Positions 1 to 64,000 of a stretch of DNA of 64,000 nucleotides are shown here, piece by piece. A program made the position numbers and the translations under genes. Under the pieces are notes generated by a model that was given only the letters and a program-made list of their open reading frames with translations, was not told the origin of the DNA and searched no databases. The stretch covers positions 1,786,501 through 1,850,500 of the forward strand of contig WHUZ01000007.1 of assembly GCA_015179045.1 (NCBI GenBank), in the 5' to 3' direction. Position 1 is the stretch's first letter. Every line of letters starts with the position of its first letter. This DNA comes from Kalaharituber pfeilii. Taxonomy: Eukaryota > Ascomycota > Pezizomycetes > Pezizales > Pezizaceae.

Positions 1-114
1 AGGGCGATGAAGTTGCAGGCGCAGCAGCAAGGGGTGGTAGGTGGGATGGTGGGAGGAGGGGTGGTAACGCAGGAGATGGCAATGGGGGCACCACCACCGT
101 ATGAGAAGAATTGA
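1..114 (+). CDS. C-terminal end of a gene cut by the window edge
   Basis: Frame 1 is open from base 1 to a TGA at 112-114 and encodes 37 residues rich in Gln, Gly, Val, Met and Pro, ending APPPYEKN. No family is recognisable. Low-complexity Q/G/P tails of this kind are common at the C-termini of fungal regulatory proteins, but that is only inference. A T-rich stretch follows, as expected of a 3' UTR. Confidence 0.4.
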   Translation, partial: RAMKLQAQQQGVVGGMVGGGVVTQEMAMGAPPPYEKN

Positions 115-595
115 GGGGGGGGTGGGGAGATGAAGTGAGGGGTCCGTGGATCTAGGGGGTCTAGAGGTAGGTTTTTTTGTTGGTTATGGGTTTACTTGTC
201 ATGAGTTGTGATTTATACTTGGAGGCTACTTGTTACATTATGTATCTGATATCCAATGGGTACGATTAGCATTGGGGTGGATGGATGGATTACTGCGAAT
301 GAGCTACGACTTTTGATTTTCGTTTTACCTGTTGCTTTTTTTCTGTTGCTTTTTTTCTGTTGCTTTTTCCCCTCTCTTCTTTCTTCTTGTTAAGGCGCTG
401 TTTGGTTGCAGTAGGTCGTATCAGATAGTTTAGACCTAGCATCGATATGAATAGCCAAGACGGGATACGATGTAAGAGGTGTAATTGGAACTGGGGAAGC
501 GTGTATTTACTACAATTTGACTACGTAACCACGGCTATGAAGTGCAAAAAAAATCGGGGATCTTGAAGGTTGTTTGCTAAACATTGTCATGGTGC

Positions 596-638
<43 letters not shown>

Positions 639-1284
639 TTTTAAGACCTCCAATGTCAAAAATTTGTCAATTGTCACAGTTATCACTTTGCAAATATTGG
701 CTCTGGAACAAATGTAGGGAACATGGCTGCCATGTAAAGTACTTCCGCAGGATGCTGTCAGTTTGCAAGAAAAATAGACCTCCTGTGAAGTGTGCATCTC
801 ATTGCAAACGCTAATGTCCACATTAGGAAGTTTATTGTGAAAATAAACAATATGGGGCTCTGCTACGTACTTCCATTCTGATTTTCAAATAGTACGTGAT
901 GTTCTTTAGGGTTGTGTTGGCGATGTCTGGTTTACTCGAGTGATGAGTATATGTTTATGGATTATTATTTTTTTTTATTTTATTTTGCAGGTTTCGTGGT
1001 ACTTTTCTTAATTGTTTTTTCTTTTTTTTTTGTTCGGGTTTAGAGGGGAGGTTTCCTAATTTATGTTTAGATGGGGGGTGTCGTAGGGGGAAAACATATG
1101 TATATGAGGATACTCGGATTACAGTAATTCTTAAAGAAAGTTGTTGGAGTTTAATTATCCCATAGAATAAATTAGGAAATATCAACAATCAAATTTGAAC
1201 AAATGAAATTAACTACTCTAAAAACAATTAAATAGAAAAAAAAAACAAGCAATCCCGACAACCTTCACACTAAACGTAATCCTC
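115..1284. other. Gene-free stretch with a 40-base poly-A run
   Basis: No coding region is supported here. The notable feature is an uninterrupted A40 run at 597-636. Such a run is expected from a retroposed tail, but I found no flanking target duplication. T-rich and G-rich tracts lie around 960-1080. Short open frames across the run are low-complexity artefacts. Confidence 0.5.
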
Positions 1285-2031
1285 CTATCCGACCGCATCC
1301 TTTTTCGCAACACCTCCATCACGCAAAGCGGCATACACACAATCCACTATAATTGAGAAGTCCCTCATCCATCTCTCTTGTTCTCTTCGCATCGTATCAA
1401 ATACAACCTCAATCCTGTTTGTCACCAAGAACGATCCATCACTGCCATCATAGCGCAACATTCGCCAAGTGACCCCTGTAGTCACAAAACCATATACCAT
1501 ACCTCCGTGATTGCTCTCACCCATATCTTTCATCGCCAGTAAACACTGGCCCATCGCTCTACCCAATGAATCCCTGTTCGCCTCAACAATAAAAATGTAC
1601 TTTTCTTGCATAATCTCAATCGCATCAGTTACGACAAACTCTTCATATTCGCCAGTCTCACCATCCCCAGACACCACCTGCTTTTCTCGGAATAGCTGTA
1701 CTGTTTCACGACCAGTTGTTTTGATAAACTCGTCGATAGTTGGAACGATAATAAATAAAACTAAGTCGTTGGCATTTGCTTCCACGAGGGTCTCATGCCC
1801 TCCAGCCCTCAGATATCGTACAAGCTCCCTATACACGTCGTCCTTGATTCTCTTAACTGGCTCTGAACCCTCCTTATAGCCGGCTAACGCCAACATCTCC
1901 TGGACTGTTACCGCGGTCGAATAGAGATGTTTCATTGTAGTCCCTATCCTCGTCTCCACATCTTTTTGGGAACTTGTTGAGTATGACGTTTTCCAGGGGA
2001 ACTTCCTCTTCTTGGTCTGACCGTCACTCAT
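1285..2031 (-). CDS. Hypothetical protein with PD-(D/E)XK nuclease-like core
   Basis: Single-exon frame of 248 codons. The frame is open further upstream, but the first ATG is at 2031. The N-terminus is basic (QTKKRKFPWK). The segment TDAIEIMQEKYIFIVEANR, then GQCLLAMKDM and GMVYGFVTTGVTWRMLRY, resembles the strand-helix pattern of restriction-endonuclease-fold proteins: an acidic residue, an E-x-[KN] strand, a Gln in the next helix, then a strand giving ..G..W.... . The usual Lys after the second acidic residue is Asn here (VEAN), so catalysis is doubtful. Fold assignment is inference from pattern only. Proteins of this look often sit in repeat-rich parts of fungal genomes. No intron is needed and no frameshift is seen. 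Confidence 0.6.
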   Translation of the reverse strand: MSDGQTKKRKFPWKTSYSTSSQKDVETRIGTTMKHLYSTAVTVQEMLALAGYKEGSEPVKRIKDDVYRELVRYLRAGGHETLVEANANDLVLFIIVPTIDEFIKTTGRETVQLFREKQVVSGDGETGEYEEFVVTDAIEIMQEKYIFIVEANRDSLGRAMGQCLLAMKDMGESNHGGMVYGFVTTGVTWRMLRYDGSDGSFLVTNRIEVVFDTMRREQERWMRDFSIIVDCVYAALRDGGVAKKDAVG

Positions 2032-2324
2032 TTCTAAAAACCCTACCAATCAGTCTCCATCGGTGTTAACTTACACAAACCAGATATAAACTCATCGACT
2101 AGCTCCAACCAAGTAACGATCAAGTACTGATTCGAACGCACCGGAGTGACTGGTGCAAAACCGACGCGAAAGTGAAAGGAACAGGGTGAGTGCTGAGTCG
2201 TAATAAACCTGCTGAGTCGTAATGGACGGAACGGAGCGAAGTGTAGGTGGAGCGTAGCGAGACCAGAGTGGGAGAAGTGAGGAGGACTAAGTTAAAACTT
2301 TATGCAACGGTAGTGGGAATACCT

Positions 2325-2481
2325 TAGCCTCGTCCCCACTAGTTAGTCATGTGACTTGCCAAAAACTGTAAATATCTTAACTCAAAATTTAAGCCTCACT
2401 CAAGATAATTCATTGCTTACTAATCAGATTTACTAGTGTGTTACGTGCCCAGGGACTAAAACCCGCCTGGGGACGAGGCTA
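2325..2481. mobile_element. 157-bp MITE with 14-bp TIRs and 9-bp target duplication
   Basis: The element begins TAGCCTCGTCCCCA and ends with its exact reverse complement. It is bracketed by perfect direct repeats GGAATACCT at 2316-2324 and 2482-2490. A 9-bp duplication is typical of Mutator-like transposases, though such short TIRs are unusual for that group. The interior has no coding potential. Confidence 0.8.
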
Positions 2482-2962
2482 GGAATACCTGAATATACAT
2501 ACTTGACCAAATACCTAGAGCCTCATGTTCTTCCTACCGTCTCGGCAAGTTTCCAGAAAGTATGGGATGTCTCAGATTATTATGTAGAGAATGGCACTGT
2601 CATATCAAAGCATACACCTTCACTTATGCATATGCACAGAGGAATGCTTGGCTATTATGCAATGTAAAAGTAATATGTGGAGACTCTCTCTGACTATAGA
2701 ATAGCAACATATACATAATTAGGGTATCTCTTGAAGTGCTGGCAGCACCGGCTAGTGTCTACTTGAGTGGAGAGATATGCAGGATGGAGTGAGAGGGCAT
2801 ATTAATATGAATATAAATCAGATACAGATGATAATATGTGATGAGATAAGTAATATCACCACTTCGAGTAATGACAAGCAATCTTGTCATAGCCCCCAGG
2901 ATGCTATACGCGAAAAAAAAGTAACGTTACCTGCTGGTATGCATAACAGCTATTGTCAGTTG

Positions 2963-3203
2963 TGTAAGAATGTAACTTCTCACCCCCGGTCAATGAGCTA
3001 AACCTCATTGGGTCAAAATTCAACTTTCCTTGTAGGGCTAGAATTCAAGTTGCCAAACAGAAGCGGATGCCGAAGGGGCGAGGAGATAAAAGGGTTTGTA
3101 TCTCGCCGGAGAGGTGTAGATAGTAGTAGAAGCAGATAGTAGAGCTCCCGAAGCTAATCGAGTGAGCACAATAAACTCTCTTCTCTCCATAAAAAACATT
3201 AGA
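2963..3203 (+). repeat. Solo LTR, copy A
   Basis: A 241-bp repeat starting TGTAAGAATGTA and ending ATTAGA, flanked by 5-bp direct repeats AGTTG (2958-2962 and 3204-3208). A TATA-like AGATAAAAG lies in the middle. It is homologous end to end with the copy at 58676-58970. The 5-bp duplication, TG start and promoter-like core fit a solo LTR; the parent element is not in the window. Confidence 0.8.
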
Positions 3204-3208
3204 AGTTG

Positions 3209-4664
3209 TACTAAATTCGAACTTTAATAGTCACCTTCGTTGTGGGCATTTAATCACGTGAGCTGTCTTCAAAGGCCCAACGTGCAACCGCAATTATCTT
3301 CTCTCTCCAAACAACTCAGCATTACAACGAGTATGTTACCGTTTCTACGATGATGTAGTAAATACGAGGGTGTAATTTAGGACAACCCTTGGTGCTTGAC
3401 CTTCGAGAGGGCAGCTCTTGCTGGCCATTCCTATAGTAAATCTTGCATGCCTTCCGTCTATTGTCTAACTTGCTATGATATTATGATGTTCAATCCCCAG
3501 CCACTGCCTCGTCTCATCTAGAGGTCCATTTAGTGACTCTGCTCCCAGAGGTCCGTCTTACATTGTCCTATCACCATGCCATCAGGTCCTTGCAATACAC
3601 ATCTGTGCTCGATACATATTTCATTGCCAGACTGTAACTATCGGTTGAACAGAGCCCTTAAGCATTTCTCAGGGACCGGCCATGCCTTGAAACTAGCATG
3701 CACAAAATATAGTTCACGCTTGGCCAGTTTCCATAGTCTCATGGTAGCATGCGCAAAATGGAAAAAACTTTGGACCTGTTGGCTAGCAAATCAACGTGGA
3801 AGTATCGCTCATGTGGTCTGCCATGTGGAATGCACTCAGAAACCGTGCCTGTGTACTCGAGTACATCTAAAGAGGTCACACGTTGCGGTTTCGTGCGCGT
3901 AACAAAAAGATATACAGCTCGCGTATGCTTAAGATCAGGTATTACAGCACACGTGTATTTCACCCCTCTACCTAAAACCGGATAGACTTCTTTTTTGGTC
4001 ACGTAACCTTGGAAAACACTTGATGTTAGACTTCTTACCGAAACTCCCGGGACTCTCAGGGTTGCAGTTGCCGGAAAGTGAATTAGGTTCCTTTGCTTTG
4101 CCACGCGGCCCACGCTGACATTGTATGGCATCAAGGCTTTACTTTAGTTGCTGGATCCATATGACGCGGAGTTGGGCTAAACAATCTATCATTGTTCCTG
4201 CGGACCCATTTAGCAGGGGGCGAAATGATTTACAGTAGTCCGTTTGCTATCTTGATTTGGACTAGTGATCCCAAATTTCGAGCATTAGGGTTTTCGCTCC
4301 CGCCAAACTGCGACTGCCGGCCTGAGCGGCGCTTCTCTCTCCGAGCTGCTTGATAGATCATCCCTAAGTGACACCCATTCTAGTCTTATTAGGCCGAATC
4401 AACTACCAAGTCCGAGGAGAGTAGATCATATCCACTGTATGATACTGTACCTCTCCACATATCCACATACCCACTGCCCTCAACTGGAAGCTGAATTCCC
4501 TAGGTCCACCGTTCCACCATGAACGCATACACACTTCACAGTATTGCAATGCTTCTGATCTGCTCCACTGCCTGTAGTCTGTACACTGCAGTTGCAGCAA
4601 TCAGCAGCGAATGTCCAGTAGGATGTGCGACTTCATCACAACCCTACATTGTCTTCTTGTATTC
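3209..4664. other. Stretch without a recognisable gene
   Basis: The longest frame is a 131-codon minus-strand one at 3739-4134, with no recognisable domain and competing frames on the other strand. I do not call it a gene. The last 150 bases become pyrimidine/CA-rich towards the promoter of the next gene. Confidence 0.4.
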
Positions 4665-4670
4665 TATAAA
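4665..4670 (+). promoter_or_regulatory. TATA box of the Asn-rich secreted protein gene
   Basis: TATAAA lies 149 bases upstream of the ATG at 4819. A CA/TC-rich leader (CACATTCACACATTCACAC) runs between them, typical of strongly expressed fungal genes. Confidence 0.55.
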
Positions 4671-4818
4671 GGCAGGCCATTTTCCCGTCTTAATCCTTCC
4701 TTCTCATCATCACAACACATCCATTTCGCAACTCACATTCACACATTCACACATTCACACCAATCGCTACAATCTATTACTACGAACGGCTAATAGTCAT
4801 TCCCTGCAATAACAAAAA

Positions 4819-6634
4819 ATGCAATTCACACCAACCGTCTTCACCACCCTCTTTGCCCTTGCTCTCACCGGCGCTCACGCCCTTCCCACTTCAGGCAATG
4901 AGCGCCGCGGATTCAATGGTTTCGACAATAACTTCAACGTCAACTCCAACAAGAACCAGAATGCGAATATCAATCTAAATGACATTAGTAACTTTGGCGG
5001 CCTTGGCGGACTTGGCGGCTTTGGTGGCGTCGGCGGCGTCGGCGGCTTTGAAGGCGGCTTTAACGGCGTCGGCGGAGCTTCCTTTGTAGGCAGCAGCTGC
5101 GGCGGTGGATTTGGCGGTTTCTGTGACAATAACAACAACTTTAATAATAACGTCAACACCAACATAAACAGCAACCAAAATAGCAACATCAATGACAACT
5201 TCGTTCATAACTTCGGCGGATTCGGCATCGTCAAGCGCTCTAACGGTAATGGAGTTGCTGGCACTGGCCTCCTCGGTGTGGGAAAGAACGTAAACAAAAA
5301 ACACCAACCAGAATATCAACATCAACCAAAATAATAATCTTAACCGCAACCGCTTCCACAAAGGCCACAAGCGTGAGGCTGAGCCTGAATCATTCATTAC
5401 CAAGCGAGATGCCATCGATAACTTCGAAGAAGAAACTGCTCCAGCTCCTGCCCCAGTTGGTTTCGATGGCTCTGGAGTCGCTAAGCGTGAAGCTGCTCCT
5501 AGCAGGGACTGCTACGGTTCCAACTGCCATAACTTCAATAATAGCTATAGCAGCTCATCCAGTAGGAATTCCAACAAAAACGTAAATGTCAACAAGAACA
5601 CGAATATCAACAAGAATGAAAACAAGAACAAGAACGTCAATGTTGACAAGGACGTTCACGAGAAACGATCTCCCGGCTTCGGGAATGGCTTTGGCGGGCT
5701 CCGCAACTTCAGTAATAACTTCAATATCAACCGCAACAAATCTCAGAACGCCAACATTAACATCGGGACTGCTCGGTTTGGTCATGGAAGGTTTGGGGGG
5801 GGAATTGGGCGTCGTGGATACGACGGTTATCAGTATGACAACAACTTTGATGTAAACAGGAACAGCAACCGTAACAATAACATCAACATCAACAAGAACG
5901 TGAACAAGAACGTCAATAAGAATCAGATCATCAACAAGAACTATGATACTGACTACCTCGAGAGCTATGCCGACGGAGTTGATACTACCGCCCCAGCCGC
6001 AGCCTACCCTGGCACAACCTACAGGCACATGCCCGCTGCTAACTACCAGACGTACGGGGCGGAAGCACCTGTTGACTACGCTTCTACCCCCGATAATATC
6101 AATTATGCCGCTGCCGCGCCAACCGTTGCTGCAGTCGAGAGCCCAGCTCCAGCCCAAGCCATTGCGCCCAAGTTCGCCGAGGCCACTGAATCCCAGGCTC
6201 CGGTTCCCAGTAACGCCTTCAGCAACTACAACAACTACGACACCAACGTCAATAACAACCAGAACTTGAACAACAGCAATAACAACTACAATGCAAACTA
6301 CAATACTGACGTTGACTACAACACCTATCAATCTGCACCAATCGACCATAGCCAATACACGTCCTTTGACACTGCTGGGGTCCATGAACTCCCAGCAGAG
6401 GGACAGCAGGCCGTTGCAGCAAATGACGCGGCGGCCAGCGCAAGTGCAGCTTCCAGCGCAAGTGCAAGCAACGCTGGAACCTCAAATGGATACCATGGAG
6501 GTGAGGGAGATGCGGCAAGTGCAGCGGCAGCAGCAGCAGCGGCAGGATCGGGAGCTGGAAACGAGGCGAGGAATGCCAGTACTGCCAGTGCTGCTAGTGC
6601 TGCTGGAGCCGGGAACTCAGTTGTTAGGGCTTAA
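4819..6634 (+). CDS. Secreted Asn/Gly-rich protein with Lys-Arg sites, frameshifted
   Basis: The first frame (4819-5334) starts with a clear signal peptide (MQFTPTVFTTLFALALTGAHA, cleavage likely after residue 21), then Asn-rich blocks built on N-x-N-K motifs and a GGLGG/GGVGG glycine block. It stops at 5334. In the next frame the same Asn-rich pattern continues without a stop to 6634, so one extra A in the A6 run at 5296-5301 would explain the break. The intact product would be about 604 residues. Lys-Arg pairs recur (VKRS, HKREAEPE, ITKRDA, VAKREAAP, HEKRSP). EA/AP dipeptides after two of them recall Kex2 then dipeptidyl-aminopeptidase trimming. Two Cys pairs occur (SSCGGGFGGFC and DCYGSNCHNF). 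The C-terminus is Ala/Ser-rich. Function unknown: a wall or matrix protein or a Kex2-processed repeat protein are both possible. Real mutation and sequencing error cannot be told apart. Confidence 0.7.
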
Positions 6635-7309
6635 GTTCTTTGTGCCCAGCAATAGAACCTTCGGTTCGTGAGGATAGAAAGGAAAGAGAGGATAGATAGG
6701 ACTGTAGGAGTTGCGGGCTTTGATTGTCATATATTTACAGTTGTATTACTAACGATTAACGAAAAAGGAGTAGATAAAAATGTGAGAAATGGGTATGGGG
6801 AGTGGAATATGGCGTTTTGAAATGCTTTTGGGATAAAGGGTAACAGGATCAGGTAGAGCGATAGAGGGGAGCAAATGATGGCGCGCTGGTGCTGTAGATG
6901 GGAAGAAATGATAAAGGAAGAGATGGGTAGATAGTTAGAAAGTAGCTAGATTTAGAATGAAATCATTTGTTTCTGCCTAAACTGGATAATCCTCCTGTTC
7001 TTCTGTGTGCCGAACGTTGACCTCCTCCATCCGATCGAATAGTTACTTGTGAACTAGCTGTGTTCTGGCCCACCGACTAACATTTTCCGGTTCGAATCGG
7101 CCGGCCCCGTGGAAAGCATATGGTGTTTTTCACGAGGCCGGCCCGGCCACGAACAGCTGGGCCAGTGACGACCATGAATGTACCCTATGTATATTTTTTG
7201 CATCCTTGCTCATTCACCACCCTGGGAGCTATCTTATATGATAAGAGTTAAGTAAAAACAAGATGCAGGAGAATATAGAATATGGAAGGATAAAACAGCA
7301 GTAACTGGT
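6635..7309. other. Gene-free stretch with a strong hairpin
   Basis: This is the 3' flank of the Asn-rich gene. A roughly 100-bp inverted structure at 7066-7168 has outer arms CTGGCCCA/TGGGCCAG and an inner stem of about 17 bp around a GCATATGGTGT loop, with GGCCGGCC on both sides. No coding sequence is seen. Confidence 0.5.
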
Positions 7310-8048
7310 TTCTCGAAAACAGAAAGAAATGGCTGCAGCTGAGCGAGCTACAAAAAAACACCATGGAGGAACTCACATGCGAGGCTGGGGCTGAGGAAGA
7401 TCTTTAGTTCATAAGATGGGAGGGTCTGAATACCAGAGGGGGGGTGGGTAGAAGGAGGTTCCAGCAGCAGATTTGAGCCACAGGTCTCTTCTGTTATACC
7501 TGACACCTCAGAAGGAGTTACTGTTACCACCCCTAGTGCTTTAACTACTACTACTTCAAGTCCCGGTATTCCTGAATCACCTGAGGAGTCCAGGAACACT
7601 GAAGATCAGTTAAGGTATAGAGATTAGCTCAGGAACATGAACTACTTCTATATATTTGAAGGTGCACTGCATCCTACATAATCTCTATATACAACTATTG
7701 ACTTTTAGTAAAAAGACCAGCACTGGATGGATAAGTATCACTGGTTTTCTGTATTATTTTCCTGATTTCGAGGACATTGAGCTATGCTATATACAGGAAG
7801 GGCTCAAATTAGGTGAATAATGATGAATTTGGTGGTAAATATTGAGATTTTGGTTTTTTCCTTAGTATGATGGCAAATTCTGATTCAGCGATGTCAAATT
7901 AGTATAATGTTGTGCAATTTCCTACGGTCGGAGGGTTGGTGCAACCAGACTAGCAATTTCCATAGTTACAATATATCCAAAATAGTAGTAGAGCGATGAT
8001 GAGGAGTGCCAAGAGAGTTGGGGCAGATCGTTACCATATTGGGCACGT
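7310..8048 (+). mobile_element. Single arm of a foldback element
   Basis: This stretch is closely similar, in the same orientation, to the right arm of the foldback element at 31931-33809 and inverted relative to its left arm. It ends at the same terminus (..GATCGTTACCATATTGGGCAC). The opposite arm is missing, so this is a deleted or solo arm. Its apparent 83-codon open frame recurs in the other arms only because the DNA is repeated. Confidence 0.75.
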
Positions 8049-8460
8049 CACAGGAGGACCTATTTATATTTGAGATCTTGGGTACAAAGAGAACAAGCAG
8101 TAACTGGCCTCCCGACCGTGAGGCCGTCCATACACCATGCCATACCTCCCCCCTAGTACCCCCTGCACTGATCCACTCCCGCTGTCCACTGCGTTCAATC
8201 TTCCACCATGCTACACATACTTATCATGCTATGCTGCCACCACGCTTGCTATACTTCATGACATGCATACTCATCATGCTTCTAAGTTAGGGGTGTCTGG
8301 TGTGGTTGCTGCCAAGGTGTAGCGAGGACCCAATGGAACGTAGTTGCCTAAGCCGAAATGGAACTATGCTATAAGAAGGGACGATTGCTGGCATTGACAT
8401 TAAGCGATCCAATGAATTTTTTTTCTGTAATGGTGCTGCGCTTTTTTCTTGGCGCTAGGC
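8049..8460. other. Gene-free stretch
   Basis: No supported gene. A short open frame at 8006-8290 has no recognisable features. Confidence 0.4.
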
Positions 8461-8677
8461 TCAGTACATAATAGATGTAGATATTTCCAAATAAGGAATG
8501 AAACAGCAAGTCACGTGTATTAACGTGATGTTCACATGACATCTAGAAGTATCAAGAGTAAAGAACATAGAGATTAGAAAATCTAGAATACATGATGTAT
8601 GGCAGATGAATACATGACGTATAGAAAAAACAGAACGTGGTGGAAAGACTGGATGTTGCACTATACCATTTTCAACA
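8461..8677 (-). repeat. 3' LTR of a copia element (partial)
   Basis: On the minus strand a purine run (AGAGAGAG) is followed by TGTTGAAAATGG, the usual start of a Ty1/copia LTR. The pol stop codon TGA (8672-8674) lies inside the first bases of the LTR, a common copia arrangement. The far end of the LTR is not clear. Confidence 0.6.
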
Positions 8678-9465
8678 CTCTCTCTTAGGCTGTAAACCGA
8701 GTATCTGTTTGGTGAATCTGTCATGTAAGTCTCTAGAAAGTCCTTTAGTTATGAGGTCAGCAGCATTCTCTCTAGTAGAAATGTAGCTAAGAGTGAAGCT
8801 GCCATCTGTTAGTCTTTTACGGACGAAATGGTAATGCATGTCAATGTGCTTCGTCCATTGATGTAGAATCGGATTTTCAGCGAGCTTGATACCTGCGCTG
8901 TTATCACAGTAAATATGCACTGGTATATTAAGTTTAGATTGTTGAAAGCCATGGATATACCAAAGGGCTTGCCGAGCAGTTAATGACAGTGCCATATATT
9001 CAGCCTCAGCTGTAGAAACAGACACAGACTGTTGCTTTTTAGATATCCATGAAATGGTACAGTCACCAAGGAAGAAGATGTATCCAGACCAAAAGCGGTG
9101 TGTGCCAAGGCAGTTGGCGAGAGAGGCATCTGAGAAAGCAGTAAGCCGAAGCTGTTGATTGTTGCCTTGGGTACGTGAGTACACGAGCCGGTAGTGGCCT
9201 GTATGGCTGACGCAGCGGAAAACATGTTTAACAGCTGCTTGGTGACTGGGAAGAGGGTGAGCAGAGAATTGAGAGAGGTATGAGACAGCATAAGCAAAAT
9301 CAGGGCGAGTGCAGGTCACCAGATACATTAAAGAACCAATCTCTCTATCTCTCTATCTCTGTATAACTTCCATGCCGAGTATCCATTGCAGTTCACTAAG
9401 CTTGCAGTGTGCTAAGAGGAAGTTAATAATGTTATCGTGGGCTTTGGGTTTACCTGCAAGTGTAA

Positions 9466-9660
9466 TTTTTTTTTTTTTTTTTTTTATATCATTAATCGCA
9501 TGCCGCCCTAAGGGCTATGGCGATGTTGTGCTAAAAATAAAAGAGAAAGTTAAAAACCACGACAGAAACATTCCCGCCTAAAAGCACCAATCCTAAACCC
9601 CCCTATCAGTTCTAACTACATCTAATGCCCGCGGACTTCTTCAATAGCGCGGGTGGAGTC
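9466..9660 (-). mobile_element. 195-bp non-LTR-derived insertion (SINE or truncated LINE)
   Basis: Perfect 13-bp target duplications CCTGCAAGTGTAA at 9453-9465 and 9661-9673 bracket the insert. Poly-T at the left marks the 3' end on the minus strand. Its tail reads CATCGCCATAGCCC..GGGCGGCATGCGATTAATGATAT then poly-A, a hairpin also found at the end of the LINE remnants at 11.5 kb and 30.4 kb. The 5' part lacks coding motifs, so it is either a SINE using the LINE tail or a 5'-truncated LINE. Confidence 0.8.
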
Positions 9661-10102
9661 CCTGCAAGTGTAAGGTCATCAACGTAGACAACCATAATGA
9701 GATTGGCCTTTTCAATACAGGGATCGAAGTGTGTAGATTTAAGGCCTTTCTTAGCAAGAACTGAAGCTAGTTTGGTATACTACTTGAGAGGAGCCTGTTT
9801 CAGTCCATAGAGTGCCTTTTAAAGATGAAGGACTTTGCCATCGAAGCCTAATCCTGGTGGTGGAGTCATCCAGATTTCCTTGCCTTCGCCTAAAGTTCCA
9901 TACAAGAATGCCAATTTGACATCTAGCTGACGTAGTTGAAGGCCAAGATGTGCGACGAATGCTATGACTAGGCGCAGGGAGTCATAAGGTGTGACTGGCG
10001 GAAATGTCTCATCATCATAGTCGATTCCAGACACTTGAGAGTATCCTTTTACAACTAGTCTGGCTTTGTAACGTTTAATGGAACCATTAGAACTCTGTAG
10101 AC

Positions 10103-10168
10103 GCCCTGCCATGGCGAATAGCTGCATGCGGGGTCACGTGATATTTGAAAAAAAAAAAAAAAAAAAAA
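10103..10168 (+). mobile_element. Micro-retroposon copy 1 (about 46 bp plus poly-A)
   Basis: Body GCCCTGCCATGGCGAATAGC..., then about 20 A, bracketed by perfect 14-bp repeats AGAACTCTGTAGAC (10089-10102 and 10169-10182). It interrupts copia RT. Same body as the insertions at 11103 and 51575. Confidence 0.85.
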
Positions 10169-10224
10169 AGAACTCTGTAGACCCATCTGCCGAATACAGT
10201 AGCTTTTCACCCTTTAGGAACTCA

Positions 10225-10884
10225 AGGCCTTAGAAGCATACGAGAAATGATTAACCAATTTCACCAGAGGTACCCTGATAAGCCCGGTCCCACGAATAAG
10301 CGAAAAAGGAGGGGAAAAGGCTCCGCCGCTCAGGAATAACCGCCCTTTCACTTGTTATCTGTTACCCTTAATTTCGCCTACTGCATGAGTTGTTCGTCAT
10401 TCTCTCTTATATTTCCTATGTTTCATCATATCTGCATATGAGTCCTATATGGCCTGATCAGAAGCTCAGCCTAGAAGGGGGGAGATACTGTCATGCCGCA
10501 ATAGGAATTAACAAGGATTAGTTCTTGGAACCCGAACCACAGAATGCTCTTGAACTGCGCCAACCGCCGTAGGCAGCGCCAATAGCAGTTGCAAGCCGAG
10601 CAGCCACAGCTCTACAGCGCCCTACATCATTCTACATCATTCTACAGTACCTTTGCATGTTGTCATGTATGTTTCTATTTTCGTCATGTCTGTTTCTATG
10701 TCGTCATGTTCAAGTCCATGAAATATTCATTTTCCCTCTAATCTATATATACCTCTCCTACCTGCCTGTATGTAGTCTCCACTGGTCAACGTACATTCAT
10801 TCTCTCTTCCAGCTTGCCTTCACCCTTCTTTCTGCGTGCCAGCCTCCTCGTAGCACCCGCGATCGTTGTCTCCGTGCCCTTACA
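10225..10884 (+). mobile_element. Ty3/gypsy remnant: integrase tail, polypurine tract and 3' LTR
   Basis: The plus strand encodes a short integrase-end motif (EMINQFHQRYPDKPGP, near 10240-10290), then a stop. A purine-rich tract AGAAGGGGGGAGATAC directly precedes TGTCATGCCGC at 10491, the likely LTR start. A TATA-like CTATATATACC is near 10742, and the LTR probably ends TTACA at 10884, where LINE sequence begins. The 5' part of the element is missing. Confidence 0.6.
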
Positions 10885-11572
10885 GGCCTGGGAAGAAAGG
10901 GTTGCACGAGGGGGCACGGACGTGGTAGTGCTGTGGATAAAGGGCCACAGGGGCGTCGAAGGCAATGAGAGGGCCGACAGGGCGGCTAGGATTGGCGCTC
11001 TACTACCATACCAAGAAGGAACAGTAACGGAGGCAGGGCTGCGAATGGAGGCGACGGCCCAGAGGGCGAGAGAGAGAGCCAGATTGGGCCTAAGTTACAG
11101 ACCGCCCTGCCATGGCGAACAGCTGCAAGTGGGGTTTCGTGAAAAAAAAAAAAAAAAAAAAAAGTTACAGACAGCTGGAGCGACTAGGGGAGCGGGTATC
11201 CACGTTGGCAGGCCTCATGGGGGGCAATGGCCTCAGAGCATGGAGACATAGGATAGGCAAAGAAGAGAGCCCAGTGCAGGTGCTGCAGGGAAGCCGAGGA
11301 GACAGCGGAGCACATCTGGAACGAATGTGGAGTATGCAGACGGAAATGGGGGGGGGGGGGCGAAGGGTTAGGGTTAGGGGAGGGCAAAGGAGGGCAAGAG
11401 GGACCCACTGACCGAGATGCTGGAGTGGGCGGGGAGATGAGTTTCCTTCGGTTTTCTCATGCATGATTCCCCGGGGTTTTCCTTAACTCTCCGTTGTACA
11501 TAACCTCGCCATAGCCCACATGGCGGCACGCGAGTAAAGATAAAAAAAAAAAATAAAAAAAAATAAAAAAAA
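10885..11572 (+). pseudogene. LINE remnant: RNase H C-terminus, 3' UTR and tail
   Basis: Encodes TDVVVLWIKGHRGVEGNERADRAARIGALLP, a retroelement RNase H segment (..W..GH.G..GNE.AD..A), then ERARLGLSYR / QLERLGERVSTLAGLMGGNGLRAWRHRIG, interrupted by the micro-retroposon at 11103-11161. It matches in order the remnants at 30397-31304, 54.2 kb and 58.3 kb. The 3' UTR ends CTCGCCATAGCCCACATGGCGGCACGCGAG plus an A-rich tail at about 11541-11572. The 5' side is cut at the gypsy LTR. Confidence 0.85.
11103..11161 (+). mobile_element. Micro-retroposon copy 2
   Basis: Body CGCCCTGCCATGGCGAACAGC...GTGA plus about 20 A, bracketed by 11-bp repeats AAGTTACAGAC (11092-11102 and 11162-11172). Removing the insert and one repeat restores the RNase H reading frame around it (..LGLSYRQLERLG..). 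Confidence 0.85.
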
Positions 11573-12133
11573 TAATTCCACTGATGTTGACGAAACTCTT
11601 AGCCAGTTTCGAAGCCCTGCTTGTCCCCAGCCTCGCTTGAAGCATTCTATCACAAGCTGTAGTTGACGTTCAAAGATTTGCTGAATAATAATAACAACAC
11701 AACGCACGCTACCGGGATATGGCGCACTCGATAAATGATTACTGCGAGCCCTTACAGTAAGTGGGTTCAAATTGAAGCAGAAGCATGGAAGAATAGGCTA
11801 ATTATCCTCCGCACATTTTCTAGGCTTATTTGAAGTGATGGCTTATTTGGTATATCATATACAAAACCCTACATACGCTGGACATGCTTTGACACACCAT
11901 GGGTCAAGGATTCTACTGTACCCTGAGATTTTATTGAACTCAATGTATACATACTCTATTCCCACCAGTTGCCGCGTACAGCCGTGCGTAGTAGATGGGT
12001 AGCCGAATGTGCAGTGAGGAGCTGGCGAGGAGCACGTGTAGTCTAGTCACGCATTCACTGCTCGGAGCTCACCTGTGCCAAGAGGGGTTCGTTCGTAACC
12101 ATGCGTTATGACCCAGATCTCGCGGCGCTGTAG
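11573..12133. other. Gene-free stretch
   Basis: No coding region or repeat is recognisable apart from A/T-rich flanks of the LINE tail. Confidence 0.4.
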
Positions 12134-12360
12134 AGGAGGAAAGTGGGACTAGAGGGAAGAAGGAGCAAAACAGCTGGAATTGATTGAGGTCTATGGATCT
12201 GACTTTCTTCAACCTTGTAACGATGATCCTCCCCCCTGAGGCCTCCCCTCTTCTCCCTTTATTGAATACTCTTCCTTTCCCAGTACCCCCTTCCCCTTCT
12301 AGTAGTCACCTCCCTTCCCTCACCATGGCACGTGAAATGCCAAGATCCCCACGCACCCAG
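12134..12360 (+). repeat. Dispersed repeat R1, copy 1
   Basis: Starts GAGGAGGAAAGTGG, continues GAGGTCTATGGATCTGACTT and CTTCAACCTTGTAAC, and ends near GGCACGTGAAATGCCAAG. The same order of blocks recurs at 51057-51330 (plus) and 53150-53419 (minus). It may be LTR- or TIR-derived; no terminal duplication was found here. Confidence 0.6.
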
Positions 12361-13601
12361 CGACAGCGCCGAACACAACACTTGCAGCAGCTCCGAACGT
12401 GGTCCTCTGCCCTTGCTGCGGCCACGCGGAGGAAATATGTGTTACGTAATCAATCTTTGGTATTGTTGTCTCATTTTATATACCGTATTAACTCACTTAA
12501 GAGGTAAAACACAAACGCGCGCTAGTGTAGTCTTGGCAGAACTTCGGACGCTATTTGATCGCACTAGCGCGCGCTGTGGTACAATATTGGTATTTTTTTT
12601 TTTTTCTTTTTTCTTTCGTTGGGAGTCACGTCACTACTAGTATCAGTCTCCGTGCTGTTGAGGTTAGCATCGCGGTTAGTCTGGTTGGCACAAGCCCTTC
12701 CGCTAGGAAGGTCTGGCATAAAACTTTTTTTATTTGTATGGCGGTCCAACGGGAGCATGTTCTTAGTATAACTTGGCGTATCAACGCCTCCCAACCACAA
12801 CAAATAGAGGGATTTTGCAACCCTGTACGTACCCCAGCAGGAATTAATTCAAATCAACAAGGGTAAGACGAAGTAACCCCAAAGTGTACAAGAGTTGTTT
12901 AGAATAGAACTCCACGTGATGCAGGAATGTCACTTCATAATCATTAACTTCACTATGAATATGCAACTTGAATGCCCATACAAATGCCAATACTACTAGA
13001 GTATTCCCTCTGAACTTGATATAATGTCAGCAGTATGTATGGATACTATATCAAGTGTAGAAAAGACATTTTTGAATGCACCAAATATTTTCAATTCACT
13101 TTAATTTTATTTGATACTTTGAAATGTTTATCTTTTTTTATACTACTAGCAGAATTGACACTGAATATGCAATATATGATGCATCTACTCTCCAAGTGCT
13201 GCATAAGAGAGCTCGATGCACGTGTTCACAGGGTTCCTCACGAGAAACTTGCCCTCTTGTAGTTGTTTGTTGTGGTTGATTCTGAATTACGTCCGCGCTA
13301 ACAGAGTGGACTTATTAAGTCCGCGCTAGCAGTGGGTGGACTTCAGAGGACTGGGGGCCCATGTCAGTCGTTAAACCAATTCAGCTCCGTTGCTGTCGCA
13401 ACAAGTCCGTGAATTAATTCCTGCAGGGTTGCAAAATCCCTCTAATAAAGCGATTTCGCCTCTTATCTCACACTTATTCCCTGTCCATCCCATCCAAGGA
13501 TCTACATATTTCTACAAGTCAGTCCTAGTACTTATCCGTATGTAAACAATATCCTTGTATAGAGGCAAATTGTATCTAACTGGAGCTATGTACAGTGAAG
13601 A

Positions 13602-14753
13602 ATGCCTCCAAAAAGGAATCCATTGTCAGGGGCTGCGATTACGAAAGGCAACCTTAATGTCCCTGTCGAATGGCCAACAGAGGAGGAATCAGTCAAGCCA
13701 AAAAAATGGGGATCTAGACGTGGTCCGAGTTCCAATTATGGGCAACTCAAAGGGGCGAGGTTGGCTGAAAGAGAAGCAGAGAACGTTATTGAGGAAGTAT
13801 TAGCAGGTGTGTTGGATAATCCGGACTCCGGGATTAAAGTCCCAGAAAAACCAGATGGGCTTCCCAGCGTTTTGGAGACGTTTAGTACATTGGAGCAGGG
13901 GGACTATATGATCGGTGTGCTTAAAGCAAAGTCACAGGCGATGAGGGCAGTGGAAGTGCTTCTGAAGCGGGGGAGGGAAGAGGTTGAGGGGAAGTGTGGA
14001 GAGCTGGAGACATGGGTGAGTGAATTGAAGGCCCAGGTTGATGGTGCAGTGCACGGGCGCATGCAGACAGCAACCGCTGAGAGGTATATCAATGAGTGCA
14101 AAGGGATGTTCAGGGAGGCAGAAAAGAGAGAACATGAGAAGAATGTGCAAGCAAAGTCGTCGACGAACGCAGCACAAAATCACTCCGAGGATCCAAATAT
14201 ACCTACTACGACAGAGATTTGGGGCGCGTTTACGGCATGGGTGGCATATCTGAAGAAGATTGAGGTATTCAAGGAAGCAGTCCGTGGGTACGATGCGGGT
14301 ATGCATTACGCACTTCCCCCTCCGGCAATGCAACAACAACAACCAATGGTTGGGCCTATGCAGCAACCTATGGGTGGACCCATGCAACATCAGATGCAGC
14401 CCCAAGTTATGCAGTCCTCACCGGATGGCAGGGTGTATATGGTTCCTTATGGGGTTGGTATGCCGCATATGCATCAGAATTATGGCATATACGCGATGGC
14501 GGGTTATGGAAATGGACCTAACTCAAATCACGTGGGAATGCAACTTCCTCAATTTGTGGCTGGTAAGGATGAGGTTCCTAATACGCCTGGAAGTCTACCT
14601 GCTTCGGGGCAAGGATCGGTTACGCCTACCGGAGATGTGCTGTCTAGCGGAGGGAGTGATACCACTACTGCAAATGCTTCTGCCCCCGAGCATGGATCTA
14701 CGGGTAGTGCCTGCAGTACCCCAGTCTCAGAGGGTGCTAATCAGAGTGGGTAA
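13602..14753 (+). CDS. Hypothetical protein, Met/Gln/Pro-rich C-terminus
   Basis: An uninterrupted 383-codon frame from ATG to TAA. The N-terminus is basic (MPPKRNPLSGA, KKWGSRRG). Residues about 100-200 are charged and helical, probably coiled coil (LKAKSQAMRAVEVLLKRGREEVEGKC, AEKREHEKNVQAK). Residues about 240-330 are a low-complexity MQQQQPMVGPMQQPMGGPMQ tract. The end is Ser/Gly/Thr-rich. I recognise no domain. It lies within the 4.1-kb inverted-repeat element, so it may be an accessory gene of that element or a captured gene. The length of open frame argues for recent selection or recent insertion. Confidence 0.55.
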   Translation: MPPKRNPLSGAAITKGNLNVPVEWPTEEESVKPKKWGSRRGPSSNYGQLKGARLAEREAENVIEEVLAGVLDNPDSGIKVPEKPDGLPSVLETFSTLEQGDYMIGVLKAKSQAMRAVEVLLKRGREEVEGKCGELETWVSELKAQVDGAVHGRMQTATAERYINECKGMFREAEKREHEKNVQAKSSTNAAQNHSEDPNIPTTTEIWGAFTAWVAYLKKIEVFKEAVRGYDAGMHYALPPPAMQQQQPMVGPMQQPMGGPMQHQMQPQVMQSSPDGRVYMVPYGVGMPHMHQNYGIYAMAGYGNGPNSNHVGMQLPQFVAGKDEVPNTPGSLPASGQGSVTPTGDVLSSGGSDTTTANASAPEHGSTGSACSTPVSEGANQSG

Positions 14754-15314
14754 TCGAGTATTTGCATTCATGGGTTACTACTCAACCCAGAATTTGATTG
14801 GATCAGGGGTATATAGTTTGGATGGGAAAAAAGTTTAGTATCGATGTGCTCATTTCTTTCTTTTTTCCGGTACATACGTAGGCTGTACATAATTGATGTA
14901 CATATGGGTAAATCAATTATACCGTCTCAAGCTTAACGTATGAAGTCAATGTTACTCGGTGGAGTAGAATGATCATGACATATTGGGAGTGATTCCGCAG
15001 ATGTGAATTAATAACCGGGGAGTGTGATGTGAATGCTATATCATAGTATATGCGGTATGTCTGCCTAAGCTTAGATATTACCCAAAGTAGATATATCTAG
15101 GCCATGCTAACGATTTGCCTTGAACCTGTATCGAGATGAGCTCGTCATCATCTCCTGATTCATTATGCTCGATACGAATTGCAATCTGTAACGTAGGGCT
15201 TGTGCCAACCAGACTACGTTGCCGTACCCGTTGCCGTCAATTAGACCCGTTGCCGTACCCGTTGCCGTCAACCAGACTACGTTGCGGTAGTTACTTTGCG
15301 CAACAACTAACTAG

Positions 15315-15908
15315 CCTACGCAACAATATAGGGGCGATGATTTCCGCACGGATTTTGCGAAACTGGATACCCTGAGGAATGTACTTGGTAGAAAAGTCCC
15401 ATTCGGCGCATGTACCGCAACGGCCACCCCGGATAAACTCAGAATCATTCGAGCAGGCCTGGGTATTGCGGATGATGCGTTATCAATCATCGAGCCAGTT
15501 AACAGACCTAATCTTTTCCTTGTCGTGAAACAAATTGTCGGACCAGATGATGGTTCTGAAGACTTACAGTTCCTTATACCCAAACCCCCAATCACTGAGA
15601 ATTCCTACAATAATACCTCTTCGAACAGCGCAACTTCTTCCGATAACACCGCGCAGTCACCATTTGACGCGACACTTATTCCGTCGCACGACCAATCCAG
15701 TCGCAATTTTGTCACAGAATTTCCAAACCACTGGAGCATTTTCACGAATGTATTGCTCCATTTCATTCAGAGAAGTCGTTATGCTTCCGGCTTTGACTGT
15801 CTTCACACCTTTACGAGCATGGCGAATTGGTGCACTTGTATCCTTCAGCATCTTCACCACCTCCCCCTCCATCTCCTTGAAAAACATATCATGTATGAGC
15901 TCTTGTAG
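15315..15908 (+). pseudogene. RecQ-like helicase fragment
   Basis: The frame is open from a TAG at 15312 with no ATG. Residues encoded at 15330-15590 read RGDDFRTDFAKLDTLRNV, VPFGACTATATPDKLRIIRAG and NRPNLFLVVKQI. This is the pattern of the core of RecQ-family helicases: D-F-R...Y/F..L..LR, then P..A.TATA, then the NRPN segment that follows domain 1. The Walker A and DEAH parts and the rest are missing. The sequence beyond about 15620 overlaps the 176-codon gene on the other strand and looks non-coding on plus. The fragment lies inside the 4.1-kb element and may be cargo or debris. Confidence 0.6.
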
Positions 15909-16187
15909 GGGCTTTGTCGACCGACCCAGCCATAATCCAATGACTTCACCACACCCAGCTCCATTAAAAAATCCCTGCCGAGCTTGTGAGAGATTGGGAT
16001 CGGGATTCAGAGTCCATTCCTTCAGGAACCCATGCATGGTACGGAACTCTTTTTTGATCAACGCCATGATCGCCTCCAGCTTTGGTGCATGTTCCTTGTG
16101 AAAAGCCTCTATTCTTGGATTTACAGGCGGAGGAGGCACTTTGGGCTTGCGCCCACGGGTTTCCACTCGTTTTTCGATAGGTTCCAT
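15657..16187 (-). CDS. Hypothetical protein, possible transposon-linked fragment
   Basis: A 176-codon frame from the first ATG at 16187, open further upstream without an ATG. Visible are a basic proline-rich start (EKRVETRGRKPKVPPPP), helical middle segments (LEAIMALIKKEFRTMHGFLKEW), then VVKMLKDTSAPIRHARKGVKTVKAG and LNEMEQYIRENAPVVWKFCD. The last pattern recalls the N-terminal part of large fungal transposon-associated proteins that place an 'REHAP..W' helix before their core (DUF6589-like), but this is a weak resemblance. It overlaps the downstream end of the helicase fragment on the other strand. Confidence 0.45.
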   Translation of the reverse strand: MEPIEKRVETRGRKPKVPPPPVNPRIEAFHKEHAPKLEAIMALIKKEFRTMHGFLKEWTLNPDPNLSQARQGFFNGAGCGEVIGLWLGRSTKPLQELIHDMFFKEMEGEVVKMLKDTSAPIRHARKGVKTVKAGSITTSLNEMEQYIRENAPVVWKFCDKIATGLVVRRNKCRVKW

Positions 16188-16780
16188 ATAGTCTGGGTGT
16201 AGAGAACTGATAATCAAAGCGTGCACAATGATAAATTTTATGGAGGACGTTTGGTTTACGTATTAACTAGTCTACGTTTACAAACCAGACAATGTTTACA
16301 TTTAGTGTTTATATTAGTCTGTTGGGGTTAGCGGAAGGGCTTGTGCCAACCAGACTATGTTGGGGTTGCAACTAACAAAACTTAGAAGGCAACGGTGTGA
16401 CGCTAGTGCCACCCAAATAAAAAAAGTTTTATGCCAGACCTTCCTAGCGGAAGGGCTTGTGCCAACCAGACTACATCGCGGTAGTTCGGCGTGCTCATGC
16501 GTAGAACACGCGCACTGGCGCTAGGAGGCTTGCCAAGACCACCAAAGCGCGCGTTTGCGTTTTACCTCTTAAGTGAGTTAATACGGTATAGCTTTAAACT
16601 ACAGTCACTGGTCAAAAGTCTTGGTGAAACAGGTCTGAGCGCCTGATACAAGAGGCTGCAAAAATTCAAATATCTCAACAACGAAGTACCCGATTGACAT
16701 GAAATGAAAATTGGTGATAGTATACATGATGGAGAAATTTCTATGATACAGGAAAAAATTCTAGTACATGTGGTTGAGGT

Positions 16781-17118
16781 TCAGTACCTAGTATACCATC
16801 CCTTTGCATCTATTACAGCAGCGACCCGATCTGGCATACTTTTCCACAGATTCTCAAAGAGCGATGCAGGTAGAGAGTCCCAAACTTTAGGTAGTACTTC
16901 TGCTAACCTAGCTCTAACAGCATCAGATCCACCGGGAGTGTCGCTAATGTTAGGGTACTGTTCATGGAGTTTGCGCTTTAGAACCACCCAGACATGTTCG
17001 ATATCATAGGATTGAGATCGGGTGAGTAGGGTGGGTGTAAATCAATAGCAATTTTGTCCCGCTTGAAGAAAGCTTGAATAATCTTTGCTTTATGGATCGG
17101 TGCATTGTCTTGCTGTAA
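16781..17118 (-). pseudogene. Tc1/mariner transposase, C-terminal part
   Basis: On the minus strand the sequence begins abruptly at GLQQDNAPIHKAKIIQAFFK, the second catalytic Asp motif (QDNAP). It continues IDLHPPYSPDLNP and, after a small out-of-frame insertion near 17010, IEHVWVVLKRKLHEQYP, the third acidic motif (PIE.VW), ending AVIDAKGWYTRY and a stop. The frameshift and the missing N-terminal part make it non-functional. The N-terminal half lies at 31305-31798. Confidence 0.85.
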
Positions 17119-19639
17119 TCCATCCTTCTTCCACTGTGTCATCTATGTGTCTTCTCCACTCTGCCACCTCCGCGTCTCTGGTCAAGGTCGGTAGGATCAC
17201 TAAAGGCAATTCCCCCCCGTGTTGGAAGTTCCCTCTTAAGTACGTGCTCTCCGAGTCTTTTCTTCGTATCTCCTCTTCTTCGAACCGGAGTGCCCTTGCT
17301 TCTACCCGCTCAGCCTCAGCTCTCACGAAGGTCTCTATCGACTCCAAGTTCGCCAGGCCTTCAACGACCTCTCTTCTCGTCCCCCATGGCGCCCGAATTA
17401 TGCCTCGTGTGACAGTATATTGCCACTTCTCCAGGTCCCTTAGCTTTCGTTCTTTTGGAGCTCCGTGAGCGTAGTCGCTCCAGGCCCACGCCCCCCACGT
17501 CGCGATATTCCTGGCGATGCTTGTGTATAGCTGGCGCTGTTTCGCTGGGTGTAACTTTGTGAGTCTTGCTGCTGTCGCCCATGCCGCTTTGCCCAGTCTG
17601 AGTCTTTTCTGGTGGTGTTCGTCAAATTTCAGCTCCCAGTCTACATGTAATCCGACTAGCCTGTAGGTGGGACCCTTGAATCCGACAATGAGAGTCTCGG
17701 ACTTTCCCGGGTCTACCTGATATCCCTCCTCTGCCGCGTCTCTTTCCAGCAACCTTCGATGTTCTTTGATCTTTTTCCTTAGTCGGCTTATGTTGGAATC
17801 GGATATAATGCTATGAAAGTCATCGACATAGGAACGCGTGAAATTTCTTTCAGCCACCTTTTCCGCCACGGGGGCTATTGCTACCAAAAAAAGGACTGGG
17901 GATAAAGGAGAGCCCTGTGGAGTGCCATCTGTCATATGGTGCTGCGCACGTTTTTTGCCATCCCATATCATGTTGAACTTGCACGGTCTGAGAAAGGAAT
18001 CCACGAAAGCTGCCAGGTTTGGGCATGTGTGTTTCAGACGCTCCACCACCTTCCTTCTCCTAACAAAGTTGAAAGCCGATTTAATATCGTCACCCACCAT
18101 TGCTACCCATTTCCCTTCTTTGAGTCTCCGGTCTATCTCCTTTAGAGTCTGCCTCTGTAGGTCTTCCGCTCCTCTATGTGGTCTTCCACCAAGCTGCGTG
18201 TCATGAAAAAGGTGGTCCTGCCGCTGTATCATGTCTGCTACAACCTTCTGTCCCAATTTTGCTACCGTGTTTAGGAGTGTGATTGGTCTCCAACTCTCCG
18301 GTAGCTCCCTTGGCTTGTTCTTCTTTCGTATCATTACCACATCGAAGCCTCTCGCGAAGTCATATACTCCATTTATATATTCTACTATCCTTTCCCGCAG
18401 GCCCCAGTATAGAGTTGTACCCCGCAGTAGTTTCAATAATCCGTATTGGACCCCGTCTGGTCCTGGAGCCGACCGAGACTTCGTTTTGCTTAAGGCTCTA
18501 TCGATGGCATGCCTCGTCTCTTCCCTATCCAGAGTTATACCTTCTAGGCACAACGGAGTCTCCAGTTTCTCATCTGTATTTATGAAGTGTCTCTCCACTA
18601 AGGCGTCCGCTATCTCTTGGTCTGTGCCTGGAATGCCCATTAGATCGCGTTTCCGGAATGGGTCTCTTGCTATGCGAAAGATGTCCCATGGAGATGTTAT
18701 TCTGTCCTCTTCCAGGAAGTTCGCCCAATGCTGTTTTTTCTTTTCCCTTATTATGTCTCTCAGGAGCCGTCTCGCTTTGATTTTACTTTCGTAGTCGAAT
18801 CCATTCTGCTTGCGTAAAATGTACCTAGTCATTTTGCGAGCCTCCTTCACTTCCTTGTCGAACCACCTTTTGGACCTGTTGCTGATTCGTGCTTTCTTTG
18901 TGAACCGCGCTGTGAGGTCTCTTAATATCTCAGTACCTTCCGGAAGTGGTTTGTTGCCCCATTTTTCTACGTATTCCTCCCACCTCTCCCAGTCAGTTAC
19001 GGTTATAGTCCTAAATTGATTCATATCTGTGTCTTTCAAGTACCCATAGACCATCGCATGATCTGCCCCCGCAACCCATGTTAGCCCGCCAGTCTCCCAT
19101 TCTCCTCTCCTTGCGAAGACCAGGTCCAGCAGGGCTGTGCGTGTTTCTCCCTCTACCGTTCTTGTCCACGTCTTAGTCCTCTTATCTAGTTGCTGTTCTA
19201 GTCCTAGTGTCCTCATGTTGTCTCTTAGTATTCTTCCTCTTCCATCTTGTTTTGATGACCACTCCATATGGTGACTGTTGCAGTCTCCGATAAGTAGGTC
19301 TGTCATGCCGACCTTGTCTAGTTCCACCGTTATGTCTGTGTCCTTGTTCCAATATACTCCTGTTACCGTCCTTCCGTTGACCTTGACTGTCGCATGTCTC
19401 TCCCCTCCCTCCACTTTCACACTCCCTAATAGCTCCTTTCTGACATAGGCTGTTAAACCTCCCATTTTAGTTGGTCTATGAATCGTTATGAATGCCGGAT
19501 GGAAGGTTGTCCCTCCTCCTGGTGCCCTCCATGCCTCTCCAATAAATATAATATCAATCTCTCTGTCCGCTGCCTCCTGTAACGCTATATCCGTCCCCAC
19601 CACTGCCTTGCCCACATTTTGGTAGGCTATCCTTAACAT
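17090..19639 (-). CDS. LINE ORF2: endonuclease and reverse transcriptase
   Basis: An uninterrupted 849-codon frame. Residues 1-200 are an AP-type endonuclease (IAYQNVGKAV, FIGEAWRAP, LIGDCNSHH, ALLDLVFARR, GADHAMVYG). Residues about 390-620 are reverse transcriptase (RSAPGPDGVQYGLLKLL, PESWRPITLLNTVAKLGQKV, DGTPQGSPLSPVLFL, RSYVDDFHSI with the catalytic YVDD near residue 600). The RNase H domain expected next is absent. At about 17119 the frame runs out of LINE sequence (..DDTVEEGW) into mariner sequence and stops. The start codon overlaps the end of ORF1 (CTATGTTAA), suggesting coupled re-initiation. Frame integrity implies recent activity. Confidence 0.95.
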   Translation of the reverse strand: MLRIAYQNVGKAVVGTDIALQEAADREIDIIFIGEAWRAPGGGTTFHPAFITIHRPTKMGGLTAYVRKELLGSVKVEGGERHATVKVNGRTVTGVYWNKDTDITVELDKVGMTDLLIGDCNSHHMEWSSKQDGRGRILRDNMRTLGLEQQLDKRTKTWTRTVEGETRTALLDLVFARRGEWETGGLTWVAGADHAMVYGYLKDTDMNQFRTITVTDWERWEEYVEKWGNKPLPEGTEILRDLTARFTKKARISNRSKRWFDKEVKEARKMTRYILRKQNGFDYESKIKARRLLRDIIREKKKQHWANFLEEDRITSPWDIFRIARDPFRKRDLMGIPGTDQEIADALVERHFINTDEKLETPLCLEGITLDREETRHAIDRALSKTKSRSAPGPDGVQYGLLKLLRGTTLYWGLRERIVEYINGVYDFARGFDVVMIRKKNKPRELPESWRPITLLNTVAKLGQKVVADMIQRQDHLFHDTQLGGRPHRGAEDLQRQTLKEIDRRLKEGKWVAMVGDDIKSAFNFVRRRKVVERLKHTCPNLAAFVDSFLRPCKFNMIWDGKKRAQHHMTDGTPQGSPLSPVLFLVAIAPVAEKVAERNFTRSYVDDFHSIISDSNISRLRKKIKEHRRLLERDAAEEGYQVDPGKSETLIVGFKGPTYRLVGLHVDWELKFDEHHQKRLRLGKAAWATAARLTKLHPAKQRQLYTSIARNIATWGAWAWSDYAHGAPKERKLRDLEKWQYTVTRGIIRAPWGTRREVVEGLANLESIETFVRAEAERVEARALRFEEEEIRRKDSESTYLRGNFQHGGELPLVILPTLTRDAEVAEWRRHIDDTVEEGWITARQCTDP

Positions 19640-20058
19640 AGTGCCCTTCCCTTCCCTGGTGCCCCACGGGGACGAAAGTGTTGTTGTTCCTCAGTCTTTT
19701 TCGGAATCCAATTGGCCTTCTGAAGTGGCCTTCCACACAACGGGTGGTGGTTGTTGATCACTTTGCAGCATGGGCAGCTCTGCTTCCATCCTCCATTAAG
19801 GTTGACTACTTCTTCTGTCTCCCTTCTTCTTGGGGAGCTCTTCACCCAATCCGGTAGGTTGCGCTGCTTCGGGATCCATTCAATCACCTGTCCTACTTGG
19901 AAGTGCACACAATAGCCTTCCGAGTCAGTGTATCGATATCGTCGTGCCCTCCCTGAACTCTCCTTGCCAATATCTTCCCTTAGGTAGCACTTGAGTCTTC
20001 CTCCTCGAAACTTCAGCCCATCTCTCAACACTTCCACCACGTTATCAGCCACAAAGCC
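19633..20058 (-). CDS. LINE ORF1, 5'-truncated, with zinc-knuckle-like motif
   Basis: The open frame continues to the junction at about 20060 without an ATG, so the 5' end is lost. About 140 residues remain, including a basic region and CPCCKVINNHHPLCG, a Cys/His cluster resembling the nucleic-acid-binding knuckle of LINE ORF1 proteins. It ends one base after the ATG of ORF2. Immediately upstream lies an inverted piece of ORF2, so the 5' end is rearranged. Confidence 0.7.
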   Translation of the reverse strand, partial: GFVADNVVEVLRDGLKFRGGRLKCYLREDIGKESSGRARRYRYTDSEGYCVHFQVGQVIEWIPKQRNLPDWVKSSPRRRETEEVVNLNGGWKQSCPCCKVINNHHPLCGRPLQKANWIPKKTEEQQHFRPRGAPGKGRALC

Positions 20059-20060
20059 TT

Positions 20061-20190
20061 AGTGGAGAGACACTTCATAAATACAGATGAGAAACTGGAG
20101 ACTCCGTTGTGCCCAGAAGGTATAACTCTGGATAGGGAAGAGACGAGGCATGCCATCGATAGAGCCTTAAGCAAAACGAAGTCTCGGTCT
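20061..20190 (+). repeat. Inverted 130-bp copy of a LINE ORF2 segment
   Basis: The plus strand encodes LVERHFINTDEKLETPLCPEG and RHAIDRALSKTKSRS, essentially the reverse complement of 18472-18603 in ORF2, with one obvious base difference. It is joined head-on to truncated ORF1. A simple twin-priming inversion would give a segment from upstream of the break, not from ORF2, so a second event is needed. Confidence 0.85.
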
Positions 20191-20678
20191 ATATACCCAT
20201 AGATATCTACTCAAGTAGGCGTGCAGCGTGCCCTCCAGCTCCGCACTGTTGTCTTTTTTTCCTATCCGGATTTTTACGCGATATGTCCTGTCTCTAGCTA
20301 CGGCGAAGTGGCATTATTATACCCAAACATCATAGCCTATGCCATCGCTGCCACGGACCATTGGTAATAAACTCTTCCCCGAATAAGGTCGCGTAAGCGA
20401 GGTTCGGCTAACCCAAAAAAGGCCGCTTTGGGCGGGATTGCCGGAAACGACTAGTTTGGGCGGATAAACCCAATTTGGGAAACCAGTTGACCAGTGAATT
20501 GTAGCCACAGAAGGGTATAAAGAGGGCCGAAGAATCGGTAGATAAATGAATAGACCTCCCAAGATCACCCAACGAGTTTAAATAGAATATACTCTCTACT
20601 CTATATTTTTACAGAACCACGCCATAGACCCACGCCAGTAGGCAGTAGGGAGAAGAAGACGTCTACTTGAAGACCCAT
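20191..20678. other. Gene-free, possibly LTR-derived
   Basis: Contains a TATA-like GGGTATAAAGAGGG near 20514 and short TACTTGA-type motifs at both edges (about 20208 and 20669), which could be remains of an LTR. No partner copy was found, so this stays weak. Confidence 0.25.
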
Positions 20679-21290
20679 CTACACGGCGGATGAACGGAAC
20701 TTAAACACACGAATTATACATACATGAAACAGCATAACAGGATATACATGAGGATTGATAGACATGGAGGTCTTTAGCATATGAAGGCAGGTAACGTGGG
20801 TGGGGGCTCTAGCATGGCTTCCGTTTGCTCTTTGCAGTCGAAGTGGCCCTGGGGGTGGTGCTCTTTTCCTTTTGGGCAGGTTGGGCATGTGGAGCTCCCT
20901 TCTAAGCAACGCTGGGTGGGTGAGAGGGGCTATTATAAATGCCAATCTACAGTACAGTAGTTGAGGGTTAACAAAGTAGGCGCCGGAATGTAACCTTGCA
21001 GCTGTATTTTCAGAGGCCCGAAGAATATTTATCATATGGTCTCGTGAAACGAGATCACACTTTAACCAAAATTCCAGAGCATCTAAAGGGCCCCTGGAGG
21101 AATGATATTGATACTCTCGTAAAGCGCTGGAAGCGTGTTTGAACTCTATAGAATAGTAACTCCTGTAAAGATACTCGCAAAGTTCTGGGCTAAGAATTGC
21201 AAAACCCCTCGGGACAAGCACTTTCTGCCTGAATGCACACTGACCGCCTGCTCCACTATTAATCGCCTTATCGCTCCGTTTAGTTATCAT
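20679..21290 (-). CDS. Hypothetical protein, possibly a repeat-borne fragment
   Basis: A 203-codon frame from ATG at 21290. The N-terminal part SGAGGQCAFRQKVLVPRG is also found, nearly unchanged, on the opposite strand at 21475-21530, so it belongs to a duplicated family. The middle (ALEFWLKCDLVSRDHMINILRASENTAARLHSG) looks protein-like. The C-terminal third (KRKRAPPPGPLRLQRANGSHARAP) is basic and low-complexity. No domain is recognised. A decayed transposon gene is as likely as a cellular gene. Confidence 0.35.
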   Translation of the reverse strand: MITKRSDKAINSGAGGQCAFRQKVLVPRGFAILSPELCEYLYRSYYSIEFKHASSALREYQYHSSRGPLDALEFWLKCDLVSRDHMINILRASENTAARLHSGAYFVNPQLLYCRLAFIIAPLTHPALLRRELHMPNLPKRKRAPPPGPLRLQRANGSHARAPTHVTCLHMLKTSMSINPHVYPVMLFHVCIIRVFKFRSSAV

Positions 21291-21474
21291 TCTCTCTGTT
21301 GTTAAATGAAAATTCAATAGTGTAAATTACCCCATGGGGTAAAATCCGACCTTTTAAATTTTATGGTGTGAAAATTGCGTTTATTTCTAAGTGTGCCATG
21401 AACCTAAATGAGGCAATCCCAGGGTCAGCTCGGACTCAGACTAAGACCCAGGCTGAGAACAGGCGACCAGAAGT

Positions 21475-21555
21475 GGAGCAGGCGGTCAGTGTGCATTCAG
21501 GCAACAAGTGCCTGTCCCAAGAGGTATTGATTTTTCCGGTATGCTCTACAGTAGC
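21475..21555 (+). repeat. Inverted copy of the 5' part of the neighbouring gene
   Basis: The plus strand encodes SGAGGQCAFRQQVPVPRG, the counterpart of SGAGGQCAFRQKVLVPRG on the minus strand at about 21257-21205. The two copies face away from each other across roughly 220 bases. The frame is closed by a stop just upstream. Confidence 0.6.
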
Positions 21556-21571
21556 GTAATACTACATAGTA

Positions 21572-22195
21572 GTGGTTGTCACTGAATAATTGAGAATGGT
21601 TACCAGAAGTTACCAGGAAAAAGACGCCAACCAAACTAGGCAGGAACCGTGAGGTACCCCTTTTAACCCTGCGAAAATTATTAGTTAGTAAAATGAATTA
21701 CCACGACTAAACGCCCTACACATCTACGCATGTAAAAGCTATCATGATGCTCATGGTTCTTGATTCAGATGCAGACTCCAACTCAGATTTGGAGGAAATG
21801 GCCAAAGATACACTTCTTATGTCAATACAATGTTTTAGGGTGAATTGACACATAAAGAAGACATAAATATGAATAGGATATGTTTGCATTGTTTGTGGTT
21901 GTAGATGCATGCTGAAGGTTGATGCGAATCGAGATGTGTACGCGGATGCTGCATATGGTGCGAAATGTTGTGGGTGCATGCAGCAAAGTAGGTTACTAAC
22001 TGAGCTCTACTTACCAGAAAAGCCATTTACCAGTCGATTTCGACTGGTAAAAGAACTTATGCTGGTAAGTTGCGCCACCACCCAATGGGCCAATGAACGA
22101 AGGGGCCAAGGCACTAAAAACGCCTCAGTCAAGTATAGTTAAGTAAAGTAAAGTGTGGTACCGGTAACCATTCTCAATTATTCAGTGACAACCAC
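21572..22195. mobile_element. 624-bp MITE with perfect 33-bp TIRs and TA duplication
   Basis: Begins GTGGTTGTCACTGAATAATT, identical for 33 bases to the reverse complement of its right end, each next to TA (21570-21571 and 22196-22197). The TA target fits Tc1/mariner mobilisation. The inside is non-coding and holds a perfect 12-bp-arm hairpin TTTACCAGTCGA/TCGACTGGTAAA near 22026-22051. Identical TIRs suggest a young insertion. Confidence 0.85.
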
Positions 22196-22421
22196 TAGTA
22201 TTTACTGTACAGTATTCTCCTGCACTACTCATGCTTGGGCCACCTTCCGAGCCTCACACTTCAGCTTCCCCACACCAGAATCTGACTTTGCCGTACCGGA
22301 TTTCCGCAGCCTACTATAAGTACAACAATCTGAGTAAGCAGGGAAGCATACTGTAGCAAGAAATGAAAACTGTGTGGGGCTCGGAGCTGTGCTCAGCTCT
22401 TCGTGTTGGCTGTACCACCTA

Positions 22422-24252
22422 CTGTCGCTTACCTATTAGTGACCGAGCACCTATTAGTGACCGATCTCTTGGCACTCCTCCTCGTACAACTTCTACATGC
22501 AATATCTTCGGCTTCAGGCATGCTAGCAACATGAGGTAAATTGCAGAATATACAGCAGGTGCACCTGAATATTTGGAGGTTATTTGATAGCCATACTATA
22601 TATACATCTTTTGTAATTCAATGATATGGAGAGAAAGTATAGCATTCTACCCCCCCCTTACATAGCAAAGAATAGCATACCCTAAATATTACATGACTCT
22701 CCTCGACTATAGCTTTTCACACTCTCAAGTGGCTATAGAAGAAGATAGCTAACTTAAATGGTGATAGGATAAGGCTGCTCTGAATTTCGGTAGCCTCAAA
22801 GCAGCCACTAAAATGGCCGAAAATGCCGGAAGTGCCAAAACTTCCAATATACTCTTCTATTACTTGCAACAAGCAACTACATATACTAAAAATAACAGGA
22901 TTAATAGTTATAAGACTACTCTTATGATTACGATAGTATGTAATATAATTGGGAGTGTTGGCTACTAGGAAAACATCCTCAAGAATAGTATAGTATATTT
23001 CAGGACTGATAGTATTAATTGCTAGGAAAAATACTCTTATGAGTGCGACAGCCTCTAGTAGGATAATAGGATTGGTAGACCGGATAGGTATCTATACCAA
23101 CGATAGTATATAGCTGCAGAATTAGCTGGTATAGAAGTACCCTGACGGCTATAATAGCATATATCTAACTGATAGGATTAGTTGATGAAATGAACTTCTT
23201 ACTATATCAACATTGATAGCATATACCATAGTTGATAGAGGAGGTAAGAATAATAGTATTACTACCATGTACATCTATAAAGAATGATATAGGGAGCAAT
23301 ACTAACAAAAATTTAGTATTTCTTATAGTAATATAATAAGCGGAATTGTATCTGGATATATACTATCCTATAATGACCTCCTAGGTATAATTAGCTGCAA
23401 GAACTTCTGTCAGGGTGGTTACTGTCTTGTTATAGGTTCACCACAACCATACGGTGGGCAGTCAGTGGATGCATATATGCAAGTCATATATGAGCTGACA
23501 ATACTAGCGATGATGCTGGTGACAGTGCCGGCGCTGGCATCGCAGTCACATAAATGAGTACTATATGAGCTACGCAGAGGACTAGCATATGTAGAGCACT
23601 CAGGACAAGGTCTATAGAAAGTAATGGTACTCTGATATTGAAGTAGCAGCAATTGGTATAAATTTGTGCTTGCTGATAGAATATAGCAATTAAAGAATTA
23701 GTTCATCATATATCTACTACTTTAGTTATATAAAGCACTATTGATTATATCAAGAGCATAGAAATGCTGCTTTTAGAGTGGTATATTGGTTGCAGTGGAG
23801 TATATTATGTGTGTAGCAGGACATACTAGCAGCTTTAGCACTTCCGGCACTTTCAGATATTTTGGTAACTGCTTTTGAGGCTACAGAAATTCACAGCGAC
23901 TTATCCTACCATCATTTAGGTGAGCCACCCTTCTTCTATAGTCACTTGAGAGTACGAAGAGCTATAGTTGAGGATAGTCATATAGTATTTAGTATATGCT
24001 ATCCTTTGCTATGCAAGGGGGGGGTAGAATGCTATACTTTCTCTGCATATCATTGAATTACAAAAGGTGTATATATAGTGTGGCCATCAAATATCCTCCA
24101 AATGTTTAGGCATGCCTGCTGTATATTCTGCAATTTACCTCATGTTGCTAGCATGCCTGACGCTGAAGATATTGCATGTGGAAGTTGTACGAGGAGGAGT
24201 GCCAAGAAATCGGTCACTAATAGGTGCTCGGTCACTAATAGGTAAGCGACAG
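22422..24252. mobile_element. 1.83-kb foldback element with about 430-bp arms
   Basis: Ends CTGTCGCTTACC.../...GGTAAGCGACAG, next to TA on both sides (22420-22421, 24253-24254). Each end has two tandem copies of a 17-18-base unit ACCTATTAGTGACCGA. The arms match inward to about 22865 and 23825, leaving an AT-rich loop of about 1 kb with no coding potential. A conserved GAGGAGTGCCAAGA block near each end is shared with the foldback element at 31931-33809, so the two families are related. Confidence 0.85.
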
Positions 24253-24466
24253 TACCGGTATGTGCTTGCCAATGATTGGTTGATCAGCCTTGCTGGCGGA
24301 GCCGCATACAAATCACAGCCTCTGAAAATAAATGCGGAGAGAGAGGGAATCATCAATCTTTGACGCTGCTCACAACTCCAAAGTCAAAAAGGAAGACTCC
24401 GTACGTAGGCTCTCGTCGTTCTAATCTCTCATCATTCTGTGTGATAATTCTGTGATAAGACAAAAA

Positions 24467-27400
24467 ATGAATAATCAGCGATCGGGAAGCCCAGGAGGAA
24501 GCGGGCAAAAACGTAGTGTTCAGTAAGTTTACGGAAAGTAGCGATGCTCTTTCTTCGCTTAGGCTAACTTCCGCTACTTGATAGTCACTTATCTAGACCG
24601 AAATCTCCTGACAGAAAGCGGAGTCGGAGTACTGATCCCCCACCACCTAGTAGCTCTCTGCTTGTCACCCTCCAAACAACCGCACAAACAATTCCTCCAC
24701 AGGGAAGAGCGAGCTTAATTACTAGTCCCGTAACACGACCGCAATCAGGTTCGCAATTAGTGGGCAATGTCCCAGCATCCAGTTCAACACCTCAAAATCC
24801 TGGACAGAATTTACTGAGCAACCCAACGCGAGATCAGATCGAAGGTGTAATTAAGGATTTACGGACTGTTCATACTGAGAGTAAAGAGAAGCAATGGAAA
24901 TACACCAACAGGCATGGCGAGCGTGTGGCTGTAGTGGATCGCATAGGACCAATCCTGAAATGCATGGAGAGTTATGCAAATATTGTTGATGTAGCAATAC
25001 AGCATAACCCGACTATCACTGCTCTTGTTTGGGCTAGTGTTAGATTTATTTTGAAGGTGGGTTATAAAGTTCTTGCATTCATACATGGAGATTAATCATG
25101 GTAATAGATTGCACTCAACTATGTACAATTGATGGAAAGTCTGGAATTTGCAGTAGCAACCATTGTCAATACGATGGCAAAGTGCGAATTCTATGCCTAT
25201 ATCTACATGAACACATCGCTGGAGGTTGCATTGGAGCTTGGTTCGACAAGGGATGCTTTCAAACAAAGATTAGAGTACGCTCTGGCAGAACTCTACGATT
25301 CAATCCAGAAATTTACAGACAAAGTAAAAAAACATTTTCAGACAACATCATGTAAGATATTCGATTCCTTTTGGGGCCACCCCGTATTCTGCTAAACAAG
25401 AACTTTCAAATTTTAGGCATAAGGCAGATTGGAAATATGTTCAAGCCTTTTTCAGAAGTGATCCAACCATACCTTGATGAGATATCTAAGAAAAAAAAGG
25501 TTGTCCGAGATTGCGCAGATGAGGCTGGAATGAAAAGGATTATGGGTACGCATACAACTGACATTCAAGTCTTGCATAAATATTTTTTACTAATAAGAAC
25601 AGAGAATTCTGAGAAGCTTAAGCAAATGGAGAGGGTCTTGAATGACATAAAGAAGGAAATGGAGCCTTTATTAAGGCTAGATGGTGAGTGCAATGAAATT
25701 ATTTTCATTCATAAGGAAACGTGACGCTAATTGTCAAAAATGAAAATAGAAATCTATACAACTGTGAAGCAGAACCTTGCTATGTCCAAAGAGATCAACG
25801 AGAAGTTATCTACATTTAGTATGTTTAGTATGCACACCTATTCACAGATCATTTGCTAATGAAAAAATTAGTATTGGATCAACGAGAAACAATTGTTTGG
25901 AAAACTTTAGATGCAGATTTTGCGCAGCTTAAAAAGGACTATCTAGGTAAAAATCAGTTGGAGGTGTTCGAGTTTGATCTATATATTCCGGCAGAAGGAA
26001 TGACACATCCACATGACAGCAAGCGCTTTGATCTCCTAGAGGCAATTCAACAATTTCTATCGGACACCGTACAACAGATTTGCTTGATTCAAGGTACTGC
26101 TGGGTCTGGAAAATCAACATTCAACCATCATCTTGCACGCTATCTATGGACTGAGTACGACAAAGCCTCCAATCAAGCAACTGCAGTGGTTCCCATATTC
26201 ATCTCACTCTTTAGAATATATACATCAGGAACCCACCGAGATCTGATAGCTGCTTTCTTTGCTAAACAAGGTTTTCATCCAGACCAAATAGAGCTAGTTC
26301 GGCGTCAACGGCAGTTCGTATTTATCTTGGATGGCTATGATGAGATTGAGAGACAGGACCGAAATTTTTTTACAGCAAACGAGCTTGACTCATGGAAAGC
26401 TAAAGCTATCATTACTAGTCGACCAGAATATTTGCCCTCAGGGTATCAGAGCAAGTTTTATCCCCTCGGTCAACCGCAGCTATTTCAAGAATACTACCTT
26501 GCTCCATTTTCGAAGTCAAACATCCGGAAGTATATTTCGCAATACGTAAGGACTAGGCCTGGCTACTCAATCGAGGAGTACGAACGGTATATACTGAGTC
26601 CCGATGTGTCTGCGTTAATCAACAACCCTTTTCTCCTCAAAATGACTATGACTGTGAGGCCTCAAGGCAATGGCAAACTCAAGCGTGGGGATTTATACGA
26701 ACAGTTCATTGATTATTGGCTAAACCAGGCGCATGTCCGTTTGAATAATATTCAACTACCGAAAACTCAGTGTGATGCATACAGGCAGTTAGAAGACATG
26801 GATTTCAATCTCCAAGCACGACGCTTTTGTCAACAATTTGCACTAGCTCTGTATCGTCATCAGGTACTAGAAGCAACCTATGCACCCATTGGCATTTTCT
26901 CCAATTCTACACTACAGGGTCAGTCGGTCTGGGAAAAATTTTTAGCAAATAATGAAAAAATGCGGATTTTGCGCCTTAGTTCGCCACTTATCCGACAGGG
27001 GAATTCATACCGATTTTTACACAAGTCACTACGGGATTATTTGGTAGCCGAAGTAATTTTGGAGGATGAGGCATTCAAAGGGTGTAAAGCTAATGCACTA
27101 ATCAATGAGTTTCATCTTGTTGATGATCCCGGTGTTCTTGATTTCATTGTCGAAAAAGCATGGCAATTGCATGACTATTTTTTGACCTTGATTGAGCGAT
27201 CCAAAACTGATGCAAATTTCTCAACAGCATCTGCAAATGCAGTTACAATTCTAGTTAGAGCAGGAAAGAGCTTTGCAGGTCATGATTTGCGTGGCATACG
27301 CATTCCTAGAGCAGATATAAGTCATGGCTTCTTTGGGCGAGCTCAATTGCAAAATGCAGACTTATGTGAGGTTCGTACATATGTAATCAACAAAAACTCG

Positions 27401-29497
27401 TCGTTACTTATATAATTAGCTAATGGTATAGAGCAGATTCGTATGCATCAAACCTGGCTTGAGAAGGCAGACCTAAGTAAAGCTAGCATGAATAATGTAT
27501 CGTTTGGCGAAAGACCTTTTATGCAACTACCAGCATCTTCACGGAGTGTCGCCTTCTCTCCTGACGGCCAGCTGCTTGCCTCTGGCAGTGCTGATTGCAC
27601 TATACGCCTGTGGTCAGTCCTACGTCATGAAGCCATGCATACCTTTGAGGGTCATAGCGGGTCGGTAAATGGTGTCGCCTTCTCTCCTGACGGCCAGCTG
27701 CTTGCCTCTGGCAGTGCTGATTGCACTATTCGCCTGTGGTCAGTCCTACGTCATGAAGCCATACATACCTTTGAGGGTCATAGCGGGTCGGTAAATGGTG
27801 TCGCCTTCTCTCCTGACGGCCAGCTGCTTGCCTCTAGCAGTCGTGATTGCACTATACGCCTGTGGTCAGTCCTACGTCATGAAACCATGCATACCTTTGA
27901 GGGTCATAGCGGGTCGGTAGAGAGTGTCGCCTTCTCTCCTGACGGCCAGCTGCTTGCCTCTAGCAGTCGTGATTGCACTATACGCCTGTGGTCAGTCCTA
28001 CGCCATGAAACCATGCATACCTTTGAGGGTCATAGCGGGTCGGTAGAGAGTGTCGCCTTCTCTCCTGACGGCCAGCTGCTTGCCTCTGGCAGTCGTGATT
28101 GCACTATACGCCTGTGGTCAGTCCTACGTCATGAAGCCATGCATACCTTTGAGGGTCATAGCGAGTGGGTACAGAGTGTCGCCTTCTCTCCTGACGGCCA
28201 GCTGCTTGCCTCTGGCAGTGCTGATTGCACTATACGCCTGTGGTCAGTCCTACGTCATGAAGCCATGCATACCTTTGAGGGTCATAGCGGGTGGGTAGAG
28301 AGTGTCGCCTTCTCTCCTGACGGCCAGCTGCTTGCCTCTAGCAGTCGTGATTGCACTATACGCCTGTGGTCAGTCCTACGTCATGAAGCCATGCATACCT
28401 TTGAGGGTCATAGCGAGTGGGTACTGAGTGTCGCCTTCTCTCCTGACGGCCAGCTGCTTGCCTCTAGCAGTGGTGATCGCACTATACGCCTGTGGTCAGT
28501 CCTACGTCATGAAGCCATGCATACCTTTGAGGGTCATAGCGGGACGGTAAATGGTGTCGCCTTCTCTCCTGACGGCCAGCTGCTTGCCTCTAGCAGTGGT
28601 GATTGCACTATACGCCTGTGGTCAGTCCTACGTCATGAAACCATGCATACCTTTGAGGGTCATAGCAGGTCGGTAAAGAGTGTCGCCTTCTCTCCTGACG
28701 GCCAGCTGCTTGCCTCTGGCAGTGGTGATTGCACTATACGCCTGTGGTCAGTCCTACGTCATGAAACCATGCATACCTTTGAGGGTCATAGCGGGTCGGT
28801 ACAGAGTGTCGCCTTCTCTCCTGACGGCCAGCTGCTTGCCTCTGGCAGTGGTGATCGCACTATACGCCTGTGGTCAGTCCTACGTCATGAAACCATGCAT
28901 ACCTTTGAGGGTCATAGCGAGTGGGTACTGAGTGTCGCCTTCTCTCCTGACGGCCAGCTGCTTGCCTCTGGCAGTGATGATTGCACTATACGCCTGTGGT
29001 CAGTCCTACGTCATGAAGCCGTGCATACCTTTGAGGGTCATAGCGATTGGGTACTGAGTGTCGCCTTCTCTCCTGACGGCCAGCTGCTTGCCTCTAGCAG
29101 TCGTGATTGCACTATACGCCTGTGGTCAGTCCTACGTCATGAAACCGTGTATACCTTTGAGGGTCATAGCGATTCGGTACTGAGTGACGCCTTCTCTCCT
29201 GACGGCCAGCTGCTTGCCTCTGGCAGTGGTGATTGCACTATACTGTGGTCAGTCCTACGTCATGAAACCATGCATACCTTTGAGGGTCATAGCGAGTGGG
29301 TACATACCTCGGAAATCACCTGCGAGTGGGTACATACCTCGGAAATCACCTGTGTTTGTGTATGGGCAGTGCCCCAAAACAAACTCAACCTCACGAATGT
29401 AAACATTCAGGATGTGATCGGGCTCGACTCACTCAATTTTCGCCTGCTTGAACAACATAGAGCGGTTGGAAAGCCTGTACTTACTAAGAGTAAGTGA
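24467..29497 (+). CDS. NACHT-WD40 STAND receptor (NLR-like), seven exons
   Basis: My model joins 24467-24522, 24585-25056, 25108-25351, 25417-25683, 25750-25818, 25872-27370 and 27437-29497: 1,555 residues, all phases compatible, with CTAAC/CTAAT/CTAAA-type branch sites near most acceptors. The fifth intron end (25871, rather than 25847) and the sixth donor (27371 or 27366) are the least certain. The N-terminus is Ser/Pro/Arg-rich, then a helical fungal STAND N-domain of DUF7708 type (DRIGPILKCMESYANIVDVAIQ..ALVWASVRFIL). NACHT: P-loop GTAGSGKS near residue 444, Walker B FVFILDGYDEIE near 525, TSRPEY sensor-like motif. A short pentapeptide-like stretch (ADISHG, AQLQNADL, LEKADLSKA) links to 14 WD40 units. 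Fungal proteins of this plan detect non-self and can trigger cell death. The whole gene lies between LINE halves inside a mariner element. Confidence 0.9.
27550..29311 (+). repeat. Fourteen tandem 126-bp WD40-encoding units
   Basis: The block GCCTTCTCTCCTGACGGCC recurs every 126 bp from 27550 to 29188, giving 42-residue WD40 units (VAFSPDGQLLAS..D.TIRLWSVLRHE..HTFEGHS..V). Units differ at only a few codons. The last unit has lost one codon (CTILWS instead of CTIRLWS). Confidence 0.97.
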
Positions 29498-29965
29498 AGT
29501 TGATGAAGGTGCTATTGGTTGTAGGTGCCTTGAAACACCGCCCGGGGCCCATCCTTTCTTGTGGATTCTAGCCCCCTTTATATAGCCTCATCGAGCGTGG
29601 CGTTATTTCTTCCTGCTTATGATATCTTTATTTGCTTAACAATCATTGATTATACTATCGCTGTGGTTTGCCATTCGGTGGCACCGAGTCAGGGCCCGCC
29701 CTGCTATAGCGAACAGCGGTAAACGGTTACGTAACTTAAGAATATCTGTCCCGCAACTTATGATCTTGTTGCACCGCCTCATTGACATCATGCTAGCAAA
29801 TTCCTATTATTATCTCATGCTATGATGAACGCGACCCAGCCTGTTTTCCTATTTTTGGGGTATTGAAGTGGCGAAGTGGTAAGAGCTTGGGTTTAATTGT
29901 TTATGATATTGTGGAAAAAAGGCGATCTTTTACAAAACAAGTAGCTATGTGATTTTTTCCTGATT
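29498..29965. other. Gene-free stretch with retroposon traces
   Basis: Near 29698 a diverged copy of the micro-retroposon body (CGCCCTGCTATAGCGAACAGC) lacks a poly-A tail. At about 29868 AGTGGCGAAGTGGTAAGAGC resembles a tRNA A box, but no B box follows at the right distance, so no tRNA is called. Confidence 0.4.
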
Positions 29966-30142
29966 TTGTTTACCCGCCAAAGGCGAAAGAGAGGTGTAGA
30001 GTTGAAGATCTATCACGTCATTTTCCTTCCCTTTAATTTGTCTTACCATTTATCTTCCATTTTACTTTTTCCTCTCGTTTTATCTCACCATAGCACATAG
30101 GGCAGCACGCAAATAATGATATAAAAGAAAAAAAAAAAAAAA
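29966..30142 (+). mobile_element. SINE-like insertion with LINE-type tail
   Basis: The tail CACCATAGCACATAGGGCAGCACGC..AATGATATAAAAG plus poly-A is a diverged form of the shared LINE tail. Imperfect repeats of TTTTCCTGA flank it (about 29955-29965 and 30143-30152). Confidence 0.55.
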
Positions 30143-30396
30143 ATTTTCCTGACTTATATTTGTATTTCCTTGATTTCAATTGCTCTTCTAGATAGTCCTC
30201 AAAAAGGCAAAATATATGACCTTGCAGTTAGTTTAGACACCTACCATCGAAAGGTCTTTGCGGAAACCATGGCTAGCTCTCTACCCGGCCCTAGGTATAA
30301 TAGCTATGATAATGACCGACCCCCGAGGGAAAAGAGTGGGGTCGATGTCATATTCCTTTTCATCTTTGGATCACGTAACCCCGCATACAGGCTACC

Positions 30397-30400
30397 AACC

Positions 30401-30439
<39 letters not shown>

Positions 30440-31304
30440 TCATTTATCGCTTACCGCCCTGTGGGCTATGGCGATGTGTTAGGTACATGTGATCAACAGG
30501 AACTAAATGAGATAGAGAAAATAAAATACTGGCACACTGAAATGTAACTGAAGTCACCCTCCGTCCTCTTCCATCATCTCCATCAGCCCCTGTAGTGGGT
30601 CACCTTCTCCTTCCCTGCACTTTGGGGGTTTTATTATTGCTGCCATGCCCCCGGGCCATTTCTTCTGCCACACTCTACACCCCTCCAGTAAATGTCCGGT
30701 GGTCTCCTCCGCCTCCCCGCACCACCTACACCCTGGGTCTGTCGCCTCCCCTATGTGATGTCTCCATGCGCGTAGTCCCTTCGCCCCCAACAGTCCCGCT
30801 AGTCTCGATACTCGCGCGCCGAGTCTCTCCAGAGGTCGGTATGTCAGACCCAGTCTATTCCTTTCTCGTGCTCTCTCTCGCTTTGCCTCCTGTCTTATCC
30901 CCGCTTCTGTCACCACCTCTGCCGCGCATTGTAGCGCTGTCCCTATTCTCGCTGCCTCATCTGCTGCTTCATTTCCTGGTATACTTTTGTGACTTTTCAC
31001 CCACATCACAGCCATGTCTAGGTCTCCCCTATCCAGTCGCCTTTTCCAGGCTTCCCTGAGTCTCCTCGTCGCCCCGTCTGGTGTTGGGAGTCCCTTTGCT
31101 ATTGCTGACATCCTGGATATCGCGAACTTGGAATCTGTGATGATGAGTAGCTCTCCTTCCATCCTTTCTGCAGCCTCGCTGATCGCATATATCTCCGCAT
31201 CGTTGACAGTAGCCTGGGCTCCCAGATATATCGAATCCGTCTCTCCTCCGATTGATATACCTGCTCCGGCCTTCTCTCCGATCATGCTACCGTCTGTGTA
31301 TCAT
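30397..31304 (-). pseudogene. LINE 3' part: RNase H, 3' UTR, tail
   Basis: On the minus strand it starts abruptly at YTDGSMIGEKAGAGI, the first catalytic motif of RNase H. It continues NDAEIYAISEAAERM, LIITDSKFAISRM, AVMWVKSHKSIPGNEAADEAARIG, then a C-terminal CRWCGEAEETTGHLLEGC zinc-type motif, ending EMMEEDGG and a stop at 30554. The 3' UTR closes with CATCGCCATAGCCCACAGGGCGGTAAGCGAT, ATGATAT and a 35-base poly-A. The missing endonuclease/RT part is what lies at 17119-20060. The two together make one complete LINE in permuted order. Confidence 0.9.
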
Positions 31305-31798
31305 TTGCCGAGATTCTTCCGATTTCTCCACACTGCATTCATCACTCCAATTGTTGATTGGAAGTCTTCTACTGTCCAATCCTTGCGTTCTAGTGCCCAT
31401 TGGAGTCTTGCCGCAGCTCGTTCGGTCGTTAATTTTGGTCGTTTCTTGGCCAATCACTTGTGCAAGCCGAATTCATCTAGGTAGCGACTAATGGTCCGTA
31501 AGGACACATGAGGGCAGCATACTTCTTGAACTTCCTTGCGTGGAGCTGCTTTATGCGTTCTAACATATCGCCAAATATGCCGCCGCTCTCTTCTGTCCAA
31601 TTTAGGGGGTCTGCCGCTTCGAGGGAGGTTTTCATCGGTTTGCCGAATTTCACGTCGTACAATGAAATTTTTGATAGTTGACCAAGGACGTCCAACTACG
31701 CGGCTAATTAAACTAATTTTGAAATCTAAATAGAGAAGGGCAATTATCATACCCTTTTCTTTGTTGGTCATCTCTCGTCGGGTCGTTTTGGGCGGCAT
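31305..31798 (-). pseudogene. Tc1/mariner transposase, N-terminal part
   Basis: Starts MPPKTTRREMTNKEKGMI, a helix-turn-helix DNA-binding region (ISRVVGRPWSTIKNFI, RSGRPPKLDRRERRHI, RTISRYLDEFGLHK). After an in-frame TGA where Trp is expected it goes on LAKKRPKLTTERAAARLQWALERKDWTVEDF. A one-base loss near the first acidic motif puts SDECSVEKSEESR out of frame; with that allowed for, the first catalytic Asp is visible. It then passes into LINE sequence at about 31305. The C-terminal part is at 16781-17118; the segment between the first and second Asp motifs is missing. Confidence 0.85.
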
Positions 31799-31930
31799 GG
31801 TGGTTGCTACAGTACAAAATAACAACCGCGTTGTTGTTTTCATCACGTGCGCTCGGACCTTTTCACCAAGACTTTTGACCAGTGACTGTATTGCTTAAGT
31901 AATACATCTGCCAAGACCTGAGTCCCTAAT

Positions 31931-33809
31931 GTGCCCGAAGTGGTAACGATCTGGCCCCCTGTAACGATCCATTCTCTGGGCACTCCTCGTCATACATTCC
32001 TCGTTCTACTACTTATTTTGGATATATTGCAACTATAGAAATTGCTTAACATTATACCAATTTGACATCGCTGAATCAGAATTTGCTATCATAATGAGGA
32101 AAAAATCAAAATTCCAATATTTACAACTAAATTCATTATTATTTACCTAATTTGAGCTCTCCCTGTGTATTGTATAGCTCAACATCCTCGAAATCAGAAA
32201 AATAATATAGAAAACTAGTAATTCTCATCCATCTAGGGCTGGTCTTTTTATTAAAAGTCAACAATTGCATATACAGATCATGAGGGATGCAATGCACCTT
32301 TAATTGTATAGAAGTAGTTTATGTTCCTGAGCTAATCTCCATACCTTGATCTGACTTTGAGTGTTCCTAGACTCCTCAAGTAATTCAGGAATACCGGGAC
32401 TTGATGTAGTAGTAGTTGAAGCACTAGAGGTGGTAACAGTACCTCCTTCTGAGGTGCCAGGTATGACAGAAGAGATCTGTGGCTCAAATCTGCTGCCGGA
32501 ACCTTCTTCTACCCACCCCCCTTCTAGTATTCAGACCTTCCTATCTCATGAACTAAAGATCTTCCCCAGCCTTAGTCTCACATGTGAGTTCCTCCATAGT
32601 ATCTTTTTGTAGTTTGCTCAGCTGCAGCCATCTCTCTCTATTTTCGTTCTTCTTTTGCCTTACTTTCCCTCTGTCATGAGTCATCTCGAGTGGCCGATAG
32701 AGCGTACATGCGACACATGCGAAATGCGACAGCAAATATATGGGCATATTGCTAAATGAGCTATGCAGAAGACTAGTAAACGTCACTAGTCAAGTGTTTT
32801 TTCACTGATCTGGTGGGATACGGACCATGCGGTTCTCTACGCCCAAGACGCCCAAGACATTATATTCACTCACTTCCTCCTATACCGCCTCGAGCTGAAG
32901 TTAAGGTAATACTGGAACTAGAAGGAAAAAAATAGTAGAAGATGTCGAAAAGGAAACAGAGAGCACCAGCGAAGGTCAGAAAGGAGGAAGAGAAACTCCA
33001 GAAGGTGCGAAAATAGTTTAGGATAAGAAAGAAGCTGCTGATATGTAAAGTAGTTAGTAGTGATGGAGCAAGAAAGTAAGGCAAAAGAGGAACGAAAACA
33101 GAGAAAGATAGCTGCAGCTGAACAAGCACAAAAAGACACTATAGGGGAACTCACATGCAAGGCTGGGGCAGGGAAAGATCTTTAGTTCATGAGATAGGAG
33201 GGTCTGAATACTGGAGGGGGGGGTAGGTAGAAGAAGGTTCCAGTAGCAGATTTGAGCCACAGATCTCTTCTGTCATACCTGGCACCTCAGAAGGAGTTAC
33301 TGTTACCACCTCTAGTGCTTCAACTACTACTACTTCAAGTCCCGGTATTCCTGAATTACTTGAGGAGTCTAGGAACACTCAAAGTCAGATCAAGGTATGG
33401 AGATTAGCTCAGGAACATAAACTACTTCTATACAATTGAAGGTGCACTGTATCCCACATGATCTGTATATGCAATTGTTGACTTTTAATAAAAAGACCAG
33501 CCCTAGATGGATGAGAATTACTAGTTTTCTATATTATTTTTCTGATTTCGAGAATGTTGAGCTATACTATATACAGGGAGAGCTCAAATTAGGTAAACAA
33601 TAATGAATTTAGTTGTAAATATTGGAATTTTGATTTTTTCCTCATTATGATAGCAAATTCTGATTCAGCGATGTCAAATTGGTATAATGTTAAGCAATTT
33701 CTATAGTTGCAATATATTCAAATAAAAGTAGTAGAGTGAGGAATGCATGACGAGGAGTGCCCAGAAAGTGGATCGTTACAGGGGGGCAGATCGTTACCAC
33801 ATCGGGCAC
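31931..33809. mobile_element. 1.88-kb foldback element with about 740-bp arms
   Basis: The left end GTGCCCGAAGTGGTAACGAT and the right end match as inverted repeats, with few mismatches over 40 bases. The arms stay alignable to about 32673 and 33062, leaving a loop of about 390 bp. Each end carries the motif GATCGTTAC twice in direct orientation. The same arm occurs alone at 7310-8048. Target duplication is not clear (TA lies two bases outside both ends). Open frames in the arms repeat because the DNA repeats; no transposase is present. Confidence 0.85.
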
Positions 33810-33810
33810 G

Positions 33811-34197
33811 CTACTAGTAGCAACGCCTGATCCGTTTCGCCTAGCCATCACAATTTCATTTCAACTGGGTTCACCAGCCACAGCTCTTGAGCAACGAATG
33901 GCCCTACCACTCGGACTTACCTTCTGGTTACTATCACTGTTATGTCTTTCCACTGGTCTAGGAAACTATCTCAGCATCGTCGAGGATTATAGGAAGAAAC
34001 TAGCCAAGCTTCAGCATGGGATTAAGACGCAGATAGTTAGTATCATGTTCTCGATTTCTATAGCTACACAAGCACCCGAAAAGATTGTTGCGATAGTGTC
34101 GTTGACAATTATAGCGACTTGCATCATCTTCATCTCGAAACCAGGGCATGATTTACCAGCCTCAAGCTCTACTGGATACCCAGATCGAGAAGCGTAA
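33811..34197 (+). pseudogene. DUF202-type membrane protein, N-terminus missing
   Basis: The open frame enters from the foldback element. The cellular-looking part reads PDPFRLAITISFQLGSPATALEQRMALPLGLTFWLLSLLCLSTGLGNYLSIVEDYRKKLAKLQHGIKTQIV and a final hydrophobic segment VAIVSLTIIATCIIFIS. The pattern 'PLG..FW..SL....G..NY...V..Y.R+...+.G.KTQ' is that of fungal DUF202 membrane proteins, which normally have three transmembrane segments preceded by an R-T-F-L-A/G-W start. The first part is absent; the foldback element sits exactly where it should be. Confidence 0.55.
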
Positions 34198-34496
34198 TGA
34201 TGTCATACTAACAACAAAGTAACCTAATCCCGATTGATATCAACAAAGTTTCCGACTGATTGTATCACTATTATTCTAGTTGCAATGAGATATTATACTA
34301 TATTCCATCCGCCCTCACTGGCAAACCAAATGCCTGAGTATAATGCTGCGCACATATATACAAAAAGTAATGGAACTGTTACGATTCTAAATCCAATAAC
34401 TAAATAGAAGCGGGAAACGCCTCCTATTGAGAAACTCCAAAAATAAAGTAAAAAAATTGAAAACAGAAATGTCGTATCATATACCAGAGTATTAAT

Positions 34497-35922
34497 TCAA
34501 ACCATTAACCTCCGCAATCCTTCAACTTCTGTTAACAACTTAACACCCGTCACTGGGCACCTCCCCTCTCCTTCACCTCCCTCGCTAACCCACTTGAAGA
34601 CACAAGGATAGCAGAATACATATCCCGTTTGCGTTGCAGTTGGATTGGTGATTTCCTCCTTGCAAATGGGGCAGCACTTGCTATCTTCTGGTAATGGAAC
34701 CACTTTGACACCCTTGGGCAAGTTCTTGAAATCCTTCTCCGCCAGTGGGGTAGGGCCTTGCTTTGGTGGGGGGAGTTCAATAGAAGCGTTGGTTTTTGCT
34801 GAGAGTTGTCGGGCAAAGTCTGAAGCGTGCCACCATTCAAGGAATTTTAAGAAAAAGATTGAAGTCGGGAGTAAAAGCTTAAGGGAGTCGAGAAGTTTAG
34901 GAAGGAGCACTTTCGACAAGAATATCGGGTTGAGAAGCGACGTTAAGGTGATTGGCGGAAGGCCAGGATGGCGAGAGCGAGTATTATTAGCAAGCTCATG
35001 GGCACGCTGCAGATCTGGTTAGCTCCCGACTCACTGACATTGACGTTCGCTTGATCATGATGGGGGGAATATTACATAGTCAGCCTCATTTAACCGCCTC
35101 ATACGTTGCTTGATCAGGAAATGAAATGGGGTATGGTAATGCGACTTGTCGAACAAGTATGCAAGATTGAACGACAACATCGAAATGTAATATACGGCGT
35201 TGATTGTTGGGTAGATTTTTCGTAATATTTTCTTCAGCCAATATATGACCTTCTCCCGTATTGTAGCCTAGTAGAATATCTGTCAGCAAAGACGGTCCAA
35301 AATTTCCTCTTTCTAGTGCATGGCAATGATAGTAACGGATGTACATTTTCCCTCAGTTGATCTCTCTGATGATAACCCGCCCCGAACAAGCTCGCCGCTG
35401 CACCCCCCGCATGAATCTCGTATGCGTCGTCAAGCTTTCGCTTAAGATACGGTATGCCGACAATCACAAATAATGATTTCCAAATATCCCTATTCCTCAA
35501 TTTCGTCGCATTCCTCATTAAATCAGGCGCCGCCGCACTAGCCCTCTTCAAATTATTGACCGCTAGAACCCGTTCCCGCTTCATCCCGTAGAAGTTCTCG
35601 GTAAAGCTGCCGCCCCATGATTTGAGATAGTGCCTCTCCACAAGAAGCATAACAAGTGCGTAGGCTTCATCGAAACGGTTAAGAATATGGATTAGGTACC
35701 GCGGATGTCGTTCTGTGACAATGGCAAGAAGGTACCTGATTGACGGCTCGAGGAGATCGCGTAGCTGGGTCTCGCTGATGAGCTCTGTAAGGATTTAGCT
35801 TTGGAGTTGAAATAAACACGTTGAAATGTTTTGCCAGGGGTAGCAAGAATCTGGGTATGGTTACCGAATAAGCTGGGCTTGTTCTCATCCAGCCCTGAAT
35901 TGACATTACTCATGAACTCCAT
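34497..35922 (-). CDS. PEX12: PEX12, peroxisome biogenesis RING protein, four exons
   Basis: Coding parts 35865-35922, 35345-35784, 35076-35267 and 34497-35006 join in phase to 399 residues. PEX12 is a peroxisomal membrane ubiquitin ligase that, with PEX2 and PEX10, recycles the import receptor PEX5. The N-terminal Pex2/Pex12 domain is diagnostic: MEFMSNVNSGLDENKPSLFE, LVERHYLKSWGGSFTENFYG, KIYPTINAVYYISMLSFNL, SHYHTPFHFLIKQRMRRL. The C-terminal RING-like domain (from about residue 341) reads CCPICKEEITNPT, GYVFCYPCVFKW, CPVTG and ends in the typical LRRL motif. Intron 3 has a perfect GCTAAC branch site. Its start faces the METTL4-like gene across about 340 bp. Confidence 0.95.
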
Positions 35923-36262
35923 CGTGCGCAGGCCAGGCCACGGAACGAGTTGCCAGCCTTGCGAAGTTGTGGTTTATGTGGGTCGGTTTCGGGAGCGGGC
36001 TATGAACGGCGTTAAGTTTGAACTTTTGTTGTAATTTGGCGGACGGGGCTTTGCTGATGCGGCGACGGGTTTTGTTCTGTCGGGGGATGGACCCTTAGGC
36101 CGAGGTCTCAGCTGGTAAACGCTGGTGTGGCTGTGCTGCCATGCGACCAGACTGATACAGCATAAAAATAAATAGTCTAGCGGTGGCTGATGGTAGTTCT
36201 TGGCTGCATATCCGGATGCAAATATCGTATGCAGTACGTCATACATATGCCAAGGACGGTCC

Positions 36263-37639
36263 ATGCCCTTAGAAGCGCCGTGCCCGTCAGCGTCCAGCTG
36301 TAATGAGGCATCCCCAGTTCAGCATTCCTCGAACACGTCAAGCATGGATTTCAACCAACACAACTCTCCCCACGGTCCGGTGTTATTTCTATCAAGCGAC
36401 AGAAGTGTTGTCCTCATTGACATCCCAACATCAATCGCGGGATCTTGCCCCTTAAAGCTCTTGTCCGTGGAGCCACCTAGCACACCATATGCCCTGCCGG
36501 AGCCAAAAGACCCAACGCTCGTTTTTAACCAAGAGCTGCTGGACATTCACAACGGGCTAAGAGAAGCGCTTGTTGCAGCATTACAAAAGGTACGACATGA
36601 GCACAAAGGTCCATGGTATCTGGAGAGGCAAGTGGGGGCACTTCAAGCTCATGGGCCGCTATTTCCTAGCGACTTGAAATCCAATCTTAATCTCCTACAA
36701 ACAGCTTCCGACGACCCTCTAGATGTCTCTGAATGTCCAGATACCACTCTTCATATAGCAGACATATACCAGTGCATCGTTCAGAACAATTCCGCCAAGT
36801 ATAACACCATCACAATTGCTTGCTCTGCAGAAGAACATAAAAAGTTCATCTTGCCTCCTCGATCGAGCTTTCTCCTTGCTCCTTTTCAGACGTCTGTCAA
36901 TACTTTTCTAGCTCATGCCTCAAGAATTGGGCGATTCAACTTCGTACTTCTAGACCCACCATGGCCAAATCGCTCCGCAGAGCGTTGCAGGTCTACATAT
37001 GATATCCTCTTTAATCATAAGGATCTGCTTCTACTACCAATTGAGTCAGCCTTGCGTGAAGATGCTGTAGTGGGAGTGTGGGTTACGAATAAACCAAAAT
37101 GGAGACACTTTGTTCTTGAACGGTTATTTCCGAAATTTGGAGTTGAGTTTGCGGGAGAATGGATTTGGCTAAAAGTTACCCCATCTGGAGAGCCTATATT
37201 CGACCTAGAAAGTGTGATGCGAAAGCCATACGAAGTATTGCTTTTCGGAAGGAAGCCTTCCAAGTCGGCTGCAGCAGAGCATAAATGGAGAAGAGGAAAC
37301 TCCGGTACTCGTCTGCCATCTCCAAATTTAGATACCCACAGTGGGGACATCAAGGTCCGTCCGATTCCCAAAAAGGTGATTATTGCTGTTCCAGACCTGC
37401 ATTCCAGGAAGCCATGTATTAAAGGTAAGTTTGACTTCTTGTCTTCTCCTCCTTTGTCGAAGTATTGCTTTTCCGCATTCATGTGCTCACTAAGGATTGG
37501 TAAAGACCTCATCAGGCCCTTGATGCCTACGAATTTCACGGCATGCGAGATTTTTGGAAGGCACCTTGTGGAAGAATGGTTTACATGGGGAGAAGAGGGG
37601 ATAAAGTTCAATTCTTCTGAATACTTGGTCAACCCGTAG
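36263..37639 (+). CDS. METTL4: METTL4-like MT-A70 adenine methyltransferase
   Basis: Exons 36263-37424 and 37506-37639; the 81-bp intron is in frame, so it could be misread as coding. The first ATG gives 431 residues; an ATG at 36344 gives 404 and is also plausible. The catalytic motif is FNFVLLDPPWPN (Asp near residue 231), the DPPW form used by METTL4 enzymes. It is followed by VGVWVTNKPKWRHFVLERLFPKFG, EWIWLKVTPSGEPI, MRKPYEVLLFGRK, VPDLHSRKPCIK and EIFGRHLVEEWFTWGEEGIKFN, all in family order. The relatives transfer methyl from S-adenosylmethionine to the N6 of adenine in DNA or snRNA; which substrate applies here cannot be read from sequence. Confidence 0.9.
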   Translation: MPLEAPCPSASSCNEASPVQHSSNTSSMDFNQHNSPHGPVLFLSSDRSVVLIDIPTSIAGSCPLKLLSVEPPSTPYALPEPKDPTLVFNQELLDIHNGLREALVAALQKVRHEHKGPWYLERQVGALQAHGPLFPSDLKSNLNLLQTASDDPLDVSECPDTTLHIADIYQCIVQNNSAKYNTITIACSAEEHKKFILPPRSSFLLAPFQTSVNTFLAHASRIGRFNFVLLDPPWPNRSAERCRSTYDILFNHKDLLLLPIESALREDAVVGVWVTNKPKWRHFVLERLFPKFGVEFAGEWIWLKVTPSGEPIFDLESVMRKPYEVLLFGRKPSKSAAAEHKWRRGNSGTRLPSPNLDTHSGDIKVRPIPKKVIIAVPDLHSRKPCIKGKFDFLSSPPLSKYCFSAFMCSLRIGKDLIRPLMPTNFTACEIFGRHLVEEWFTWGEEGIKFNSSEYLVNP

Positions 37640-37818
37640 AAACTACGCAGAAGCCATCTTTTCAAAGGGTAAAAAAATTCCTGGCTTTGACAAGCTTCCA
37701 AATTCGTTACCCATGAGAACTCCACATGTTAATTTTAATGACATAAGTATCTATGGAAACACAACAGTTCTATTGCAAGTGGAAGACGTATAACCGCATA
37801 CCCCGTCACAGATATTGC

Positions 37819-38472
37819 CTATTCCCAAAGCCTGATCTCTTCATCCGTTGCTTCAGGAGACTGATTCTCTACCGTCCCCCTGCTTGATGCCATATAAAAC
37901 CTTCTGGGTGCCGGGCTCGGTGTTGGAGGTGTTGTATAACTATCGTCACTATCATCTTCACTATTTGAACTCTCCGGAGGCGCAAGCCCATCTTCACTTC
38001 CATTATCCTGCTCATCTCCAATAGCGTCCTTGCTTTGATGGGTGCCCGTTTCGCCCAATCTCCCAATATTCTCATCACGAGTTTTACCAATATTACTCGT
38101 ATGTGACTGAGGACTTGTTCGTGACTTCTTAAGGGACGGAAAGACCTCGTCGTCATCCATTGGCCTCTTTGTTTGCTTGCGCTCTTCGCTCTGTGGGAGG
38201 TCCTGCGTGGTGGTATCGTACTCGCCAACATCCTCTAAGCTAGAAAGTATGCATGACTTCAATGCCTTCAGCTCTGCCATGCAATAAGCTTGGGTTGTCG
38301 TGGCTTCAGCTATGATTTTTCGTTCTGTTTCAGCCAACGCTTTCTCGACCTTACGTTCGTACTTTCCAAAAGCAAGCTCAAGAAAGCTCGCAACGCTCAT
38401 TGGCCTATCCCGTAGCATGCTATTCGTATCTTCCGCGGCTTTTGTCGCTGATAGGGCTTGTCCGTCAGACAT
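37819..38472 (-). CDS. Hypothetical acidic, probably nuclear protein
   Basis: A single-exon frame of 217 codons with ATG at 38472. Residues 25-80 are helical and charged (ELAFGKYERKVEKALAETERKIIAEATT..AYCMAELKALK), a likely coiled coil. A basic patch KRPMDDDEVFPSLKKSR follows, and a long acidic Ser/Asp/Glu-rich tail (SSNSEDDSDDSYTTPPTPSP). No known domain is visible. It converges with the METTL4-like gene, with stops about 180 bp apart. Confidence 0.6.
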   Translation of the reverse strand: MSDGQALSATKAAEDTNSMLRDRPMSVASFLELAFGKYERKVEKALAETERKIIAEATTTQAYCMAELKALKSCILSSLEDVGEYDTTTQDLPQSEERKQTKRPMDDDEVFPSLKKSRTSPQSHTSNIGKTRDENIGRLGETGTHQSKDAIGDEQDNGSEDGLAPPESSNSEDDSDDSYTTPPTPSPAPRRFYMASSRGTVENQSPEATDEEIRLWE

Positions 38473-40068
38473 GATGCGGTCACGCTCAAGATAAAGTTAA
38501 ACGAAAAGAAGACCTTGTCACGCACCACTTGTTTCTTGATGATACTTCACAAATTCAGAATAACATATACTTTTGTTCTTCATCCGGTGTATTTATTAAA
38601 TACTTCATATCGGGACATAATGAAGCTCATTTAATTCAACTATGTATCTCTCTTTGTCTTGTATCATACCAAAGTGGGCGAACAAAGAATACGGATAACC
38701 CTAGTCTGGTTGGCACGACCCCCGACCGGAGGGAGGAGATATTCATAACCCCACCACAAACAGATGTGAGCCGGCTATGCCTTTATACTCGGTATTGTAT
38801 AATTCCTCTTTTGAAAGCTAACGCAAACTTGGTTGTTCGCATTTAAGTATTTCTACTACCATGTTTGCATAAAAAAATCACCCATGCCAATCACACCAAA
38901 ACTAGAATGGAATTCACTAGTACCAGGCTCCTCTTGCTCAATGCCCTTCCCTACCTACTACTTAGGTAACCCTTCGACAAGGTGTTTAATGTTTAAAGCA
39001 CGAATACCGAAGCTAAATCTACGGATGTGTTGGAGGTGCAATAATGCAATGTAGTGACCGCGAGGTGTCGTCAAGCTGTAGATGCATGTTGGCATCTCTG
39101 GCTTCGGTTGGCGGTGAAATGACGAAGCGAGGATATGCAAGTGAAATGCAAGTGAAGCGGTGGAAACGCGGCAGGCTGGCAGGCGCACACCAGCTCTCCC
39201 TCACAGATAGGAAGGCTGGCAAACGCCGTAATCCTACAACACCAGCAGCACGCCTCACTAAAACCACCATCAAGGAGAGCTATCCCGATCATACAATACA
39301 TTTTCCTTCCATGCCCCCCAGCGCCGCGGCCAGAGCACATTGAAAGAAAAAAGTAGACCCCGTCGAAAATGCCCCAATCACAAGACCCCCCCCAAACTGT
39401 TTTCATTTGGGGAAAATCTCGTGTATCAAGATTTTTCATTTTGCCAAAAATTCCCCCAACCGACCGAAGCCAATGGGGAGCAGTCAATATAAGTTGTAGT
39501 TTTCAACTAGCAAAAACGAGAGCTCAGACGATATCTTCACTGCTGCTCGTATTGCCCGTGCACTTGGACGGGGAACAAAAGAGGGCTCTGGGGAAGGGGT
39601 CCTTATATACTGCCGGGGTGGCGGTGCCAAGACACAGGTTGACGCTGCCAAGGCAATCAGAAGTCTTGAATTATTTGTGAGTTGCAGTCACGTGCTCCGT
39701 AATGGAGCATTTGGTAGGAGGTATGCAGAACGTGACCACATTCTGGGTTTGACAATCAGTAGAGAGAGACCTTCCGCAATGCCGTCTAGACGGCGCCGGC
39801 CGTCTGGAGTAGATTGAGAAAGCCAAGATAGAAATTCATTATTTGTAATATCTTGCTACGGAGATACTGCAGTCGCATATTTTTCATCTGAGATAGCTGC
39901 TGCAGACACAGGCGTATAAATGATGACTACAGGCTCTGTTATAATTTGCTGAAAATGATGCAGGTATATAATGAGTATTTTGTACCATAACAGTAGATAT
40001 TCCCACTATATAGTGTTTGCTAATAGTAGATAGTTAGTTTCTCCTGCTGGATTTTGCTCTGTATTATT
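38473..40068. other. Mostly gene-free, one unexplained open frame
   Basis: Contains a copy of the AGTCTGGTTGGCAC motif (38702) seen in the 12-16 kb element. A frame without ATG at 39521-39817 (SSDDIFTAARIARALGRG..LIYCRGGGAKTQVDAAKAIRSLELF) looks protein-like, but I recognise no family. A hairpin around CCGTCTAGACGG lies near 39781. Confidence 0.35.
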
Positions 40069-40416
40069 CTACCTGGCGTTCCAAGCCTGATTTACCTTGA
40101 GGTCCGGGAGAAGTACCGAGGTAGAGGATACGGCAAGGCACTTATCTCGGCTCTGGCGGAGGAAGTTGATGGTGCCCGGCTTGAGTGGAGTGTGCTGAAG
40201 TGGAATACTCCAAGCATTGAATTCTAGTAAGTGGAAAAGGAGCAGGTAGTTCATGTTATTCACGTGGGCATTGCAGGCTAGCATTGCATAAGTGAAAGTG
40301 AGGCTATTGGTGCCACGGCGATGTCAGAATGGAGGCTGCGTTTGAAGAAGCTCGCGATTGGAGGTCCAATGGTGCGGGGAGTAACATTACGGACAACATG
40401 GCGTTCTCAAGACTAG
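40069..40416 (+). pseudogene. GNAT N-acetyltransferase remnant, 5' part missing
   Basis: Two exon-like pieces, 40069-40226 and 40299-40416, join over a GTAAGT..AG intron. The first gives LIYLEVREKYRGRGYGKALISALAEEVDGARLEWSVLKWNTPSIEF, which has the acetyl-CoA-binding R/Q-x-x-G-x-G/A motif (RGRGYGK) and the WSVL.WN..SI.FY strand of the GNAT fold. The second gives YEAIGATAMSEWRLRLKKLA. A few residues before REKYRG and the whole N-terminal half are absent, so it is probably a dead fragment. Confidence 0.65.
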
Positions 40417-41082
40417 GCGTACTGGGCTTCCAGGCCAAAGCACGCCAGCCATGACTTGTATGAGCGATGAATGTACTTGCAGGAAATTAGGGCAATTGAT
40501 AAAGTCTTAAGTGAGAATTCGCAGTGAAATACAGGGGGTAGTCTGGTTCGAGACTTGTGTTTTCCGTAACTCTGAAATATTCTATTGAATCTAGTGCGGC
40601 ATCCGTACGAAGCCTTGGCCAGATAAAGCGGAGGGGCGTGAGAGCAGGTCATGAATACGATTAATTTCGAGGTATGTAACTATAATTCAGGGAGTATTTC
40701 AAGCAAGTAGGTATCTCGTCTTGTTTCCTTAATTTATATTTTGATTCCCATACTGACTAAGGCGACAGTAGTCTAATTCATTTGACCGGGGTCGCAAAGG
40801 TAAAGTTCATCCTGACTGATCGCAAGTCTTACCAGAAGCTTCATCTTCGATTGCGACATTCGACATTCAGCCCCTGCGCTCGTTGGTGGTCGTGTCCAGG
40901 TCGCCTCTTCGATAAGTTGTGGAGGAATCAATATATACTCACCTTGACTTAATTTGCGTACTGCACTAACCTGATTCCTTCAAAAGCCGAAGGTCATCTA
41001 CATATTCATCTCTTCCATCTCCAACTTTCAGCGCAAGCTCACCTATTTCACCACTCGCAAATCCACTATTGCCACCTTCACC

Positions 41083-41214
41083 ATGTCTGAACCCATTCCT
41101 GAATCCATCCCCACCTCTATGGACCCGCAAGCTGGCATCAAGTATGTACGCAGGCGGCAGTGCTCAATTGCATCAGGCACTGGGGGCCCCACAATTGGTT
41201 TGATATGGGGTTAA
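41083..41214 (+). other. Possible first exon of an unidentified gene
   Basis: A CA/CT-rich leader precedes an ATG in good context, encoding MSEPIPESIPTSMDPQAGIK, directly followed by a GTATGT donor-like site. Without splicing the frame ends after 43 codons at 41214. No downstream exon is recognisable before a G-run near 41391, so the gene may be broken. Confidence 0.3.
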
Positions 41215-42118
41215 GAAGGAGTAACGCGACGCAGGTATCAGTATGAATCGTTGTTTAAATGAGTGAGTCTAAGTACGTAATTTTTCACTGTCACCACTTT
41301 TCATCAGTATCCCGAGAAACCGCCACTTCATCTCGTTTGTTTCAACTGTTTCTCTCCCCATTTTCCACCTAATTGCAGAATGGGGGTGTGGGGGGGGGGG
41401 GGGTGGATGGGCGACAGATATGGAATAGATGAAAAAAAAAAATAAAACAAATCAATACGTACGGTTCAGACAAAATGGAAATGCAAAACAGAGAAATAAA
41501 AAAGAGAAAATGCATATGGGGGAGGGTAGTCGAACGCACCAAGGGGTGAAAAGTGGCGCTATACCTTTCCTGAGGAGGGTACAGAGAGGGAAGTGGCAAT
41601 GGTGGGGAGAGGTGGCGGGGTTACAAACAGTTTTTCTACCGTCCGAAACTGGCCTTTAGCTTGGTTGAAGTGGTTTGCCTGTTGATGGAGGTTAACAATA
41701 GAGCTTGGAGGAAGTATCGAATAGAGAGAGGGCCCCCGGGTTCGAATTCCGAATTGGGGGAACAGAATTGTTCCTCAATAAGATGAACTGTAATGCTCCG
41801 TTTACAGTAGTCTCGTAACCAGCGTTTACAGATGATTAGAGTCTAGTGAAACTAGGGCGACGTTACGAGACTAATGTTCTTACTATGAAAAGGAAGAAGA
41901 TAACACAGACTAGGAAGAAGAGGCGGTGGAAGATGCTGGTCTCATTTAGGGGGGCCTTGGGCCGAAACGATTGCTTATCCTGGGCGGAAAATATTAAAAA
42001 ATAAAAATACAATACTAATTGGAAGCATCAATAATAAAATAACTCTATGTCAATACGCATATCCAAAACTGGATATCTGAACTTCTATACCACTAATGCT
42101 GGAATGCTTGTGCTCTAA
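41215..42118. other. Gene-free stretch
   Basis: Holds a 13-base G run near 41391. A small inverted pair TAGTCTCGTAAC/GTTACGAGACTA at about 41807-41870 has the same motif again near 51471. No coding sequence is supported. Confidence 0.4.
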
Positions 42119-43711
42119 TTAAGTTGTCATGTTACCCTCCTTTTCTGCCTTTCCTTCCTTTCGTCGCTGCCTCTCTTCATACAACGCTCTTTGCCGAACA
42201 ATCCTCCCCACAATTTCTCCGGCATTCACGCCGCTCCATTCGTGTTCAGGGATTTCCCTAAACAGTGGCTCTCCAAATGCGTTCTGAACTTTTTTGAGTT
42301 CTGCGTAAGGGTCTGCTTCCGAGGCCATAAATTTTGTGGGACCATGGTAGACAGTGTGTGGGATACCGCCAGTGGGCAGTGTGGCGAGAAACGAGAGAGT
42401 GGGAACGAAAGGCGAGGAAAGAATTACCGAGGAGACAAACTAGGTATGATATTAGCATGTACCATCCTCTGCAGCACGCAAGAGCGAGAAGGAATACTCA
42501 CACGGCATTGCAAGACGCAGAGTGCGCGTTCGAAGAGATTCATAATAGGATAATTGAGGCCCTTGAACTTGTTGATGGTTTTATCATCGTGTACGCCAGC
42601 TACAACGTAGGGTTTCCTGCCACCGCTCGAAGGATCACCATCAACTTGATACTCTCCTCGGTCGGCAGCCTTGTTAGTCTCCGTCCTAACAACCAATTTC
42701 AGGAATTCAATGTGTCCGCTGCTGAATAAATCGAAACCCCCATCAACGTACACCACCCTCTGTCCTAGGTGAGGCATTTGTCCATCGACAATCTTGAGGC
42801 AAGTGCCAACTGGATTCCCACCAAAGTTTGGATCATACGAAAAAACGGTACTGCCTTTTCCTGGGGACCCAAATTCGTCACTAGCGTATGCTCGGATACG
42901 GTCCAGCTGGTATTCAGCCTCAGATGTGGGTGTTGGACGATTGTATGATGGTAAAGCAGAGAGGAGGTTCGTTTGAAGTGCGAACGGTTGCATATGATGC
43001 TGCTTCGTGCAGAGCAGCATGCGGCCTACGAGGTCAGTTGTCGATATCCCAGGCGTGCGAGCAACAATCTTGAAACGGCCTTGGGATTTGACGAGGCGGT
43101 AGCAGTCTTCACCAGAAGAGTCTTCACGGATATATTAGCTGGCATCCAGTTGACTTAGTCAGAAGAATCGTACCTGTGGTAATATCGTCTCCGTGAACAA
43201 CATATTTGCAGCCGTAGAGATCAAGCCACTCTGGCTCTGTAACGTATGGAGCATTTGGAACAGGAAGGTTTGTCCATTTGCAAGCTTGCACGGCAGCAAT
43301 TCTAGGTTAACGCAAGTCAAAATTTGGGGGGGTTAATCATTGCGCATTGAGGGAGACTTACCGCTCCTTCAATGTCATGACGGTTGGACCTTTCACGGCA
43401 CCTCTTTAGCTTGCATCGACCGCGGGGAGTTTCATAAACCGGGGAGCTGTTTCAACCTTTATTCTCGAAGATGTCTTCATCGGAGTGAACGCCGACAACT
43501 AGGTACTTTCCAAGCTGTTTGGCTTGAAGGATTGCGCCAGCGTGGCCTGCATGAAGAAGCCAGAGCGGAGGGAAATACATTAGTCCATGACCATAAGCTT
43601 GACGGGGAATTTGAATATACCATGGTGAGCAAAGTCGAAGCACCCGTCAATCCATATCCGGTCTTCCTGGATTGGAATTGGCGGGTTAGGTGGATGTTGA
43701 ATTGGATCCAT
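42119..43711 (-). CDS. ECT1: Ethanolamine-phosphate cytidylyltransferase, six exons
   Basis: Coding parts 43621-43711, 43457-43546, 43362-43389, 43174-43301, 42502-43121 and 42119-42439 join in phase to 425 residues. The enzyme makes CDP-ethanolamine from CTP and phosphoethanolamine in the Kennedy pathway to phosphatidylethanolamine. The first cytidylyltransferase domain has IWIDGCFDFAHHGHAGAIL (HxGH), VVGVHSDEDIFENKGPTVMTLKER, VVHGDDITT and ARTPGISTTDLVGRML. The second has RVVYVDGGFDLFSSGHIEFL, in which the first His of HxGH is Ser, then VVAGVHDDKTIN and LFERALCVLQCR. The linker is about 90 residues. Two catalytic folds in tandem are the hallmark of this enzyme. A 28-base micro-exon (43362-43389) is needed. 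Confidence 0.95.
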
Positions 43712-44424
43712 TGTGAACGACAAGTTGAGGATTGCTGCAGAGTGCACAGCTTGGGATATCTGTTCTCTTCAGCAAAGGAATAAAAAACTGTACTCTGCTC
43801 TGCCGTACCCCCGGACAAGCACTTGAGAGCGATGTAGGTGATGCTGCAATGCCAGATGTGAGCTCGGCGGGGTCAGCAGTGCACTCTCTGTAACTTCCCC
43901 GGACATCCGACGCACAAGTGCCTTGCATATGTGCCCCATGCACAGCGACCGCATACTGAGCGTTTCGAAACACGCAGCGTTAAGCCAAACACAGCCTAGC
44001 CAGGACGCCCTCATCATATGATACCTCGTCGCTCCAGCGGCGATGCGGTGGCCAGGCAGCCCCTACGGTATTCTGCTATTCGGTACCAGAAAAGCGTGCT
44101 TCCCCTTCCGCAATATCATACCTCTTGTAGCACAAGAACATCGATACTTGTATTGATTGACGGACTTGGCTCACATCTTATCATAAGCCGCATCGAGGGA
44201 CCAACTGAGCCACAGACTACTAGTAGGGGGAGCAGCGAACACAGCAGTGGGAGTGGTAAGGAGGTGGGGTGGGCAAGTGGAAGAAAACCAAATCGCTGCG
44301 GCGTGGGCAGAACAGTGCATGTAACTACTAAATAGCTAGTGCTTAGTCATCAAACCAAATGCCCGCGTACAGGTACCGTCCACCCTAAATTGACTTGTTT
44401 TTCAGCACCATTAATTGCAACTAA
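43712..44424. other. Gene-free upstream region of ECT1
   Basis: No recognisable gene. A 105-codon plus-strand frame at 44018-44335 has no features of a real protein. Confidence 0.4.
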
Positions 44425-45180
44425 TTGCTTCTATGCCCTCGCTGGCACCCGCAGTTCCTCACTCGCCGCCCCACAATCAATGCTCAATATATTCAATACC
44501 TTGAGAGAATACGGGTGAAGCAGGGCATGGATGTGGTGGCTCAATGTACATTTTACAAGACATTGTGTAATACTATTCAATGTTGCCATATTACTCCTGA
44601 TAATCTTTTTGGAATTGCAGTGAGAAGGGAATTGTCACGGAAAATACCTCCGCAAGGCAATTGTGCATGCTGGACCTGGTTGTAAGGTCACAGTCACCAA
44701 TGGTAGTCAAGAGTTGGTCATGACACTTGAGACTGTGAATGCTGCAGACAAGGCTATACCGCCATTTATTGTATGGCAGGCAAAAAGTCATCAGCATAGC
44801 TACTACGGTAAGGATGATGTGCATAAGTGGCCAGCAAGCTTTGGTTACTCTAAGAGCATAGTATATGAAGTATCATTTTGAGATGCATATGCGCCCTGGT
44901 ACTGCATCCTCGGAGCCGCTGGCAGCAACCTCCGAACCAGCAACAACCTTCTCCAGCACCCACTCGAATTACCAGAAGTGTCAGCACCCCCAACCTACCT
45001 AGCACCGAAAGTGTACCTAGCAATTCTGCCAACTCTCCAAGATTGCTGCACAGGAGAAGATTGCAGCAGTATCCGCAAAGGAAAAAAAGGCAGCAGATAA
45101 GCTCGGAAAATAGAAGGAAGCCACAGCAGCAGCTCGTGTAGCAGCAGTCGCAGAGAAAGCTACCACTCATGGACAGGGAC
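44425..45180 (+). pseudogene. pogo/Tigger-type transposase remnant
   Basis: Frames switch repeatedly. Recognisable pieces are ITPDNLF followed, in another frame, by WNCSEKGIVTEN (the first acidic motif region, with Asp lost), then GCKVTVTNGSQELVMTLETVNAADKAIPPFIVWQAKSHQ and YYGKDDVHKWPASFGYSKS. This corresponds to the pogo core '..vT....NA.G..iPP.iI.kgk'. A Pro/Ser-rich C-terminal tail (SPAPTRITRSVSTPNLPS) follows. Clearly inactive. Confidence 0.75.
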
Positions 45181-46757
45181 ACGGGTGCAGGCGTGGGTGA
45201 AGCTATAGACGAGGGGCTCTTGTGATTTGTGTTAAGCGAGGGTCGGAGCTCACGGTAGTGCGTGGTGCGGCGGAGCCTTTCGAGTTGAATTTTGCCATCA
45301 CTGGAGTATCTGGAGGTGTCTGGAAGAGAGATGGAGGCTCCCACACAAGCCTCTACACCTATAGAGCTTGATTCAGGAACCAGCCGAGTCTGAATTAGAG
45401 TCCTTGGGGTCAGAATCAGAGGTTGATGAGGGTTGAGGCAGCCATTCTGGTGCGAGAAATGGAAAACTATATATTTGAAGGACCGTACAGTGCCATGTGC
45501 AGATCTTGAGCTTCTGCTAATCCTATGCTATAGTACAGTGTTTGGAGATATCATCGTGAGTAGTACTATGATAGTGGAGGGGCTGTGACATGCGTATGAG
45601 CTTATGGGAGCCAGAGGGGGTTATTTTTTAGAGCTGATGAGATGTATAAAATTGTCGATGTTGAAGATTATTTTTTTCTTCAGATTCGGAATCAGTGTAC
45701 TTGGTTTAGCCTATATTCAATTTATTGCATATGTAGCTCATACCCTGACTCCACTAGAATTTAATCATATAGAACCAGGCCATTACAGTCCACCCTGTTT
45801 ACTTTAAGATGCTGGATAGCCCTCTTCGCCAGCGTCGATGTGGGGGCCTCAGATCGAACCAGGGCCACCAAATCTACATCTCTCCATGGCGCTTGTTGTT
45901 ACCTCCACCACGAGGGTCAACAGCATTCCAAGGCATAGGTCAGTACGAAAAGCTGACAACTCCACCACATCCTAAACCCATTCCCCGGTAGAGGAATGCG
46001 TGGTTTAACGGGGGGGATTAATTCCAAAGCGGGGGTTTGTGTACAGTATGGCGAGTAAAAGAACAGTTGCGAACAATGTACATGAACCCTATGGAGTGCC
46101 GATATGTTAACATATTCTCGCCTACAATGTTACCCAATAGTATTTAAATACGACCTAAATGTTACTGAAAATGTTACTTGGGTTTCGGCCATCACGCTTA
46201 ATGTTACTCTAATCTTTCTTGGACTTCGCTGGCTATGCTTAATATTACTCTAACCCACTTTGAGATAAGGCTGCCCGAGCTCTCGAAATCGTTATAACGA
46301 AACCTTGCTATAAGAAATAATAATGGCCAAACTTTTGCCTTTCGTTATAGCAAGGTAAGACTGAGCGTGCGGCGTGCTCCGCTCTACCATGGCTGACTAA
46401 CGCGTATGCCACTTAACGCGCCGTCCTGGCCCATCGCAGCACGCCCACGTCCGCCGCACGTGCTTCCACTCTTCCGGTTCCCTTCCGCGCGATCCGGGAA
46501 AACCTTCGCCCAAGTCGACAAAACAAGAAAAATAATCATAGAAAAATTCGCGCATCTCCTACACGCACCTCCGTAGATCTAGTCGCACACACGCACTGGT
46601 TCCTCCCGCGTTCCATAGAATATATACCTCCGCGTGTGTTTGCACACCCCAGTCGTTCCTTTGATCTGTCTTCTCTGTTTTGATAGCTGCTCCGCCTCTG
46701 ATTCCTCACGGACGCACATACAACACCCCCTCCACCCCTGCCTCTAGCTGGCCAAAC
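45181..46757. other. Gene-free stretch with small repeats
   Basis: Near 45836 the reverse strand contains GGTTCGATC, like a tRNA B box, but no A box at the right distance. At 46295-46355 an inverted repeat CCTTGCTATAA/TTATAGCAAGG surrounds an AT-rich loop. AATGTTAC recurs several times at 46130-46210. No gene is seen. Confidence 0.4.
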
Positions 46758-48052
46758 ATGCCCGCCCTTCATCCCGCTGTCCTCCCGACTCCGGCATCGG
46801 GTCCCCCACTACCCCCGACCCCTCCAACACCATTTCTGTCCACAACCGCCGCTCGCCTTCCCCCCTCCCGCAACACATCTACACCGTCGGCATCCCCGGC
46901 CCTCCCCGTATCCTAATCCGCCGCCAACCGTCGTGCGCCCCGAATTCTCAAACCCTCCTCCGTGCAGTCCTCCCCCGGCGGCCCCGGTCCCGGCTCCGGC
47001 GGCTTCTTCCACCCGCACCCGCACTCTCCGTCGCTGTCCCCTGCTGCCGGCGCCGCAGCAGCCACCAGCGCGCCCACCCTCGCGTCCCTCCTTGCCTCTG
47101 CAGGCGCACTGCAAGAGTGGAAATACGAGTACCGCCGTGAGGCGCAGCAGATGGTGCCCTGGCTCTGGCTGGGCCCTGTCGCCGCAACACGGAACAAGGA
47201 ATGGCTTGCAGCCCGCGGCATCACCCTCCTCCTCGCCGTCCGCAGCCCCATGACCGCGAAACGCAAAGCTAATGGGCGGCTCCGGGACCGGCGAACCCCC
47301 TTCGCAGCCTCGAACAGTGCATCCCGGGTCCCCCGCAGGCCCCGCTCGCGTCACGCTCGACCTGCCCTCTACTCCAGGGGCGCCTCTAATCTCGACCTTC
47401 CGCACCGCCGCCCAATTCATTGATCAAAACTACCTCGCCCCCTCCGCCCAGACCTCTTTCTCCCGCAAGGCCGACCCTCCTTCGATCCCTCCGCCCCCTT
47501 GACACCTCAATCGACTACCACGCCCTCGTTCACGAACACCAGTCCTCGACCTCCTTATCGCGGCTGCTGCCGCCAACCCCATCACTGTCCCCTGCGCCTA
47601 CCCCGCTCTACGCTGGTCTTCTGCGAATCCGGCAACGAAAAGTCTGCCGTCGTGGTAGCCTCCTACCTCATGCAGCACTTTGGTGCAAGTGTCATCCAAG
47701 CTGTCCAAATCGTCCAGGGCAAGCGCTTCTCGGTCGGCTTCGACGACTCCATGAAATTTGCTTTGACGGCATATGAGCCTATTTGGAGAAGTTGGCGCGA
47801 AGTGCAGGGGGTCATGCGGAGCGACGGTCGCAACGGCGCGGGGAGTAACGGAGATACCGGCAGTGGTATCAAGAAAAAGCGGGGTATGAAGAGACGTGGG
47901 AGGGAGAGGAGATGGCCGACACTATGGGTGAGGGAGGCCTGATGGGGATGGGACAAAGCGAGGGCAGAGTGGGAGTGGCGCCATTTCGGGATCGGGACGA
48001 GGTTGACGAGATCATGCGGATGAACGACGACGATGCGATGATGTTGGGGTGA
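46758..48052 (+). pseudogene. Dual-specificity-phosphatase-like (STYX-type), frame-disrupted
   Basis: Protein-like segments in order but in different frames: a Pro-rich start (PALHPAVLPTPASGPPLPPTPP), EWKYEYRREAQQMVPWLWLGPVAATRNKEWLAARGITLLLAVRSPM, VTLDLPSTPGAPLISTFRTAAQFI, then STLVFCESGNEKSAVVVASYLMQHFGASVIQAVQIVQGKRFSVGFDD, and a C-terminal RDEVDEIMRMNDDDAMMLG ending at 48052. The order fits a fungal dual-specificity-phosphatase fold. The signature loop is C-E-S-G-N-E-K: the Cys is kept, but the Arg of CX5R is Lys and the preceding His is Phe, as in pseudophosphatases. At least three frame changes occur in this GC-rich stretch. Undetected introns or sequence error could account for some. 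Confidence 0.6.
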
Positions 48053-49454
48053 GCCGGGAGATGCTAATGACTGTCTTTTTTCTTCTTTTCTTTTCTTTTC
48101 TTTTTTTTTTGTTCCGATTTGGTTACCTACTTTAGCACACATGTGATATCCAGATACCCCTTCAGACTTCGAAAGTACCACATAAACTCTCGACATTCCG
48201 CCGAAATTTGGGGCCGGCTCCACCTCTCGCCGGCACCCTTTTAGGGCTCTTTCCGCGATCGGAGTTCTCACGTCTATTCAGCCTCCCTCACCCTTGACAC
48301 AATCCCCAGAGTTCCTCCTCTTAGAGCAAATCAGCACTCAGCAGTAACTCATCACTCACCGAATCCACCACCCGCAACTCATTCCCCGCCTCTCCGCCCA
48401 GCCATCCCTCCTTACCCACCAGTCATGTTTTCTCAACTTCTCTTTCTTTGTCTTCTGATTGGCGCATTGATTTTGCACTGGCACTGGCACTGGCAATGGC
48501 ACTGGTACTTGCATATCCCCCGGATTTTTGGTCATATTCCCCTTTTGTCCCATTCTCACAAAAACCAACATTCGCTGTTTTTTTTTTTTTTGTTTTTTTT
48601 TGCGTTTTCCCCCCCAGTTTCCAATTCTGCTCGCGTTTTGTTTCTTTATCGCAATCCGGGTCCGGGGTCGGAGTTGAGATCGGAGTTGAGATCTAGTTTC
48701 CCTGTAACTACAACGCGGAGTAAACGCCTCTCGCAAAACCGGCGACATCTGAGTGTTGTCCCTGTTTTTTCTCTCAGGCACCTAGCGGAGCATTCTTATT
48801 ATCCCGAGGAAATTCCTCGGATGGCTACAAGAGAAATATATATGCATGAATTTTTTTACACCTTTGCAATATGAAATGATGTTTTAGCAGACGTAAAAGA
48901 AACTCTAGAACGAGATTGTAACGTAACACCTGTGGTTGATGTTGACTTTTTTTTACCCCTCTCCACTGACGGAGTCCCAATCCGTCATTGCACATCATAT
49001 CCGTTGGGTAGATATTTTTGGCCTATTTGAAAGTAGGCAGTGTGGTATATAATAGCATGGTTTCCTTATCGAATGTATCATCATTTAGCCGCGCCTCTAG
49101 GACAACACAATTGAGTGCTTGATATCGAAAGCTATTCACTGCCATTCAGTGTAACAATTCAAACATTTTGCCTATCGAGGTTTCCTGCTCAGTGCTGCAA
49201 AGCTCGCTGGTGAAACGTGTAGCTTCTTGAAATCGCACATGAAGTGTTTACTGCAAGGTTTCACTCCTTAGAAGGTGTCAGGCGGGCCTCAGGCACCTAG
49301 CTGCTAAGGTTGAATTCAACTGTGACGTTCCTAGCCATATTTGTCCTATCCATTCATTAGGCAAGCAATCACTGTACATTCCTGACTCTCAACGCAATCC
49401 AGCAAATGTTCTCTTATTGACTTGGCTCATGTGCTCCTGCTACCCAAATGCCGC
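48053..49454. other. Gene-free stretch
   Basis: Contains T-rich runs (48080-48110, 48575-48600) and a short GGCACT/TGGCAA repeat near 48478. No coding region is supported. Confidence 0.4.
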
Positions 49455-50999
49455 TTACCACACCCTCGTCCCTGTCTGCTGCAACCAACCAATATCCCCT
49501 CTTTCCACAAACTTGTTACACCAGTTTCCCCACTCCCAAGAGTCCTCATATTCGACCACCACACCCTCGTCCCTTGCCACGTTCTCAATCTCGGCTACCC
49601 GTTTCTCTTTCGGCCAATCGCGCCACACCGGATAGCGAGGGAACTCAAAGTCTTCCCTCTCCATTATAAACACTAACTTCGCCAGCTTACCCTTCCCACC
49701 CACCTGGCCCCTCTCGCGCATATACTGCCCTACAAGCTTGGCAACATTCTTCCTCTCCCAATGACTGCCCTCTACACACTTCAGCTCATCAACCAGCCTC
49801 AAGATTTCCAACCCTTCCGGGAGCGCTTGAGACAAGGTCATCCCACTCTCGCCCTCGATCCCCAGAATTAGGGTCAAGTTGGTGGTCAGTTCTCGCAGGT
49901 TTGTGAGCTGCGACAGTACTAGATCTCGGACGTTACCTACGGGCCCGCATTCGGTTCCCAGGTTCATCAAGCTCAGGTCCATCGCGCCAAAAATGAACGT
50001 GCGGAGAGTGAGTGTGGTCAGGGTGTCCCTAACCTTGCTAAGGGCTGAGCCGAGTACGGAGTACTCAACCCAGCATTGCTCTGGAATGTCGAGATTCATC
50101 AGCTGGGTGTGTGAAAGTGTGATTAGAGTTGGGGTACAGGCGAGCAATGATTTGAGTGTTAGGATGTGCGCATTGGACAGTGATAAATGTTTGATGTTGG
50201 ATTTTGGTGGCTTCTGGGGGTTCGGAATAGTGGGAAGAGCGTCATCCCAGATGAAAGGGCCCTTGTCAAGGAAAGGCTCAATTGTTCTAGACCACTCTCG
50301 CAAAGGAAGGGAACCGCCATATCCTTAATGTCGCAGTCGTACATGTGTAATGGTGAGGTTGGATGCCGCGTCGCTTTTATCTCGACAATTTTCAAGAACG
50401 GAAATACCGAGCAACTCGTCTGGTTGTTCAAAAGGTGCCAATGCATTTTCCACATGCAATTTGGCTGGATGCGCCAATTCACATGGTCAAGCTTCAACCT
50501 CAGCTCACGAAGCCCGCCATCTAGCCCTGCGCAGTCCCTTTTTGAGACCGCGACCAGTAAAAGTATCGCAGCAGCATTCGCGTCCAAAGAACCCTTATCC
50601 AATTTCTCCATCCACCATTCTGTAGCTAGACCTTCCTTCGTTAATAGCTTTTTCAATCTTCTTATTTCAGCCTTAAAAAATAACTTTTGCTTCCCCGAGG
50701 TTATCCCCGCCCTGTGATTTTCCATGTTCCATCGTACTAGCTCAATCTTGCGTATAAAACCTGCTAGAGCAGGACTATTTACAAGAGAGCGGAGAAGCTT
50801 GTTCAGACGCCGGTGTTCCTGACATTGGGCCTCGGAACTGTCGAGGCGCGGGTCTGGCCAGGAGAAGGAGATGGTATGGTAAACTTGGGGGACGGCCAGA
50901 GCACGGAGGAATTTTGTTTGCTGAGGAGCCGGACAGCAGGGTGGAGTGGGGCAGGGATGAGCCGGTCAGTATATGGGAGATGAGTTCGGGAGGAAGCAT
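49455..50999 (-). pseudogene. F-box/LRR-type protein, frameshifted
   Basis: It begins MLPPELISHIL (F-box start, at 50999). After frame changes it continues TKFLRALAVPQVYHTISFSW, LNKLLRSLVNSPALAGFIRKIELVRWNMENHRAG and LKKLLTKEGLATEWWMEKLD. A further shift near 50300 (..DMAVPFL / REWSRTIEPFLDKGPFIW..) leads into leucine-rich segments (IKHLSLSNAHILTLKSLLACTPTLITLSH, VRDLVLSQLTNLRELTTNLTLILG). This fits the F-box plus fungal leucine-rich plan of SCF ubiquitin-ligase adaptors. At least three single-base-scale breaks are needed, so it is either dead or affected by sequence errors. Confidence 0.6.
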
Positions 51000-51056
51000 G
51001 GAGTGTCCCGAAAGAGTAAGATTCTGGAAAAGGAAAATTAATGGAGTATTGTAGAA

Positions 51057-51330
51057 GAGGAAAGTGGACTAGAGGGAAGAAGGAGCAAATAGCTGGAATT
51101 GAACGAGGTCTATGGATCTGACTTTCTTCAACCTTGTAACAGTGATTATTGTATTGTATGCTACAGAGAAGGCCTCCTCCTCGCCCTCTTGATATACCCG
51201 TAATTCTCAAGTACCCACTTCCCCTTTTGGTAGTCTCCCAGTTCTTCAACCCGCCGAACCTTCTAGTACCCTCTCCTCTGGCCTTCCTTCACCAGGGCAC
51301 GTGAAATGCCAAGGTCCTCTCCAGGTTTGC
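51057..51330 (+). repeat. Dispersed repeat R1, copy 2
   Basis: GAGGAAAGTGGACTAGAGGG, GAGGTCTATGGATCTGACTT, CTTCAACCTTGTAACAGTGA and GGCACGTGAAATGCCAAGG occur in the same order as copy 1. With copy 3 it forms a 2.4-kb inverted pair. Confidence 0.65.
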
Positions 51331-51574
51331 GACAGTAGTCAGGAGCGGGGAAATGCAACCTTGGCGGTGGGAGATTTGTCACGTGCTTACCAAGAACGAG
51401 TTTCAATTGAACCGTATGCGCCGGCATGTACTGTGAAGTGAAACTCCGCTTAGTCAGGGTCTAGTTACGAGACTACTGTGAAGTGGCTCTCGACGGTAAG
51501 GGATTCGGAATTGCTCGAATATATACTTTGAATCTAAGCGATCCGTGTAGGACCGCTCGTTCTTACTACTTGAT

Positions 51575-51635
51575 ATGCCCTGCCATGGCGAATAGCTGCA
51601 AGTGGGGTTACATGAAATAAAGAACAAAAAAAAAA
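51575..51635 (+). mobile_element. Micro-retroposon copy 3
   Basis: Body ATGCCCTGCCATGGCGAATAGC..., A-rich end, bracketed by 10-bp repeats ACTACTTGAT (51565-51574 and 51636-51645). Confidence 0.8.
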
Positions 51636-51645
51636 ACTACTTGAT

Positions 51646-53149
51646 TTATTTATGGATTTACGTTAGATCACCCATCCGCAATGCATCAGACTAGGGCAGT
51701 CTCATGCCAAGACCAGGGACCGTTAGTTCCCAAATGTGAAGAGGCTCTGTCATACATCGAGCTCTGTTCCCGTCGCGTGTCGTAGAGCGCAAGTCGCAGA
51801 GCCCAATCGGGCCTCGAATACCCCGTAGTAGCAACTTACTGAAGGAAAAAGGGATCGTATGATAGTGAGTACTATAGAACACATTCTTGCTGTATGATAG
51901 CCAGAAAGCGACGCCATTGATATATTTACTATTTTTACGATCACAATGTTGTATGATATGGGCCCATAGTTGTAGTCAGGAGCATTTACTTTGAGTAAAA
52001 AATCTGAAATTCATCAGATGTGCATTACGAATCCCTCTTGCTCTGAGTGAAAGTTCAAAGCGATACCCATACAAGCAGAGATATCCGGAATCCTCTACCA
52101 TTCTAAGTGTCATTTAGCATGCTGGTTCTGGGGGTAACGGAATCGCGTTAACGCCAAGCATGCTAATTTGGGTTGTTGTGTTGCCATTTAGGGTAGTGGA
52201 AGTACCCATGCAAGCGCCCAGCAACTATGTACTTCAACTTGGTCGCAACCTCAGCTCCACAACTTCGAGCCGTACCATTCCATAGATCCGATTGACAAGC
52301 TTTTGCATATAAGTGCTGAATCGAAGTGGATAAGATTTTCTTTGTTAGTCTGAGGGAAGACGGAGAATGGTAGGAATGCGGGAGGCGATTTTCGTCCGTT
52401 CCATAGAAGTGGGCCCCGGTCCCCCAAATTTCTTTTTTGGGTAATACTCGTTTGTGGGCAGAAGTGAGATGTCCACAGGCAACTCGCTACCTTCTGGCCC
52501 ACCTGTGAGAAAGGAAATCTGGGAGAGATTTTCTTTTTTTTCTTTTTCTTTTTCTTTTTTTTTTTTTTTTTTTCTTAATATCACCAATCGCATGCTGCCC
52601 TATAGACTATGGCGATGCTGGAAGAGAGAATCTCTACAATTAAGAAGCCTTTCAGTATCCCCCACATGTAAACTGACAGGGAATTAAGGAGGCATTATGA
52701 CGTAAGATTCCTAAGAGCGCCCCGCAGGAAGGGCAGGAGAAATTATGAAAGAGGGGAGTGGTGGTTGTGCAGTCGCCGTGAGTATGGATTCAGATCCTTT
52801 GGTCGTCATCCTGGTTATTTTTTGTTCTAAAAAAATCCCCTCTTGCCTACATAAACATACCCTATGTAACAAAAACAAGAAGCCCATAAGTTTCAGAAGA
52901 TATGGAAGAAACATCTGGCACTCACCTCTAGTTCCAGGTGCGGAACTCTTGCTAGAGTTCCCAGATAACACTCTAAATATGCTAGAGTATTGTCCTTACA
53001 TAGGTGAGTCTCTACTGGGTTAGAATTTGGAAAGGAAGGCATTCTGAGTATGACTATGGTTAACTTTATGGATAACCTACCCACTGGCCCCCACACACCC
53101 CAGCACACAGACCACCCCCACCCCCACGTACTGTCGCAAACCTGGGGAG
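51646..53149. other. Gene-free; holds a tail-only LINE insertion
   Basis: At about 52537-52622 a pyrimidine run is followed by TTAATATCACCAATCGCATGCTGCCC..ACTATGGCGATG, the LINE tail on the minus strand, with little else. Imperfect GAGAGATTTT/GAGAGAATCT flanks may be the target duplication. No gene is seen in the rest. Confidence 0.5.
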
Positions 53150-53419
53150 GACCTTGGCATTGCACGTGACCTGGAAGGAAGGCTAGGGGAGAGGGTACTA
53201 GAAGGTTCGGCGGGTTGACGAACTGGGAAACTACCAAAGGGGAAGGGGGCACTTGAGAATTGCGGGTATATCAAGAGGAGGAGGCCTTCTCTGTAGCAAC
53301 ACACAACACATAGCACACAATACAATCATCGTGACAAGGTTGAAGAAAGTCAGATCCACAGACCTCGTTCAATTCCAGTGATTTACTCCTTCTTCCCTCT
53401 AGTCCACTTTCCTCCTCGA
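53150..53419 (-). repeat. Dispersed repeat R1, copy 3
   Basis: The reverse complement of the blocks in copies 1 and 2, ending CTCTAGTCCACTTTCCTCCTC at its outer edge. Confidence 0.65.
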
Positions 53420-53811
53420 CAGTACCTTACCAACTCCAATACCCCACTCTCGCACTATTGACGTACCTAGAACAAGTGGAGAAGGTAGCAATAGGAAAGG
53501 ATTAAGACCATAATTTTGTGGTCCGCTTCACCATTGTATGCAGTTATGGTTGGCCGTTATGGTATAACGCTTACTGGTACCTTCTGTTGTCAACAATACA
53601 ATTCCACTTAAACAGAACACTTCAAGGACCAAAGGCTGAACGAACAAAACATATATCTGCCGGCGCAATGAAGCATTCGCTCGGTACCAGGATACTGCAG
53701 GATTACCCCAGCCCACCGGCTAAAATGTTCAACATATGCTGGATGCATGAAGCTGGCTGCCTAACACCAAACCGAGGATTGGTAATCTTGGCTGTTTCCT
53801 GACAGCCTTCT

Positions 53812-54500
53812 TTTTTTTTATTTTAATATCATTACTCGTGTACCGCCCTCGAGATAATTACATAAGAGATAAGGAAAGAAAAATAACATAAGAATCAAAC
53901 CAGGCAGCAATATAACAATACGAGAGCAGGCCAGAAATCTATACTCATAGGTTAGAGAATCTTGGCGCTATAATGAAGATCGGCTTTATACCTGGTTCTA
54001 GAAACAATCGAAAGTACTTTTTTTATTTCAAGAAAGTTTAGAGTAAAAATTAAGAAATAAAATAACTGCACGATATTAGGAAAGCATTTTCCAGTTGCTT
54101 TTAGAACCGAATTGAATGAATTCCAGGCTTCAATTTATTACTGAAAATGGGAAGTTCGCACGAGAGAAAAATTATGTACTTACTTATTTATATAACAGGA
54201 CAATTAATGCGAACGCATACGCCTCCCTAGCCCTCATCTTTCTTCCCATCTCGTCTTCCCTCCCTCTGGCGGTGACCTGATTGCATCCTCATGCCTCCCA
54301 AAGTGCTCACCAAGAGTCCAAGACCCCCAGCCTCTGTAGGGGTCTGTAACTCAGCCCCAGTCTGCTCCTTTCTTGTGCCCGTTGTGCCTTGGCTGACATC
54401 CTGATCCCTGCCTGTTACTATGCCGTCCAGGTATGGAAGGAAGGCGCCCACTCTTGCTGCCTCCTTGTTATCTTGTGTCCTTTCACCCACATTGCAGGTT
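53812..54500 (-). pseudogene. LINE 3' remnant
   Basis: Minus strand: GERTQDNKEAARVGAFLPYLDGIVT corresponds to GNERADRAARIGALLPYQEGTVT of the 10.9-kb LINE, followed by a decayed EQTGAELQTPTEAGGLGLLVSTL. A T-run with TAATATCATTACTCGTGTACCGCCC at 53812-53855 is the LINE tail. The part between is decayed or an unrelated insert. Confidence 0.6.
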
Positions 54501-54692
54501 GCCTGATGGTCGTTGTGTATAGGTAAAAAGTATTTAATGCCGCTTGCAAAACAAATTTGCGGTATATGTCGCTTGGTTGCCAGCTAAACGGCAGTCCTAT
54601 TTAAGGCTGTGTTTTTCACTCCGCTCACAAAAGTCATCAACCTCCCCAAATTTACCAGACCACAATCAACTCGATAAACAGTCACCAACGGT

Positions 54693-55917
54693 ATGGAACA
54701 AATTCATATAGACATGCCACAGCGCGGCCGTGACTTGATGCAATCCGATAACTTTTTAACTGACTCAACCCTGGACAGTTTGTGGGAGTGGTTCATTACG
54801 GCGAACCGCGACAAGTTGGATCTGCGGATAATTTTTGTCAAGCTTGTTAATGCTGTACGTAAATAGGGTCCACCTGTCTCACGTGCCATGTTGAACGCGT
54901 TACGATTGACATTCATCATGTCAGGTGCGGGAAAACTATCGCGATAACCTGCCATCGTACTCGAGTGACACATTCAGTGTTGATCCCCCTTGCTATTCAC
55001 CACGCGAATCTACGATAACTGAAGGCCTCGATGATGTGCACCTGCAATCACATCACTGCGAAGAGATACAAGAGCTATATACAAAGCTCGTTACTGCAGA
55101 ACATGCGTTGCAAGCAAAGCAAAGAGTAGTGGATACACTTGATGTCCACATCAGGAGGCTGGAGCAACAGCTTGGTGCACAGCGGTCACGTCATAGCGAA
55201 GAGATGCAAGAACTAGGCATAAAGCTCGCCACTGTAGAATATGCATTGCAAGGAAAGCAAATAGTAATTGAGAAACTCGAGGGCTGCGTCAGCAAGCTGG
55301 AGAAAATACAGCACCAGCAATATAAACACAATACTGAAGAGGAGAAAAGTCAGTTAGTATTGCAAGCTAGGAACATAATCCAAGAGCTGCAGGATAAAAA
55401 ACAAGGAGTCATCGACGAGAGAAAGCAGTGGGTAGTACATCACCTCCTGACTAAGGAAGAGCATGAAAGGCTCCGCTACCTGCCACATGTCGCAATTAGG
55501 TCAGCGTATAACAGCGACAAATATATCCGGATTAGCAACTACGAAGTACTGGTTGGAACAACCCTTGATTCCCCCGCAATTTTCCAGCTTATTACCCACC
55601 GGGATGGCACTGTCTCATTCAAGTCTACCTGCTTTGCAAATACATACCTGAGTGCTGAAGGAACATATGTTAGGCAGCGTATAGCTAGCGCATCTGCACA
55701 AGAGGGGGAAAAGAAACTCAGCTGTGCCAATTCATGCAGTAACAAGGAGAAGTTCCGCATACATTCACCAGCGGAATGGAATCTCACAGGTATTACCATT
55801 GAGCCGGTGGATTTTCGGGATCATTATGTCATCATTTGGCAAAATCCTGAAAGAGTTCGGCTGACCACGTCTAGTATGAAACCTTGGCAGCGTTATCACA
55901 TTGTTGTTGTGGAATGA
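54693..55917 (+). CDS. Coiled-coil protein with C-terminal beta-trefoil-like domain
   Basis: Exons 54693-54854 and 54925-55917 join in phase over a 70-bp GTACGT..CAG intron to 384 residues. The N-terminus is a short helical region (TLDSLWEWFITANRDKLDLRIIFVKLVNA). Residues about 85-225 are coiled coil and contain a tandem duplication (CEEIQELYTKLVTAEHALQ.. and SEEMQELGIKLATVEYALQ..). Residues about 235-384 (VAIRSAYNSDKYIRI, AIFQLITHRDGTVSFKS, NTYLSAEG, KFRIHS, HYVIIWQNPERVRLTTS) have the repeating beta pattern of fascin/actin-cross-linking trefoils. Function is not recognised; a scaffold or lectin-like role would be a guess. The frame is intact. Confidence 0.75.
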
Positions 55918-56950
55918 GTAGTCTGTCAGTGGCAGGAAGTGGCATGAGTGAACGTGAACCTTGAACTGGATCATAAAAGGTCGAGAGTTGCGATATGCGT
56001 TGCATAGGTTAGTAGGTGTTGTAGATATATATTTTGTTTATTGATTCACTACCTGCTCCGTTCCTTGGCAATAATTACAATAAACCGTATAAAACAAAAT
56101 ACACAGAACTCATGGAATCCTCATTACTACGATATTGTACACAATGTGGAATATAGCCACACAGGTTACGAGACTATACAAGAAAGGCCAACAGGACGGC
56201 CTTCAGCAGGTCAAGCACCTAGCGTTGTCCTAAGCTATACCGTCATATTCACTATATCATTGTAGAAACTGTAACAGGAAAAGCAGGCCATCTCTGTACA
56301 TAGTCACCAGCAAACGCAAATTGTGTTCGAATGGTAATACTTATGCCATCATAGAGCCTGCGGCGGATGCTAGAGATTGCTTCCAGTGCATTCGATATTG
56401 TTGGGTGAACCTTCCAAGAGAGTTGGGTGGTGAATATAATGTCCGGCGGGCACATAGGGTGAGTGACGAATGGAGAGCCATCGCCACAGATGATATGTTG
56501 TGCTGTGATATTGGTGTGGTGTTGGAGAGAGGGGTGCAGAGGATGAGCAGGGCCCAGTACCAGCCATGCTACGGAAGCTGGGAGAGCTGAAGCAGAACTT
56601 TATCTGCCGCCTTCCAGAAGGGAGTGTCTGGGCGGTACCTAGGTCAGCAAGAGTAGTTCAAGAAAGCAATGATAGCTAGGCCGGGAGTTATGTGGGTAAT
56701 TTTGCTCCTGTATGGTCTCTTATTCATGTAGGTATCTATTATTGCATGTATTTACCTCAAAAACTGATCTCTCCACTCCAACCTGTCATACTGGATAACC
56801 TGTCATATTGCATAAGATTTGCCGGCCCGAGCCTTATCCAATATGACAGGCTTGCCTGTAATAAACCCAAAATTTAAGTTCGCTAACAAGGCTAATTGTA
56901 CATGTCCTGTCTTTAATTATATCTGGTGAGGTATTCTTATGAAGTCGGTC
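55918..56950. other. Gene-free stretch
   Basis: 3' flank of the coiled-coil gene. No recognisable gene, RNA or repeat. Confidence 0.4.
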
Positions 56951-57639
56951 CAGTGTTCCCAACGGGCCGGCCAGGCCATAGAAATCTAGGCAGGCCGTGA
57001 GGTCCACCCGCGCCGGTCCAGGCCATTCAGGCCATTCAGGCTGCAATGTGAGTTATATTATACAGTAGCTACATACAGAACGTACTCTAAGTATACCTCA
57101 CTCTCTAACGTTTAGGATTTTGCTTGCAGATTTTGCACCACCAGTATCGCTTTCCATTATCATGCAAAGCTTCACTATACTGTAAAATCCAACTTTGTCA
57201 CATCACCCAAATTCCAGAAGGCTCGATTTCAGCATCAGATTGGCTGCATGGGATTGTTAATGCAAGATCAAAACTTGAATTGCACTATGGAGAGTGAAGA
57301 AAGATTACTGAAGGAATCATCAGCTCCAGTACCGGTGGGTGGAATGTCTGTCTCTATGAAGTACTAATAAAAGAAATTAGTTTACAGTCAAGTGATATTG
57401 GAAAAAAATACTTACCTGAATATCTGCAAAAAGCGCTGCTCGATAAAAAAAAAGTCTAGATAGCTATCTAAGGATATAGAAAGGTTTAGATTAGATCCGT
57501 GTCCAAGTAACCTGAAGGTGGCCCTCCTAACCAGCACTCCTACCCCTGAATCACTTGAACGGCCTGAATGACCTGGACGCCTGGACCAGCCTAGGCAGCC
57601 TGGCGGCCTGGTCGGCGGCCTGGCCGGTTGGGAACACTG
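56951..57639. mobile_element. 689-bp inverted-repeat element, hAT-like ends
   Basis: Ends CAGTGTTCCCAACGGGCC.../...GGCCGGTTGGGAACACTG. Inner arms on both sides are rich in CCAGGCC and ATTCAGGCC units. CAGTG-type short TIRs are usual for hAT elements, but the 8-bp flanks (AGTCGGTC and TTATGGAC) are not identical, so the target duplication has decayed or the limits are slightly off. No coding. Confidence 0.55.
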
Positions 57640-58117
57640 TTATGGACTTTGGGATGACTCGGGACAGGTAGTTCCTTGACTCAGGTTTTTTTCAGTACCT
57701 CAATATTATATCGACCCTAGTCTAGCTTTACTATCTAGACGCAAGAGAGGGACCCCATTGCACCGTTCAAATAATGAGCTCGGGGAAGATTCAAGCTTTG
57801 CCGGGGTTCCCACCGGTTCCAACACGCACTTAACAGTACAGGCCAGCCCGCACATGCACCACTGACAGCGCATTAACATCCTCTTTCCGTTTACGACTGC
57901 TATATCTGAGCACTGGTAGCCATGACCCCCATCCTATTCAATTGTAAAGTCATCTATTACACTGTCTATAGTAGCGCCCCAGCCGCCCCACTTAGTATAT
58001 GTCGACTTTTCGCTCAAGCGGAGTTCAGACTCTGGAATTTGGAATTCTCAATACCTCAACCCTCCCAGCTCGTGTATATGTCTTGGTCTAGGTGCATTCT
58101 TCGTCAGTTGGATTTAT
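57640..58117. other. Gene-free stretch
   Basis: Nothing recognisable. Confidence 0.35.
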
Positions 58118-58430
58118 TTATTTTTTTTTTTTTATATCATTAATCGCATACCGGCACTTGATCCAGATATGTGTCATCGCCTCTTCCTCGTCCCCACACC
58201 ATCTGCACTCCGGCCCATCTGCCTTGCCTATCTTGTATGTCCATAGTTTGTTTCTCTTCCTTTTTATTATTGAATACATAAATATAAATATTTATATAAA
58301 AGTCCATGATCACAAGCCTTTGCCGCCCAGTAGGCCAGCCAGTGTCCCCACTCCGTGACGCAACCTCCCAAGGGGCCTGTAGCTCAGTTCCAATCTGTTC
58401 CTCTCCTCCGCTCGTTGTGCCTAAGTGTGC
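58118..58430 (-). pseudogene. LINE 3' remnant with a short AT insertion
   Basis: Minus strand: EERNRLELSYRPLG and LAGLLGGKG, matching the other LINE C-termini, then after an AT-rich insertion near 58262-58310 a decayed ADGPECRWCGDEEEAMTH, and the tail with a poly-T run and ATATCATTAATCGCATACCGG at 58118-58155. Confidence 0.65.
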
Positions 58431-58675
58431 TATAAAAATATTAAGGATGGTTCATGGTACTAGCAGTAAGAAAAAAGGCTAGGTTCTTATAATTAAAACA
58501 CCTGAGCATAAACAGCGAGATATGAGACAACAATGTCAGCTTGCAGAGGCATCCAAATTCAGATCTGCTGGAGCAAGTTATAATGAATACCTAATATTTC
58601 AGGCACAGCTAGGTCATTCACTCGATCCTAAGTTGTATACTTTACGAAAATAGGCAGCAGAGTATACAGTGAGGT

Positions 58676-58970
58676 TGTAAGAATGTAGCCTCTCACCCCC
58701 GGTCAATGAGCTAAACCTCATAGGGTCAAAATTCAACTTTCCTCATAGGGCAAAAATTCAACTTTCCTCACAGGGCTAAAATTCAACTTTCCTCGCAGGG
58801 CTAAAATTCAAGTTGCTAAAAATGAACGGAGGCTGAAGGCTGAAGGAGCGAGAATATAAAAAGGGGGCGTATCGCGCCAGAAAAATGTAGATAGCAGTAG
58901 TATGTAGCAGAGCTCCCGAAGCTAATCGAGCGAGCACAATAAACTCTCCTCTCTCCATAAAAACGTTAGA
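58676..58970 (+). repeat. Solo LTR, copy B
   Basis: A 295-bp counterpart of copy A, flanked by perfect GAGGT duplications (58671-58675 and 58971-58975). TATA-like GAATATAAAAAGGG. The extra length comes from tandem copies of a roughly 25-bp unit (AGGGCTAAAATTCAACTTTC): four here against two in copy A. Confidence 0.85.
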
Positions 58971-60268
58971 GAGGTCAATAAGGTCTCAGTGTAGAATCAT
59001 TAACACATGGCAGCTCAAAACATGTCCAGCATAGGGATTTGTATGTACCAAATAAGTCATCACTTACGTGCTGAAAATAAGCCTATGAAATATGCGGAGG
59101 ATAATTAAATATGTATGTGGTAATTACTGATGCTATCACGAGGGTTGGAGAGGCTGTAGCAGTAACAATGGGTGCCAGGAAGGTGATGGCGAAAAGGGAG
59201 TTGGGCATGGTTCCTTCGGTGATGATTATGAGTAACAGTAATGGGAAGTCAAGGTGCTTGCTTGAGTCGGTCTGGGTACGAGAGCGTGAATCGGAAAGGC
59301 AACAAGAACAAGTGAGAATGGTGAGTGCATGCATGAGCAAAGGTCCGGATATGAGAATTGCCGAGAGAGTGGTAGCTACAGTCTCGAGCCTGATAATTAT
59401 GATACACTACCCATATAGCTCAACACATTTGTTTTAATTTGGGAATCCGCCTTCCCCAGCTTCGATGTCAGGATACATTGAAGATTCTACATCCTCTATA
59501 GGGGCAAAGTGGTTTTCGAATTCAAATTTGCTAATCGAGTACCCTCAGTGACTGCTGTAGGCTTCTTGGTAGACACTCATATAATGACACCTTCGTAGAT
59601 TATCTGGCTGGACATGATATTGATAAATTAACCGCTGCAGTTGGGCTGGAGGATTACAGCCGCACCTGCCCCTGCTTTTAGCACTCGGTCCTAGGGCTGC
59701 ACATACGGCGTTGCTATCTTCCGGAAATCTGGCATATGCATATTGAAGCTGGCAATACGGTTGTAGAGTGCAGTTGTGCAGACCATTACTGCATTAGTCG
59801 ACGGGGCCCTAGACGCAGGGTTGGTCTTGGCAGGTACGGATATCATATTTACCACGCGCCGCGCATTTTCTCTGGCGTGCAACCGCTATGCACGCGACAC
59901 ACGTCTAATGCAAGCGCACATATGCATTACGCATTGCAATGCTGCGCCAGAGGCTATGCGTTACGCACGGCAGCAGCGCAGCCCTCGGCAGGCCGCGACG
60001 ACCCCTTTCGAGTTCCCCGCCGCGCGACCGCCGCCGCCGCGCCGGGCGTGTCCCCGCCCGCAGCAGATACAACGCGTCTCCAGCTCAGCCTCCGCATCGC
60101 ATCGCCATCCCGGCTCCCCGCGGCGCCGGACGAGACTGCCCACCCCCCGCGGTTATAAAGAAGAGCTGTTTTGCATGCTGCTCGCCTTTCAATCGCACGT
60201 CTGACTTTCATCCCAAGCCAATTCAGACCTCGATTGATACCGCTAGCTGTAGCCCGCTCTGACCCACA
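58971..60268. other. Gene-free, with GC-rich promoter region of ERG24
   Basis: Open frames on the minus strand at 59083-59340 (two hydrophobic segments) and 59691-59882 are not convincing genes. From about 59860 the sequence is strongly GC-rich with many CG dinucleotides up to the ERG24 start. Confidence 0.35.
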
Positions 60269-61615
60269 ATGGGCCACAAGTACGAGTTCTTCGGCCCGTA
60301 CGTCTCCCCTCCCCGCTCCAATTCCTGCCTGAGTAATTGCTGACCCCCTGACCCGTCTCCCCAGGCCCGGTGCCTTCACCATCACCATTAGCATCACCAT
60401 CATCACTTACCTCACCCACTTCCTCATCACCCCCGCCGGCACCCCTCCCCGCGAATTCCTCTCCTCCCCCTCACTTACCTCTCCGACGCAATCTCCAGCT
60501 CAGATCTCTTTGACTTTCCGACCCTACTCCTGTATCTCTCGTACTTCCTCCTGACCGTCACCCTCCAATATGTCCTCCCTGGCACCCACGCGCACGGTGT
60601 CCTCCTCTCCAACAACACCCGGTTAACCTACAAACTCAATGCCTCTGCAAGCTTCGTCACCATCCTGTCCCTCCTTGCTTTCTTCACTTTCCTACGAGGC
60701 CCCACCTGGTCCCTCTGGCTCTTCCTCTGGGAGCATAACCTCCACCTTGTCACGACCCTTAATCTCTTTGCCTTCACCCTCTCGACCGCCTTGTACCTCT
60801 ACTCTCTCCGCCCCGGCACCCACCTTCTCGCCGCTGGCGGCCAAACCAACACTCCACTCTACGACTGGTTCATCGGCCGCGAACTCAACCCCCGCCCTCC
60901 CTTTTTCTCCTCCCTCGACCTCAAATCTTTCTGTGAGCTCCGCCCCGGCCTCACGCTATGGACCATCCTCAACCTCTCAAATATCGCCGCCCAGTACCGT
61001 CTCCACGGATATATCACCGACTCAATTGTCCTCATTACCCTCTTTCAATTCTGGTACGTTCTGGACTCGTATCTCCATGAGCCCGCGGTCCTTACGACAA
61101 TGGATATCACGACTGATGGCTTCGGCCACATGCTCGTCTTTGGCGACCTCGCTTGGGTCCCCCTCACCTACTCCATCCAAACCAGGTACCTCGCCTACAA
61201 CCCCGTGCGCCTGGGACCCTGGGGTATCCTTGCCGTTCTGCTAGTCCACATCACCGGCTACGCCATCTTCCGTCTCTCCAACTCTCAGAAAAATGCATTC
61301 CGCACAAACCCAAACTCCCCTTCCGTCTCTCATCTGAAATCCATGCCCACAAAGCGCGGCACAAAGCTCATTATCTCGGGCTGGTGGGGGATGGCGCGGC
61401 ATATCAACTACTTTGGAGATTGGATCATGGCGTGGGCATGGTGCCTGCCGACAGCGTTTGGCACACCACTGACGTACTTTTATGTGGTGTATTTTGCCAT
61501 ATTATTGATCCATCGGGATCGCAGAGACGATGCGGCCTGTAAGAAAAAGTATGGCGAAGATTGGGAGAAATATAAGAGGCTGGTGAAATGGAGGATTGTG
61601 CCAGGGGTGTATTAG
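60269..61615 (+). CDS. ERG24: Delta14-sterol reductase, one frameshift
   Basis: Exon 1 is 60269-60297 (MGHKYEFFGP). A 67-bp intron (GTACGT..CCCAG, branch TGCTGAC) leads to exon 2 (60365-61615), about 426 residues in total. The enzyme reduces the C14-C15 double bond in ergosterol synthesis in the ER membrane, using NADPH. It is the target of morpholine fungicides. Family hallmarks: LTYKLNA, ELNPRP, WYVLDSYLHEPAVLTTMDITTDGFG, DLAWVPLTYSIQTRYL, then IISGWWGMARHINYFGDWIMAWAWCLP and LLIHRDRRDDAACKKKYGEDWEKYKRLVKWRIVPGVY. Several hydrophobic membrane segments. Between REFLSSP and LTYLSDAISS the frame changes by one missing base in the C5 run at 60466-60470. Everything else is conserved, so a sequencing error is likely. 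Confidence 0.92.
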
Positions 61616-61858
61616 TATTTTATCGGGGGAGGGGATGGAGGTTAGGAAGTGACTGAGGGAAGGGAGGAAAGATGTATGCAGGTTGAATGAATATGTATAT
61701 GGAAAAGCGACTAGTATATCAAATGTTAATGATATAGTTGAAATGATTTTGGCCTGCGTTATCTAGAAAAATAATAAAAATAATAATAACAAATCATTTC
61801 ATCTTTTTTACTACCCAGGCTCAATCCTAATTTACCTCCCATCCCGAATTGGCCGCGC

Positions 61859-61958
61859 CTAAGCGGTAGGAGGGGAGGTAGGAGGGTTGTCCATCATCTT
61901 CCATGGAATGTAATGCTCCGGTTCCGTATCATTAAACTTCAGGAACCAGGGCAACGCC
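61859..61958 (-). other. Possible 3'-terminal exon of an unidentified gene
   Basis: On the minus strand an AAAAATAG acceptor-like site precedes ALPWFLKFNDTEPEHYIPWKMM..., then a stop at 61859. The peptide looks conserved-protein-like and converges with ERG24, but no upstream exon was identified. Confidence 0.35.
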
Positions 61959-64000
61959 CTATTTTTAATCCCTGCTTTCAGCGTCTAAATTCTAGTCGTG
62001 ACGCGGGATATCATATACGTTGTAATGCTCTCCTTCCCGTCTCCCTGACTCCGGGAAGCAGAGACGCTCCAAATCTTCTCGATATATGCAGTAATGCCAG
62101 TAAGCATATAGGACTAAGATACACGCCTGTGATATTATCCTGCTTCCCCTTTCCTATACAAGTTGCTCCCCCGACTTACGCTGATATAATATACTAAGCG
62201 ACATAAAAACCGACGTTTCCATTTGAGCACGACCATCGGCCGGTTGTCAGAGGACGCTTGCTCAATCACTTCCTATCCAGGAATAATTCACGCATGATCG
62301 TCTGAGCAGTTTCAGTACGGCCAACCGCCCGAGGACAGTCAAGAATCTATGCCCTTTTTCCTCCACGGTAGCTACTTTGAAAGTTTGACACTTTCCAGGC
62401 GGGGCGTTTTTATATCTCACATATACGGATAACTCCGGCGTGGAATCCGAGCCGTCTGTCGTACTTATTCACGGCATATCAATAATTCACTCATGAGGGT
62501 ATGGATGAGGACATAGTCCGTAAAAGCCAGCCCTAGACCTAAAACGGAATATTAGCGGTAGAAAAACGGAAACATAGTGGACGGCCAAACAAGAAGAGGC
62601 CGCGCTTGTTAGGAAAGGGCTAAAGGATATATATAAAAACTGGACCTGTAAATTCAGCGCAAAATGTAGATTAGATAGACCAGAGCAGCTTCGAATTTAC
62701 TAAGCCGGTGGCAAAGAAACTTTCTTCTCGCTTACAGGTTGTGAGCCGGGACGAGGCTATGTGAGCCCGGAGCGGCGCGGCGAAAAATCAACCAGATACT
62801 CACCGTATGCCGACAATCACTCCAACACGAAAACCTATTCCAGGATATACCTTCTCGAACTTCCCGCGAGTCACAGATTGTAGGCCGCGCCTAACTGCTA
62901 CGTCCGCGCTGGCGCCGGGCTCAAGGAAGTCGCAGGTCACGTGGGTTGTACGGTAAGTGAGTACCGGGAATGAGGGTAAGGCCGGAAGGAAGCAATGAAT
63001 ATTTGGTCAGCCGGTAGTATAAGCAGCGGCGGTTCCGTACGGCTCTTCAATCAACAATTCAGTTCCTTCCCATACATCTAATTCTTCTATTCTATGGTTT
63101 AGTTCTTTATTCCCGTCTTCAGTTCTCCTTTGCTTTCGCTTATTCTTTGCCTTTATGTTCTTACTGATCACCTACAAACATCGGTTGTCTTGCCTTGCTT
63201 GTACATTTGCACTTGCAGATACGTTCAATTCGGCACCGCGCAGTACGACCAAAATATCCCTTTGAGACGAATTTTCCCGGTGGCCTTCCGGCAGTCACCG
63301 TCAACGGACCTTCAGCCTCGATTTCTAATACCCGAATTCTGTTACTTGATTTCTAAAGCAATACCCGAATTTTGTCAATTGATTTCTAATACCCGAACGG
63401 CCCGATCTTGAATTTGTCAAGGTTGAGAGACCGGGATATTCCGCTATAGCCTAACGCTCGAATCGTCAGAAATTCAAGTTCCCAACTCAGGCAGCCTCAA
63501 CGGACGCGGTTAAGACGGGGCCCAGCGCAATCGATTAAATACGTCGAAACGAACAACTGGAGAGTCTGGACCGTACTAGACTGATAAACGACTAACCGGA
63601 GAATTTAGCGGGCCGATTTGAGACGCCGCGCGGGTAAGATCGACGCCCCGGATCTCCGAACCGCGGTAAGAACGAGATAATGTGACGTAATTGTTATTTG
63701 CCTGTCTCGTTATTTGTTACTGAATGGTTATTTGTATTGATGTTTGTTTGAATAGCATAATTGATTTGAATTGTTATTTGAAGAATTGTACGAACTTCCT
63801 GATTACGTAATTCCCTTCGGACGTTCCGCGCCTTTCCGTATATCTAGGCTCGGACCGGGCGTTTAGTACATACATTGCTACCGAAGCGTCTCGGCATACG
63901 CGTTATGTAATCAATTTGGTATTGTTGTCTTAATTATGTTTATAACCGTATATCGAGCCATTTCTGCGCGCTCCCGTATTCCCGCGCAATTTTTATACTT
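61959..64000. other. No recognisable gene; promoter-like and repeat-like segments
   Basis: TATA-like AGTATAAGCAG near 63018 sits in an LTR-like context (CTCTTCAATCAACAATTC). GTTATTTG or close variants recur about five to six times at 63690-63790. The right edge (63903-63960) resembles the left flank and end of the 12.48-kb element (ATGTAATCAATTTGGTATTGTTGTCT, then ACCGTAT), so a related element may start here and run out of the window. Confidence 0.4.

Follow-up and report, generated by a model that had tools for sequence, protein, structure and literature searches.

How did a receptor-like gene come to stand between the two halves of a single LINE, with those halves themselves enclosed by the two parts of a single DNA transposon? 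The question is raised by a 64,000-nt stretch of Kalaharituber pfeilii contig WHUZ01000007.1 (assembly GCA_015179045.1), here called the window, and all coordinates are positions within it. An earlier note on this DNA envisaged capture of the gene through a circular intermediate. That proposal is supported by the zero-gap LINE, by a single deletion in the transposon and by five empty sites at which the segments flanking the LINE (c and d) are adjacent. We consider it probable that the LINE and the receptor region formed a circle, closed where d meets c, which opened within the LINE and was inserted in the transposon.

A permuted LINE inside a Tc1-like transposon

Read on the minus strand the order is TIR, transposase N-terminal part, LINE RNase H region with 3′ end and poly-A tail, receptor region, LINE ORF1-ORF2, transposase C-terminal part and TIR, with TA outside both TIRs, just as had been described; from TIR to TIR the unit measures 15.3 kb (Table 1). 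The stretch between the LINE halves had been put at about 11 kb and is closer to 10.2 kb, two transposon insertions included; the receptor gene does lie there. A domain search finds in it a NACHT NTPase followed by WD40 repeats, of which the 126-bp unit is present in 14 highly alike copies (27546-29302), and its family has many copies in this genome. In the NACHT-WD40 gene itself we saw nothing unusual; what is unusual is its location.

Table 1. Features of the transposon-bounded unit, by position in the window
Feature	Position	Strand	Remark
TA dinucleotide beyond left TIR	16600..16601		
Tc1-like element, C-terminal part and outer TIR	16602..17115	-	matches L030-L032
Junction 1, CAGCA common to LINE and Tc1-like element	17111..17115	-	either origin possible
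LINE 5′ portion: ORF1 end, endonuclease-reverse transcriptase ORF2 to just before RNase H	17111..20055	-	
Inverted copy (134 bp) of LINE 18471-18604 at LINE 5′ end	20056..20189	+	99% identical
Segment c, LINE 5′ target flank	20190..21548	-	adjoins 30403 in paralogous loci
Zone of inferred d|c circle closure	21549..22206	-	about 30 bp without MITE and its TSD
MITE, 626 bp, inside closure zone	21571..22196	-	3-bp TSD (ACT)
Segment d, distal end	22207..22419	-	first 45 bp as closest paralog, which departs at about 22370
Transposon, 1,835 bp, long terminal inverted repeats	22420..24254		
Segment d, receptor gene and LINE 3′ target flank	24255..30403	-	
NACHT-WD40 receptor-like gene	24568..29497	+	several open frames
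LINE 3′ portion: RNase H, 3′ UTR, poly-A tail	30404..31301	-	tail at about 30404-30437
Junction 2, Tc1-like element (31302) to LINE (31301)	31301..31302	-	blunt
Tc1-like TIR and transposase N-terminal part	31302..31888	-	to just past first catalytic motif
TA dinucleotide beyond right TIR	31889..31890		

The LINE has endonuclease, reverse transcriptase and RNase H domains and a poly-A tail. Its two junctions are those previously recognized, though they lie at 17111 (possibly up to 17115) and 31301 rather than at 17119 and 31304. In all nine of the close copies fetched (L021-L029) the two breakpoints fall on one base, with no gap and at most 1 bp of overlap, the adjacency that the circular reading had called for: the LINE is circularly permuted without loss, and this holds to the base. 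Both halves match one subfamily, as had been supposed, mostly at 98-99% and at lowest 93% (L029); L027 is 99.2% and 99.4% identical to the window LINE over the stretches covered. Eight of the nine copies match only part of the window LINE's 5′ portion. Two more distant relatives matching both sides at 81-83% are known by their match coordinates; one (C201:94683-94864) fits a contiguous LINE across the break, and in the other, on C12, 879 bp separate the two pieces, which counts against contiguity. The description of the permuted LINE as nearly complete is not supported: 3,842 bp of it are present, it is 5′-truncated within ORF1 and its 5′ end bears the inverted copy of its own reverse transcriptase region.

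The host element ends at 16602 and 31888, with 16600-16647 pairing with 31890-31842. It is a TIR-bounded transposon at a TA, though not the mariner that it had been called; it is Tc1-like (DD34E). Its L031 copy, for which Sleeping Beauty SB100X served as comparison, encodes a DDE transposase with 34 residues from the second D to the E and with HTH_Tnp_Tc3_2 and DDE_3 domains, features of the family and not of the broken window copy, in which the first catalytic motif is in a shifted frame. The short loss suspected between the first and second catalytic motifs is a single deletion: 226 bp lie between the two window parts in each of the three close copies, L030-L032 (the count leaves out L033, which has the N part only, and L034-L035, which are pieces at 85-91%), and with the shared bases counted the loss is 226-236 bp. 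Eleven of the 12 places with both transposon parts have 217-242 bp between the aligned parts, places matching one part only being left out, and the twelfth (C112) has 4.8 kb. Uninterrupted transposase frames are carried by L030 and L031. A search for an empty site lacking the entire transposon turned up none among the 40 of 589 candidates scored.

At junction 1 the LINE and transposon share five exact bases, CAGCA, within a 9-of-10 match (GATTACAGCA / GATTTCAGCA), and at the blunt junction 2 they share none. With all candidates scored, junction 1 is spanned by none of at least 37 other matches and junction 2 by none of at least 33. Since the junctions were found only once, there is no sign that the 15.3-kb unit has moved, and since the window transposase is broken, movement would need transposase from another copy; such mobility would be possible.

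Empty LINE sites and the proposed closing junction

Where was the LINE before? At all five other sites with a recognized boundary c directly adjoins d and the LINE site (CTGCC) is unoccupied, these paralogs joining 20186 to 30403; two of the five were read base by base and three by coordinates and pattern. The window is the sole filled site among these six, and two further pattern matches, with 3 mismatches, are outside this locus family. Comparison with the empty sites reveals no target-site duplication of the LINE, 5 bp (CTGCC) being missing instead. LINE insertions can bring small target deletions, and the missing duplication is for that reason not counted against its being a LINE. Within the window the two flanks occupy opposite ends of the block and meet one another as d|c. 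A circle predicts that the target flanks of the LINE, neighbours until it inserted, will be found at opposite block ends, and that the five empty sites show just this supports a circle.

The closest paralog, some 140 kb off along this contig, is 98.3% identical in d (24985-27541) and 98.6% in c (20366-21105), figures which, with those of the LINE, suit the circle reading. The 1,835-bp transposon is absent from the two paralogs examined there (C328 end and C57). The flank preceding c differs from the window in three paralogs, and on C57 the end of d runs into other DNA. A genome pattern search found no donor with a filled c-LINE-d site, and a scar locus, sought via both outer flanks, was not found; the c-side flank copies still have c in three of three cases and the C57 flank occurs once.

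The third junction, d|c, is at about 22206/21548. It shows no long homology, is blurred by the MITE, and is absent both from the four other d-end matches (all candidates scored) and from the c copies listed (40 of 163 candidates scored). Because only C57 matches the last 170 bp of d (22374-22206) well, at 81%, and the closest paralog departs (its contig ends 85 bp beyond that departure), the closing point is less secure than the transposon junctions. The MITE could have taken part in circle formation, and recombination between two MITE copies was considered as the way in which the circle formed. The target-site duplication of the window MITE is normal (ACT/ACT), which favours plain insertion, but its position inside the closure zone would then be a coincidence. 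Duplications are identical in all eight other MITE copies, picked from 75 terminal matches, and the test is a weak one because ACT is the commonest duplication (five of the eight).

A probable circle opened in the LINE, and its rivals

What we infer is the circular state and the order of events. The LINE would have retrotransposed between c and d of one copy of the NACHT-WD40 locus, with 5′ truncation and the small inverted duplication. The c-LINE-d stretch, about 11.7 kb without the two transposon insertions, would have been released as a circle, the far end of d being joined to the far end of c. This circle would have suffered a single break in the LINE, immediately 5′ of the part coding for RNase H, with no base lost, and the linear molecule would have filled a gap in the Tc1-like transposon of about 226-236 bp, its joins being blunt on one side and at CAGCA on the other. 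The gap itself may have been a break repaired by end joining, perhaps one left when gap repair failed after the transposon had excised. A circle so closed, opened and inserted explains all three junctions, and what is found is a permuted source order, a LINE break point with at most 1 bp of overlap, a novel d|c junction, empty LINE sites and one deletion in the transposon.

Need there have been a ring at all? Had the donor broken once in the LINE and at its outer ends, and had the broken transposon taken up the two pieces with their order exchanged, the same breaks and joins would have given the same final sequence, and a single LINE break would equally account for the permutation without loss; by our own count two of eight two-piece arrangements resemble circular permutation. 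On such a course both pieces would have to be caught at once, correctly ordered and oriented and with neither a third piece nor an inversion among them, whereas a ring needs one captured molecule only, and we regard reassembly from two fragments as unlikely. MMBIR-like template switching, passing from transposon to donor LINE, to d, to c, to LINE and back to transposon, would make use of the CAGCA microhomology at junction 1, would let the donor copies stay in place and would be helped by the closest paralog being on the same contig. Two independent LINE switch points would, however, have to coincide to the base (by our own arithmetic two independent breaks coincide within 1 bp in about 3 in 3,842), and junction 2 is without microhomology; we give this route very little credence.

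All parts of the unit have relatives elsewhere in the genome, and the assembly might be suspected of having joined reads of different repeated-family loci at junction 1, junction 2 or d|c. What assemblers confuse is long identical stretches, rather than joins sharing no base, five bases or no long homology as these do, and contig C328 is 1.96 Mb long in an assembly of 360 contigs, suggestive of long reads; an artefact is in our judgement improbable. That the receptor gene is flanked by chance by LINE insertions and transposon remnants, two of each and each pair unrelated, is scarcely credible: LINEs and Tc1-like copies are common here, the partial 5′ matches of most fetched LINE copies would suit such an account, and no empty site turned up to prove that the transposon parts come from one element, but the LINE parts are complementary to the base, the transposon parts are also complementary and five LINE sites are empty. 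Ordinary target-primed reverse transcription as the way in which the LINE entered the transposon was rejected, since the 3′ end of the LINE and the transposon C part are not neighbours. Had a circle recombined homologously with a LINE fragment already in place, another LINE 3′ end would be expected ahead of the C part; it is absent, and this reading was likewise discarded, as was a single cross-over at the shared CAGCA, which would keep the 226 bp.

Known systems and what the locus records

Durkin et al. (2012) reportedly described serial translocation via circular intermediates at KIT in cattle colour sidedness. There as here a relocated chromosomal segment shows circular permutation of its internal order, pointing to a circle opened elsewhere, the difference being that at KIT hundreds of kb joined a chromosome whereas here some 12 kb would have opened in a LINE and come to lie within a DNA transposon that retains both TIRs. 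Gene clusters of wine yeasts are said to have spread via extrachromosomal circles (Galeote et al. 2011, Borneman et al. 2011); again fungal genes are in permuted orders and circles are invoked, but those are several permutations of one horizontally acquired cluster and this is a single insertion that lies in a transposon. DNA transposons such as Pack-MULEs and Helitrons are known to capture genes, and P and Tc1/mariner elements undergo internal deletion with filler through abortive gap repair. The likeness is of foreign DNA between intact terminal repeats with an internal transposase part lost; in contrast to transposon gene capture, the cargo here comprises an entire multi-exon locus together with a LINE, and the permutation indicates a circular source. 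The gene belongs with the fungal receptor-like genes of NLR/HNWD type, in which, as here, NACHT is followed by highly alike WD40 repeats.

To our knowledge circles have often been proposed as vehicles for genes, with the evidence usually ending at a free circle or at large rearrangements. Here one locus keeps source order, closing join, opening point and landing site, mostly at base resolution, the landing site being a transposon with both ends kept. It is conceivable, though we would wager against it, that abortive repair of Tc1-like excision gaps captures circles and so yields TIR-bounded units which carry whole receptor genes and could be moved by transposase in trans; NLR-type genes might spread through this genome in that way. 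The locus brings together three processes usually studied apart, namely the insertion of LINEs, the formation of circles and the capture of genes by DNA transposons, and it seems to let one read step by step how a gene can come to be engulfed by a transposon.

The host transposon and the LINE within it

The window spans 1786501-1850500 of contig C328 (1.96 Mb; the assembly has 78.0 Mb in 360 contigs), and its genes and elements (NACHT-WD40, ALG10-like, LINEs with RNase H, Tc1-like) suggest a fungal-type genome. The element enclosing the block keeps both terminal inverted repeats (TIRs), at 16602 and 31888, with 16600-16647 pairing with 31890-31842 at 92% and TA outside each, just as the earlier note had read them. 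Called mariner there, it is indeed a TIR-bounded DDE transposon but not a mariner in the strict sense: the protein of a close relative, L031, has DDE_3 and HTH_Tnp_Tc3_2 domains, also matches Sleeping Beauty transposase and has 34 residues from second D to E, and we take the element to be Tc1-like. The three close relatives (L030-L032) are each 1,341 bp, their transposase frames being uninterrupted in L030 (352 aa) and L031 (367 aa) and interrupted in L032. In the window the N part stops directly beyond the first catalytic motif, whose frame is shifted, and the C part restarts at the second; as had been proposed, a short piece is gone, 226 bp relative to all three close copies (up to 236 bp if bases common to LINE and transposon are counted as LINE). 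This deletion is seen at none of 12 genome places matching both transposon parts: at 11 of these the aligned parts are 217-242 bp apart, at the twelfth, on C112, 4.8 kb. An empty site for the whole transposon was sought in the genome and not found among 40 of 589 candidates. The right TIR is adjoined by an inverted pair of a 739-bp repeat (31931-32667 and 33072-33809; 94%), with a third copy at 7314-7921.

Matches of close LINE copies to the junction queries reach 17111 and begin at 31301, both at one base (e.g. C319:119603), and in all nine copies compared (L021-L029) query bases 2945 (17111) and 1 (31301) are the same base, within sequence almost invariant across the break point. Judged from these alignments the LINE is thus circularly permuted, without gap and with at most 1 base of overlap, its halves being adjacent in close copies as the earlier note expected; its description as nearly complete is not supported, since it is truncated at the 5' end, within ORF1. 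Of the relatives at greater distance (81-83%), two outside the nine-copy comparison and known from match coordinates match both sides: C201:94683-94864 fits contiguity, and in the one on C12 the pieces are separated by 879 bp. At junction 1 (LINE to transposon, 17111-17115) CAGCA is common to both elements, inside GATTACAGCA / GATTTCAGCA, and the transposon can provide the single LINE base of overlap; at junction 2 (31302/31301) no bases are common to the two. No other match crosses either junction among 37 for the junction 1 query and 33 for that of junction 2.

Features of the block and paralogs compared with it
Feature	Position	Strand	Description
LINE long frame	17090-19690	minus	endonuclease and RT domains
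LINE RNase H frame	30554-31300	minus	RNase H domain
Segment c	20190-21548		5' target flank of LINE
Segment d	22207-30403		receptor gene and 3' target flank of LINE
MITE	21571-22196		626 bp, 3-bp TSD; inside closure zone
Inserted transposon	22420-24254		1,835 bp, inverted repeats ~430 bp; inside d
Receptor frames 1-4	25108-25395; 25356-25724; 25829-27415; 27416-29497		NACHT in third, WD40 in fourth; counterparts in paralog
c-side paralog L060	C328:1956300
c-side paralog L063	C297:140600
c-side paralog L064	C328:1610700

The insertion site of the LINE and the join of d to c

Segments c and d are adjacent elsewhere in the genome: at C328:1611603-1612633 and 1612639-1613680, 21268-20186 is followed directly by 30403-29333, and the same adjacency is present at C328:1958693/1958699, C268:373662/373668 and C344:8774/8780, and with small gaps on C297. 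At base level the two C328 copies (L056 and L058) have the empty site GGGTATATAGACC-CTGCC-ATAGGTTGG; those on C268, C344 and C297 are based on coordinates and a genome pattern search, which gave five empty CTGCC sites in this receptor family, one filled (the window), two further 3-mismatch matches elsewhere and no donor locus with a filled c-LINE-d site. By this comparison the LINE went in at the c-d boundary, where 5 bp were lost, and it is 5'-truncated inside ORF1. Many other receptor relatives do not show the c-d boundary, their matches being confined to the gene. The LINE's 5' end (20056-20189) carries, in inverted orientation, 134 bp copied from the LINE's own RT region; since the original is also in place ~1.5 kb downstream in the same LINE, the arrangement is one of duplication with inversion and not of 5' inversion alone. 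GACC is common to both sides where the inverted copy joins the target.

The window order is LINE3'-d-c-LINE5', whereas the adjacency of c and d in five empty sites requires c-LINE-d in the donor. At its far end d matches the closest paralog, a terminal copy on C328, to ~22370, where the paralog diverges, its contig ending 85 bp on; 22374-22206 matches C57 at 81%, with two short 76% matches on C38, and beyond the end of d C57 continues into sequence without counterpart in the window. On the other side, c is matched to 21548 by L060 (perhaps ~22205 with gaps), to 21531 by L063 and to 21526 by L064, all three having before c one common flank, unlike the window's, which in L060, where it was tested, corresponds to the 5' end of a gene resembling ALG10 (PF04922); from this shared flank the receptor and the ALG10-like gene seem to be products of a joint duplication. 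Receptor block copies at C268:372342 (L061) and C344:6174 (L062) start elsewhere in c, with other flanks, hinting that the block moved repeatedly with different ends. The d-c join is absent from the 4 other d-end matches and from the c copies listed, for which 40 of 163 candidates were scored. The MITE in the closure zone belongs to a family with a TSD of the form ANT in the eight copies looked at and 75 genome matches to its terminal sequence. The transposon inside d is missing at the corresponding point in the closest paralog and C57; it is abundant in the genome, a C35 copy sitting within a MITE copy (L043).

Circle or broken donor

How did the block come to lie where it does? A circle of c, LINE and d, opening within the LINE and entering a gapped transposon, would give three odd joins (transposon to LINE, d to c, LINE to transposon) and one LINE split; all three joins are seen, in agreement with the earlier note's circle carrying LINE and receptor. 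The gap may have come from abortive repair following transposon excision, with capture of DNA. Such repair is known for P and Tc1/mariner elements, and the window likewise combines internal transposon loss with captured DNA.

The strongest rival, a single broken donor whose two pieces were rejoined, has breaks and joins identical to those of the circle and needs only correct order and orientation, by our count two of eight arrangements. Against the circle count the far end of d, for which support comes from one good relative, C57 at 81%, and the MITE's position in the closure zone, an unexplained coincidence. Template switching between transposon and donor locus would require two chance switches at one and the same LINE base, ~3 in 3,842 by our arithmetic, and misassembly of the junctions is unlikely because the joins are without long homology. 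It also counts against the circle that a scar locus, searched for in the genome via both outer flanks, was not found, nor the filled donor and the empty transposon site mentioned above.

The closest paralog is 98.3% identical to d (2,510/2,553 aligned bases of 24985-27541) and 98.6% to c (720/730; 20366-21105), falling to 95.6% over 24985-29302, where the WD40 repeats are the less similar part; the LINE parts agree with the LINE copy L027 at 99.2% (1,666 bp) and 99.4% (890 bp), and the transposon N part with L030 at 98.8%. These values fit a LINE insertion and circle that postdate the divergence of the receptor copies, a consistency of identities rather than a dating.

The receptor gene and the 15.3-kb unit

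The receptor frames were left uninterrupted by the move. The first three have the same length as in the paralog and the WD40 frame has 714 versus 693 aa; its array (27546-29302) consists of 14 nearly identical 126-bp units, the likeness of the units and the shift in frame length appearing as in repeats under concerted evolution.

The junctions are found once only in the genome, so there is no sign of later movement of the 15.3-kb unit, which has two intact TIRs, with uninterrupted transposase frames present elsewhere in the genome. Precedents exist for every component of this reading, namely circular intermediates, permuted insertions and transposon gene capture, which would here be combined at one locus.
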